A stretch of DNA of 47,801 nt from Bermanella sp. Its GTDB lineage: Bacteria > Pseudomonadota > Gammaproteobacteria > Pseudomonadales > Oceanobacteraceae. The notes under the pieces were generated by a model. It saw only the letters and a program-made list of their open reading frames with translations. It did no database searches and was not told the DNA's origin. The stretch covers positions 1-47,801 of the forward strand of contig JAPYOO010000006.1 in NCBI GenBank assembly GCA_029938135.1, given 5' to 3'. The position numbers were made by a program, and so were the translations under genes. Positions 1-47,801 of this stretch are shown piece by piece. The stretch's first letter is position 1, and each line of letters starts with the position of its first letter.

Positions 1-1
1 T

Positions 2-29
2 TGTAGGGGCAATCTCCTTTGCCCCTACA
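2..29. repeat. 11-bp perfect inverted repeat (hairpin) at the window edge
   Basis: TGTAGGGGCAA (2-12) pairs perfectly with TTGCCCCTACA (19-29) across a 6-base loop. No T-tract follows on the plus strand. It could be the terminator of a gene left of the window, read on either strand, or a dispersed palindromic repeat. The window edge prevents a decision. Confidence 0.5.
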
Positions 30-253
30 CCCTTATTCTACCCCTGTATTATTACCCTCATCACTTCACATCCTAGCTTTACTATATTATTACCCCCTAT
101 ACCCTTATCACTTCTATAACCTTAGTCTTACCACCCTACCTATTTAGACCCAAGCATTAAGATTATTTACATCTAAGACACTTAGAATATTTGCTCATAT
201 TTAGTCAATTTGGCGGATCAAGTCTAATTTTCATTCAATTTAACGGGTAATTT

Positions 254-269
254 TGTGATGCGCGTCACA
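254..269. promoter_or_regulatory. Predicted CRP/Vfr binding site
   Basis: TGTGA-N6-TCACA matches both half-sites of the CRP/Vfr consensus exactly, with the canonical 6-base spacer (TGCGCG). It lies about 157 bases before the start of the PilS-like kinase, a plausible distance for an activator site. Binding is inferred; no crp/vfr gene is in this window. Confidence 0.55.
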
Positions 270-425
270 CTTTAGACCTTTGTGCGACTTTGGGCTAATT
301 GGTGCACTTCAATACCAAGTAGTCTGCACGATCAGGCATGTATTTGACGCTTAATAAACAATAAAATAGTCAGTACAAATGGATTACCTCCTCTAATCGC
401 CTACGTAAAAAAGGAAGCGCAACCC

Positions 426-2069
426 ATGGAACAGGACATTCTCGACAAGCCATTTCTACCTCTGGACAGGCTGAGAATTTTAAAATATTTCAGTGTCTAC
501 AGCGTCGTCATTACCATGACACTGTTGGCGTTGTATTTTGCAGACATCGACATGGGTTTTTTGGGTATCAACGACCCTAAAATGTACCCTATGTTATTGG
601 CCCTGCATGGTGCCCTAACGGTGGTATTCTTGGTCATGGCGTTCAGTGCTGGGCAAGCGCACTACGACCACCTCATTGCTTTTTTCTTATTAGATATTAC
701 GTTATTGGCCGGGCTTATTTACTCCAGCGGCACCGGCACCAGCCTAAGCTACCTGATGATTGTGGGAATCGCGGTGGCCAACTCTTTAGTGACGGGCCAA
801 AAAGGTTTGTTAATCAGCGCCTGGGCCGCCATCTGTTTAATTTTTATAGAAAATCGATTTGAAGTAGAAGGCCAGCTTTTTAACTATGTAAATGCAGGCA
901 CACTAGGCATTATCTTTTTCATTACCGCCTTTGTTATTCAGGCGCTGGTTAAACGCTTACATTTGTCTGTGGACATCAACCGTTTACAGGCCGACAGTTT
1001 ATTGAGCATGGAGCAACTGACGAAGCTTGTGCTTAAGCGGCTAGAAACAGGGGTTTTGGTGATTAATCATGACAATGAAATCATCTTTCAAAATACCTCG
1101 GCACAACGTCTTTTGGGTTTTCCAGGACCTATTCGAGCACTACCCGATAAATTACAGCAAAGTTTGGATGAGCATTTAAAGTTTCCAAATTATCAACCCA
1201 GTACCTTTAAAGCAGGCCCGACCACAGCTAAAGTGCAGCCTATGTTTGCCCCTCTTATGCCGGGTACAGAACGCGGCACGGTCATCTTCATTGAAGATAC
1301 TAACGTCGTCTACCAACAAGCTCAGCGCTTAAAACAAGTATCCTTAGGTAAGCTTGCGGCCAGTATCGTTCGTGAAATTAAAGAACCTATGCAAGGCATT
1401 TATCAAGTAGCCCGCGAAGTGGGTCTTACAGCGGCCAACAAAGGTGATAAAGATCGCCAAGAACGTATTAAAGATCATTCACTGCACATTGAACGCATTA
1501 TTAATAATGTGCAGAATTTAAGTAACTCTAAAGCCACCGAGTTTGAGAAACACAGTTTGGGGTTTTGGGTCACAAATGTGGTTAAAAAATTGGGCCCCAG
1601 AGTACTCAGCAATACTAAAGTAGAATTAAAAGTGAGCCGCAGCGCTTTAGATGTGTATTTAGATGACACACAAATACGCCAAGCTATTAGCAACTTATTG
1701 GAAAATGCCGCCTATTACGCCAAAGCTAAAAACGCTGAATTTGCGCGTATCACCATATTAGTGGGCCGTAACAAGGTCAGCAAGCAATCCATAATAGAGA
1801 TTCAAGATAACGGATATGGTGTGGGTTTAGATGACCTAGACCATATTTTTGAGCCCTTCTATAGCTCTGAAACGAGTAAATCCGGTTTGGGTTTATATTT
1901 AGCCAAACAGTTTTGTGAAATGAACATGGCCCGTCTAGATTACATTGCGGCCCAAGAAGGCGCCCGTTTCCGTATCACCTTCCCCACGACCGAACAGGTG
2001 GAGCGCCAACTAGAAAAACGCGAAGAGTTTAATTTGCGTGACAAGGTACAAACACTAGAATCAGCCTAA
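426..2069 (+). CDS. PilS-like membrane sensor histidine kinase lacking the phospho-acceptor His
   Basis: This 547-aa protein has the PilS layout: six hydrophobic segments (about residues 24-175), a PAS-like linker (about 190-300), a DHp helix and a C-terminal HATPase domain. The ATP-binding boxes look intact: N-box NLLENA, G1 DNGYGVG, F-box IFEPFYSS and G2 SGLGLYLAKQ. The H-box reads SIVREIKEP where PilS-type kinases have SIAHEIRNP, so Arg316 (codon CGT at 1371-1373) replaces the histidine that is normally autophosphorylated. No PilR-type response regulator is adjacent; the gene stands alone between a CRP-type site and its own terminator. The family assignment is secure. Whether it signals as a pseudokinase, a phosphatase or a partner subunit of PilS is unknown. 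The start has AAGGAA upstream. Confidence 0.85.
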   Translation: MEQDILDKPFLPLDRLRILKYFSVYSVVITMTLLALYFADIDMGFLGINDPKMYPMLLALHGALTVVFLVMAFSAGQAHYDHLIAFFLLDITLLAGLIYSSGTGTSLSYLMIVGIAVANSLVTGQKGLLISAWAAICLIFIENRFEVEGQLFNYVNAGTLGIIFFITAFVIQALVKRLHLSVDINRLQADSLLSMEQLTKLVLKRLETGVLVINHDNEIIFQNTSAQRLLGFPGPIRALPDKLQQSLDEHLKFPNYQPSTFKAGPTTAKVQPMFAPLMPGTERGTVIFIEDTNVVYQQAQRLKQVSLGKLAASIVREIKEPMQGIYQVAREVGLTAANKGDKDRQERIKDHSLHIERIINNVQNLSNSKATEFEKHSLGFWVTNVVKKLGPRVLSNTKVELKVSRSALDVYLDDTQIRQAISNLLENAAYYAKAKNAEFARITILVGRNKVSKQSIIEIQDNGYGVGLDDLDHIFEPFYSSETSKSGLGLYLAKQFCEMNMARLDYIAAQEGARFRITFPTTEQVERQLEKREEFNLRDKVQTLESA

Positions 2070-2093
2070 ATAATTCGCGTAATTAACACACCT

Positions 2094-2118
2094 AAAAGGA
2101 GCTAAGGCTCCTTTTTTT
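2094..2118 (+). terminator. Rho-independent terminator of the PilS-like gene
   Basis: AAAAGGAGC (2094-2102), a TAAG loop and GCTCC followed by a run of seven T form a classical intrinsic terminator 25 bases after the stop codon. Confidence 0.85.
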
Positions 2119-2261
2119 ACGTCTGCATAAAGCACCTAATGCTTTATGCTGACTTTTCGATTAGAAAATGCAGCATTTTTATACGAATAGAAAAGCATCA
2201 CATTCCCATCGTCTACAATAAGGCATAGTGGTTTTACTCACCCTCAAACAAGGACATCGCC

Positions 2262-3770
2262 ATGCCCATAGCCAATATAATACCGGGTCAACCAGTACTG
2301 AGCTGGATTCTGGTATTACTTTGCTCCACCTTGGTGTTGTACTTCATTCGCCAAAGTGCCCATCAGCTACTGGATAGCCTCACGCAACTGGTTGTACAAA
2401 ACCTAAGGCTGCTAAGCAAAGCGTTATTAAATATGTCTAAACAAATGGCGGTTCGTAACCGAGATGTATTATTCGAACACGGCCAACAACAAGCTGAACG
2501 CGCCCTAGATCGTCAATTTATTCGATTAGCCAATCTAGTAGAAAAAGACCTTAGCCGTTACCCCAGCGTGCAGCGAGATATTGAGCAAAATATCAGCTCC
2601 ATGGAAGACAAACTACAGCAAACGTCCGAAGTGCCAGCCCCATTACCGGAATGGACCGAGGCTGTAGAGTCCATTAGTAAATTGAAGGACAGTACCAAAA
2701 ATGACGCTGTGGTGGGCAAACTGTTGCAAGCCATATATGAAGCCTTTCACAAGCAGCAAAGTGAAGTGATGAATGTATACCGTAGCGATATATCCAAACG
2801 CCACAATCTATTAAAAGGTGCCATGAATCATTGGCGACGTCTGCACCATAAAATTGGCGAAGTGGGACAAAGCTGGCAAGCGCTGATTCACCAAGCCAAT
2901 AAGATGGATCATCAAGTTGAGCACTTTGAAAACCTAGTAAAAGGCACAGACAAAGCCGAGAATTTGCTGAAGGCATCTAGTACCACTCAATTTGTTATCT
3001 CTTTAATTGTAATGGTCATTGCCGGATTCGGAGCTTTCGTCAACTACAACCTCATTGCCCTGCCCATGTCTGAGCTTATGCCCGCGACTTCTCAGGTAGC
3101 CGGTTACAACGTGGCAGACATAGGTGCCGCGGTTATTATTATGCTTGAAATTACAGTGGGCTTATTTTTTATGGAGTCCATCGGCATTACCCGCTTATTT
3201 CCAGTGATCCATTTCATGGAAGACAGAAAACGCATGATTTGGGCTTGGGTATGCATGATATTTTTATTGGCCTTATGTGGTGTGGAAGCGGGTCTTGCCT
3301 TTATGCGCGAAAGCATGGTGGCCGATAAAGCCCTCTTGACCAGTTTTCTAGTGGGGGGCGAGCAGGCCGTCAGCCAAGCCACCGAGCAAGAGCACAGTAA
3401 CATCCCCATGATTGGACAAATGATGCTGGGGTTTGTACTGCCGTTAATATTGATGTTTGTGGCTATTCCTTTTGAATCCGTTATTCACACCGGCCGCCAT
3501 GTACTAGGCAATATCCTTGTGCAAAGCTGCATTTTGCTCAGCACCATATTGCGTAGCCTTTCATTGCTTATCAAGCAGCTCAATCATAGCCTAAAGAACA
3601 TTTATGATATTTTATGTTTTGCCCCTATTTGGATAGAGCAACTCATAGAGAGTCGACCAAAATCTGAAAAAAAACAAGCCACCAAACAATTGGATTTAGA
3701 GCCGAGTAAACACATAAAAACGGAACCCAAACTGCTTGACGACCCAAGCATCGACGAAAAAGAAGCGTAA
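2262..3770 (+). CDS. Unknown membrane protein with a coiled-coil domain and multiple C-terminal helices
   Basis: The family is not recognised. The 502-aa protein starts with one hydrophobic helix (about residues 11-30). A long Gln/Lys/Glu-rich, probably helical and coiled-coil region follows (about 35-240). Then come four or five transmembrane segments (about 243-265, 280-303, 326-348, 385-410, perhaps 415-437) and a charged Lys/Glu-rich tail of about 45 residues. It begins at ATG with AAGGA 8 bases upstream. The next gene, a VWA lipoprotein, starts only 2 bases after this stop, so the two are almost certainly co-transcribed. The pair is bounded by terminators at 2094-2118 and 4440-4472. The layout suggests a membrane scaffold or channel working with an extracytoplasmic VWA partner; that is inference. 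Confidence 0.8.
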   Translation: MPIANIIPGQPVLSWILVLLCSTLVLYFIRQSAHQLLDSLTQLVVQNLRLLSKALLNMSKQMAVRNRDVLFEHGQQQAERALDRQFIRLANLVEKDLSRYPSVQRDIEQNISSMEDKLQQTSEVPAPLPEWTEAVESISKLKDSTKNDAVVGKLLQAIYEAFHKQQSEVMNVYRSDISKRHNLLKGAMNHWRRLHHKIGEVGQSWQALIHQANKMDHQVEHFENLVKGTDKAENLLKASSTTQFVISLIVMVIAGFGAFVNYNLIALPMSELMPATSQVAGYNVADIGAAVIIMLEITVGLFFMESIGITRLFPVIHFMEDRKRMIWAWVCMIFLLALCGVEAGLAFMRESMVADKALLTSFLVGGEQAVSQATEQEHSNIPMIGQMMLGFVLPLILMFVAIPFESVIHTGRHVLGNILVQSCILLSTILRSLSLLIKQLNHSLKNIYDILCFAPIWIEQLIESRPKSEKKQATKQLDLEPSKHIKTEPKLLDDPSIDEKEA

Positions 3771-3772
3771 TC

Positions 3773-4420
3773 ATGAACTACTTTATTAAAATACTTCTAG
3801 CGACCGCGTTACTCTCAGTTTTAAGCGCCTGTACCAATCAAAAGCCCAGTACAGGCTTATATTTATTATTGGATACTTCAGGAACGTATACAAAAGAATT
3901 AAAAAAGGCACAGCAAATTATTCATTATTATTTGGCTAATCTTGCGCCGGGTGACAGCTTCGCTGTAGCTCGCATTGACAGTGGCAGTTTTTCAGAAAAA
4001 GATATTGTGGCCAAAGTAACCTTTGATCACAGACCCAGCCGTGCCAACGAACAAAAGCGTATTTTTGCGCAAAGCATTCAAAAGTTTATTGAAACCATTA
4101 AAAGTAGCGCCTATACCGATATAAACGGGGGGTTATTACAGGCCAGTGAATACCTCAACGAAACACAAGCCTCTCGTAAAGTAGTAATGATATTCAGTGA
4201 TTTATTGGAAGAACTTCCCAAGGGCTATAATAGGGATTTTGACTTACCGCTCACCGACTTTGAAGTGGTTGCGTTGAATGTAACAAAGCTTAGCTCGGAC
4301 AACCGCGACCCCAATAAATATATGAAGCGTTTGGATTATTGGCAAAAACGTGTAGAAATAAGCGGGGCTACATGGCGAGTTATTAATGATCTTGAACGAG
4401 AAGATGCATTGGTTTTATAA
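3773..4420 (+). CDS. VWA-domain lipoprotein
   Basis: The 215-aa product has a lipoprotein signal peptide: positively charged start, hydrophobic core, and lipobox LSAC with the lipidated Cys at residue 20. A von Willebrand factor A-like fold follows. Its first strand ends in the MIDAS motif DTSGT (Asp34, Ser36, Thr38); a Thr in YTDINGG and an Asp in IFSDLLEE sit where the later MIDAS ligands are expected. It is therefore likely a metal-dependent adhesion or assembly domain tethered to a membrane on the periplasmic side. It lies 2 bases after the membrane-protein gene, implying translational coupling and a shared complex. The target is unknown. Confidence 0.8.
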   Translation: MNYFIKILLATALLSVLSACTNQKPSTGLYLLLDTSGTYTKELKKAQQIIHYYLANLAPGDSFAVARIDSGSFSEKDIVAKVTFDHRPSRANEQKRIFAQSIQKFIETIKSSAYTDINGGLLQASEYLNETQASRKVVMIFSDLLEELPKGYNRDFDLPLTDFEVVALNVTKLSSDNRDPNKYMKRLDYWQKRVEISGATWRVINDLEREDALVL

Positions 4421-4439
4421 CTCCCTGAGTTCATCAAGT

Positions 4440-4472
4440 AATAAATGCAGCTTTATAGGCTGCATTTATTTG
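4440..4472. terminator. Terminator between convergent VWA lipoprotein and fabR genes
   Basis: ATAAATGCAGC and GCTGCATTTAT form an 11-bp stem around a short AT-rich loop, with A/T-rich flanks on both sides. It sits between two convergent genes and probably serves both. Confidence 0.65.
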
Positions 4473-4511
4473 TTTGCTGGGACGTGTAAACCGCCATAAG
4501 CAGGCCTATTG

Positions 4512-5138
4512 TTAATCTTTCTTTTTAGCCTCCTCCAAATACAACGCGTTACTGCCCACCAACACCATTCTCAGTTCAATGTTTAGTTTTTTAATTAATG
4601 CTTGGCGTTCTTGCGCATTCATATCCAATGACGCGACCCCTTGATTAAAGACCAACAGCACCATCATTTCGGCCACTTCAGGAATATGCGCCAACGGCAT
4701 ACTGAGCATTTGGCGGCGACTTGAAAAGTCGTCAATGAGCTCTTGGGCAAAATATCGTGTTTCGCGGCGAATGGACTCTCTAAATTGCTTAGGGCCAGAA
4801 GCTTGATCTGTATTTAATAAGCGAATCAAGTTTGGGTAATTTTCTGCAAATTCCATGAACGTATCCACGGAAGTACTCACCACAGACCCCTTCTCTTTGA
4901 CCCTATTTCGAGCTTGCCGCATGAGCTGGCGTAAAATCAGAGCCACTTGATCTACTAAGGCTAACCCGAGGTCGTCCATATCTGAAAAATGGCGGTAAAA
5001 AGTGGCAGGGGCAATACCTGCGCCTCGGGTCACTTCACGCAAGCTCAACGCTGGAAAGCCTTTTTCTTTACTCAGCTCTAGTGCCGCCTCAATGATGGCC
5101 TGGCGGGTTTTTAATTTTTGTTCTGCGCGGCTACTCAT
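4512..5138 (-). CDS. fabR: TetR-family repressor FabR (unsaturated fatty acid synthesis)
   Basis: The 208-aa protein matches FabR along its length. It has an N-terminal HTH (SLREVTRGAGIAPATFYRHF around residues 33-52) and then the family's DLGLALVDQ, LRQLMRQAR and TFMEFAENYPN segments. FabR senses the balance of unsaturated to saturated acyl chains and represses fabB/fabA-type or desaturase genes. No such target is adjacent, so it acts in trans or on its own promoter. It is transcribed divergently from trmJ, with 154 bases between the starts. The TetR assignment is certain; the FabR identity rests on motif similarity. Confidence 0.85.
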   Translation of the reverse strand: MSSRAEQKLKTRQAIIEAALELSKEKGFPALSLREVTRGAGIAPATFYRHFSDMDDLGLALVDQVALILRQLMRQARNRVKEKGSVVSTSVDTFMEFAENYPNLIRLLNTDQASGPKQFRESIRRETRYFAQELIDDFSSRRQMLSMPLAHIPEVAEMMVLLVFNQGVASLDMNAQERQALIKKLNIELRMVLVGSNALYLEEAKKKD

Positions 5139-5292
5139 GTTTGACCTTTTACAACCGTAAACCTAGCGGCATTGTACATGGGAATTCAAGGCTAGGTCTA
5201 ATACCATAGAGCTAATATCGTGGAGCCAAGCCCTTGGCTATGGTAGAATCCGCCGTTAATTTACAGCCTAGATCCAGCATCCAGAAGCCAAC

Positions 5293-6060
5293 ATGAACCC
5301 TAATCCGCTTTCACACATACGTATTGTCATGGTGCAAACATTTCACCCAGGCAACATTGGCTCTGCCGCCCGTGCCATGAAAACCATGGGCTTAAGTGAC
5401 CTTGTATTAGTCAGCCCACGTGACTTCCCACATGAGCAAGCTACTGCCATGGCCGCTGGCGCCACTGACGTGCTAGAAAGCGCCAGAGTCGTTGCCACAT
5501 TAGACGAGGCCCTAGCCGATTGCCAACTGGTGCTCGCCACTAGTGCCCGTACACGTAGCCATCCTTGGCCCATTAAAGAAGTGCGTGAAGCGGCACCGCA
5601 AATTGTACAAGAAGCTGCTAAAGGCACTGTGGCCATTATGTTTGGCCCTGAACGCATGGGCCTTCACAATGAACATTTACGCAAAGCACACTTGCATGTG
5701 GATATTCCGGGCAATGAAGAATACCCCGTATTGAACATAGCCGCCGCCATACAGGTTATATGTTATGAAAGCTTCATGGCTAACCGTGCACCTGTAAATC
5801 ACCACGAAAAAGACTACCCAAAAGTGCAAGAGCTCAATGGCTTTTATGAGCATTTAGAAGCTACCCTTAAACAGGTTGGTTTTATAAATCAAGCTCACCC
5901 CGGACAAGCTATGTTGCGGTTAAAGCGTTTATTTAACCGAGCACGCCCTGAAAAAATAGAATTGAATATGTTACGCGGCATATTAAGCAGCGTTGATCGC
6001 ATAAAGACTCCACACGCTCAAGCTGGGTCGCAATCCATCGAACAAGAGAGTGAAAAATGA
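5293..6060 (+). CDS. trmJ: tRNA (cytidine/uridine-2'-O-)-methyltransferase TrmJ
   Basis: This 255-aa SPOUT-family enzyme methylates the 2'-OH of nucleotide 32 in the anticodon loop of several tRNAs, using SAM. The N-terminus [20 protein letters not shown] is characteristic. The trefoil-knot SAM site shows as the FGPERMGL segment and the later [12 protein letters not shown] helix. The C-terminal third is the helical extension typical of TrmJ. The stop overlaps the dapE start by 4 bases (ATGA), so the two are translationally coupled. Confidence 0.93.
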
Positions 6061-7196
6061 CCGATAGCCGTACCCTAGAATTAAGCAAAGCATTAATTAA
6101 CCAGCCTTCAGTGACCCCTGAAGATTTAAATTGCCAGCCCATGATGATCGATATTCTTGAGCCTATTGGTTTTGAATGCGAAACCATGCAATTTGCTGAG
6201 GTTCGCAACTTATGGGCTCGCAGGGGTACAAAAGCGCCATTAGTGTGTTTTGCCGGCCATACTGACGTAGTGCCTACTGGCCCCGTGGAAGAATGGGACT
6301 ACCCTCCATTTGCCGCCAAGGTAGTAGACGGTATGTTACACGGCCGCGGCGCCGCCGATATGAAAGGCGGTATTGCCGCCTTTTTAGCCGCCACCGAGCG
6401 CTTTGTAAAAAATCACCCTGACCATAAGGGCAGCATTGCCTATTTAATTACCAGTGATGAAGAAGGCCCATCCATTAACGGCACCGTTAAGGTGATAGAA
6501 GCGCTGGAAGCACGCCAAGAAAAAATTCAAATGTGCATCGTGGGCGAGCCATCAAGCAGTAAATTGTGCGGCGACACCATTAAAAATGGTCGTCGTGGCT
6601 CATTAGGTGCAGTAATGACAGTGAAAGGCGTGCAAGGACATGTGGCGTACCCACATTTAGCCAGCAACCCAATTCACCTAGCGATGCCAGCCTTAGCCGA
6701 AATGACACAAGAAGAGTGGGATCAGGGTAATGATTTTTTCCCCGCCACCACCTTTCAAATTAGTAACTTTAATAGCGGCACTGGCGTCACTAACGTTATT
6801 CCAGGCTCAGCCGAAATCGTTTTTAACTTTCGATTCAGCACAGAGTTAACCGAACAAGAACTGAAGTCTCGTACCCATGCCATCATGGATAAATACGGAT
6901 TTGATTACGAAATTAACTGGAAGTTAAGTGGTAACCCATTCTTAACCGCTGAAGGCTCATTAGTAGAAGCCGCCGTCTCCGCCATTAAAGACGTGACCGG
7001 CTTAGACACTGAATTATCTACATCTGGCGGCACCAGTGACGGGCGGTTCATCGCCCCCACTGGCGCTCAAGTATTAGAACTAGGCCCTATTAATGCCACT
7101 ATTCACCAAGTAAACGAGCACGTAAGCGTTAATGACTTGGAGCAGCTCACGGTTATTTATGAGCGTATTCTTGAAAATTTACTTGTAGGCCAGTAA
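6057..7196 (+). CDS. dapE: Succinyl-diaminopimelate desuccinylase
   Basis: DapE hydrolyses N-succinyl-LL-diaminopimelate to LL-DAP and succinate in lysine and peptidoglycan synthesis. The 379-aa length is normal. Visible M20 metallopeptidase motifs are [12 protein letters not shown] (first zinc His and Asp), [10 protein letters not shown] (bridging Asp), the catalytic Glu pair in SDEEGPS, GEPSSS, and the C-terminal EHVSVNDL with the last zinc-ligand His. It overlaps trmJ by 4 bases and is followed 6 bases later by rlmA, giving a trmJ-dapE-rlmA unit. Confidence 0.95.
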
Positions 7197-7202
7197 CTCA
7201 GT

Positions 7203-8045
7203 ATGTTGATTTGCCCAGTATGTACACAACCCTTAGTGCGTGTTGAAAAAAGTCTCAGCTGTGAAAACAAACACAGCTTTGATCAAGCCAAACAAGGCTA
7301 CTTTAACCTACTACTTAACCCAGCTAAAAAAAGTAACCAGCCGGGTGACAATAATGAAATGGTACAGGCGCGCACCCGCTTTTTAGATGCGGGCCACTAC
7401 CAAAGTATCAGCGATGCTATTAATCAAATGGCCATCGACTTGTTATGGCAGCAACAAGACGCTGAAATATTAGATGTAGGTTGTGGTGAAGGTTACTACA
7501 CCCAAAGGCTGCATCACGCCTTAGCGGATCATCAAATAAACCATGAGCTATTCGGTTTGGATATCAGTAAAGATGCCATAAAGGCGGCCTGTAAGCGCAC
7601 TAAAGATATTAATTGGTTAGTGGCTAACGGTAAAAAAACACCCTTTAGCGAACAGTCTATGCATCTTACGCTAAACGTATTTAACCGCATCATGCCCGAC
7701 TCGCTTAAACACCTTTGCCACCCACAAGGGCACGTTTTAATTGCCAGTGCCGGCGCGCACCATTTACAGCAATTAAAAGAGGCCATTTACGATAGCCCTA
7801 AGTTTGTGGAGTTTGATGCCATTGCGGTCATGAAGGATCACTTTAAACACGTGCAGCGTCAACAGCTGGATTTTGTTATTAAGTTGCCCCCTGCCAGCAC
7901 TCAAGACTTATTGTACATGACACCCCACGCATGGCGCTCAAGCCCGCAAACCCAACAGCAGCTTTTATCTCAAGAGCAGCTAGAATTAAGAGTACAAATT
8001 AATTTAGATTGCTTTTCTCCTTTGGAGAGTGAGCACAAAGATTAA
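7203..8045 (+). CDS. rlmA: 23S rRNA (guanine-N1)-methyltransferase RlmA
   Basis: RlmA methylates N1 of G745 in helix 35 of 23S rRNA. The 280-aa protein opens with the family zinc finger (Cys4, Cys7, Cys20, His24) and the KQGYFNLL segment, followed by a Rossmann SAM site with EILDVGCGEGYYT. The Gly/Asn-rich loop LLNPAKKSNQPGDN is also typical. It follows dapE by 6 bases. The related RlmA(II)/TlrB subgroup methylates G748 instead, but in a gammaproteobacterium G745 is expected. Confidence 0.9.
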   Translation: MLICPVCTQPLVRVEKSLSCENKHSFDQAKQGYFNLLLNPAKKSNQPGDNNEMVQARTRFLDAGHYQSISDAINQMAIDLLWQQQDAEILDVGCGEGYYTQRLHHALADHQINHELFGLDISKDAIKAACKRTKDINWLVANGKKTPFSEQSMHLTLNVFNRIMPDSLKHLCHPQGHVLIASAGAHHLQQLKEAIYDSPKFVEFDAIAVMKDHFKHVQRQQLDFVIKLPPASTQDLLYMTPHAWRSSPQTQQQLLSQEQLELRVQINLDCFSPLESEHKD

Positions 8046-8069
8046 AGAGCACCTCTATTAAAAGGGAAG

Positions 8070-8336
8070 ATGATGAATATTGTGGCTGGATTTAAACGCC
8101 TGACTCAAGATTATCAGCGGGGCTTTTTTGTATTTATGCTTGGCCTTTCAGTGTTTTTCATCGGCCTTGCATTATTTTATATGTCAGTGCGCCACATGGA
8201 GCTTAATCCATTACTGGCCGAAATAATGGTGCTGATTGGTTTAGTTTTACTGGCTACAGGGTTAATTGTGGCTGCTATTGGCTATATCAGCCTAATGGTC
8301 CATCGCTGGCAGCGTATTTTCAAGAACAATAAATAA
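8070..8336 (+). CDS. Small unknown two-helix membrane protein
   Basis: An 88-aa product with two clear hydrophobic helices (about residues 17-38 and 49-75) separated by a short loop, and a basic C-terminus (RWQRIFKNNK). AAGGGAAG lies directly before the ATG pair, and the gene follows rlmA by 24 bases, so it is probably the last or next-to-last gene of the trmJ unit. No family was recognised and no function can be assigned. Confidence 0.65.
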   Translation: MMNIVAGFKRLTQDYQRGFFVFMLGLSVFFIGLALFYMSVRHMELNPLLAEIMVLIGLVLLATGLIVAAIGYISLMVHRWQRIFKNNK

Positions 8337-8399
8337 AGGGCTCTTTAGGATTTTAATTCTTAAATAGCGGCCCACATAAGCACTTAATTTGGACAGTTC

Positions 8400-8783
8400 A
8401 TGCAACGATACCCAGACATTGAAATTTACGCACATGACATCACCTTTAAACAAATTGATGAGTGGTTACAGTTACATTTCACCCTCGTAGAAAAAAAAGA
8501 AACGATCAGTAAAAAAAGTCAGCCGCGCTGTTCTTGGATCGTTGATGGCAGTGACGTTGTGGCATTTGGTAACGCCTCTGGTAAGTATTCCAGTATCTGG
8601 TTCAAACAAAACAATAGCCCGTGGGACACCGACCTGGATTGCGCTCGCGTGGCCTGTAAAGAACTCAATACTCAGGTGCGCTGCTCCAATTCCAGCTGGC
8701 AAGAAGGCCAAGGGCCAAAAAGCCAATGGTGGCGTATCACAGAACAGGAAGGTGAGATGCTAATTGAATGGTCCGAGAATTAA
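8400..8783 (+). CDS. Unknown small soluble protein, 127 aa
   Basis: The product is acidic-basic mixed, without a signal peptide or membrane helix, and rich in Trp (IDEWLQLHF, CSWIVDG, SIWFKQ, SQWWRI, MLIEW). The balanced, protein-like composition suggests a genuine small alpha/beta protein. It lies 63 bases after the small membrane protein on the same strand. A weak GGACA precedes the ATG. I do not recognise the family. Confidence 0.6.
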   Translation: MQRYPDIEIYAHDITFKQIDEWLQLHFTLVEKKETISKKSQPRCSWIVDGSDVVAFGNASGKYSSIWFKQNNSPWDTDLDCARVACKELNTQVRCSNSSWQEGQGPKSQWWRITEQEGEMLIEWSEN

Positions 8784-8793
8784 GCATCGATAA

Positions 8794-8990
8794 TCAATCT
8801 GTGCTAAATACAATGAAAAAGCGGTGACCATCAGTCACACCGTTCGCATTAGTGTGGATGATGACACCCAATTGGTTCAATACACTTACCGCATGCAACA
8901 CCCCAATGGCAAAGTCACCATTATCGTTCCCTTAAAGTAATCAAGGTATTAGACGGGAAAATCATTCACATCAACGAATTATCACCCTGA
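8794..8990 (+). pseudogene. Frameshifted remnant resembling a SnoaL/NTF2-like protein
   Basis: One frame reads SISHTVRIS-type beta-rich sequence, including QLVQYTYRMQHPNGKVTI, up to a stop at 8938-8940. The frame shifted by -1 then continues as VIKVLDGKIIHINELSP to a TGA at 8988-8990. The pattern of strands ending in DGKIxxxxE is typical of SnoaL-like folds. There is no good start codon and the N-terminal half is missing, so this looks like a decayed 3' part of a gene. The family call is tentative. Confidence 0.35.
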
Positions 8991-9179
8991 TATAAACTAC
9001 AGAAGTTAAAAGATAAAATTGCTTTAAATTATCTTAGCTTGAAAATACTGCTAACTGATAGACAGAATTATTTCATCATTTCCAAGCCCATATTAAAAAG
9101 CAATCTGGTTTTCCTCCTGTAGCCAAGGCCATGGAGTATTCCCGCAACTACATATTTTATCCCTTATAAAAGTCTCAAC

Positions 9180-9344
9180 TGCAGTTTTTATAAATACACT
9201 AAGCCATGTCGTGTGGAATATTTAATAACAGATCACCGAACAAATTTTATTAACAGCATCAGCGTGGGTTTTAACTTCACCTCTACCAGTTACAAAATTT
9301 TCAAACAGCATACAGGCCTGACATCCAAGGCGTACATTAAGTAA
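9180..9344 (+). pseudogene. Degraded C-terminus of an AraC-family regulator
   Basis: The frame ending at TAA 9342-9344 reads SVGFNFTSTSYKIFKQHTGL and then TSKAYIK. This matches the second HTH of AraC regulators, where a VGF...S.SYF.K.FKQHTG.TPK.YR pattern is usual. The upstream part (CRVEYLITDHRT) looks like a deteriorated first helix region, with no start codon and nothing recognisable further 5'. It is most simply the relic of a deleted regulator gene. Confidence 0.5.
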
Positions 9345-9389
9345 TTTAACTTAAGCAGTAATTCATAGATGACTTTTATTAATCAGCAA

Positions 9390-9422
9390 TAAGGCCAAGT
9401 GAGTAACCCCCACTTGGCCTTA
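9390..9422. terminator. Terminator downstream of the peroxidase gene
   Basis: TAAGGCCAAGTG (9390-9401) pairs perfectly with CACTTGGCCTTA (9411-9422) around a 9-base loop, 10 bases past the peroxidase stop on the minus strand. The T-tract in that direction is weak, but the 12-bp stem is strong. Confidence 0.65.
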
Positions 9423-9432
9423 CGGTTAGCCT

Positions 9433-12192
9433 TTATTTATCCTCATATCTTTGATGACGGAAAAACACACCGCTGTCGCCGAAGTGCGACGCGTTAAAGG
9501 CAGAAGTTAGGCGAATGCTGCCCACCTTTACGGCACTGTCACGACGGGCCTTAATGTACTTTTTGTTAAAGTAAGGGATCAATGAAGTCTTGATAGCCAT
9601 GTCGGTGGCATAAATGTCATACAAAACAGTACCCGCTGGCAAGGTTAACAAATCCTGGCGGAAATCATGGGCCGAATTGGCAAATTGACTTTTCACCTCG
9701 TTGCTGGGCACAAAGTAAAGCTGAGTAGGCGCCTTGACGCTGGCCTCCTCTTGTCCGTCCTGGGTCACCTTAGCCATTTTTTCCGTCATCATGCGGGTGG
9801 GCTTAGAGGTCACTAGGGAAAATAAGGCGGTGGTGCCCAAAGTCTCGTTGGCTTCAGGAGATACATACTGAGACAGCTCATTAGCGAAGAAGTCATGGTT
9901 ATCCCCTTGGCCCGATAAAGTATACAAAGCCGAGACATTGCGTGAGTTTTTACCGTCCACAAACGCCTTCCAAGCAAGTCCTGGGGCGAAGCCACGATCG
10001 GATGGTGCACCGGTGACGGATAAACGCATTAGGCCACAATCCGATCCCTTAAAGGTTCCGGTGAAAGGATGATTAGCTTCGGCTTCGAAGGCGACTTTGG
10101 CCATCACACCGTGGGCGTGTATGGGCTTCTCATAACCCACCGGGGTAACGTCGTCTTTCAAATTCACCTTAGTCCACAATATACTGTTAATCAGACCACC
10201 TATGTTCACATCTTGCAGTGCGGGTAATTCATCGGCCGAGTATTGAGTGCGCAAGGCACCATTTACCCATAGGTGCTCCTGCTTGGAACAGGCCGACCAG
10301 CTCTTGTAATCATCTGTCATATTTAGGCCCCAGGGCTTAAACGCGTTATCCACACCTACCAGACTATTGCTAAGTTGTGGGAAGTGACGCTCAAGCACGT
10401 CCACCATCGTCATGTTTTCAACCCAGTCTAAACCCGCCTGAGTGTAAACCTCAGCGGTGTAATCCTTAGTATAAAAACGGTCGGTGATTAAACGGCGCGA
10501 GGCGTTAAGGATGAAAACCTGAAAGGCAGTCTCACCAAAGGCAAAACCATCTGGGCGCACGGTCTCGGCCAGCTGGCCAATCAGAGCATCAATCTTTTCG
10601 ATATCGTTATCATAGATGCGCTTGAGGGTGGCCAGAGTCACAGGATCTTCTGTGAGGTCTTCAAACTTAGTGATGGGGTTCAGTTGTATTTGACGGCGGT
10701 ACTCGTTGTACCTAGGAATACCACGCTCACGGTCACGAAGAATATCGATGGTGGCCAGATCGATGTCACCTACCAGTGGAATCGACAGGTTACGTAAAAA
10801 CTGTGGGTAGTTGTTTAGTGTCAACGCACCTGGGTGCGTAATACCAAATGAATACCACAGGCGCTCGCCACCTTCGTCGTCGAGGATGTTTTCGGCATCA
10901 CCATTACGGGTGTCTTCGATATTAATGGAGTTGCTGACGATGTTAGAACCTATGTCGTACACGTCCACGGTGTCACGCAACAAGGGGTGCATCCGGTACA
11001 CCTCAACAAATTCTTCGGTAAGGGTATAGGGAGTACCTGCGTTGTAGGATTCACGTGAACCTACTAGGCCACCCACACCGTGTTCTAGGAAGGAGGCGCT
11101 GTCCAGTATACGGCTCAATTCAGGGTCTAATCCCAGTACGCGCTTTATGAAGGAATCGGTTTTGGCCAAGTCGTCGGCAATTACTTCAATGCCACCTTGA
11201 ATGTTGTCACGGCCCTCACGGGTACCCAGTAGCCCCCACCAGTTGGCTTCCATGGAAGTCTTGAGTACAGGGTTAGCGAGCAGAGCCGGCGTCCATTCAA
11301 CAGTGTGAATCTTTGCCATAAGGGCGGCGTTAACCAGACGTGCCTTGTCATAAATCCATTGATCGGTTTGATCCGGGTTATTGGTTTTGATCATGTCGGC
11401 GATGGCATTGTGCTCAAGCGTAAACAGCTGGTGCATCATGCTTAAACCCAGCCACCAGTTGTCGTTGAAACCGGTTACCGGTATGCCCGACATAAATTCA
11501 GTGGGTAAAGTGCCATCATCTTCAAGCGCTAGCTTACCGTCCACAAAGGAACGTACGAGGTTGTTCGTGGCGGCGTTGCTACCATATAGTTGTGAGCCAT
11601 CCCACCAGTGGGTGACCTGGTTTTGATAGCTGGGTGGCAGGTGCGCATCTTCCGCGCCGCGACTGGGGTCGGGTGAGGTGCGCTGCACATACAGGCTGCC
11701 TGTACCCAGTACGTCTCCTTCGGGTAAGGGCACTTCGATAGGATTTTCTGAAATATTGGGGCCGTGACTAACCCAGTCGTGCACCATGAACTGAATCCAG
11801 GCGGCGGCGATGAAGTTGATGCTAGTAGCTGGCTTAAATTCATCACGGGCCATGAGCGCATTACTGACTTCTCTGGGGTTTGGATCCATTAAGGTCTGGG
11901 CATGGAGTTCGGAATCCACTGCACTTAATTCCACGTTGCGACCAAAACGCATGAGAGCAGATCCTTCCGCCGGGTTTTCCAGAATATTACAGGTACCGTC
12001 TTCAGTACGAGTAGTGAGACTGCGCTCATCACATATTATCTTGGCGTTGTGATTGTCATAATTTTCAAGATCAAATAAATTGTCTTCAAATAATTTTTCA
12101 CGCTCTAAACCTATTAACACCACGGCGGCAAGTACGCCGAGCGTGCCAAGTTTAGTAAGCGCAGGCCAAGTGACCCAGACTGATCCACTCAT
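9433..12192 (-). CDS. Alpha-dioxygenase-like heme peroxidase with catalase-like C-terminal region
   Basis: A large (919-aa) enzyme of the animal heme peroxidase/cyclooxygenase superfamily, closest in motifs to plant fatty-acid alpha-dioxygenase, which makes 2-hydroperoxy fatty acids. In order: an N-terminal hydrophobic helix (about residues 10-27), distal His138 in AAWIQFMVHDW, WWDGSQLYGS, LFTLEHNAIADM, LMAKIHTVEWT, then VYRMHPL with Tyr399 and proximal His402 in the same Y-x-x-H spacing as alpha-dioxygenase. The last 280 or so residues are extra. They hold IHAHGVMAKVAFE (His692), RLSVTGAPSDRGFAPG and a DNHDFFA segment, resembling the distal-side motifs of catalase; no catalase-type proximal R-x-x-x-Y was seen. 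The start at 12192 is preferred over the ATG at 12198 because AAGGA lies 6 bases before the former and touches the latter. The gene is divergent from a MalT-like regulator. Its base composition looks less AT-rich than the neighbours'. Confidence 0.8.
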   Translation of the reverse strand: MSGSVWVTWPALTKLGTLGVLAAVVLIGLEREKLFEDNLFDLENYDNHNAKIICDERSLTTRTEDGTCNILENPAEGSALMRFGRNVELSAVDSELHAQTLMDPNPREVSNALMARDEFKPATSINFIAAAWIQFMVHDWVSHGPNISENPIEVPLPEGDVLGTGSLYVQRTSPDPSRGAEDAHLPPSYQNQVTHWWDGSQLYGSNAATNNLVRSFVDGKLALEDDGTLPTEFMSGIPVTGFNDNWWLGLSMMHQLFTLEHNAIADMIKTNNPDQTDQWIYDKARLVNAALMAKIHTVEWTPALLANPVLKTSMEANWWGLLGTREGRDNIQGGIEVIADDLAKTDSFIKRVLGLDPELSRILDSASFLEHGVGGLVGSRESYNAGTPYTLTEEFVEVYRMHPLLRDTVDVYDIGSNIVSNSINIEDTRNGDAENILDDEGGERLWYSFGITHPGALTLNNYPQFLRNLSIPLVGDIDLATIDILRDRERGIPRYNEYRRQIQLNPITKFEDLTEDPVTLATLKRIYDNDIEKIDALIGQLAETVRPDGFAFGETAFQVFILNASRRLITDRFYTKDYTAEVYTQAGLDWVENMTMVDVLERHFPQLSNSLVGVDNAFKPWGLNMTDDYKSWSACSKQEHLWVNGALRTQYSADELPALQDVNIGGLINSILWTKVNLKDDVTPVGYEKPIHAHGVMAKVAFEAEANHPFTGTFKGSDCGLMRLSVTGAPSDRGFAPGLAWKAFVDGKNSRNVSALYTLSGQGDNHDFFANELSQYVSPEANETLGTTALFSLVTSKPTRMMTEKMAKVTQDGQEEASVKAPTQLYFVPSNEVKSQFANSAHDFRQDLLTLPAGTVLYDIYATDMAIKTSLIPYFNKKYIKARRDSAVKVGSIRLTSAFNASHFGDSGVFFRHQRYEDK

Positions 12193-12485
12193 ACTCATTC
12201 CTTATCATTATTATTGGTTTATTTACTGCCATTTTTTCAGGCTGCAAGACTAAAGACAGAAATTAATTATGGGAACCCTCCTCAAGGAGGGGCTGGAAAA
12301 GTTAGCGATAAGGACTACTCAAATATCACAGTGTGGCGGATTGTGCCTTGATAATATTTTTCAGGCAGTTTAAAACGTGCGGGCTATAAAAATAATACTA
12401 AAAAGATTGTATGTACTGAATAATAATTAACAAAAAATAAAAATAATAATTATTGAATCGATAGTACCAGCAGAGAGGGGACTGC
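12193..12485. promoter_or_regulatory. Divergent promoter region between peroxidase and MalT-like regulator
   Basis: About 290 AT-rich bases separate two divergent starts and must hold both promoters; no clear sigma-70 pair was fixed. The most notable element is a GC-rich palindrome at 12276-12291: CCCTCC, TCAA, GGAGGG. It resembles the GGA-rich boxes bound by MalT-type regulators and is the best operator candidate. GAGAGGGG precedes the regulator ATG. Confidence 0.45.
12276..12291. repeat. GC-rich palindrome, possible MalT-type operator
   Basis: CCCTCC (12276-12281) and GGAGGG (12286-12291) form a perfect 6-bp inverted repeat with a TCAA centre, in an otherwise AT-rich spacer. MalT boxes contain a GGA(G/T)GA core, so the resemblance is suggestive only. 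There is no T-tract, which argues against a terminator. Confidence 0.4.
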
Positions 12486-15104
12486 ATGACAAAGCAAGTA
12501 GTACGAGAGAACCTGATTACTTTGTTGTCTAACGCTAAAAATTATCCTATTAGCATTGTAGTTGCGCCGGCCGGTTCGGGGAAAAGTACATTATTGGATC
12601 AATGGCAACAGGCTAAGGGGGCGTTAAATGTAGCGCGCCTAGATTTATCGAAAGTTGAACTTAATGTTAATTTGATTCTAAAAAACTTTCTAGAAAATAT
12701 TCGTGATACGGTTGAAATTTTTTCTTCCCCAATCATAAACTCGTGTGATTTAGAGGATGAGATACCCAATCACAAATTGGTCAATGGCATATTATCGGTA
12801 CTAAATTCTACCGAAGAAACGTTGTATTTAGTGGTAGATAATTTCCATTATATTGAATCAAGAAAAATATGTGAGATCTTAAATGCGGTCATCGACAGAC
12901 TACCCAATAACATTCACATCATTATCTCCTCTCGGCATTTCCCCAAGCTAAATTTAACTCGTTTAAAATTAGACGACCGGCTGCTAAAAATAGAAGCCAG
13001 TGACATGAAATTTGATATAGATCAGGTTGCTCTATTAGGTAAACATCTTTGCCACCAGGAATTTGATGAAGTCAGTTTACAGGCCATCATGAAAAGCACC
13101 GAAGGCTGGGTGGCAGGAATCAAAATTGCGTTAATGGCGTGCCATCAACAGGGCGCAGGCGCGCTGGATGGCTTTGATGGTAAACAAGTAGATCTTGTGG
13201 GTTACCTTGCTACAGAAGTATACCTAAGCCTGCCAGATGAGATACGCAGTTTCTTTTTATTAAGTTCCATCCTAGATGTTTTTAATGCCCAGGTCTGTGA
13301 TTATGTATTACAAAGAGAGGACTCGGCACAAATACTCAAAAAGCTGATCAATAGATCCATGTTCATCATGCCCCTGCCCGAGAAAAGTCACTGGTATCGT
13401 TATCATACTTTACTCAGCGATTATCTACGTTTACAAGTTCAAGAAAGTTTGTCCTTGCAAGAAGTTGCTGAATTACATATCAGAGCAGGTAATTTTTTTA
13501 TTAGGGATAATAGTTTTGAATTGGCTTTATATCACTTCAACCTAGGCCAGGATTTACAATCCTGTGAGCGAACATTGCTTATGGCTTGTGAGTATTGGCT
13601 GAAGCAGGGAGAGTTTAGCAAGATTATAGAGCAACTTAATAAGCTTCCCGAGCAATCACTCATATGCAATTTGAAATATGCCCTATATTATATCCATGCT
13701 CTCATATTCTACCGACGCTTTAACCAAGCACAATACTATCTTGACCTATTGCCCGCCAAATTTAGCAATGACACACACGCAGGCTGTGATGCTGTTAAAG
13801 ATGTTCAGTTTTTAACGCTTAGCCTTACTCTATTTCAGCATGACACTGACGATGTAAATGAAATTAGCAGTAATGACTTTCTTAAATATCAAAGTGGCAG
13901 CTCTTTACGAATGTTCTCGTTGGTATTTGCCGCCTACTATGAACTTCAAAAAGGCCGCATAGACAGAGCACTCACAATAGCGGCTCATGCCAAAGCTGTT
14001 TTATCCAATCTTGATTACGTGTTGGCAAACAGCTACATAGATTTAATCATTGCCCTGTGTGACCGCCATATGGGAAGGGGCATTGAGGCGATCAATTACA
14101 TTAATTCCCTGCAAGAAAATTCGTTACCGGAGGAAGGCAGTCAGGCTTGGGTTAATTTAAATACGGCTATGGTCATTGTCAGTTATGAGCAAAACCAATT
14201 AGTCAAAGCCCAAACCCTGTGTGAGCTGCTGTTGCCAAAAATAACGCACTCTTGCCTCACAGAGGTCATTTCAACTATTTATATTAACCTATCCCGTTTG
14301 TGGCACATTCAAGGCAATGATATTAAGGCGTCACGAGTCCTTGATCAATTGGAACGCATTCTAATGTTTGGCCGCTATAAACGCTTTACCAGCCAATATG
14401 TTCAAGAGTCCATGCGCCAGGCCTGGCTGTCAGGAGATAATGAGCGCGCCCAATCGGTATGGGTGAAATATCAACTGGAGACTACTCACCATAAATTACC
14501 ACAATTGAGCGGGCAGTATTGTGAGACCACCGAACGTCATGCCTTGGCACTGAGCTACTGGTATACCTTTAGAGGAGAGTATCAAAAATCAGCCCGTTTA
14601 TTAAAAGACTTAAGCCGGCAACTGGACGCTTGCGGCGCCATATGTCGATCGTTGGTGGTTAAGGCAAATATTGTTATTTTGGATTATTATCGCGGTTTTG
14701 AACAGGTGGCTGTGCAGCGACTGTGTAAACTGTTAAAAAATTACGGTTACTTAAAATTTTCACGCACCATATTTGATGAGGCCCCAGGACTGGATAAAGT
14801 ATTTATATGTGCCCAGCAAAGTGGCACCCTAAAGATGCCAGCGTTATTTATAAGTATGTTTCACGACCTTTTTACACAAGATAAGCTGGTCATGGCTAAC
14901 CTCAATTACCATCCCATCGCCTTGACCGAAAAAGAACAGGAAGTTTACTTGTTAATGTCTTCTGGTTTATCTAATGCGCAAATAAGTTGCGAGGTGGGCA
15001 CAGCGTTAAGTACTACAAAGTGGCACCTTAAAAATATTTACCATAAATTGGGCATTACCAATCGCGCACAAGCCATATCATTACAACAAGCGGATCGAGT
15101 GTAA
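12486..15104 (+). CDS. MalT-like (LuxR-type) STAND ATPase transcriptional regulator
   Basis: This 872-aa protein has the MalT/LAL architecture. An N-terminal P-loop reads APAGSGKST (residues 27-35) and a Walker B strand LYLVVDNF lies near residue 120. A long helical TPR-like sensor region fills the middle. A LuxR-type HTH occupies about residues 812-872 (LTEKEQEVYLLMSSGLSNAQ, then TTKWHLKNIYHKLGITNR). Such regulators oligomerise on binding ATP plus an inducer and activate neighbouring promoters. It is divergent from the peroxidase gene, making that its likely target. It is not E. coli malT by context: no maltose genes are near. The coding sequence looks more AT-rich than the peroxidase gene. 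Confidence 0.88.
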   Translation: MTKQVVRENLITLLSNAKNYPISIVVAPAGSGKSTLLDQWQQAKGALNVARLDLSKVELNVNLILKNFLENIRDTVEIFSSPIINSCDLEDEIPNHKLVNGILSVLNSTEETLYLVVDNFHYIESRKICEILNAVIDRLPNNIHIIISSRHFPKLNLTRLKLDDRLLKIEASDMKFDIDQVALLGKHLCHQEFDEVSLQAIMKSTEGWVAGIKIALMACHQQGAGALDGFDGKQVDLVGYLATEVYLSLPDEIRSFFLLSSILDVFNAQVCDYVLQREDSAQILKKLINRSMFIMPLPEKSHWYRYHTLLSDYLRLQVQESLSLQEVAELHIRAGNFFIRDNSFELALYHFNLGQDLQSCERTLLMACEYWLKQGEFSKIIEQLNKLPEQSLICNLKYALYYIHALIFYRRFNQAQYYLDLLPAKFSNDTHAGCDAVKDVQFLTLSLTLFQHDTDDVNEISSNDFLKYQSGSSLRMFSLVFAAYYELQKGRIDRALTIAAHAKAVLSNLDYVLANSYIDLIIALCDRHMGRGIEAINYINSLQENSLPEEGSQAWVNLNTAMVIVSYEQNQLVKAQTLCELLLPKITHSCLTEVISTIYINLSRLWHIQGNDIKASRVLDQLERILMFGRYKRFTSQYVQESMRQAWLSGDNERAQSVWVKYQLETTHHKLPQLSGQYCETTERHALALSYWYTFRGEYQKSARLLKDLSRQLDACGAICRSLVVKANIVILDYYRGFEQVAVQRLCKLLKNYGYLKFSRTIFDEAPGLDKVFICAQQSGTLKMPALFISMFHDLFTQDKLVMANLNYHPIALTEKEQEVYLLMSSGLSNAQISCEVGTALSTTKWHLKNIYHKLGITNRAQAISLQQADRV

Positions 15105-15615
15105 GCCCATTAAATAGTTTGATCCCTACCTGTTAAATGGGCCGTATCATTGATGAGGACACTGAACGCTTTGATATTTTTAGAAAAGAGAATTGTGGCC
15201 CGACGGCCGTTTATTGCGTCGTCCTTTCAAGGCAGCCAATATGCCTCTTTACAAAATGCTTTCTCGCCCAAATACACTCCCTGACTCTATTTAATAGCAC
15301 GATTCAAGTCAAAAATAAGAGCTATTAGACCTATTTATTCAATCTTAGGACAGATTCGATAGGGCCTGTTAAGCTTTTACTGCTGAACTCACGACAGGGA
15401 TCTACGATGAATAGATATTTAACCATCACCGACATTACAAAACTGGCCAGCGAACATAGGATTTGGGCCACTCAAATGGACATAGTCGCCTCAAAAACCC
15501 TGGAATTATCCATTCAAAAAAGCCATCAGGTTGATGAAATGAACGCCACCTTGATGCGTGTTAATTTGATCATTAACAGTTAACCCCAGAAAAGATAGTT
15601 TCCATCAAGCACAAA
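15105..15615. other. Intergenic region with one small candidate ORF
   Basis: Downstream of the regulator there is no large gene. A 63-codon frame (15137-15328) lacks a ribosome site and protein-like character. A 58-codon ORF at 15407-15583 is more credible. No terminator for the regulator gene was found immediately after 15104. Confidence 0.5.
15407..15583 (+). CDS. Candidate small protein, 58 aa
   Basis: ATG at 15407 opens a 58-codon frame with AGGGA 7 bases upstream. The product starts MNRYLTITDITKLASEHRIW, has alternating Lys/Glu/Gln and hydrophobic residues consistent with an amphipathic helical protein, and shows no signal peptide or membrane helix. A strong hairpin begins 33 bases after the stop. 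No family was recognised; coding status rests on the ribosome site and composition only. Confidence 0.35.
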   Translation: MNRYLTITDITKLASEHRIWATQMDIVASKTLELSIQKSHQVDEMNATLMRVNLIINS

Positions 15616-15647
15616 AAAGCCCTTAGACTATTAAGTCTAAGGGCTTT
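15616..15647. terminator. Terminator of the cold-shock-domain gene (possibly bidirectional)
   Basis: AAAGCCCTTAGACT and AGTCTAAGGGCTTT form a perfect 14-bp stem with an ATTA loop. On the minus strand the stem runs into a T-tract, giving a strong terminator 22 bases after the cold-shock gene. On the plus strand it could also stop transcription from the small ORF at 15407. Confidence 0.85.
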
Positions 15648-15669
15648 ACAGAGCGCTTTTAATTAAGAA

Positions 15670-16179
15670 TTAACGCAATACTGAAACGTCTTCAGCCTGT
15701 AGACCTTTCTGACCGTCTACTACACAAAATTTAACGGCTTGGCCTTCACTTAGACTTCTATGACCGCTGCCACGAATAGAACGGAAGTGAACAAAAACGT
15801 CGTCGCCGTTATCACGAGTCACAAAACCAAAACCTTTTTTCACGTTAAACCATTTAACCGTACCGCGCTCACGACCATCATCAACATCGGTCTCAACCAA
15901 AGTACCGGTACCACGACGCTTAAATTTCGCTTGGTTCAGAATAGAAGAGCCAATAAATAAGATCACAAAACCCACCAAAACGGCTGCAAAGTAAGCAGTG
16001 ATTGCTGATGGTTGGCTAAGAAACATACTCAATGGGCTAATTTGGGTGTCTGCACTTACTGCTGTGAAGCTGAATATTTTATTGCCACCCGCCACTGCAA
16101 ATAGGGTAGCCATTAAAACTGGAGTGGGGATAGCCAATAGCAAACAAACTAAAATCTTCTTAAACAATGTATTTTGCAT
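15670..16179 (-). CDS. Membrane-anchored cold-shock-domain protein
   Basis: The 169-aa product joins two membrane helices (about residues 8-30 and 58-82) to a complete cold-shock domain (about 106-169). RNP1 is KGFGFV and RNP2 is VFVHF; the surrounding GTVKWFN and GLQAEDV are canonical CspA-type sequence. Cold-shock domains bind single-stranded nucleic acid as RNA chaperones. Here a basic linker (KFKRRG) after helix 2 suggests the domain faces the cytoplasm beside the membrane. Free Csp proteins are about 70 aa, so the N-terminal half is an added anchor. It is divergent from slyX (115 bases between starts) and ends in a strong terminator. Confidence 0.88.
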
Positions 16180-16294
16180 CTTTAAACCTTCTTTATTACG
16201 TAAATTGTCAGTTGTTACACAAGCTTGGTGTATAATTCAGCCTAGTATGTGCATCTAATATTAATTCGCTTTAAAAATCAACACGATAGAAACT

Positions 16295-16510
16295 ATGGCC
16301 AATACCGACCAAGATTTAATTGACGACCTTCAAATGCGTATTGCATTTTTAGAACAAAATCAGGATGAGTTAAACGACATCCTCACCCGCCAGCAAGCTC
16401 AAATTACGGTTATGGAGCGCGCTTTACGCCATTTGAATAGCCGTATTAACGAGGTGGGCAACTCTTCCATCAAAGGCTCTGACGAAGAATCACCACCGCC
16501 TCATTATTAA
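16295..16510 (+). CDS. slyX: SlyX family protein
   Basis: A 71-aa coiled-coil protein matching SlyX: an N-terminal LIDDLQMRIAFLEQ heptad region, continued coiled coil to about residue 52, and the PPPHY C-terminus that marks the family. The biochemical role is not known. In E. coli it lies beside slyD; here it stands alone, divergent from the cold-shock-domain gene. Confidence 0.93.
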   Translation: MANTDQDLIDDLQMRIAFLEQNQDELNDILTRQQAQITVMERALRHLNSRINEVGNSSIKGSDEESPPPHY

Positions 16511-16576
16511 GCGGGCCCGTATTTAGCCTAGAAGCCAGCCAAACAAGAGCAAAACTAAAAACCTGCTTTTATATCG

Positions 16577-18403
16577 CTACTGTTTACTTAACCTGCGTCT
16601 TGCCACTAGTAATAACACAAGTGTTAGTAATATGGGCAAGACAATAATATTAAGCACCTTTAACCACCCTTCTAAAACTTCAATATCTTTATTCAGTTCA
16701 TGACGCACTTCACGCAGTGCCTTGCGAATATGTAGCTTTTGTTGCTGAAAGTCTGCCAATGCTTCTTCCTGAGCAGGACTTAAGGTCAGACTGTCCTTAG
16801 CCCGTTGCTGCTCTAATTGCGCTAATTGCTGCTCGGTGCCCTGTAACTGCTGCTGTAATAACTCTTCATGTTCTTGGTAAGCACTTTGAGCTTGTTGCTG
16901 AATATCTTGCACCACAGTAAAAGGGCGCGTGAAACGACCACGACTGCGAATATTGATTAAATCTGAACTGCCTAATAATTGTTCAACCATATTATTTACA
17001 AATGCACCGTTGTCAGCCCAGGGCTGCTTAATACGCTGCCCAAAAAAGCTTTGTACTTGCACCCATAAACTATCGGTTAAAACATCTGTGTCAGCCACCA
17101 CCACTAAGTTAAGGTTTTGGCTTTCATTAATATGAGAGGCAGCGTAAACACTGCTTGCTGGCTTTTGAGTAAACGCACTTTGCACCGAACCACTTAAGCG
17201 AGCCGCTAACACATACGACTCGCCACTAGGATTGAAGGCTTGCATCAACTCTGACGGATCGCTGACTGCATTATATTCTGACAAGGGAATAGCTTGGGCC
17301 TGATAGCTGCTACTCACTAACGCATCAAAACGAACACCCTCAACCTGTTTATGATGCAATACTCCGGCACTGGCAAAATTCACCATTTCTAATTCTGAGG
17401 TGGCAACCTCTTGGCGATTCAAGCTATCTGCCTGTATGCCCAGCAAGCCTAAATGTCTAATGGGCGGCTGATTCTCCCCCATAGAAACCGTTAGCGCGTA
17501 TTCATCATCAGTGAGCACTTGACCAGCCTGGTACTCAACACCCCATTGAGAGAACAATCTCATCAACAGGTTCTCGCTTTTTGGCGATGCCGCAGCAGGC
17601 TTATTTTCCACTTTAGGATCAATAAAGACTAAAAGCTTGCCGCCTTTCATTACAAATTGATCAAGTTCATATAACGTATTTTCGTCCTGTATTGAGGGTT
17701 GCACTAAAATTAACAGCTCAATTTCTTGATCTAAATCTTCTAGTTTTTCATCCACCCAGCGTACATCAAACATTTCATCTAGCTGATCATAAATGGCCCA
17801 CGGTGGTGTATTGCCACCACTTTGCATGTCAAAGCCGCCACGAATATCAAGTTTGGACATTAATCCTACAACAGGTGTGCGTGACTGACCCAAGCGATAA
17901 ATCAATTCACTTATTTGATACTCTAAAAACGCTTCTTTATCGGGCTGTAAAAAAGCAATAACACCTTCAGAACCCGCTGCGTTTTGAGCACTTAGACCAA
18001 AATACACATCAGTCCCATTACCAATGGGCACGGCTTGCAACCCAAATTCAGCGGCCAAGTCTTCATCTTCTGAAAACGGCTCCGGATCAACAACCGTTAC
18101 ACTTAACTTACCCTTAGATAGCAAGACATATTCCGCTAATAGCTCCTTAACCGATAATGCATAACTGCGCAAAGCCGTTAAATCGTGACTGGCCTTATCA
18201 CTAAAAAATAGTGTTATGAACACCTCTTGATCCAAATTTTTTACTATATTTTGCGTGCCTTGTGAAAAGCTGTAAATTTTTTGTTGGGTTAAATCCAGCC
18301 TCAGGTCACTTAACCAAGTCTGACTGGCAAGGGTTAACACTGCAAAACATAGAAAAGCCAAAAGTGCTTTAAAAAACGTCGATTTTTTATATAAATTTTT
18401 CAT
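16577..18403 (-). CDS. GldG-like auxiliary protein of an ABC transporter
   Basis: The 608-aa protein has one N-terminal membrane helix (about 13-32), a large extracytoplasmic ABC-auxiliary (GldG-type) domain starting with LDLTQQKIYSFSQGTQNIV, a Gln/Glu-rich coiled coil (about 505-570) and a C-terminal helix (about 578-600) followed by RRRLSKQ. It is the last gene of a three-gene operon, 19 bases after the permease. In Bacteroidetes GldF/GldG belong to the gliding machinery, but proteobacterial relatives have no assigned substrate. No gliding genes are nearby. Confidence 0.85.
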   Translation of the reverse strand: MKNLYKKSTFFKALLAFLCFAVLTLASQTWLSDLRLDLTQQKIYSFSQGTQNIVKNLDQEVFITLFFSDKASHDLTALRSYALSVKELLAEYVLLSKGKLSVTVVDPEPFSEDEDLAAEFGLQAVPIGNGTDVYFGLSAQNAAGSEGVIAFLQPDKEAFLEYQISELIYRLGQSRTPVVGLMSKLDIRGGFDMQSGGNTPPWAIYDQLDEMFDVRWVDEKLEDLDQEIELLILVQPSIQDENTLYELDQFVMKGGKLLVFIDPKVENKPAAASPKSENLLMRLFSQWGVEYQAGQVLTDDEYALTVSMGENQPPIRHLGLLGIQADSLNRQEVATSELEMVNFASAGVLHHKQVEGVRFDALVSSSYQAQAIPLSEYNAVSDPSELMQAFNPSGESYVLAARLSGSVQSAFTQKPASSVYAASHINESQNLNLVVVADTDVLTDSLWVQVQSFFGQRIKQPWADNGAFVNNMVEQLLGSSDLINIRSRGRFTRPFTVVQDIQQQAQSAYQEHEELLQQQLQGTEQQLAQLEQQRAKDSLTLSPAQEEALADFQQQKLHIRKALREVRHELNKDIEVLEGWLKVLNIIVLPILLTLVLLLVARRRLSKQ

Positions 18404-18422
18404 TATTATTTCCCAATGGCCA

Positions 18423-19160
18423 TTACTGGGCTTGATTACGTTTTAACATGAGCCCGGTAAGATACAACCATAGGGCAATTTGCATACAAAAATACAATAC
18501 ATCGCGAACATCCAATACGCCGCGGGCAATAGCATCAAAGCGAATTAAAAAACTTAAGCCCACTATAAAGTCCAATAACCATTGCGGTGCCCAAAAGAAG
18601 GCCTCCAATACCATGGGCACACCACTCACCATGAATATAAAGCTCACCACAACCGTTAATAAAAATGCCACTATCTGGTTTTTAGTGCACGCCGACATGC
18701 AGCTGCCAATGGCCAAGAACCCACCCGCCATAAGCCAACTTCCCACGTAACCCGCCACAATTACGCCATGATCAGGATCCCCTAAGTAGCTCACAGTTAT
18801 CCAGATAGGAAACGTTAATAATAATGCTAGGGCCGCAAACAACCAAGCCGCCAAAAATTTCCCCAACACCACATTTCCATGACCTATTGGCAACGTCATC
18901 AATAACTCTATAGTGCCCAGCTGGCGCTCAGACGACCACAATCCCATGGCAATGGCTGGCATAAAAAATAAATACAGCCATGGGTGGAAGTTAAAAAAAG
19001 CACTCAAATCCGCTTGGCCTTTTTCAAAGAAGTTCCCTAAATAAAAACTGAAAACACCTGCTAACACTAAAAACATAACTATAAATACATAGGCCACGGG
19101 GGTGGCAAAATAACTATAAAGCTGTCGGCGCATTACAATATTGATCATTTCTAAGCTCAT
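18423..19160 (-). CDS. ABC-2 type permease (GldF-like)
   Basis: A 245-aa integral membrane protein with about six helices. The start, in which MRRQLYSYFATPVAYVFIVM can be read, is typical of the GldF/NosY ABC-2 family. It also carries the family's SSERQLGTIELLMTLP amphipathic segment, which contacts the ATPase. It overlaps the upstream ATPase gene by 4 bases (19157-19160), so the two are translationally coupled. The transported substrate is unknown. Confidence 0.88.
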   Translation of the reverse strand: MSLEMINIVMRRQLYSYFATPVAYVFIVMFLVLAGVFSFYLGNFFEKGQADLSAFFNFHPWLYLFFMPAIAMGLWSSERQLGTIELLMTLPIGHGNVVLGKFLAAWLFAALALLLTFPIWITVSYLGDPDHGVIVAGYVGSWLMAGGFLAIGSCMSACTKNQIVAFLLTVVVSFIFMVSGVPMVLEAFFWAPQWLLDFIVGLSFLIRFDAIARGVLDVRDVLYFCMQIALWLYLTGLMLKRNQAQ

Positions 19161-20092
19161 GCTCGGGCCTTCTGTTTAGCGCTGGTCACTTGGCGGAATA
19201 CGTCTTCTAATCGACCTTTTTCTACATGTAAATTTTCCACCTGCCACGCCTTTTTATCCAACCAGCGAACCACTTGAGGCAGTAACATGGCGCCCTGGCG
19301 TGGAAACAACGTAAATAGGCGTTCGTTAACTTGCTCAACGGCCTCAATGCCGTCTAATGCTTGCAGCATTGCTTGTGCATCAGGTATTTCATCCACTAAG
19401 TTTAGGCTGATGGCATTATGGTAACGGCTTTGTTTTTCAAGCTCAGAAGGTTTGCCATCTAAAATGAGTTTTCCTTTATCGATAATTAAGGCCCGCGAAC
19501 ACACGGCACTCACTTCTTCTAATATATGGGTAGAAATAATGACTATTTTATCTTTCGCTAAGCCTTTAATGAGTTCTCTTACTTGGTGTTTTTGATTGGG
19601 GTCGAGTCCGTCGGTAGGTTCATCTAGTATCAATACTTTAGGGTCGTGCATAATGGCTTGAGCGATGCCCACTCTACGCACAAAGCCTTTTGAAAGGGTA
19701 TCAATGACTTGTCCCATTACAGACTGTAGTTGAACTTGTTCTATCACAGCCTGCAGGCGCTGTTCTTTTTGTGGCCCTTTAAAGCCCCGTACTTGGGCAA
19801 TAAAATCTAGAAAAGCCCTTACCGTCATTTCGCCGTAAGCAGGCGCGCCTTCGGGTAGATAACCCATTAATTGTTGTACACTGTGTGTCTCTTTAGTCAC
19901 ATCAAAGCCACACACCGATACACAACCCTCACTTGGCGCTAAAAAACCGCTAATAATTTTCATTGTGGTGGATTTACCCGCACCATTGGGTCCTAAAAAT
20001 CCCAGTACTTCGCCCTCGGCTACGCTGAAATTTAAATTTTCCACCGCGAAAACATCGTCAAAGTGTTTACAAAGGTTTTGCACGTGAATCAT
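19157..20092 (-). CDS. ABC transporter ATP-binding protein (GldA-like)
   Basis: The 311-aa ATPase shows Walker A GPNGAGKST, a Q-loop region MGYLPEGAPAYGEMTV, the signature LSKGFVRRVGIAQA (the LSKG form usual in ABC-2 exporters rather than LSGGQ), Walker B VLILDEPTDGLD and the switch His in IISTHILEE. The last 80 residues or so form the C-terminal extension seen in GldA/NatA proteins. It is the first gene of the ATPase-permease-GldG operon, divergent from plsB. Confidence 0.9.
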   Translation of the reverse strand: MIHVQNLCKHFDDVFAVENLNFSVAEGEVLGFLGPNGAGKSTTMKIISGFLAPSEGCVSVCGFDVTKETHSVQQLMGYLPEGAPAYGEMTVRAFLDFIAQVRGFKGPQKEQRLQAVIEQVQLQSVMGQVIDTLSKGFVRRVGIAQAIMHDPKVLILDEPTDGLDPNQKHQVRELIKGLAKDKIVIISTHILEEVSAVCSRALIIDKGKLILDGKPSELEKQSRYHNAISLNLVDEIPDAQAMLQALDGIEAVEQVNERLFTLFPRQGAMLLPQVVRWLDKKAWQVENLHVEKGRLEDVFRQVTSAKQKARA

Positions 20093-20380
20093 GTTTGTCC
20101 TCTTTATTCGATTTGAGCGTAAAAGCTGAATTTAAAAGCCTATTTGTAGTTTACTCACAATATAACGTATCTAAGCCGAAGCTTTAAACTAATTGAAACA
20201 TCTGGTGACTCTAATGAAGGCGTATAAACACGCAAACCATCGCTCAAATAGCTGCTAAAAGCCATGATTTTTGAGGTAATTGGCGCTAGGTTTGTAAATG
20301 ATACCTGCTACAATTCACACATCCTGACGTTTCAACGCTGTTAGTTTACGGTGAGAGTCATTCACTACGGTCAGGGATTG

Positions 20381-22861
20381 ATGATTTTATTAAAGGTAAC
20401 TATTTTGGCTATTCTGATTTCTTTTTTTAATGGCATATTCCGGCGCTTATTGAACCTTTGGGTTAAAACCGATGTGGTGGGCGCACATAATGAAAACAAT
20501 GGGCTAGATCTTGAACAGCCTATTTTTTATGCTCTACCTCAGCGCTCTTATAGTGCCAGCTTAGTACTCGATGCCGAGACTCGAAAATTCAATTTACCCA
20601 CCGCCATGGAACCCATAGAAATTGCCGGTGTGCAGTTTAAAAGCCGTATCGTGTTTTTGTCTCGCCCAGAAGGCAGTTGGTTCCGTCGCCGCTTTACACC
20701 TTATTTGAATTCCAGTGTGCCTGACATGCTTAAGGTCTGTGAACAAAACCCCGACATTAACGTGCAAATTGTGCCTGTAAGCGTGTTTTGGGGCAGAGAG
20801 CCCAATAAAGAAAAAAGCTTTGTAAAGATATGGCTAGGAGATAGTTGGGCCGTTATTGGCCCGCTTCGTCGTTTCATGAGCATATTGTTAAATGGGCGTA
20901 ATACTTTTGTAAATATCAGTAAGACTATTTCTTTGAAGGCCATGCTGAATGAAAATCCTGAAATGGAATCGAGCCGACTGATCCGTAAATTGGGCCGAGT
21001 ATTAAGGGTGCACTTTAGGCACACTCGTAGCGCCGTTATTGGCCCTGATTTAAGCCACCGCCGCACACTCGTACATCGCCTTATTCGCAAGCCCATGGTA
21101 AAAGCCGCCATTGAAAATTTGATGCACGAAAAAGGCATTAGCTATGATAAAGCCGCTGCCCAAGCCATAAAATATGGCAATGAGATTGCCTCTAACCAGA
21201 GCCATAGCACCATTCGTTTCTTGTCCATCGTCCTAAACTGGGTATGGAACAAACTTTACAACGGCGTCAATGTCCGCCACATGGATAAGCTTAAAGACAT
21301 CTATAAAGACAACGAAATCATCTATGTGCCCTGCCACCGCAGCCATATAGATTATTTACTGTTGTCTTATGTAATGTACAAAAACGGCATAGTCCCTCCG
21401 CAAATCGCGGCGGGCATTAACTTAAACATGCCTATATTAGGTCCAATATTACGCCGCGGCGGCGCCTTTTTCATGCGTCGTAGCTTCAAAAACAACCCCC
21501 TATACAGTGCTATTTTTGATGAGTACCTGCATGCAATTTTCACATCTGGTTACAGCACCGAATATTTTGTAGAAGGCGGCCGCAGCCGTACTGGCCGGAC
21601 TCTAAAGCCTAAAGCTGGCATGATCGCCATGACAGTGCGTAGCTTTTTACGCGACAGCCACAAACCTATTATTTTCATGCCCATATATGTGGGTTACGAA
21701 AAAGTATTCGAAGGTAATACCTACCTTGGAGAGCTACGTGGTAAAGCCAAGAAAAAAGAGTCGGTACTGAGCATCTTTAAAACCTTAAAAGACCTTAAAA
21801 AGAATTTTGGACAGGTCCACTTAACCTTCGGAGACCCCATTGAATTGGATGGCTTCCTGGAGTCTCATAATGCTGGTTGGAAAGACCAGGATCACGGCGT
21901 CGATTTTAGACCCGAATGGGTTAAGCCGGTTGTTAACAGTCTAGCCTTAGAAGTCGCCACACAAATCAACAAGGCAGCCACTTTAAACCCCATAAACATG
22001 GTGTCTTTAGCTTTATTGGCGACCCCAAGACAGGCTATGGATGAAAAGACCCTAGTGCAAACTCTTAACTTGTATGGCGACTTGGTTAACAGCATGCCTT
22101 ATAGCTCGTATACATGTTTACCTGAAGGAGGTGGCCAAGACTGGATTCTCTACGCTGAAGGCATGGAAGCTATTGAACGCCTAAACCACCCTCTTGGAGA
22201 CATCATATCGGTGGATGAAACTCAGGCTGTGATGCTCACCTATTACCGCAATAACGTCATCCATATATTTGCTATCCCCTCGATGTTGGCGTGTTTATTT
22301 ATTAATAACGTTAAAATGAAACATGAAGAAGTGATTCGCTTTGCCAAAACCATATATCCTTATTTAAAGGCTGAGCTATTTTTACATTGGCAAGATCATG
22401 AAATTGAAGCCGTGGTGCAACAATGGATCGACTTGTTTATTGATAAGGGCTACTTAACGGCCGACGGTGAGTATCTAGTGCGGCCTGCACTTAGCTCTAG
22501 CAACTTCATTATTCTATCGGTGTTATCTGAACAGGTTATTCAGATTTTAGAGCGCTATTACATCGCTATTGCACTTTTACAGCGCTCCGGCTCTGGTACG
22601 CTCAATAAAGACAGCATAGTGAAAAACTGCTCATTGATGGCTCAGCGCATATCAATACTCCACGGCTTAAATGCCCCCGAATTTTTTGACAAGTCGCTTT
22701 TTAGAAACTTAATTGATGAGCTGTTAGAGCGAGATGTATTAACCCTAGACGAAAACGCCAATATATTATTTGCGCACAAAATTGAAAACATCGCGAATGA
22801 TGCCAAAGTGCTGCTAGATGCTGAGTTACGTCGTAGTATCCTGCAGGTCTCATTAGACTAA
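20381..22861 (+). CDS. plsB: Glycerol-3-phosphate acyltransferase PlsB
   Basis: PlsB transfers an acyl chain to sn-1 of glycerol-3-phosphate, the first step of phospholipid synthesis, at the inner membrane. The four acyltransferase blocks are present: HRSHID (the HX4D catalytic pair), GAFFMRR, FVEGGRSRTG and the later IFMPIYVGYE. From ATG 20381 it is 826 aa; E. coli PlsB is 807. A GTG at 20351 in the same frame would add 10 residues, but AGGGA just before 20381 favours the ATG. It stands alone, divergent from the ABC operon. Confidence 0.94.
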   Translation: MILLKVTILAILISFFNGIFRRLLNLWVKTDVVGAHNENNGLDLEQPIFYALPQRSYSASLVLDAETRKFNLPTAMEPIEIAGVQFKSRIVFLSRPEGSWFRRRFTPYLNSSVPDMLKVCEQNPDINVQIVPVSVFWGREPNKEKSFVKIWLGDSWAVIGPLRRFMSILLNGRNTFVNISKTISLKAMLNENPEMESSRLIRKLGRVLRVHFRHTRSAVIGPDLSHRRTLVHRLIRKPMVKAAIENLMHEKGISYDKAAAQAIKYGNEIASNQSHSTIRFLSIVLNWVWNKLYNGVNVRHMDKLKDIYKDNEIIYVPCHRSHIDYLLLSYVMYKNGIVPPQIAAGINLNMPILGPILRRGGAFFMRRSFKNNPLYSAIFDEYLHAIFTSGYSTEYFVEGGRSRTGRTLKPKAGMIAMTVRSFLRDSHKPIIFMPIYVGYEKVFEGNTYLGELRGKAKKKESVLSIFKTLKDLKKNFGQVHLTFGDPIELDGFLESHNAGWKDQDHGVDFRPEWVKPVVNSLALEVATQINKAATLNPINMVSLALLATPRQAMDEKTLVQTLNLYGDLVNSMPYSSYTCLPEGGGQDWILYAEGMEAIERLNHPLGDIISVDETQAVMLTYYRNNVIHIFAIPSMLACLFINNVKMKHEEVIRFAKTIYPYLKAELFLHWQDHEIEAVVQQWIDLFIDKGYLTADGEYLVRPALSSSNFIILSVLSEQVIQILERYYIAIALLQRSGSGTLNKDSIVKNCSLMAQRISILHGLNAPEFFDKSLFRNLIDELLERDVLTLDENANILFAHKIENIANDAKVLLDAELRRSILQVSLD

Positions 22862-22875
22862 TAAGTGCTACTTGT

Positions 22876-22904
22876 GGCGGGTTGTGACAAATACACAACC
22901 TGCC
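22876..22904. terminator. Hairpin between convergent plsB and the 112-aa gene
   Basis: GGCGGGTTGTG and CACAACCTGCC form an 11-bp stem with one G-T wobble and a 7-base loop, between two convergent genes. The T-tract is poor. Confidence 0.5.
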
Positions 22905-22936
22905 TCATTTAACCACCCGCCCCTTTTGAATTAGGT

Positions 22937-23275
22937 TTATGCCCTTTTTTTCTTATTAATCAAACCTTGTGCAAATTGATGCCGTAACTGTAAATATTTA
23001 GGGGTCAAACCCACATCTTCATAGAGTGGGTCTCCCATTTCGTCCACTGAAACAACTTTACTGCCGGCTTTATAAGGCATTTGCCTTTCTACTTCATCTA
23101 ACGCCACCTCTATTAATTGGGCTAACACTTCGTTTTTATCTAATCCTGGATACAAGCTGGCCAGCGCTTCAAGCCGAGCTGCATCACGACGGGGCAGTCG
23201 GATATTATACTTTTCTTCGCCACCGCTTTCGTGGCTACTGGACTCCCACGAACTCATTAACTCCCTAACTTTCAT
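22937..23275 (-). CDS. Small conserved protein of unknown function (Pseudomonas 'pilin assembly'-like)
   Basis: From the ATG at 23275 the product is 112 aa, beginning MKVRELMSSWE; AGGGG lies about 8 bases before. An in-frame start at 23344 would add 23 residues without a ribosome site. The middle (YNIRLPRRDAARLEALASLY) looks like a ribbon-helix-helix-type strand and helix. The C-terminal half contains GSKVVSVDEMGDPLYEDVGL, which I recall from small Pseudomonas proteins annotated, without good evidence, as pilin assembly or type 1 pili tip components. There is no toxin partner and no pilus gene adjacent. Function unknown. Confidence 0.75.
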   Translation of the reverse strand: MKVRELMSSWESSSHESGGEEKYNIRLPRRDAARLEALASLYPGLDKNEVLAQLIEVALDEVERQMPYKAGSKVVSVDEMGDPLYEDVGLTPKYLQLRHQFAQGLINKKKRA

Positions 23276-23459
23276 TTGGCGGCCCCTACTTATGATCTCA
23301 ACAATATAACCAAGTTTAGTCCAGCCTGACCTCATTGCAGCCAAATATACAAATTTTTACATTTACTTTTAGCGTACTTTTATTATGCCTTGGCGCTCAT
23401 ATTGCTTATATTATTCACAACAAGTCTATAATATTTTAAGGAAAGGAGACCCTTGTATC

Positions 23460-26084
23460 ATGGAAGTTTTACTTAATAACGATCTAAAAGAGAATGTACG
23501 CCTACTGGGGGACTTACTCAGTGAAGTAATAGAAGAGCATATGGGGGGCGATTTTGTAGAAAAAATCATTCATATCCGCACCCTTGCCAAACAAGCCCGT
23601 GCCACTGGGCAAACCACCCCCATTGAATTAATCCATAGCCTAAATGGCTTGGCCAACGATGATATAACCCCCATTACTCGTGCGTTTAATCAATTTTTGA
23701 ATCTGGCGAATATCGCCGAACAATACCATGACGTGGTGCGCAGCCAACCCAATCACCAACCACATCAACTGGCAGTCGTGCTCGATAAATTATCCAGCAA
23801 ACTCAGTAAAGAGGAAGTAACCAAGCGTTTAAGCCAGCTACACATTGAACTGGTACTTACGGCGCACCCGACCGAGGTGACTCGGCGCACCCTAATACAA
23901 AAATACCAAATTATTTTTCAAGCACTTAATCAATTAGACGCTTACCCCAGTGTGAATGAGCGCTCGCAAATTTTAAGTCAAATAAAGCAAGTTATCGCAC
24001 AAATTTGGTTCACGGATGAAATTAGGCAAACACGCCCAACACCAGAAGATGAAGCCAAGTGGGGTTTTGCCGTCATTGAAAATTCTTTATGGGAAGCACT
24101 GCCCAAGTTCTATAATGAACTTGACCAATTACTGCTAGAGCGTGGCTTACCGGTGCTTGCTAATAATGCTAAACCCTTTCGTTTTTGCTCATGGATGGGG
24201 GGAGACAGAGACGGTAACCCTAATGTAACGGCCAAGGTTACCCGCAACGTGATTCACCTAGGACGCTGGATGGCGGCTGACCTTTACTTACGAGATATTC
24301 AGGACCTTATTAACGATTTATCCATGCAGGCCGCCAACCCGGTTCTTTTAGCGGTAGTGGGCGATGTTCGTGACCCTTATCGCTGTCTACTGCATCAACT
24401 TAGAAACCGTTTAACCCAAACGCGAGCTTGGGCTAAAAATGCCTTAAACGCTAAAGCGGGTATTACACCTGCACCACCACTTGCAAATATATCTAGCTTA
24501 ATTGAGCCGCTTAAACTGTGTTATGACTCATTGATGGACTGCGGCATGGCCACAATCGCAAAAGGCAAGTTACTCGACACTCTGCGTAGAGCCCATACCT
24601 TTGGTTTAACGTTATGCCCACTCGATATTCGCCAAGAAAGTACTCGCCATGAACAAGTCTTTGTAGAGCTGTGTCAGTACCTAGATTTAGGGCAGTATCA
24701 AAAATGGAGTGAAAAAGAAAAACAACAGTTTTTAATCCGCGAATTACAAAACAAACGCCCACTGCTACCCAAAAACTGGCAACCCAGTAACGAGGTTCAA
24801 GAGGTATTAGACACGTGCCACGTGATCGCAGGCCAGCCCCACGATTGCTTTTCAAGTTATGTAATTTCCATGGCCACCCACCCAAGCGACGTTTTAGCCG
24901 TGGCGCTCATATTAAAAATGTGTGGCCGCGCCTCTCCTATGCCTATTGTGCCTTTATTTGAAACACTCGATGACCTTACCCAGGCCGGCAACAGCATTAA
25001 CAACTTACTAAGCTTGCCGTGGTATCAACAATACTGCCAAGGCGAGCAGATGGTGATGGTGGGGTACAGCGACAGCGCCAAAGACGCAGGGCAATTGGCT
25101 GCTTGCTGGGCTCAATATAAAGCGCAGGAAGAGTTAGTTGAGGTGTGCGACAAACACAAAGTACGCTTAATGCTCTTTCATGGCCGTGGCGGCACGGTAG
25201 GCCGAGGCGGTGGCCCAGCTCACGGCGCTATTTTGTCCCAACCTCCCGGTTCCGTTTTAGGGCGCATTAGAGTGACAGAACAAGGTGAAATGATTCGCTT
25301 TAAATTTGGCAATACCCAAGTGGCGCAACGCTCACTACAGGTTTATATGTCGGCCGTATTAATGGCCAGCGAATTCCCCCCACCCAAGCCCAAGCCTGTG
25401 TGGCGTAAAAACATGGAAGAGTTATCGAAATGTGCATTGCAAAGTTACCGTGGCATCGTGCGCGAAGACCCTGATTTTGTCAGTTATTTTCGTGCCGTGA
25501 CGCCCGAACTTGAACTTGGAAAATTGGCATTAGGCTCGCGTCCAGCCAAACGAAATGCAGGCGGCGGTGTTGAAAGTTTACGGGCCATACCTTGGATTTT
25601 CGCATGGATGCAAATTCGCTTAATGCTGCCCGCTTGGCTGGGAAGTGAACGCGCTTTGCAAGAATATATAAAAGGCGGCAAGCTCACCCAACTGCAAGAC
25701 ATGAGTGAACACTGGCCGTTTTTTCAAACATTCATTGAGATGTTAGAAATGGTGCTTAGTAAAACGGACGGTGCCATTGCTGAGTTTTATGAAAGCCGAC
25801 TTTTAAGTGAGCCGTCACCACTGGGACAACAATTACGCTTAAGATTAGTTGAGGCGATAGAGGCTGTAAAAACCATTAAACTACAAGAAATATTATTACA
25901 AAACAGCCCCATTATTCAGCAGTCTATGGCGGTACGAAACCCCTACACCGACCCGTTGCATTACCTACAAGCAGAGCTATTACATCGCACCCGTCAGCCA
26001 AATCCAGAGCATTTTGATGATTTAGAGCATGCGCTTAAGGTGACTATGGCCGGAATTGCCGCCGGCATGCGTAACACCGGCTAA
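23460..26084 (+). CDS. ppc: Phosphoenolpyruvate carboxylase
   Basis: Ppc makes oxaloacetate from PEP and bicarbonate, refilling the TCA cycle. The catalytic His is in VLTAHPTEVTRRT, the glycine-rich active-site loop is FHGRGGTVGRGGGPAHGAIL, and the C-terminus ends in the required MRNTG. From ATG 23460 it is 874 aa (E. coli 883). The upstream in-frame ATG at 23385 would add 25 non-homologous residues, while AAGGAG lies 11 bases before 23460. It is followed by a strong terminator. Confidence 0.95.
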   Translation: MEVLLNNDLKENVRLLGDLLSEVIEEHMGGDFVEKIIHIRTLAKQARATGQTTPIELIHSLNGLANDDITPITRAFNQFLNLANIAEQYHDVVRSQPNHQPHQLAVVLDKLSSKLSKEEVTKRLSQLHIELVLTAHPTEVTRRTLIQKYQIIFQALNQLDAYPSVNERSQILSQIKQVIAQIWFTDEIRQTRPTPEDEAKWGFAVIENSLWEALPKFYNELDQLLLERGLPVLANNAKPFRFCSWMGGDRDGNPNVTAKVTRNVIHLGRWMAADLYLRDIQDLINDLSMQAANPVLLAVVGDVRDPYRCLLHQLRNRLTQTRAWAKNALNAKAGITPAPPLANISSLIEPLKLCYDSLMDCGMATIAKGKLLDTLRRAHTFGLTLCPLDIRQESTRHEQVFVELCQYLDLGQYQKWSEKEKQQFLIRELQNKRPLLPKNWQPSNEVQEVLDTCHVIAGQPHDCFSSYVISMATHPSDVLAVALILKMCGRASPMPIVPLFETLDDLTQAGNSINNLLSLPWYQQYCQGEQMVMVGYSDSAKDAGQLAACWAQYKAQEELVEVCDKHKVRLMLFHGRGGTVGRGGGPAHGAILSQPPGSVLGRIRVTEQGEMIRFKFGNTQVAQRSLQVYMSAVLMASEFPPPKPKPVWRKNMEELSKCALQSYRGIVREDPDFVSYFRAVTPELELGKLALGSRPAKRNAGGGVESLRAIPWIFAWMQIRLMLPAWLGSERALQEYIKGGKLTQLQDMSEHWPFFQTFIEMLEMVLSKTDGAIAEFYESRLLSEPSPLGQQLRLRLVEAIEAVKTIKLQEILLQNSPIIQQSMAVRNPYTDPLHYLQAELLHRTRQPNPEHFDDLEHALKVTMAGIAAGMRNTG

Positions 26085-26183
26085 GTACTGAATTACCCGT
26101 GCGCACCAGTAAACTAGGGGGTTGCACGGCTTAAGGGCGAAAGGTGTGGCTTAGAGCTAATACAAATGCCAAAAACATACATT

Positions 26184-26234
26184 AAAGCCCACTTGCCCTG
26201 AGCACTTTCGTCCGGTATTGTGGGCTTTTTTTTA
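26184..26234 (+). terminator. Intrinsic terminator of ppc
   Basis: AAAGCCCAC (26184-26192) pairs with GTGGGCTTT (26220-26228), followed by a long T-run. The 27-base loop can pair internally and with the preceding transcript. Confidence 0.75.
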
Positions 26235-26284
26235 ATCTAAGCGGTTGTTTTTTAACCAATTGATAAAATGATTGGTTAAGCGAG

Positions 26285-26350
26285 CAATATCCAAATTGAC
26301 TTAAGGTCGCGTCTTTATCAACGTGACGAAGTAGGTCCATTTGGATATTG
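26285..26350 (+). promoter_or_regulatory. Long-range inverted repeat in the adk leader
   Basis: CAATATCCAAAT (26285-26296) and ATTTGGATATTG (26339-26350) are exact complements over 12 bp, enclosing 42 bases that themselves contain small hairpins (GAC..GTC, CGTC..GACG). The structure ends 26 bases before the adk ATG, just upstream of its AAAGGAA ribosome site. No T-tract follows, so it is not a terminator. A structured leader or a binding site is possible. Confidence 0.5.
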
Positions 26351-26376
26351 ATTCAAAACTACTAAAGGAAACATGA

Positions 26377-27021
<645 letters not shown>

Positions 27022-27048
27022 TTTAATTTAGCAGTGCGATAGATATTC

Positions 27049-27075
27049 AAAAACCAGCTTAGTAGCTGGTTTTTT
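27049..27075 (+). terminator. Intrinsic terminator of adk
   Basis: AAAAACCAGCT (27049-27059) and AGCTGGTTTTT (27064-27074) form a stem with a TAGT loop and a T-tract, 28 bases after the stop. Confidence 0.85.
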
Positions 27076-27421
27076 GGATTTTACACACCTCGTTTATTTC
27101 CTAAACTCGACTTTTATACCCATCACCACCGGTACCTGTATTAAAATGTACTGCGAGCTGAATAACGTTAATCTTAAGCTGTGCTCCACTCAACCTCCCT
27201 TCTTACTCATTATTTGAATGTCTTTTTACACTTATAGACAAATACAATATCGAATAAAGTACAGCCGACACTTTCACAATAACCTCCCTAATATCTGAGA
27301 AATGACATTCTTTTAGGAAATATTAAATAACAGGTTTAAGCAAAGTCAAAATCGGTGCGAACTTCTTTTGAATGGCATTAAAAAATTACTCTGCGCTCTG
27401 GCAGATTGCTTAGCTCGAACC

Positions 27422-27437
27422 ACTACATCCATGTAGT
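27422..27437. repeat. Short extragenic palindrome
   Basis: ACTACAT and ATGTAGT form a perfect 7-bp inverted repeat around CC. Read on the other strand its centre is ATGGAT. This is similar in style to the AAGGA-centred palindromes at 29560-29626, so it may belong to a REP-like family. Confidence 0.4.
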
Positions 27438-27518
27438 TGTGCATTTATTGATATACCGTACATAATTATGTCCAAATGGCATATCATATTGCTTATTAGA
27501 TTCTTTTGAGCAGATCAC

Positions 27519-28481
27519 ATGTCACAAAAAACCGCCGTTATATTAGTGAATTTGGGAACGCCAGACGCACCGACACAACCTGCGGTGCGTAAATTTCTAA
27601 AAGATTTTTTATGGGACGACCGCATCATAAAACGCAACCCCGTGTGGTGGCTGGTACTAAATGCCATTATTTTGAACACGCGCCCTAAACGAGTGGCCAA
27701 ACTATATGAAAGCATTTGGCAAGACGACAGTCCGATTCGCACTATTGGTTACCAGCAAAAAAACAGTCTACAAACCCTTTTAAAAGATCAGGCCCAAGTC
27801 ATGCTTGCCATGACCTATGGGCAACCTTCCTTTAAAACCTGTTTAGATGAGCTTAATAATAACGGTTTTGAGAAGGTTATCGTCTTACCTTTATTTCCTC
27901 AGTATTCAGCCACCACAACTGGGGCAGTATTCGATCAAGTGGCTGATTTCATAAAAAAAACACGTAATATTCCTGAAATTCAACTTATAAAAGACTACCA
28001 CCAGCACGATGTTTACATTGATGCCTTAGCCAATTCAATCGAAAAACATTGGCAGAAAAACGGTAAAAGCGAAAAACTTCTATTGTCATTCCATGGCATT
28101 CCACAAGTTTACGTGGATAAAGGGGACCCTTATGAACAGCAAGTTAAAAATACTGTAAGTAAATTAGCTCACAAACTAGATCTCGCTGAACAGGACTATC
28201 AACTATGTTTCCAAAGCCGATTTGGACCCACTCAATGGCTAGAACCATATACCGATAAAACATTAGAAGAATGGGCTAAAAATGGCGTTAAATCTGTTGA
28301 TGTCATTTGCCCCGCTTTTAGTGCTGATTGCTTAGAGACACTAGAAGAGATCAGTGAAGAAAATAAAGAGATATTTTTAAATCATGGTGGCGAGCAATAT
28401 TGCTACATTCCGGCATTGAATAATGATGAATTACACATTCAAATGATGAAACAGATTATCGATCCACATTTAGTTCCATAA
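27519..28481 (+). CDS. hemH: Ferrochelatase
   Basis: HemH inserts ferrous iron into protoporphyrin IX, the last step of heme synthesis. The 320-aa protein opens with KTAVILVNLGTPDAPT. It has the catalytic His in LLSFHGIPQVYVDKGDPY and the metal-path Glu in CLETLEEISEEN. FQSRFGPTQWLEPYTD is family-typical. It stands alone after a 497-base spacer. It is relevant to the window's heme peroxidase only in a general way. Confidence 0.95.
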   Translation: MSQKTAVILVNLGTPDAPTQPAVRKFLKDFLWDDRIIKRNPVWWLVLNAIILNTRPKRVAKLYESIWQDDSPIRTIGYQQKNSLQTLLKDQAQVMLAMTYGQPSFKTCLDELNNNGFEKVIVLPLFPQYSATTTGAVFDQVADFIKKTRNIPEIQLIKDYHQHDVYIDALANSIEKHWQKNGKSEKLLLSFHGIPQVYVDKGDPYEQQVKNTVSKLAHKLDLAEQDYQLCFQSRFGPTQWLEPYTDKTLEEWAKNGVKSVDVICPAFSADCLETLEEISEENKEIFLNHGGEQYCYIPALNNDELHIQMMKQIIDPHLVP

Positions 28482-28746
28482 CATGTTTTATTCTAATTAA
28501 GAGCAGAACACGTTAATTCAATTCACAGCGCTCACGTTTCTAAATTTAAAATCGTGAACGCCATTTCTTATCCTTTTACGAATAAATAACAATAAATGTT
28601 ATTTTTTTGCGCCAATATTTCTGTTTTCGAAGCAATTAAGTAGTTTTTTTAAAAAAAATCCTTTATTTTTACTTAAAGACTTTGCTCTTATCTTTTTTTA
28701 GACTATTTTTTTATTGATACACTTTTATTAACAAAAGGAAAATATT

Positions 28747-29466
28747 ATGGCTAAAGGTCGTAAAAAAGCTGTTGCGAAAAAACGCGTAGCGAAAAAAGCT
28801 CCTGCTATTACCTCTCCTGCATTAGTGAAAGCTGCAAAAGCAGCCGATAAAGCTAATAAAGCAATAGCAGACTCCACCGCCAAAACGGCAGCCGCTAATA
28901 AAAAGCTAGTTGTCGCTCGTAAAAAGGCATCTTCTACGGGTACTGCAGCGGCTAAAAAAGCAGTTGTATCTGCTCGTGCAGCCCTTGCTAAGCAAAAAGC
29001 ATCTCTATCTAGCGCTAAAGATAGTGTGCGTGAAGCTAAGAAAATGGCTCAAGCAGCCAACATCGAAGCTAAAGTTGCTGCCGCTGCTGCTGCCGCTGCT
29101 GAAGCTGCAAAAGCCTTTGAAGCTTCTTTAGCCGAAAAAGCGGATGCTGACTTAGTAACTGCCGTTGCTGCATTTGAAGCTAAGTGGCGTGCTGCCCGTA
29201 CTCGTAAAGATGCCGCTAAAGTTAAAGCTAAAGCTAAAAAAGCCGCTGCTAAAGACAAGGCCGCCGCCAAGAAAGCCGCCGCTAAGCTTAAATCATTGGC
29301 AAAGCCTGCTAAGAAAAAGCCTGCTAAGAAGAAACCTGCTGCTAAGAAGAAGCCCGTAGCTAAGAAAAAGCCGGCTGCAAAGAAAAAGCCAGCGGCTAAA
29401 AAGAAGCCTGCTGCTAAGAAAAAAACAGCGGCTAAGAAGAAGCCAGCTAAAAAAGCGAAGAAGTAA
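28747..29466 (+). CDS. Histone H1-like Lys/Ala-rich DNA-binding protein (AlgP-like)
   Basis: The 239-aa product is very basic and built almost only of Lys and Ala. An N-terminal basic patch precedes a long Ala-rich predicted helix or coiled coil (about residues 20-150). The tail of about 60 residues consists of repeated AAKKKP-type hexapeptides. Such tails resemble eukaryotic H1 and bind DNA; Pseudomonas AlgP/AlgR3 and chlamydial Hc proteins are the nearest types. Codons for the repeats are nearly identical, making this a slippage-prone direct repeat. AAAAGGAAAAT lies before the ATG. It is monocistronic, with a strong terminator. Confidence 0.85.
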   Translation: MAKGRKKAVAKKRVAKKAPAITSPALVKAAKAADKANKAIADSTAKTAAANKKLVVARKKASSTGTAAAKKAVVSARAALAKQKASLSSAKDSVREAKKMAQAANIEAKVAAAAAAAAEAAKAFEASLAEKADADLVTAVAAFEAKWRAARTRKDAAKVKAKAKKAAAKDKAAAKKAAAKLKSLAKPAKKKPAKKKPAAKKKPVAKKKPAAKKKPAAKKKPAAKKKTAAKKKPAKKAKK

Positions 29467-29523
29467 TTCGCTAGCAGATTAACTCTGCTACCTTCTAACA
29501 GGGCTATTTAGCCCTAATAGAAT

Positions 29524-29559
29524 AAAAGCCGATGCAACCATGTTGCATCGGCTTTTTTT
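29524..29559 (+). terminator. Intrinsic terminator of the H1-like gene
   Basis: AAAAGCCGATGCAAC (29524-29538) pairs with GTTGCATCGGCTTTT around a 3-base CAT loop and runs into seven T. This is one of the strongest terminators in the window. Confidence 0.92.
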
Positions 29560-29626
29560 ATGCTCAAGGATGAGCTGTATCCTAGTATTGTATGGAACAA
29601 GTACTAGGGTATGCTCAAGGATGAGC
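29560..29626. repeat. Composite palindromic repeat (REP-like pair)
   Basis: The 16-mer ATGCTCAAGGATGAGC occurs twice in direct orientation (29560-29575 and 29611-29626). Each copy is a GCTCA/TGAGC hairpin around AGGA. Between them CCTAGTA (29581-29587) and TACTAGG (29602-29608) form a third stem. Two small hairpins flanking a central one are typical of REP/BIME-type extragenic elements. Confidence 0.65.
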
Positions 29627-29861
29627 GGCCGTTTAAAGCTCCCGACAAAGATGACATTTCCTTCACCCAAGTGGGTCACTTAGGAACGAGACGGGAAAGG
29701 CACAGCAATAAAGAAAACCTTGCCACTTAAGCGAACAAACAAAACACTGTTTAAAAACACATACCTAAGTTTATTAACACTGTAAATCTTAGGGCCATCA
29801 CCTTGTTAGCAATTATGTTAGACTGGCGCTCCTGATTTACCCAATACTTGAGATGTATTTT

Positions 29862-30578
29862 ATGGCGAACCTGCTTGTTATTGAAGCCGCCAGCGACAGC
29901 TGTTCTATTGCACTGCAAATAGATAATCACATTTTTGAACGCATTGAAGCGGCACCGCGTATGCATAGCCGACTTTTATATCCGATGTTAAATGACTTAA
30001 TGGATCAAGCGGGCATTAAACCGGCGCAGTTAGATGCCGTGGTTTTTGGTAAAGGGCCTGGTTCTTTTACCGGTTTGCGTATTGCGGCCGCGACAGCACA
30101 AGGCATCGGATTCGCCTGTGATATTCCATTAATTGGCATTTCTACTCTTCAAGCTATGGCGACACAGGCTCGAGAAGAACTTGGGGGCGATAACGTTATT
30201 TCCATTATGGATGCCCGTATGAATGAACTTTATGTGGGGTTTTATGGATTTGATGAAAATACGCAGTTAATGCAGCCTCAGATTAATGATCAATTAAGTC
30301 CAGTTGAAGCCAGTTTGCAGCAAATGAATATTGTAACAACTGATGGACTAACGGCCTGTGGTCACGGCCTTAAATTAACGCACGTTTTAGATGTTTCGAT
30401 CCAAGAAATACCTCAGCAAGACCCCCTGCAACTTCTAAAAGCGCGCTCAATGTTGCCCATGGCCAATTATCTATATGAACAACAAGACGTCATTAACCCT
30501 GAACAAGTGGAGCTAGTGTATTTGCGAGAGCAAAGCCACTGGAAAACCATCAAGCAACAGAAACAACTAAAAAAATAA
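29862..30578 (+). CDS. tsaB: tRNA threonylcarbamoyladenosine biosynthesis protein TsaB
   Basis: TsaB partners TsaD/TsaE in making t6A37 on ANN-decoding tRNAs. It is an ASKHA-fold protein beginning LLVIEAASDSCSIALQ with the conserved GKGPGSFTGLRIA segment. ATG 29862 gives 238 aa beginning MANLLV. An in-frame ATG at 29853 would add three residues and touches its only possible ribosome site, so 29862 is preferred. The gene is followed 25 bases later by uppP. Confidence 0.93.
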   Translation: MANLLVIEAASDSCSIALQIDNHIFERIEAAPRMHSRLLYPMLNDLMDQAGIKPAQLDAVVFGKGPGSFTGLRIAAATAQGIGFACDIPLIGISTLQAMATQAREELGGDNVISIMDARMNELYVGFYGFDENTQLMQPQINDQLSPVEASLQQMNIVTTDGLTACGHGLKLTHVLDVSIQEIPQQDPLQLLKARSMLPMANYLYEQQDVINPEQVELVYLREQSHWKTIKQQKQLKK

Positions 30579-30603
30579 AACAATCTAAATATTAAGGAAT
30601 AAT

Positions 30604-31416
30604 ATGGAATGGTGGCAGGCCGTTGTTTTGGCCGTTTTGCAGGGACTCACCGAATTTTTACCGGTATCCAGTTCAGCACATTTAATACTCCCCTCACAAC
30701 TTTTAGGCTGGCCCGATCAAGGTCTAGCCTTTGATGTGGCTGTACATGTGGGCACATTACTGGCTGTTATGTTTTATTTTCGCACCGATATCGCTAAATT
30801 AACCAAGGGCTTTTTCCAAAGTACTTTTTTGCGCACCCCCAACCAAGATGGAAAAATGGCTTGGTGGATTATTATTGCAACCATGCCAGCAGGTTTCATT
30901 GGTTTGTGCCTTAATGGCTTTATTGAGGATCATTTTAGACATGTTGCGGTGATTGCCAGTACCACCATTATATTTGGTGTATTTTTATTACTGGCCGACC
31001 GCCGTAAAAACCTCGTTAAGCAAATAAGTGAAATGCCATTACGGCACGCACTTTACATAGGTGCAGCACAAGCAATAGCACTAATACCTGGAACCAGTCG
31101 TTCTGGCATTACTATCACCATGGCGTTATTTTTAGGGTATCAACGCTCTGAAGCTGCACGTTTTAGCTTTTTACTGTCTATGCCTTTGATTATATTGGCC
31201 GGCGGGTACAAAGCCTGTGAACTACTTGCCAGCTCAACACCTATTGCTTGGGGACTTATTTTCATGGGCGTACTGGTCTCAAGTTTCAGTGCTTATATTT
31301 GTATTCACTTCTTTTTAAAGCTCATTGAGCAGCTGTCCATGACCCCATTTGTTATTTACCGACTCCTACTGGGCGGACTGTTGTTCACAGCCCTTTATGT
31401 TGGCTGGATTTTATAA
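30604..31416 (+). CDS. uppP: Undecaprenyl-diphosphatase
   Basis: UppP (BacA) dephosphorylates undecaprenyl pyrophosphate so the lipid carrier can be reused in cell wall synthesis. The 270-aa membrane protein has the two active-site motifs EFLPVSSSAHL (residues 17-27) and PGTSRSGITI, plus about eight hydrophobic helices. AAGGAATA precedes the ATG. It sits in a compact tsaB-uppP-rsmJ unit, ending 3 bases before rsmJ. Confidence 0.95.
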   Translation: MEWWQAVVLAVLQGLTEFLPVSSSAHLILPSQLLGWPDQGLAFDVAVHVGTLLAVMFYFRTDIAKLTKGFFQSTFLRTPNQDGKMAWWIIIATMPAGFIGLCLNGFIEDHFRHVAVIASTTIIFGVFLLLADRRKNLVKQISEMPLRHALYIGAAQAIALIPGTSRSGITITMALFLGYQRSEAARFSFLLSMPLIILAGGYKACELLASSTPIAWGLIFMGVLVSSFSAYICIHFFLKLIEQLSMTPFVIYRLLLGGLLFTALYVGWIL

Positions 31417-31419
31417 GTT

Positions 31420-32202
31420 ATGACCGACCACTCATTTCAACTTGAACTTGTTTGCACTCAAGAAAGCCTACAAGATAAAGCTCAGCAATTGGCTGTGCGC
31501 TTAGGCCTTTCGCTGTGCACCCAAGTAAAAGATGACAGCCAATTAAGTTTATTACTGAACGAGAGTGGTTTAAGCCTTTTACGACCCGGCGACAAGGCTC
31601 TAGGCGCTTTGCTGGTGGATTTTAATGATGGCGCCCTCACATGGCGACGTAACCACGGCGGCGGCACAGGCCAGGCCGTGGCAAAAGCCGTGGGGTTAAA
31701 ACAAAAAAAGGCACTGACTATTTTAGATGCCACTGCGGGCACGGCCACTGATTCATTTGTACTGGCCGCATTGGGATGCCACATGACAATGGTGGAGAGG
31801 CACCCGATCGTGGCTGCGTTACTGGAAGACGCATTGTTACGCGCGCAAAATGAAGTCGATGTCTATGACATCACACAGCGCATGAAATTGCACAACGGCA
31901 GCAGCCTTCAATACATGCACAATTTAGCTAACGACAGCTTTGATGTGGTGTATCTAGACCCCATGTTTCCTCATTCGGGAAAAAAAGCCCAAGTGAAAAA
32001 ATCTATGCAATATTTTCGCGATATGGTGGGTAAAGATGAAGATGCCGATGATCTATTGGCCCCCGCTATCAGGCTGGCTAAATATCGGGTCGTGGTTAAG
32101 AGACCTAGAAAAAGCCCCCATCTAAACAATCAAACCCCAAGCTATAGCCAAGAAGGTAAAGCAAACCGGTTTGATATTTATGTTAATAAATCAATGAAAT
32201 AG
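31420..32202 (+). CDS. rsmJ: 16S rRNA (guanine1516-N2)-methyltransferase
   Basis: RsmJ methylates N2 of G1516 in 16S rRNA. The 260-aa protein has the SAM site ILDATAGTATDSFVLA, the acidic strand MVERHP, and the catalytic DPMFP in YLDPMFPHSGKKA. The central NHGGGTGQAVAKAVG is family-specific. It starts 3 bases after uppP and ends at a perfect bidirectional hairpin. Confidence 0.94.
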   Translation: MTDHSFQLELVCTQESLQDKAQQLAVRLGLSLCTQVKDDSQLSLLLNESGLSLLRPGDKALGALLVDFNDGALTWRRNHGGGTGQAVAKAVGLKQKKALTILDATAGTATDSFVLAALGCHMTMVERHPIVAALLEDALLRAQNEVDVYDITQRMKLHNGSSLQYMHNLANDSFDVVYLDPMFPHSGKKAQVKKSMQYFRDMVGKDEDADDLLAPAIRLAKYRVVVKRPRKSPHLNNQTPSYSQEGKANRFDIYVNKSMK

Positions 32203-32215
32203 TATGCGAATACAT

Positions 32216-32249
32216 CGTTAAAAGTAGCGAGGAAACGCTACTTTTAACG
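32216..32249. terminator. Bidirectional terminator between rsmJ and mazG
   Basis: CGTTAAAAGTAGCG (32216-32229) and CGCTACTTTTAACG (32236-32249) form a perfect 14-bp stem with a 6-base loop, between convergent genes. The A/T part of the stem serves as the U-tract in both directions. Confidence 0.8.
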
Positions 32250-32257
32250 ATTATTCA

Positions 32258-33079
32258 TCATGACTCAAGCTTCTTAGCCACCAGCCATAACAATTCCATT
32301 TGCTCTAAGTTTGCATCTTGTAACGCTATTCCCTGCTCTTTCAAACTGGCTTCTACATATTTAAAACGTCGCTCAAACTTTTCGTTGGTACTGCGAATGG
32401 CCATTTCTGGTTTCACATTCACATGACGGGCTAGATTTACCATGGCAAACATCACATCTCCCAATTCATCTTCGATATGGGCATGATCGTTTTCTAGCAT
32501 GGCCTCACGCAACTCTGCGATCTCTTCTTCTATTTTATCCAACACTTGAACAGCCTCTGGCCAGTCAAAACCCACCAAAGCTGCACGCTTTTGTAATTTT
32601 TCAGCGCGTTGGATGGCAGGCAGAGTTCGCGGAACATCATCTAAGATACTGGTGACGGCCTGTGCTTTGCCCTTGGCTTGCCGTTCAAGTTCTTTAATCG
32701 CCTCCCAACGCCCTTTAATTTGCTCATCGTTTAATGGCGAGGCATTTGATAACTGATATAGATCGCCATCAGGAAAAACATGCGGATGACGTCGCACCAG
32801 TTTAGTAACTAAGCTATCCACTACGTCAGCAAACTTAAAGTGCCCATCCTCAAGGCCTAATTGAGCGTAAAATATCACTTGGAACAAAAGATCGCCGAGC
32901 TCTTCTTGTAAATGGGCAAAATCTTTACGTTCAATGGCATCGGCTACTTCATAAGCTTCTTCCAGTGTACAAGGCACAATAGTGTCGTAGGTTTGTTTTA
33001 TATCCCAAGGACATCCACCGTTAGGGTCGCGTAAACGAGACATCAAATGCAGTAAATCATCGATTTGAAATTGCGACAT
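32258..33079 (-). CDS. mazG: Nucleoside triphosphate pyrophosphohydrolase MazG
   Basis: MazG hydrolyses NTPs to NMPs and PPi and can lower ppGpp levels. The 273-aa protein has both tandem MazG domains, with metal-binding helices EELGDLLFQVIFYAQL in the first and EDELGDVMFAMVNLARH in the second. Its start, LMSRLRDPNGGCPWDIKQT, is canonical. It follows relA by 24 bases on the minus strand, the usual relA-mazG pairing. Confidence 0.95.
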   Translation of the reverse strand: MSQFQIDDLLHLMSRLRDPNGGCPWDIKQTYDTIVPCTLEEAYEVADAIERKDFAHLQEELGDLLFQVIFYAQLGLEDGHFKFADVVDSLVTKLVRRHPHVFPDGDLYQLSNASPLNDEQIKGRWEAIKELERQAKGKAQAVTSILDDVPRTLPAIQRAEKLQKRAALVGFDWPEAVQVLDKIEEEIAELREAMLENDHAHIEDELGDVMFAMVNLARHVNVKPEMAIRSTNEKFERRFKYVEASLKEQGIALQDANLEQMELLWLVAKKLES

Positions 33080-33103
33080 GGTTAAACCTGACTATTCACT
33101 GAG

Positions 33104-35338
33104 TTATTGCTGATGACGGTGAACATCCATAATGTTGGGCAGCATTTGAATTTTATTAATGATTTGCCCTAATTGCTGCAAGCCCGCCACCTCAACTTTT
33201 AAAGTAACGTCGGCGGTACCGTCTTCATGACTCACTGTATTCATGGCCAATACATTCACGTCTTCGTTAGCAAGTGTAATCGTTATGTCTTTTAATAACC
33301 CACGGCGATCATAAGCTTTAACGGATAAATCCAACGGGTATAGTTTTTCAGGACTGCCGCCCCAACTCACTTGGGTAATTCGGTTACTGTGGCTTTGCAT
33401 GAGGTTAAGTAAATTATTACAGCCGGACTGATGAATGCTAACGCCTCGCCCTTGGGTGATATAACCCACGATAGGGTCCCCTGGAAGCGGCTGACAGCAC
33501 GAAGCCAATGTACTGAGTAACTTCCCCACACCATTGATAAACACGTCACTACCATCTGTAGCCTTCGCCTGAGTAACCGGCAATAAGCTCATTTGGTTAA
33601 TATGTTTGGGCTGTGATTCACTTTGTTTTTGCAGATGGTTAATAATTTGCCCAATACGTGTGCCACCGGAACCCAATGCTGCAAACAGATCATCTTGCGA
33701 ATTGAACTTCATTTCCTGGGCTATTATCGCTGCGTTTTGATTTAGCAAACCCACTCGTTTAAGCTCTTTATCTAAAATACTTTTACCATCTGCAATGTTC
33801 TGTTCACGGTTTTGGCTTTTAAACCAAGACGCCACTTTGGCCCGAGCGCGGGAGGTATTTACATAACCGTTTTCAGAATGTAACCAGTCGCGCCTAGGTT
33901 TGGCATCCTTACTGGTGAGCACTTCTATTTGATCGCCGGTTTTAACCAGATAATTCAGCGGAACCATTCGACCATTAACTTTAGCACCACGGCACTTATG
34001 GCCAATTTCAGTATGCACACGATAGGCAAAATCCACTGGCGTAGACTTAGGTTGCAGATCCACTACATGGCCATTAGGGGTGAAAACATAAATACGATCA
34101 GGCGTTACATCCTGACGCAAAGATCCCATTAATTCATTTAAGTCACCCAAATCTTCATGCCATTCAAGTACTTGGCGCAACCACGATATTTTTTCTTCAT
34201 AACCCGAATCTTTACCATTTACATCTGTGCCTTTATAAAGCCAATGGGCACAAACCCCCAGCTCGGCATCATCATGCATCTGGGGGGTACGAATTTGCAC
34301 TTCCAACACATTACCCTCTGGCCCCACCACAGCTGTATGCAAAGAGCGGTATCCGTTTTCTTTGGGATTCGCTATGTAGTCATCAAATTCATGGGGGATA
34401 TGTTTCCAAAAAGTATGAGCAATACCTAACGCGGCATAACAATCTTTAAGTTCGGGCACTAAAATACGCACGGCACGGATATCGTAAACTTGCGAAAACT
34501 CAATATTTTTGCGGCGCATCTTACGCCAGATGCTGTAGATGTGCTTGGCACGCCCTTGGATGTCACACTCAATGCCCGCACCTTCGATGGCATTTTTTAG
34601 GGTGTCCACCACATTCTCGATGTAGCTTTGACGCGCTAAGCGTTTTTCATCTAATAACTTGGCAATTTTTTTATAGGAATCGGGTTCAAGGTAGCGAAAA
34701 CTTAAATCTTCCAACTCCCATTTAATTTGACCTATGCCTAACCGGTGGGCCAAGGGAGCATAAATATCAAAAACTTCCCTTGCGACCTTTAAACGACGTT
34801 GCGGCTGCGCATTTTTAACCGCCCGAATAACACTGGTTCGTTCGGCTAACTTAATGAGTGCCACACGCACATCATCAATCATCGCCACCAGCATTTTTCG
34901 CATGTGCTCCACCTGGGCTTCGCTTTGCCCTAACACCTTTTGCTGGGACGCCGTTTGAGCCTGAGTAAGTGCAGCCATCTGCAACACACCATCAATCAAC
35001 TTGGCCACTTCACTGCCAAATTGCTTCTTTACCGAGGAAAGTGTTAAACGCCCTTCTCGCACAGGTCGATAAACAATAGCGGCGACAATACTGGCTTGAT
35101 CCAAATGCAGTTCGGCCAACACCTGTGTCATCTCTATGCCGATTTGCAAACTGGAAATATCCGCATTCCACTGAGCATGATTGGCGATGGCTTCAGTTTC
35201 AACTTTTTGTGCCAATAGACAGGCACGGCGAACTTGCTCTACATCTTTAATTTCTATTTGATGCTCAAGCGTTGCTATCCATGCTTCTATGTCCACCGAA
35301 CCATCATTAATAAGATGGTCGTCACGTACTTTAACCAT
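33104..35338 (-). CDS. relA: (p)ppGpp synthetase RelA
   Basis: RelA makes (p)ppGpp on stalled ribosomes in amino-acid starvation. The 744-aa protein has, in order, an inactive HD hydrolase domain, the synthetase domain with YDIRAVRI and ENGYRSLHTAVVGP, a TGS domain (DRIYVFTPNGHVVDLQ), a zinc-finger-like region and a C-terminal ACT domain. In the first domain the HD pair found in SpoT is replaced (AAIVYRPV), so it should be synthesis-only. It lies 12 bases after rlmD and just before mazG. Confidence 0.96.
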   Translation of the reverse strand: MVKVRDDHLINDGSVDIEAWIATLEHQIEIKDVEQVRRACLLAQKVETEAIANHAQWNADISSLQIGIEMTQVLAELHLDQASIVAAIVYRPVREGRLTLSSVKKQFGSEVAKLIDGVLQMAALTQAQTASQQKVLGQSEAQVEHMRKMLVAMIDDVRVALIKLAERTSVIRAVKNAQPQRRLKVAREVFDIYAPLAHRLGIGQIKWELEDLSFRYLEPDSYKKIAKLLDEKRLARQSYIENVVDTLKNAIEGAGIECDIQGRAKHIYSIWRKMRRKNIEFSQVYDIRAVRILVPELKDCYAALGIAHTFWKHIPHEFDDYIANPKENGYRSLHTAVVGPEGNVLEVQIRTPQMHDDAELGVCAHWLYKGTDVNGKDSGYEEKISWLRQVLEWHEDLGDLNELMGSLRQDVTPDRIYVFTPNGHVVDLQPKSTPVDFAYRVHTEIGHKCRGAKVNGRMVPLNYLVKTGDQIEVLTSKDAKPRRDWLHSENGYVNTSRARAKVASWFKSQNREQNIADGKSILDKELKRVGLLNQNAAIIAQEMKFNSQDDLFAALGSGGTRIGQIINHLQKQSESQPKHINQMSLLPVTQAKATDGSDVFINGVGKLLSTLASCCQPLPGDPIVGYITQGRGVSIHQSGCNNLLNLMQSHSNRITQVSWGGSPEKLYPLDLSVKAYDRRGLLKDITITLANEDVNVLAMNTVSHEDGTADVTLKVEVAGLQQLGQIINKIQMLPNIMDVHRHQQ

Positions 35339-35350
35339 AGTAAACCTGTC

Positions 35351-36745
35351 TTAATCCTTTACAAACAACGCCATTGTTTCCACATGTTTGGTTTGTGGGA
35401 ACATATCCATAACGCCTATTTTGCTCAATTTGAAGCCCGCTTCTAATAATACTTTGGCGTCTCGAACCAGTGAACTGGGCTCACACGCTACATATAAAAT
35501 TCTGGACGACTGAGCCGCCAACCATGGCATTAATTCTGCCGCGCCGGATCTTGGAGGATCTAACAATATAGCGTCGGCTTTTGGTAGTTTTTGCAGTAAG
35601 ACTTCATCAGCTAAATTCAACAACATGGCTTGTACATTTTCTTGGTCATTTTGTCGACTGTTGTGGTCTATTTGTTTCACCATGTCCGATATACCTTCTA
35701 CCGCGACCACCTGTTTAAAGTCTTTGGCTAATGGCACACTAAAATTGCCGATTCCTGCAAATAGATCTAACAATGTCTCATTTGCACTGGGCGCCAACCA
35801 CGCTTGTGCCTGCGCCAGCATTTTTTGATTAACGACTTTATTACCTTGAATAAAGTTTTTCACATTAAAGTGTAATTCCTTATCCAGCACCCAATAACGT
35901 AAGGGCTGCTCTTCTTCTGGCCACACACACGTCAGGTTACTGACTTCATTTTTGTCCTGTTCTCCTGCATCGAGGAAAAGCTGTACGTTCTTTTTCTTGG
36001 CCCAGGTTTTAAGTTTTTTAACGTCTTGTGCTTCCATTTTTTTCAAATGACGCAACACCACCACATCAGTCTCATCACTGGCTATCAGCTCTAACTGAGT
36101 AATGCGGGATTTAGACACTAAGACACTAATCAATTCTTGTAAGGGGGTAATTAATTGCGACAATGAAGGCTGCAACACAAGGCATTCTTTAATAGCCGTA
36201 AGGTGACTATTGGCCTCTTCACGAAAGCCTACGATTATTTCATCTTGTTGTTTACGGAAACGTACACCAAGGCGCGCACGGCGACGATAGTTAAACGGCT
36301 CACTTTCGATCGGGGTTTGCCAGGGAATATCTGCTAGCTTTAATTGGCGAGTAAGTTGTTCGTGGAGGTTTTGTTGCTTATAGCCCAGTTGTTTATCACT
36401 GGCTAAATGTTGTAACTGGCACGCGCCGCAACGACTAAAATGGGGGCAAAGGGGCTCTACCCGTTCATCACTGGCATTCACCACTTCAATGAGTTTGCCA
36501 TGGTTAAAGTGGCGCATTTCTTTGCTCACTTGTACTTTGACGGTTTCTCCGGGCAATGTATCTGGGATAAACATGACTTTATCTTGTGAGCGGCTAACAC
36601 CTTGTGCTTCATGGCTTAAGGCGTGAATTTCAACCTCACAAACTTCCGTTTTTAGGGGTTGTGGGCGAGAACCACGCGCCTTTTTGTTGTGCTTAACTAT
36701 GCCCACTACGATACCACTCCACTGCCAATTTATTGAGCTTTTCAC
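35351..36745 (-). CDS. rlmD: 23S rRNA (uracil1939-C5)-methyltransferase RlmD
   Basis: RlmD makes m5U1939 in 23S rRNA. It has an N-terminal TRAM domain, a [4Fe-4S] cluster site CPHFSRCGACQLQH with a fourth Cys in KECLV, a SAM site LDLFAGIGNFSVPLA, DPPRSGA, and the catalytic Cys in YVACEPSSLVRD. The 464-aa version uses a GTG at 36745 that overlaps its AGGGGG. A later in-frame GTG within GIVVGIVKH is an alternative, so the exact start is uncertain. It is followed 12 bases later by relA. Confidence 0.93.
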   Translation of the reverse strand: MKSSINWQWSGIVVGIVKHNKKARGSRPQPLKTEVCEVEIHALSHEAQGVSRSQDKVMFIPDTLPGETVKVQVSKEMRHFNHGKLIEVVNASDERVEPLCPHFSRCGACQLQHLASDKQLGYKQQNLHEQLTRQLKLADIPWQTPIESEPFNYRRRARLGVRFRKQQDEIIVGFREEANSHLTAIKECLVLQPSLSQLITPLQELISVLVSKSRITQLELIASDETDVVVLRHLKKMEAQDVKKLKTWAKKKNVQLFLDAGEQDKNEVSNLTCVWPEEEQPLRYWVLDKELHFNVKNFIQGNKVVNQKMLAQAQAWLAPSANETLLDLFAGIGNFSVPLAKDFKQVVAVEGISDMVKQIDHNSRQNDQENVQAMLLNLADEVLLQKLPKADAILLDPPRSGAAELMPWLAAQSSRILYVACEPSSLVRDAKVLLEAGFKLSKIGVMDMFPQTKHVETMALFVKD

Positions 36746-36829
36746 CCCCTACATTTCCAAGTAGAAAGCACTTCAATAAGATGGGGCCTAATATGCCGCC
36801 AAATAACAAAAATTCAAGTGATATTCGTT

Positions 36830-36847
36830 AAAATAACCCGTTATTTT
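36830..36847. terminator. AT-rich palindrome after cysM
   Basis: AAAATAAC and GTTATTTT form a perfect 8-bp inverted repeat with a 2-base centre, 25 bases after the cysM stop. It could be a weak terminator or an operator before rlmD; the short loop argues against an efficient terminator. Confidence 0.35.
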
Positions 36848-36871
36848 GATCCAGCGCCTTAATATTCACCG

Positions 36872-37786
36872 CTAGCTCTCGGGCGAACTGTCTTGGTTAT
36901 AGATGCCTGTGGATAAGTAGCGGTCGCCACGGTCACAGATGATCGTGACAATAACCGCGTTTTCTAACTCTTCGTTCAGTCTTAACGCACCAGCCACCGC
37001 GCCGCCTGAGCTTACACCGCAGAATATGCCTTCTTCTCGAGCCAACCTGCGCATCGTAGTTTCAGCTGAATGCTGATCAATATCCAGTACTTGATCCACT
37101 TGATTCGCATCAAAAATGTCGGGTAAATATGCCTGTGACCAGCGTCTAATGCCCGGAATTGACGCGCCGTCTTCTGGCTGCAGGCCAACTATTTGAATAT
37201 TAGGATTTTTTTCTTTCAAAAAACGGCCCGTACCCATGATAGTACCGGTAGTACCCATGGAACTGACAAAGTGAGTGACGGTGCCCTGAGTATCTTTCCA
37301 GATTTCAGGACCGGTACCTTGATAATGGGCCACTGGGTTATCTTGATTAGAAAACTGATCCAGTACCACCCCTTTGCCGCTTGCCTGCATTTCAAGCGCT
37401 AGATCGCGGGCATACTCCATGCCCTGTGCTTTGGTGACTAATATCAACTGGGCACCATAGGCTTCCATGGCCCAGCGACGCTCCATGCTTAGGTTATCCG
37501 GCATAATTAACACCATTTTATAACCTTTAATCGCGGCCACCATGGCCAAAGCAATACCCGTGTTACCACTGGTGGCTTCAATAAGAGTGTCACCGGGTTT
37601 AATGGCGCCTTTTATTTCAGCTTGATTAATCATGCTTAGCGCAGGGCGATCTTTAACTGAACCGGCCGGATTATTACCTTCCAGTTTAAGTAAGATAGTG
37701 TTGCTGGTATGTGTGCCTAAACGCTGCAAACGTACTAATGGGGTGCCACCCACAAAGTCGGCAATGGTGGGGAAATCCATACTCAA
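36872..37786 (-). CDS. cysM: Cysteine synthase B
   Basis: CysM makes cysteine from O-acetylserine and sulfide or thiosulfate, using pyridoxal phosphate. The 304-aa protein has the Schiff-base Lys in NPAGSVKDRPA, the substrate loop EATSGNTGIA, the phosphate-binding SMGTTGTIMGTG, and the C-terminal GVSSGGAVAGA. The DNLSMERRWAMEAYGA segment favours CysM over CysK. It is the first gene of the minus-strand cysM-rlmD-relA-mazG series and is divergent from barA. Confidence 0.94.
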   Translation of the reverse strand: MSMDFPTIADFVGGTPLVRLQRLGTHTSNTILLKLEGNNPAGSVKDRPALSMINQAEIKGAIKPGDTLIEATSGNTGIALAMVAAIKGYKMVLIMPDNLSMERRWAMEAYGAQLILVTKAQGMEYARDLALEMQASGKGVVLDQFSNQDNPVAHYQGTGPEIWKDTQGTVTHFVSSMGTTGTIMGTGRFLKEKNPNIQIVGLQPEDGASIPGIRRWSQAYLPDIFDANQVDQVLDIDQHSAETTMRRLAREEGIFCGVSSGGAVAGALRLNEELENAVIVTIICDRGDRYLSTGIYNQDSSPES

Positions 37787-37985
37787 TTCACTTTATATAA
37801 CCATTTTCATGAATAATACCCGTTAAACTTAGCTATTTGTAATATTAAAAGGTCATTTGCTTATAGCAAAAGCGATGAATGAGCACCTGTAGAAACAAGT
37901 AGTAGGACTTTACTGCTAGAATACTTGCCCGCTGAGTAGCTTGATATTCACTCAACGGGGTAACTCAATCACCTTAAAGCTGAAT

Positions 37986-40742
37986 ATGAACAAAGAACGT
38001 CGCACCCAAAAACGTCTTTTACTGATCATTCTAATGCCCTGCCTATTGAGCGCGGCGTTATTGGGTGGTTATTTTAGCTATCAGCATCAAACCTTGCTTG
38101 AACGTCAAGCGACTCAACAATCCGTATTATTAAGCCGTCAACTGGCCATGCATTTAGCCAGCCTAATGACTCAAAAAAACAGCAAATTATTACCCGAGGC
38201 CTTTACGGCCCGAAACCATGATAGCTTGCGTCATTCAATACAGCCCTATTTAGATTTACCTGAACTGCGCAGCATTGCGGTGCTATCTAACACCCAACAA
38301 CCGCTATTGTTAATGGGCCCAAATATGCTGCCCGTTACGTCCAATCGATTTATAGAGCAACAAGTTCACCGATTTAACACCGACCATAGCATTCGAGTAC
38401 GCGCCCCTATGTACGCTCCTAATGACGAGTTACAGGTACACATGCTCGGCTGGCTTGAGTTAGAATTTAATACGAATAATACTCAAATCAGCCAATACCA
38501 AGCGCTATTAAGCAGCCTAATTATGATATTGGTACTTTGCCTTTTTGCCTTTTACCTAGCGTATAAAGCCAGTAGCCGTATTACCCGCCCCTTACAACAC
38601 GTGGCCGCCACGTTAGAGCAATTAGAATTAGGTAATTTGGACGCTCGAATTCAACTAACGGATAAAGAAGAGTTTAGTGAACTGGCAGTCGGGATTAACT
38701 CCATGGCCACCAGTTTGCACCGCGGCCAGCAAGAGCTGCAAGACAACATTGAACAAGCTACCCAAGACTTAAAAGAAACCTTGGAAGAAATGGAAGTTCA
38801 AAACATTGAGCTTAACTTAGCGCGCCGCTCGGCCCTAGAGTCCAGTAATACTAAATCTGAGTTTCTTGCCAATATGAGCCATGAAATTCGCACCCCTCTT
38901 AATGGCATATTAGGCTTTAGTAAATTACTAGAAAAAACGCGATTGAATAAACGCCAACAGGAATACCTCAGCACCATTGAGTCGTCATCATCAAGTCTGT
39001 TGAGCATCATTAACGACATTTTAGATTTTTCTAAAATTGAAGCCGGTAAACTGGTATTAGACAGCGCCCCCGTACACATGCGTGACATTGCCGATGAAGT
39101 ACTGGCCATGCTGGCCCCCGAAGCTCATAAAAAAGATTTAGAACTGGCAGCCTTGGTTTATCAAGATGTACCGGTAGAAATTATGGCTGACCCCACCCGC
39201 ATTAAGCAAGTACTTACCAACCTGGTCAGTAATGCCATTAAATTTACACAAAGTGGTTCGGTCATCGTGCGCATTATGCTAGAAGAGCATATTAAACAAA
39301 AAGTGGCCCTTAAGGTCACCATTACCGATACCGGTATTGGTTTAAGTGACGATCAGCAAAAAAACCTATTTAAGGCGTTTAGCCAAGCCGACGCTTCTAC
39401 CACCCGTAGTTATGGTGGCACTGGGCTGGGTTTAGTGATTAGCCGTTACTTAGTAGAGCACATGCAAGGGGATATTGGTTTTACCAGTCAATACGGCGCG
39501 GGTTCTCAATTTTGGTTCACGGGCAAATTTGAAGTTTGTAACGTAGAGCAAGACTCCTACTATGACGCCCCTTGGTTTCAACAAAGTGCCTATTTATTAT
39601 GTCATTGGGACATCACTAAACAGGCGCTACAACACCAACTGGCTAATTTAGGGTTTCAGGTACAAGTCTTTAGCAATATAGAAGATTTGATGAATGCCCA
39701 GCAGCATCAACCTGCTACTGTGTGCTTAGTTGAAATTGATAATAAAACCTGCCACAGCAGCATTCAAATCTTGAAACGCGATTCTGATGTGGTGGCTTTA
39801 TTGCCTAACAATGAAAGCCACTATTTAGCCACGTTGCAAAAACATAATTTGGATCACAACCTCGTCTACCCGGTATCTTTTAGGCGCTTAAACCAATGGG
39901 TACACGACACATTAGGTGAGAAGCTGCCAAATCACCAAGATGAATCAAGCCAGCGCCAGCTAAACATTTTAGCGGTAGATGATAATCATCCTAATTTGGA
40001 ATTGCTGAGTACTTGGCTGCAAGATTTAAATGTAAATGTCATTACCGCCACAGGAGGCATTGAGGCGGTAAGGTTAGGTTGCAGTGAAAAGTTTGACCTC
40101 ATTTTCATGGACATTCAAATGCCCGACCTAGATGGGGTTAAGGCCACCGAAAAAATTCGTCAACAAAGACTTAATAGCCATACACCTTTGGTGGCCCTTA
40201 CCGCTCATGCCTTGCCCAATGAGCGTAAACAATTGTTACAAAGCGGCTTTGATGATTACCTCACCAAACCCATTAGTGAAGAACAACTGATTCATACTTT
40301 AATGAAGTGGACCCAGTTCCAAGCGTCAGGGAAAAGCACGTATATTAAATCCAACCGCCAAGTGAATACATCGCTTCCACCTGGCGACATGAGCTTAGTC
40401 GTGGATTGGCAACGCTGCTTAACGTTAGCGGGCAATAAAGTGAAATTGGCACACGCTATGTTAGCGGGCTTAATTGAAGAGGTTAAAACACTTCATACAC
40501 AAGTCAGCCATGAATTACCACAAGACCTAATGGAGACTGTTCACAAGACTCACGGCCTATGTAAATACGTAGGCGCCGAAAACTTACGGCATGCTCTAGA
40601 AGAGGCCGAAACCTGCCTTAAAACAGACCAACAAAGCTGGCCTAAATACCAGCAACCGTTATTGCACGCCATTGAACAATTAATCAGTTGGGATAAAGAA
40701 AGCCAGTGGCAGGAACAGCTTGATGAGTTGGCGCAGGATTAA
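37986..40742 (+). CDS. barA: Hybrid sensor histidine kinase BarA/GacS
   Basis: BarA/GacS phosphorylates UvrY/GacA to switch on the Csr/Rsm small RNAs. The 918-aa protein has an N-terminal helix (about 11-33), a periplasmic domain, a second helix, a HAMP domain, a DHp with NMSHEIRTPLNGILGFSKLL, a HATPase (DTGIGL, GGTGLGLVISRYL), a degenerate receiver-like linker, a true receiver (AVDDNHPN, FMDIQMPDLDG, LTKPIS) and a C-terminal HPt (HKTHGLCKYVGA). A TTG at 37941 in frame would add 15 residues; ATG 37986 gives the family-typical charged start MNKERRTQKR. It sits beside cysM as in Pseudomonas. Confidence 0.93.
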   Translation: MNKERRTQKRLLLIILMPCLLSAALLGGYFSYQHQTLLERQATQQSVLLSRQLAMHLASLMTQKNSKLLPEAFTARNHDSLRHSIQPYLDLPELRSIAVLSNTQQPLLLMGPNMLPVTSNRFIEQQVHRFNTDHSIRVRAPMYAPNDELQVHMLGWLELEFNTNNTQISQYQALLSSLIMILVLCLFAFYLAYKASSRITRPLQHVAATLEQLELGNLDARIQLTDKEEFSELAVGINSMATSLHRGQQELQDNIEQATQDLKETLEEMEVQNIELNLARRSALESSNTKSEFLANMSHEIRTPLNGILGFSKLLEKTRLNKRQQEYLSTIESSSSSLLSIINDILDFSKIEAGKLVLDSAPVHMRDIADEVLAMLAPEAHKKDLELAALVYQDVPVEIMADPTRIKQVLTNLVSNAIKFTQSGSVIVRIMLEEHIKQKVALKVTITDTGIGLSDDQQKNLFKAFSQADASTTRSYGGTGLGLVISRYLVEHMQGDIGFTSQYGAGSQFWFTGKFEVCNVEQDSYYDAPWFQQSAYLLCHWDITKQALQHQLANLGFQVQVFSNIEDLMNAQQHQPATVCLVEIDNKTCHSSIQILKRDSDVVALLPNNESHYLATLQKHNLDHNLVYPVSFRRLNQWVHDTLGEKLPNHQDESSQRQLNILAVDDNHPNLELLSTWLQDLNVNVITATGGIEAVRLGCSEKFDLIFMDIQMPDLDGVKATEKIRQQRLNSHTPLVALTAHALPNERKQLLQSGFDDYLTKPISEEQLIHTLMKWTQFQASGKSTYIKSNRQVNTSLPPGDMSLVVDWQRCLTLAGNKVKLAHAMLAGLIEEVKTLHTQVSHELPQDLMETVHKTHGLCKYVGAENLRHALEEAETCLKTDQQSWPKYQQPLLHAIEQLISWDKESQWQEQLDELAQD

Positions 40743-40810
40743 ATTCTAATGCGCAGGTTCTATCGGAATGATTAATACAGTAACTATTTACAGTTATAAA
40801 AGCGCCGTCT

Positions 40811-41194
40811 TCAAATGAGCGTACAGAACGCCACCGCGTAATGGCGCTCATCACTCAAGCTAATTAAGGCCTTACTGGCCCCAAGCAAGTGTAGGCGAGC
40901 CAGCGCGCCATCATGAAGCGTCACTAAGGGTGCACCTAAATCATCATGAGTAATTTCAATTTCTTGAAAGCCCACCCCCTTTGCAATACCCGTACCCAGA
41001 GCCTTCGCAATGGCTTCTTTGGCGCACCAACGTTTTGCAAGGAACGCAATTTTTAAAGCATCATTATTAAAACTTTCAAATTTTTTACGCTCGCTTGGCA
41101 CCAGTATACGTAGAACTATCCGATCCCCTTGTCGAGACCAGGTTTGTCCAATACGATCAACCTCTACAATGTCAGTGCCAATGGCGATAGTCAT
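40811..41194 (-). CDS. acpS: Holo-[acyl-carrier-protein] synthase
   Basis: AcpS moves 4'-phosphopantetheine from CoA to the acyl carrier protein. The 127-aa enzyme has the metal-binding GTDIVEVDRI (residues 6-15) and the RWCAKEAIAKALG helix with the catalytic Glu, then GVGFQEIEI. It is the last gene of the minus-strand series, 15 bases after pdxJ, and converges on barA. Confidence 0.96.
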   Translation of the reverse strand: MTIAIGTDIVEVDRIGQTWSRQGDRIVLRILVPSERKKFESFNNDALKIAFLAKRWCAKEAIAKALGTGIAKGVGFQEIEITHDDLGAPLVTLHDGALARLHLLGASKALISLSDERHYAVAFCTLI

Positions 41195-41209
41195 AACTTC
41201 AATCTCAAT

Positions 41210-41956
41210 CTAGCGGCTCGGAGACGCTTGCGTAATTAAATCACGCATTTCTTTCACAGCCGATTTTAAGCCTACAAAGGCGCCATGGGCGATGATACTG
41301 TGACCAATATTTAACTCGTTAATACCCGGTATGGCCGCGATGGCTTCCGTATTATGGTAATGCAAGCCATGGCCTGCGTTCACTATTAAACCCTGTTTTA
41401 GGGCGTACTCTACGCCTTTTACTATTTTCGCTAACTCTTCTTGCTGAGCCTGAGGCGTTGGGGCATCGGCATAATGGCCGGTATGAATCTCTATAACGGG
41501 TGCGCCACAGCGTACGGTTGCATCAATTTGTTTTTCATCGGCATCTATAAATAAAGACACTTCTGAATTAACGTGGGCTAAACGCTCACAGGCAGACTTA
41601 ATAGCCACTTCGTTAGCCAATACATTCAACCCCCCTTCAGTGGTGAGCTCTTCGCGTTTTTCAGGCACTAAACATACACAAGCGGGTTTCACTTGCAGGG
41701 CAATTTCAACCATTTCATCGGTTACTGCCATCTCTAAGTTCATACGCGTATTAAGCATGTCATTGAGCAGGTATACATCTCGGTCTTGAATATGTCGGCG
41801 ATCTTCACGTAAGTGCAAGGTTATGCCATCGGCTCCGGCTTCTTCGGCTAAGAGCGCCGCTTGTACTGGATCGGGGTAACGTGTGCCACGGGCCTGGCGT
41901 AGGGTTGCGATATGATCGATGTTAACGCCTAATAAAACACGGTTGGTGGCTTTCAC
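41210..41956 (-). CDS. pdxJ: Pyridoxine 5'-phosphate synthase
   Basis: PdxJ condenses 1-deoxyxylulose 5-phosphate with 3-amino-2-oxopropyl phosphate to give pyridoxine phosphate. The 248-aa TIM barrel begins [20 protein letters not shown], with the catalytic Glu near [15 protein letters not shown] and the phosphate-binding [10 protein letters not shown] and ELNIGHSII. It follows recO by 41 bases. Confidence 0.97.
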
Positions 41957-41997
41957 GGTTTATCCTTGTTCAATATTTGACTGATAGTGATTAAAAA

Positions 41998-42714
41998 TTA
42001 ACTAATTTGGTGGAATTGTTTCAACAATTCCCGAGCTTGAATAGGTTTGTAACCAACAATAGGTCTAAGGGCCAAACGTAACAGACGCTTAGCCATTTTT
42101 AAAGTAGCGGGAATCTGTAACTCCCCTCTGGACAAGCTCATTAGTTCACTGCCTTTAAAGCAGGAATTAGGGTTTTTATTAACGTAACCCGCACCAACTC
42201 TCGCCATACCCTGCTCAGCGTAAAAGCCATAATGGGCATTTTCGTCAACTCCTTCGCCACTGCGAAAGTCTAGCCCCCACTCATAACCTTGACCCATATG
42301 TTCAAGCAAGGTTAATTCAAAGTGACGTAAAGAACATTCGAGGTTTATACCGGTAAGGTTAACGAGGGCCGCTTCATAGGCTTCAAACAACAACTCAGCT
42401 TCTATATCGGTCTCACTGCGCAGTGCACGCTGTAAGACCTCATTAATATAAAAACCACTAAAGAGTGAATTGCCTTTTAATGCTATGGGCAAACTTAGGC
42501 TTTCATAATTATCCAACTGCTTTAGGTCAGAGTCACCATGGAATTCTATCTGATACTCTATAAAGGGTTGTAGGCTTTGACCCTGACTCATTTTCTTTTT
42601 AGCCCCCCGAGCAATGCAGCGAATTAAGCCGAAGTCGGGGGTAAAAAAATCCACCATCGCGCTGGTTTCACGATAGGGCCGGGAATGTAAAACGTAGGCC
42701 TGTTGTTTTTCCAT
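41998..42714 (-). CDS. recO: DNA repair protein RecO
   Basis: RecO works with RecR to load RecA on SSB-coated DNA. The 238-aa protein has an N-terminal OB fold (AYVLHSRPYRETSAMVDFFT, GLIRCIARGAKK) and a helical C-terminal half with FYINEVLQRAL and LRHFELTLLEHMG. It starts 24 bases after era, in the conserved era-recO-pdxJ order. Confidence 0.94.
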   Translation of the reverse strand: MEKQQAYVLHSRPYRETSAMVDFFTPDFGLIRCIARGAKKKMSQGQSLQPFIEYQIEFHGDSDLKQLDNYESLSLPIALKGNSLFSGFYINEVLQRALRSETDIEAELLFEAYEAALVNLTGINLECSLRHFELTLLEHMGQGYEWGLDFRSGEGVDENAHYGFYAEQGMARVGAGYVNKNPNSCFKGSELMSLSRGELQIPATLKMAKRLLRLALRPIVGYKPIQARELLKQFHQIS

Positions 42715-42738
42715 GCTACTTTTAATCTAGAATATTGG

Positions 42739-43635
42739 TTAATCTAAATCGTTATACCCTAGCGATTTAAGCGCGCGCTCGTCATCCGCCCAGCCGCCCT
42801 TCACTTTCACCCAAGTATGAAGCATCACCTTAGAGTCAAACAGATTTTCCATGTCCTTACGGGCATCTATGCCTATTTGCTTAATACGCGCGCCTTTATC
42901 ACCAATGATGATTTTTTTCTGGCCGTCGCGCTCCACCAAAATTAATGCATGTATGGTAATGAGGTGACCTGTTTCTTCAAACTTTTCAATCTCTACTGCC
43001 ACCGAGTATGGCAACTCTTCACCTAATTGACGCATGATTTTTTCGCGCACCAACTCTGCCGCTAAGAAACGGGCACTGCGATCTGTGAATTGATCTTTAT
43101 CGTAAAAGTGAATTCCCTCAGGAATGTATGTTGCAATACTGGCTTCTAAATTTTCAATGTTATTGCCCAACTTAGCACTAACAGGGAATATTTCTAAAAA
43201 GTTCATCTTCTCTGAAACGATTTTCAAGAAGGGTAATAACGCCCCTTTGTCCTCCAGGAAATCAATTTTATTCACCACCAATATACACGGCACATTGACC
43301 GCTTTAATTTTTTCTAATACGACCTGATCTTCATCCGTCCACTTAGTTCGGTCAATTACAAATACCACTAAATCAACATCTTTAATGGCACTAGAGGCCA
43401 CCTTATTGATGTGGCGGTTTAAGGCTTTTTCGTTATACCCTTCGTGAAGCCCTGGGGTATCTACATAGATAGCCTGTATTTCGTCTGTTGTTTTCATACC
43501 CAATATTTGATGACGGGTAGTTTGTGGTTTACGAGAAGTGATGCTTAATTTTTGCCCTAAAATGCGATTAAGCAAGGTGGACTTACCCACATTAGGACGA
43601 CCAACAATGGCGATGTAACCACATTTATCTGTCAT
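42739..43635 (-). CDS. era: GTPase Era
   Basis: Era binds the 3' end of 16S rRNA and helps assemble the 30S subunit. The 298-aa protein has G1 [11 protein letters not shown]2 [13 protein letters not shown]3 DTPGLHE, G4 NKIDF and a C-terminal KH domain ([18 protein letters not shown]). It starts 2 bases after the rnc stop, so expression of the pair is coupled. Confidence 0.97.
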
Positions 43636-43637
43636 AG

Positions 43638-44315
43638 TTATTCTACTCCTAATGCTTTTAAAGCTTTTTCGGCGGCACTTTGCTCTGCGAAACGTCGACT
43701 ACTGCCAATGCCCACAGTCACTTCTGGTAATTTTTCCACTCGGCAACTGACTTTAAACTTTTGGTCGTGGGCCTGGCCGGAAACCTCTATGACATCATAC
43801 TTAGGTAAACGGCTTTGATTCTTTTGCAGGTGCTCTTGCAGTCGAGTCTTGGCATCTTTTACTACTTTATCTTCACTTAAATTGTCTAAGCGTGTTTTAT
43901 ACCAGCTTAAAATTCGCTCTTGCACGGCATCCATACCGGTATCTAGGTATATGGCACCGATGATCGCTTCCACTACATCCGCTAGAATAGATTCACGGTT
44001 ATAACCACCACTTTTTAACTCACCCGAGCCTAACAAAAGGAATTCACCCAATTCAAAATCACGGGCTATTTCGGCTAAAGTCGTACCGCGGACCATGTCG
44101 GCCCGCAAACGGCTAAGCTTACCTTCATCCGCCTTAGGGAATTTTAAGTAAAGGGCTTCGGCAATAGTAAAGTTAACAATAGAGTCCCCTAAAAACTCTA
44201 TGCGTTCATTATTGGTATTGCCTTTACTACGGTGGGTAAGTGCAAGTTGAATGAGAGTTTCGTCTTTGAAGACATAGCCAATACGTTGGCTTAATTTTAT
44301 TAAAGGATTATTCAC
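43638..44315 (-). CDS. rnc: Ribonuclease III
   Basis: RNase III cuts double-stranded RNA in rRNA processing and mRNA decay. The 225-aa protein has the signature [13 protein letters not shown], the second catalytic patch [13 protein letters not shown], and a C-terminal dsRNA-binding domain (about residues 155-225) ending [13 protein letters not shown]. It overlaps the DUF4845 gene by 8 bases. Confidence 0.97.
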
Positions 44316-44667
44316 TGAGATCTATATAATGATTAAAGGTGGCTACAAGTTCTATGTTGGAAATAAGCGGTACTCTTCGCTCATATTCCATTTCAATAAC
44401 AATTGCGGAGCCCTTTCCTGTGACGTCCACAAATTCCATTAACGCATCCACGCCGTTGATACCAAAGCGCTTTTGAATCATGTCGAATACCCTTCCTCGG
44501 GTATACTTTTGGGTCTTAGATTCTGATTGTATGTTTCCAAACACAGTCTCAACCGACCAGTCTTGAGTGTATAACGGCATCACTTTTAACAGTGTAAAAA
44601 AACAGAAAAAAGCCATTACTATAATGACTAAAATGAAAATACTGCCCTTACCTTTTTGTTTATACAT
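44308..44667 (-). CDS. DUF4845 small membrane-anchored protein
   Basis: A 119-aa protein with one N-terminal helix (about residues 10-31) after a basic stretch (KQKGKG), giving a pilin-like single-pass layout, and a small extracytoplasmic domain. Its place directly before rnc matches the DUF4845 protein of Pseudomonas and relatives, whose function is unknown. It overlaps rnc by 8 bases. It is the first gene of the rnc-era-recO-pdxJ-acpS series here, because lepB is absent between it and lepA. Confidence 0.85.
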   Translation of the reverse strand: MYKQKGKGSIFILVIIVMAFFCFFTLLKVMPLYTQDWSVETVFGNIQSESKTQKYTRGRVFDMIQKRFGINGVDALMEFVDVTGKGSAIVIEMEYERRVPLISNIELVATFNHYIDLSE

Positions 44668-44797
44668 AACCGACCTTTATCCAAATTAAGATGTCACAAA
44701 CAAGCTACTTTCAAAACACCAATGCTTCTCAGTTGCTCGGTAAATGGCACTTATTTACTTTATTATAATTATAGGTCCAAGTGAGTAACTATCCAGC

Positions 44798-44819
44798 CCC
44801 CTTAGAATTACCTAAGGGG
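44798..44819. terminator. Hairpin between lepA and DUF4845
   Basis: CCCCTTAG (44798-44805) and CTAAGGGG (44812-44819) form an 8-bp stem with a 6-base loop, 15 bases past the lepA stop. The T-tract on the minus strand is poor, so termination may be partial. Confidence 0.5.
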
Positions 44820-44833
44820 CATAAATATCACTT

Positions 44834-46636
44834 TTAGCTATCCACTGACAATACAGCATGAAACGCTGACTGAGGCACTTCAACATTACCTACCTGCTTC
44901 ATACGCTTTTTACCGTCTTTCTGTTTCTGTAATAATTTCTTCTTACGACTAATATCACCGCCATAACATTTCGCCGTTACATTTTTACGTAATGCTTTTA
45001 CGGTGGAGCGGGCCACAATATTACTGCCCGTAGCCGCCTGAATAGCCACATCAAACATTTGCCTAGGTATTAGTTCCGCCAGTTTTTCACAAAGAGAACG
45101 ACCATACGTTCGGGTTTTATCACGGTGAATAATCACCGCTAAGGCATCAACTCGCTCACCGTTAATCAATACATCCATACGCACTAACGGGGCTTCTTGG
45201 AAATAACTGAACGAATAATCTAAAGATGCATAACCTTTACTAACTGATTTAAGGCGATCAAAGAAATCCCCAACCACTTCACTCATGGGTATGTCGTATT
45301 TTAAACTCACTTGAGAGCCCGTAAAGGTCATGTCTTTTTGCACACCGCGCTTATCGATACATAAGGTAATAACATTACCTACCATGTCTTGAGGCACTAA
45401 AATATTAGCTTCACAAATAGGCTCACGCATCTCTTCCACACGGCTAGGATCTGGTAGCCTAGATGGATTCGCCACTTCAATGATATCGCCACTATTCATG
45501 GCCAATTCATAAACCACTGTGGGTGCCGTGGTAATAAGGTCTAAGGAATATTCGCGCTCTAAGCGTTCTTGAATAATTTCCATGTGCAGCATGCCCAAGA
45601 AACCACAACGAAAACCCAAACCTAGAGCATCGGACGACTCTGGTTCATAGAATAATGACGCGTCGTTCAGTGATAATTTCTCTAATGCGTCACGAAAATC
45701 TTCGTATTGATCCGAGGACATGGGGAAGATACCGGCATAAACCTGAGGCTTTACTTTGCTAAAACCAGGTAATACTTCTGTCTCATCTGCTTTTTTAGTG
45801 TGCATCAAGGTATCGCCCACGGGCGCACCATGGATATCTTTAATACCTGCACAGATAAAGCCCACTTCACCGGCTTTAAGAATATTGGTTATTTCGCGCT
45901 TCGGGGTAAAAATACCCACGGCATCGGCCTGCCAATCGCGACCGGTACTGGCCACTCGGATTTTGTCGCCCTTACGTAAGGTGCCGTTTACTACTCGTAC
46001 TAAAGATACTACGCCAAGGTAGGTATCGAACCAGGAGTCGATAATCAGTGCTTGTAAATTACCGTCTATTTCGCCAACCGGAGGCGGTATTTTAATAATG
46101 AGGTCTTCTAGAACATCTTCAATACCTAGTCCACTTTTGGCACTACAGCGCACGGCGTCGGATGCATCGATACCAATGATATCTTCTATTTCGATGCTCA
46201 CCTTTTCAGGGTCGGCCTGAGGCAAGTCCATTTTGTTTAAAACTGGAACAACTTCAACATCTTGCTCAATGGCGGTATAACAATTGGCTACCGATTGGGC
46301 CTCTACGCCTTGTGCAGCATCAACCACCAGCAAAGCACCTTCACAGGCGGCTAATGAGCGAGATACTTCATAGCTGAAATCCACGTGACCCGGGGTGTCG
46401 ATAAAGTTGAGCTGATAAATTTCACCATTTTTAGCGGTGTAATTTAAGGTAACGCTTTGGGCTTTTATCGTGATGCCGCGCTCACGTTCAATGTCCATGC
46501 TATCCAGCACCTGCGCTTGCATTTCGCGATCGCTCAAGCCTTCGCAATGAGAAATAAAGCGGTCTGCTAGAGTGGATTTGCCGTGGTCAATATGGGCAAT
46601 AATAGAGAAATTACGAATATGTTGCAGATTACTCAC
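44834..46636 (-). CDS. lepA: Elongation factor 4 (LepA)
   Basis: LepA is a ribosome-associated GTPase that back-translocates stalled ribosomes or assists initiation. It has G1 [10 protein letters not shown], switch [11 protein letters not shown]3 DTPGHVDF, G4 NKMDLP, and the LepA-specific C-terminal domain ([20 protein letters not shown]). The GTG at 46636 gives 600 aa, matching E. coli (599); an upstream in-frame TTG would add three residues. It lies downstream of mucD, as in Pseudomonas. Confidence 0.97.
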
Positions 46637-46758
46637 GCAGGGCAAACCTAATAGCTGATAATTAGTGGCGATTTTACACCACTTGACGCCCTTGGGCTAT
46701 TAGGGAAATGTGACTGCGGCCAATAAACACGCTATCGACCGTATTAAATAGGCTGATC

Positions 46759-47801
46759 TCAGTTAATAACACGTAACGGGATAAACATAGGCGCGCCACG
46801 ACGTACTATTCGCATAGGTACTGCACTTCCTGCCACGAGCTTACTCACAGCGGTGTCAAAATCACTTATTTTGCGAATCATGGCCCCGTTAATCATTGTA
46901 ATGACATCGCCGTTTACTAAGCCTGCATTGGCTCCGGCACCTTGACGCACTTGCTTAACAATGACGCCCTGGGTATCCCACTTGTTTTTCTGGGCTGAAG
47001 ATAGGGACGCCACCTCAATACCTAAGCGGTTTATGTCATGAGAGGAAGGATTAGAGCCTATGCTGGCCATCACACTTCCCTGAGTGGGTAATACACCAAT
47101 TTTTACACTAAGCGTCTTCTCTTTACCGAATCGAACCACGGTTAACTTAGCCTTAGTGCCTGGGCGAACCCGTCCAACTAGGTGAGGTAAATCGCTGCTT
47201 AAGATAACAGACTTGCCGTTAAATTCAGTGATGATATCGCCATTTTTAACCCCCGCACTGGCCGCAGGTCCCTGTGCAACAACTTGGCTCACTAAGGCAC
47301 CAGCCGCTACGTTCAAACCAAAAGACTCGGCCAACTCCTTATCGACTTCTTGAATGGCCACACCCAACCAGCCACGACTCACAACACCGTTTTCTTTTAA
47401 TTGCTCAACCACTTCCATGGCCACATTTATGGGGATAGCGAATGACAACCCCATAAAGCCGCCGCTTCGAGTGTAGATTTGTGAATTAATACCCACCACA
47501 TCACCGTCCAAATTGAATAAGGGGCCACCTGAATTACCGGGATTAATCGCTACATCTGTTTGAATAAACGGCACATAATTTTCGTTGGGTAAGCTGCGCC
47601 CTTTTGCACTCACAATGCCAGCGGTGACGCTGTAATCAAAGCCAAATGGGCTACCTATAGCGACAACCCATTCCCCAACTTTTAATTTTTCACTATTGCC
47701 TATTTCCACGGTGGGTAAACCACTGGCCTGCACCTTTAATAACGCCAAATCTGAGCTGGCATCACTGCCAACCAGCTTCGCTTCAAATTCACGGCGATCA
47801 T
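46759..47801 (-). CDS. mucD: DegQ/MucD-type periplasmic serine protease, 5' part missing
   Basis: The coding frame runs off the right window edge, so the signal peptide and catalytic His are not visible. The catalytic Asp is in SSDLALLK, encoded at 47734-47757. The catalytic Ser is in NPGNSGGPL, followed by two PDZ domains (GWLGVAIQEV onward and LGIEVASL onward). Such proteases degrade misfolded envelope proteins. Placement directly upstream of lepA matches mucD of Pseudomonas, where it follows the algU-muc genes. Confidence 0.9.
   Translation of the reverse strand, partial: DRREFEAKLVGSDASSDLALLKVQASGLPTVEIGNSEKLKVGEWVVAIGSPFGFDYSVTAGIVSAKGRSLPNENYVPFIQTDVAINPGNSGGPLFNLDGDVVGINSQIYTRSGGFMGLSFAIPINVAMEVVEQLKENGVVSRGWLGVAIQEVDKELAESFGLNVAAGALVSQVVAQGPAASAGVKNGDIITEFNGKSVILSSDLPHLVGRVRPGTKAKLTVVRFGKEKTLSVKIGVLPTQGSVMASIGSNPSSHDINRLGIEVASLSSAQKNKWDTQGVIVKQVRQGAGANAGLVNGDVITMINGAMIRKISDFDTAVSKLVAGSAVPMRIVRRGAPMFIPLRVIN

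Follow-up and report, generated by a model that had tools for sequence, protein, structure and literature searches.

A 919-residue protein encoded by a marine Bermanella sp. joins a predicted fatty-acid α-dioxygenase to a C-terminal domain modeled as a divergent catalase fold, with a chain that ends before the position of the catalase proximal tyrosine. The open reading frame runs uninterrupted on the minus strand at 9433-12192 of the window (the whole 47,801-nucleotide stretch that was analyzed), and an alternative in-frame ATG at 12198 would give a 921-residue product. Frame 1 of the plus strand across 9433-12192 contained many stops. The gene is real; a chance reading frame is excluded by its match to An_peroxidase (PF03098; E = 2.2e-105, residues 62–608) and by long-form relatives at 63 of the best 80 out of 120 related loci, the other 17 being short forms. 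Residues ∼8 to 30 are hydrophobic and may form a membrane anchor. A homolog of the adjoining LuxR/MalT-like regulator was detected at 54 of the 63 long-form loci versus none of the 17 short-form loci, and would probably control the fusion gene. A common operon across the long-form loci was rejected, as the regulator is the sole neighbor cluster present in more than 18 of the 63. Coordinates are collected in Table 1.

Table 1. Window coordinates of the fusion gene, its domains and selected residues, and the neighboring regulator.
Feature	Position	Strand	Basis
Fusion gene	9433..12192	-	919 aa + stop; stop codon 9433-9435, ATG at 12192
N-terminal hydrophobic segment, residues ~8-30	12103..12171	-	Kyte-Doolittle maximum 2.04 (19-residue span starting at residue 11)
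α-Dioxygenase domain, residues 46-622	10327..12057	-	PF03098, plant α-dioxygenase match, ends of short relatives
Distal heme His138 (CalDOX H131)	11779..11781	-	Invariant in 34/34 rows (alignment A4)
His296, carboxylate-binding type (CalDOX H290)	11305..11307	-	Alignment; role per available text of PMC8720084
Thr301 (CalDOX T295)	11290..11292	-	Alignment; available text of PMC8720084
Catalytic Tyr399 (Tyr358 in the Calothrix enzyme)	10996..10998	-	Alignment
Proximal heme His402 (CalDOX H361)	10987..10989	-	Alignment
Arg567, carboxylate-binding type (CalDOX R529)	10492..10494	-	Alignment
Predicted catalase-fold C domain, residues 623-919	9436..10326	-	AF2 model, VIA, Foldseek; no Pfam match
His692, catalase distal-His site	10117..10119	-	Aligned; 80/80 distinct C domains
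Arg723, catalase R-F-S arginine	10024..10026	-	Aligned; 80/80 distinct C domains
Gln762, near catalase distal Asn site	9907..9909	-	80/80 distinct C domains; placement by eye
His913 of FF[KR]HQRxED motif, C-terminal	9454..9456	-	78/79 scored C domains
LuxR/MalT-like regulator, divergent, 872 aa	12486..15104	+	GerE E 3.6e-11

The first-pass annotation had taken the N-terminal part for a fatty-acid α-dioxygenase, citing H138 within QFMVHDW (residues 134–140) and the Y399/H402 pair of YRMH. Both motifs lie where it placed them, and sequence matches and residues bore the assignment out. In a PDB search, plant α-dioxygenases (4kvj, E = 3.7e-111) ranked at 1.4e-105 or better, as compared to 5.7e-30 for the next match, and short relatives terminate near the equivalent of residue 622. 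All six key α-dioxygenase residues were conserved without exception in alignment A4 (34 of 34 rows), among them H296, T301, and R567, which correspond to the site for the substrate carboxylate and α carbon (H311, T316, and R559 of OsaDOX). A Calothrix dioxygenase shares 47% identity with the window protein over 577 aligned pairs (43% in BLAST). It is very probably the assayed enzyme CalDOX, since it agrees with CalDOX at all 15 residue positions given in the available text of PMC8720084; the window protein differs at three of these, the substrate-channel positions V18, R22, and T304. Family membership, catalytic residues, and the His/Thr/Arg carboxylate site thus identify the N domain, as far as sequence can, as a fatty-acid α-dioxygenase.

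The C-terminal region had been likened to the distal side of catalase, and structure prediction yielded a catalase fold in a good AlphaFold2 model (residues 615–919; pLDDT 82.3, pTM 0.85); a full-length model of low confidence (pLDDT 62, pTM 0.58) was set aside. All 50 rows listed by VIA alignment of the C-domain model were of catalase type (Z 10.4–9.3); titles or gene names identified them as catalases or catalase-related proteins, apart from chanoclavine synthase, itself a catalase-fold protein. Of 998 chains, 144 scored Z 8 or more and one fell between 5 and 8. The top row, 3e4y (Z 10.4; 193 residues superposed at rmsd 3.9; 14% identity), tied with those following. Foldseek returned no match to the model at E 0.001 or better, its top two rows being the sub-significant coral AOS-LOX (3dy5, E = 0.019) and cAOS (1u5u, E = 0.054).

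Pfam and PDB profile searches did not recover the relationship. None of 48 C domains matched Pfam Catalase (PF00199), the set yielding six unrelated weak families (E 0.09–0.18, one to three members each), and three stand-alone C-domain homologs had no Pfam match. A PDB profile search with the C domain found no catalase; its sole rows, lumazine synthase (E = 0.0015) and cystatin (0.89), were judged chance because they disagree with the fold rows of the AlphaFold2 model. Profile-profile comparison covered ten pairs with reversed controls, using small catalase sets (14, 5, and 2 sequences). For alignment A3, forward/reversed P values were 0.045/0.007 (heme catalases), 0.046/0.14 (y4iL-type), 0.012/0.13 (srpA-type), 0.00032/0.04 (all catalases), and 0.00037/0.13 (y4iL plus srpA); for A1, in the same order, they were 0.3/0.0094, 0.36/0.091, 0.068/0.11, 0.064/0.0021, and 0.0031/0.083. 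The forward comparison beat its control in six pairs and lost in four, a marginal result. The relation to catalase is therefore not proven by sequence alone, and the AlphaFold2 model carries most of the weight. Model and alignment together show a predicted divergent catalase fold with distal-side residues kept and a chain end before the proximal tyrosine.

The sequences highlighted by the first-pass annotation were located as claimed (IHAHGVMAKVAFE from residue 691, RLSVTGAPSDRGFA from 723, and DNHDFFA from 764), and IHAHG coincides with the position of the distal His. Five residues (His692, Arg723, Ser725, Gln762, and Phe769) do not vary across the 80 distinct C domains compared, a set that includes three stand-alone domains at 31 to 45% identity. 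The Arg723 site is presumably of the heme-propionate type. The distal Asn of catalase lacks an obvious counterpart; Gln762 (80/80) and Asn765 (76/80) both lie near its site, where register and model are uncertain (pLDDT <50 at residues 758–760). The coral enzyme cAOS carries T66, H67, N137, Y353, and R360 (PMC5617202, available text). Ahead of the distal His, all 80 C domains have I, M, L, or V, so that T66 is not matched, and the chain ends before the equivalents of Y353 and R360.

The missing proximal Tyr motif was confirmed by profile alignment, conservation, and chain ends. The R-x-x-x-Y ligand helix is absent from the C domain in the profile alignment, and in none of the 80 distinct C domains, whether fused or stand-alone, does a residue lie beyond position 919; the helix is therefore missing throughout. 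The heme Arg that follows the proximal Tyr is likewise absent, which leaves heme binding by the C domain in question. Tail placement differs between methods: in the profile alignment the chain stops some 17 residues short of the proximal Tyr (counted on L123), while in the VIA superposition the last model residue pairs with residues such as human 355 and HPII 412, which we take to be three residues before it. The proximal Tyr is absent in both. A Tyr ligand within the C-terminal tail was rejected, as Y916 varies among C domains. His913 is a candidate alternative proximal ligand: its FF[KR]HQR motif lines up in the vicinity of the F-x-P segment of catalase, beside the proximal heme face. This residue is lost in a paralog (L060 = L104, and L031), and model confidence over the last five residues is ∼55.

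The two kinds of domain recur together in separate settings. C-terminal fusions form one clade in the tree. In Calothrix, a stand-alone C-domain homolog at 55098-56009 of plasmid pCAL6303.01 lies ∼1.5 kb downstream of the dioxygenase gene, in a run that also includes GMC oxidoreductase and patatin genes. Reverse-order fusions of catalase (PF00199) to α-dioxygenase, each above the Pfam cut-off and retaining the distal His as well as the proximal RxxxY, occur in R. phaseoli, Phyllobacterium sp., and a gammaproteobacterial genome (G116). The tree does not back a single origin for these catalase-first proteins, the G116 sequence being a long branch whose placement it does not settle. An Acaryochloris 938-residue peroxidase was rejected as a further fusion, its N-terminal part being a weak TPR match and not catalase. 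Together these settings favor a domain partnership. Counter-evidence comes from a 99% complete genome (G235) with a stand-alone C domain and no α-dioxygenase match genome-wide. With a P. veronii plasmid locus (L122) that has no α-dioxygenase match within ∼6 kb, it indicates that the C domain can exist without α-dioxygenase. No catalase-like gene was detected beside short α-dioxygenase genes in 17 loci of 7 to 14 kb each (profile search, E 0.01).

We tentatively favor, at a little short of an even chance, a two-domain fatty-acid oxidation enzyme with an adjoining regulator, in which the N domain performs α-dioxygenation and the C domain processes the resulting 2-hydroperoxide. Acting on a free fatty acid, the N domain would introduce O2 at the α carbon and so form the (R)-2-hydroperoxy acid, a product said to decarboxylate spontaneously (PMC8720084, available text). 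Handling of this 2-hydroperoxide is the most likely role we infer for the C domain, which may receive it via heme or another cofactor in the old catalase pocket and would reduce, dehydrate, or cleave it before spontaneous decarboxylation to the Cn-1 aldehyde. A more specific version, which we consider unlikely, makes the C domain a catalase-fold hemoprotein with the axial Tyr exchanged for His913, a dedicated 2-hydroperoxy-acid dehydratase, reductase, or lyase of bacterial α-oxidation, the pairing having arisen more than once and in both orders.

Other readings of the two domains carry less weight. It is very improbable that the N domain is some other heme oxygenase or peroxidase, in practice no α-dioxygenase: PF03098 is a broad family and we know of no enzyme assay on any long form, but the six invariant residues, the gap in the PDB ranking, and the identity to the Calothrix enzyme all weigh against it. 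The strongest competitor, a possibility we rate clearly below the favored one, is a heme-free pseudo-catalase serving as scaffold, oligomerization surface, membrane dock, or fatty-acid/hydroperoxide cup with no chemistry of its own. The universal lack of the proximal-Tyr helix and the stand-alone C domain of G235 are consistent with it, whereas five invariant pocket residues would be unexpected in a mere scaffold. The C domain might instead set peroxide tone, feeding or removing the peroxide that primes the α-dioxygenase Tyr radical and in excess damages it. The catalase fold of the model and the priming of α-dioxygenases by H2O2 (review PMC9305512, available text) fit this role, but catalases that dismutate H2O2 typically have the Tyr ligand, and its absence here makes the role rather improbable.

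Fatty-acid α-dioxygenases (plant 4kvj/4hhr and CalDOX) share the whole N domain with the window protein, including the catalytic Tyr, both heme His, and the His/Thr/Arg site, but do not have the C domain. The Mycobacterium avium subsp. paratuberculosis 33-kDa catalase-related protein (3e4y) is similarly small, and presumably has the Tyr ligand that the C domain is missing. Reverse-order fusions combine the same two domain kinds with the α-dioxygenase type second and an intact proximal Tyr, opposite to the window protein on both counts. The first-pass annotation had proposed a bacterial counterpart of the coral AOS-8R-lipoxygenase (3dy5). A dioxygenase and a catalase fold do share one chain in both, but the coral catalase-related domain is N-terminal, its dioxygenase is a lipoxygenase and not a heme dioxygenase, and the C domain described here is without the heme Tyr ligand, so the comparison is best regarded as analogy. 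The hydroperoxide lyase of Nostoc punctiforme has a complete catalase heme site, unlike the C domain. That organism offers the nearer precedent, a bacterial COX-superfamily dioxygenase (linoleate 10S-DOX) working with a catalase-related 10S-hydroperoxide lyase, though from separate genes and with other dioxygenase specificity (PMC13049297; PMC9579011; available text of each). No description of an α-dioxygenase-catalase fusion was found in the literature searched, most subscription journals lying outside its scope; in PMC8720084, N- and C-terminal extensions were trimmed from the alignment before tree building, and the word catalase is absent from the available main text. Pairing of a dioxygenase with a catalase-related enzyme is thus already known from Nostoc and corals, and fusion to a predicted Tyr-less catalase fold would be a novel form of it. 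Overall, the first-pass interpretation is partly supported.

α-Dioxygenases have been studied as catalysts for making aldehydes. A conserved partner domain, fused here, ∼1.5 kb downstream of what is very probably the CalDOX gene in Calothrix, and matched by reverse-order fusions, suggests bacterial control of the hydroperoxide step, and comparable pairings elsewhere among bacteria point to a partnership of some importance. The hypothesis can be put to the test shortly, as expression of CalDOX in E. coli is already established (PMC8720084, available text). A catalase fold without its Tyr would also probe how much of the catalase heme site is truly required.

The fusion gene is an uninterrupted 919-residue reading frame on the minus strand of the window; frame 1 of the plus strand is stop-ridden. 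The motifs quoted in the first-pass annotation were each found in the window protein at the residues it gave. Pfam An_peroxidase matches residues 62–608 of the alpha-dioxygenase (alpha-DOX) part (E 2.2e-105), and plant fatty-acid alpha-oxidases are the best solved structures for this domain (E 3.7e-111 to 1.4e-105; next row, 5.7e-30). Alignment with the Calothrix enzyme (47% identity, 577 aligned pairs) shows conservation of distal His H138, proximal His H402 and catalytic Tyr Y399, as well as of the residues for the carboxylate and alpha carbon (H296, T301 and R567). None of the six varies across the 34 aligned long forms (alpha-DOX and C domain in one chain). Their roles were assigned from PMC8720084; as aligned, the window protein matches CalDOX, the Calothrix alpha-DOX assayed there, at 12 of the 15 positions that the paper lists, differing at V18, R22 and T304.

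The C-terminal region had been described as catalase-like, a claim that holds for its predicted fold but gained no Catalase match in the Pfam search. Residues 615–919 matched no Pfam family, and among 48 C-domain relatives Catalase was absent, with six unrelated families weakly matched (E 0.09–0.18). An AlphaFold2 model of these residues, built from 48 sequences, reached a mean pLDDT of 82.3 and a pTM of 0.85, with weak stretches at residues 758–760, 780–796 and the last five. Foldseek against the PDB returned nothing at E 0.001; its first two rows, both short of that value, were coral allene oxide synthase (AOS)-lipoxygenase at E 0.019 and coral AOS at E 0.054. Judged by title or gene name, the 50 matches listed by VIA-align (Z 10.4 to 9.3) were catalases or catalase-related proteins, except for chanoclavine synthase, which has a catalase fold. 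The top row, a catalase-related protein of 33 kDa, superposed over 193 residues with an rmsd of 3.9, and 144 of 998 chains scored Z ≥ 8 with just one more between 5 and 8. In the profile-profile alignment His692 falls at the distal His of catalase, R723/S725 at the R-F-S arginine motif and PGLAxK at RGFAvK. The scores are marginal, the forward run exceeding its reversed control for 6 of the 10 pairs.

His692, Arg723, Ser725, Gln762 and Phe769 are invariant in all 80 distinct C domains compared, including three stand-alone proteins that are 31–45% identical to the window's domain. In the profile alignment the chain stops ∼17 residues before the tyrosine of the proximal RxxxY helix, and none of the 80 has residues beyond position 919, so the missing Tyr is not one genome's truncation. 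Invariance on the distal side speaks for a retained cofactor, and absence of the Tyr speaks against an ordinary one. If another residue replaces the Tyr as ligand, the leading candidate is His913, in the tail FF[KR]HQRxED (78 of 79 scored C domains); the catalase segment aligned with this region would touch the proximal heme face. That the C domain would bind heme, and what it would produce, we infer. His913 is lost from paralogue L060 (identical to L104) and from L031, near relatives of a second long-form copy in the window's genome that is cut by a contig end (L002, contig 292).

The window corresponds to contig C473 in an assembly of 687 contigs and 4.73 Mb, and the window protein's nearest relative in the domain tree comes from an uncultured Bermanella. 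Among the best 80 of 120 related loci, a ranking that favors full-length relatives, 63 are long forms (named sources include Pseudomonas, Alcanivorax, Oleispira, Marinobacter, Thalassolituus, Moraxellaceae and Teredinibacter) and 17 carry alpha-DOX only. A match occurred in 22 of 55 genomes closely related to the window's, its own included, and in 19 of these it reached into the C domain; in wider samples the domain is rare (2/185 genomes of the class, 5/398 of the phylum, the window's genome counted in both). A LuxR/MalT-like ATPase regulator is encoded divergently to the window gene, 287 bases past its outer ATG. Within the same best 80 of 120 loci, its homologues (30–52% identity, some partial) occur in 54/63 long-form versus 0/17 short-form loci (50/63 long-form under stricter clustering), ending ≤1 kb upstream of the listed gene start in 48 of the 54.

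In the 52-row tree, all 28 long forms group in one clade (support 100/100). Plasmid proteins of R. phaseoli (942 aa) and Phyllobacterium (949 aa) have the opposite order, PF00199-PF03098, with Catalase scores of 28.1 and 26.5 bits (Pfam cut-off, 25), and a third such fusion scores 30.4 bits in a gammaproteobacterium (G116), where it is immediately preceded by an AAA gene whose TPR matches are of the MalT type but weak. All three have both the distal His and a proximal RxxxY. Because none of them groups with the C-fusion clade, alpha-DOX/catalase-like fusions are likely to have arisen at least twice.

Coordinates of the fusion gene, related loci and neighboring genes
Location	Feature	Setting
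window:9433-12192	Fusion gene, minus strand	
window:15670-16179	Two hydrophobic segments then cold-shock domain; by eye, a putative membrane-anchored cold-shock protein	
window:16577-20092	Three genes resembling, by eye, a Gld-type ABC export system (auxiliary protein, permease, ATPase)	
L164:3921-6749	Opposite-order fusion	Rhizobium plasmid
L165:3924-6773	Opposite-order fusion	Phyllobacterium plasmid
L159:2324-5620	Opposite-order fusion	Gammaproteobacterium
L115:9748-10650	Stand-alone C-domain protein, signal-like N terminus	G235 contig 12
L122:4548-6897	Pyridine-nucleotide-disulphide oxidoreductase gene, then stand-alone C domain	P. veronii plasmid
L021:11305-11619	105-aa frame, weak C-domain match (E 0.00098); perhaps decayed remnant of a second copy	∼2.6 kb beyond long-form gene
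L162:4116-9326	y4iL-type catalase-like gene flanked by two RoxA-like cytochrome c genes	Window's genome, contig 201

Three plasmid records carry the C domain by tblastn. In one of them, from Calothrix sp. PCC 6303, an alpha-DOX gene (584 aa) is followed ∼1.5 kb downstream by a stand-alone copy of the domain (303 aa). A small hypothetical gene and a transposase gene separate the two, and genes for a GMC oxidoreductase and a patatin come next. This alpha-DOX agrees at 15/15 positions listed for CalDOX in PMC8720084 and is thus, by sequence, very probably CalDOX itself. Counting against a partnership of the two domains, the 99% complete genome G235 has a stand-alone C domain and no alpha-DOX-part match, and alpha-DOX is absent within ∼6 kb of the P. 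veronii plasmid copy.

Elsewhere, the genes beside alpha-DOX are compatible with an alpha-oxidation route. Phyllobacterium has a patatin and a TPP enzyme there, and a Streptomyces plasmid has genes annotated as TPP decarboxylase (mdlC) and P450 together with an FAD-linked oxidase. Plasmid loci L167, L165 and L166, where annotation or matches point to a TPP enzyme, FAD-linked oxidase, patatin, P450 or alpha/beta-hydrolase next to alpha-DOX, look like a bacterial alpha-oxidation pathway. RoxA-like cytochromes, a group that includes fatty-acid dioxygenases, also fit such a route; they occur near alpha-DOX genes in Rhizobium and Qingshengfaniella, and one follows the R. phaseoli fusion.

Corals are already known to join a catalase-related domain to a lipoxygenase; in the window protein a predicted catalase fold is joined to alpha-DOX. 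In Nostoc, a COX-superfamily dioxygenase works with a catalase-related hydroperoxide lyase, according to PMC13049297 (title cited in PMC9579011). No description of an alpha-DOX-catalase fusion was found in the literature searched; the CalDOX paper, PMC8720084, trimmed terminal extensions, and "catalase" is absent from its main text. The apparently new features are that alpha-DOX is the fusion partner, that the added domain is C-terminal, that its predicted Tyr-less catalase fold forms a family to which no Pfam entry matches, and that a gene for such a fold lies beside the probable CalDOX gene. According to PMC8720084, alpha-DOX produces a 2-hydroperoxy acid, which loses CO2 spontaneously to give the Cn-1 aldehyde, and 2-hydroxy acid is also formed; the fused domain, with its predicted catalase fold, would be well placed to take over this 2-hydroperoxy acid.
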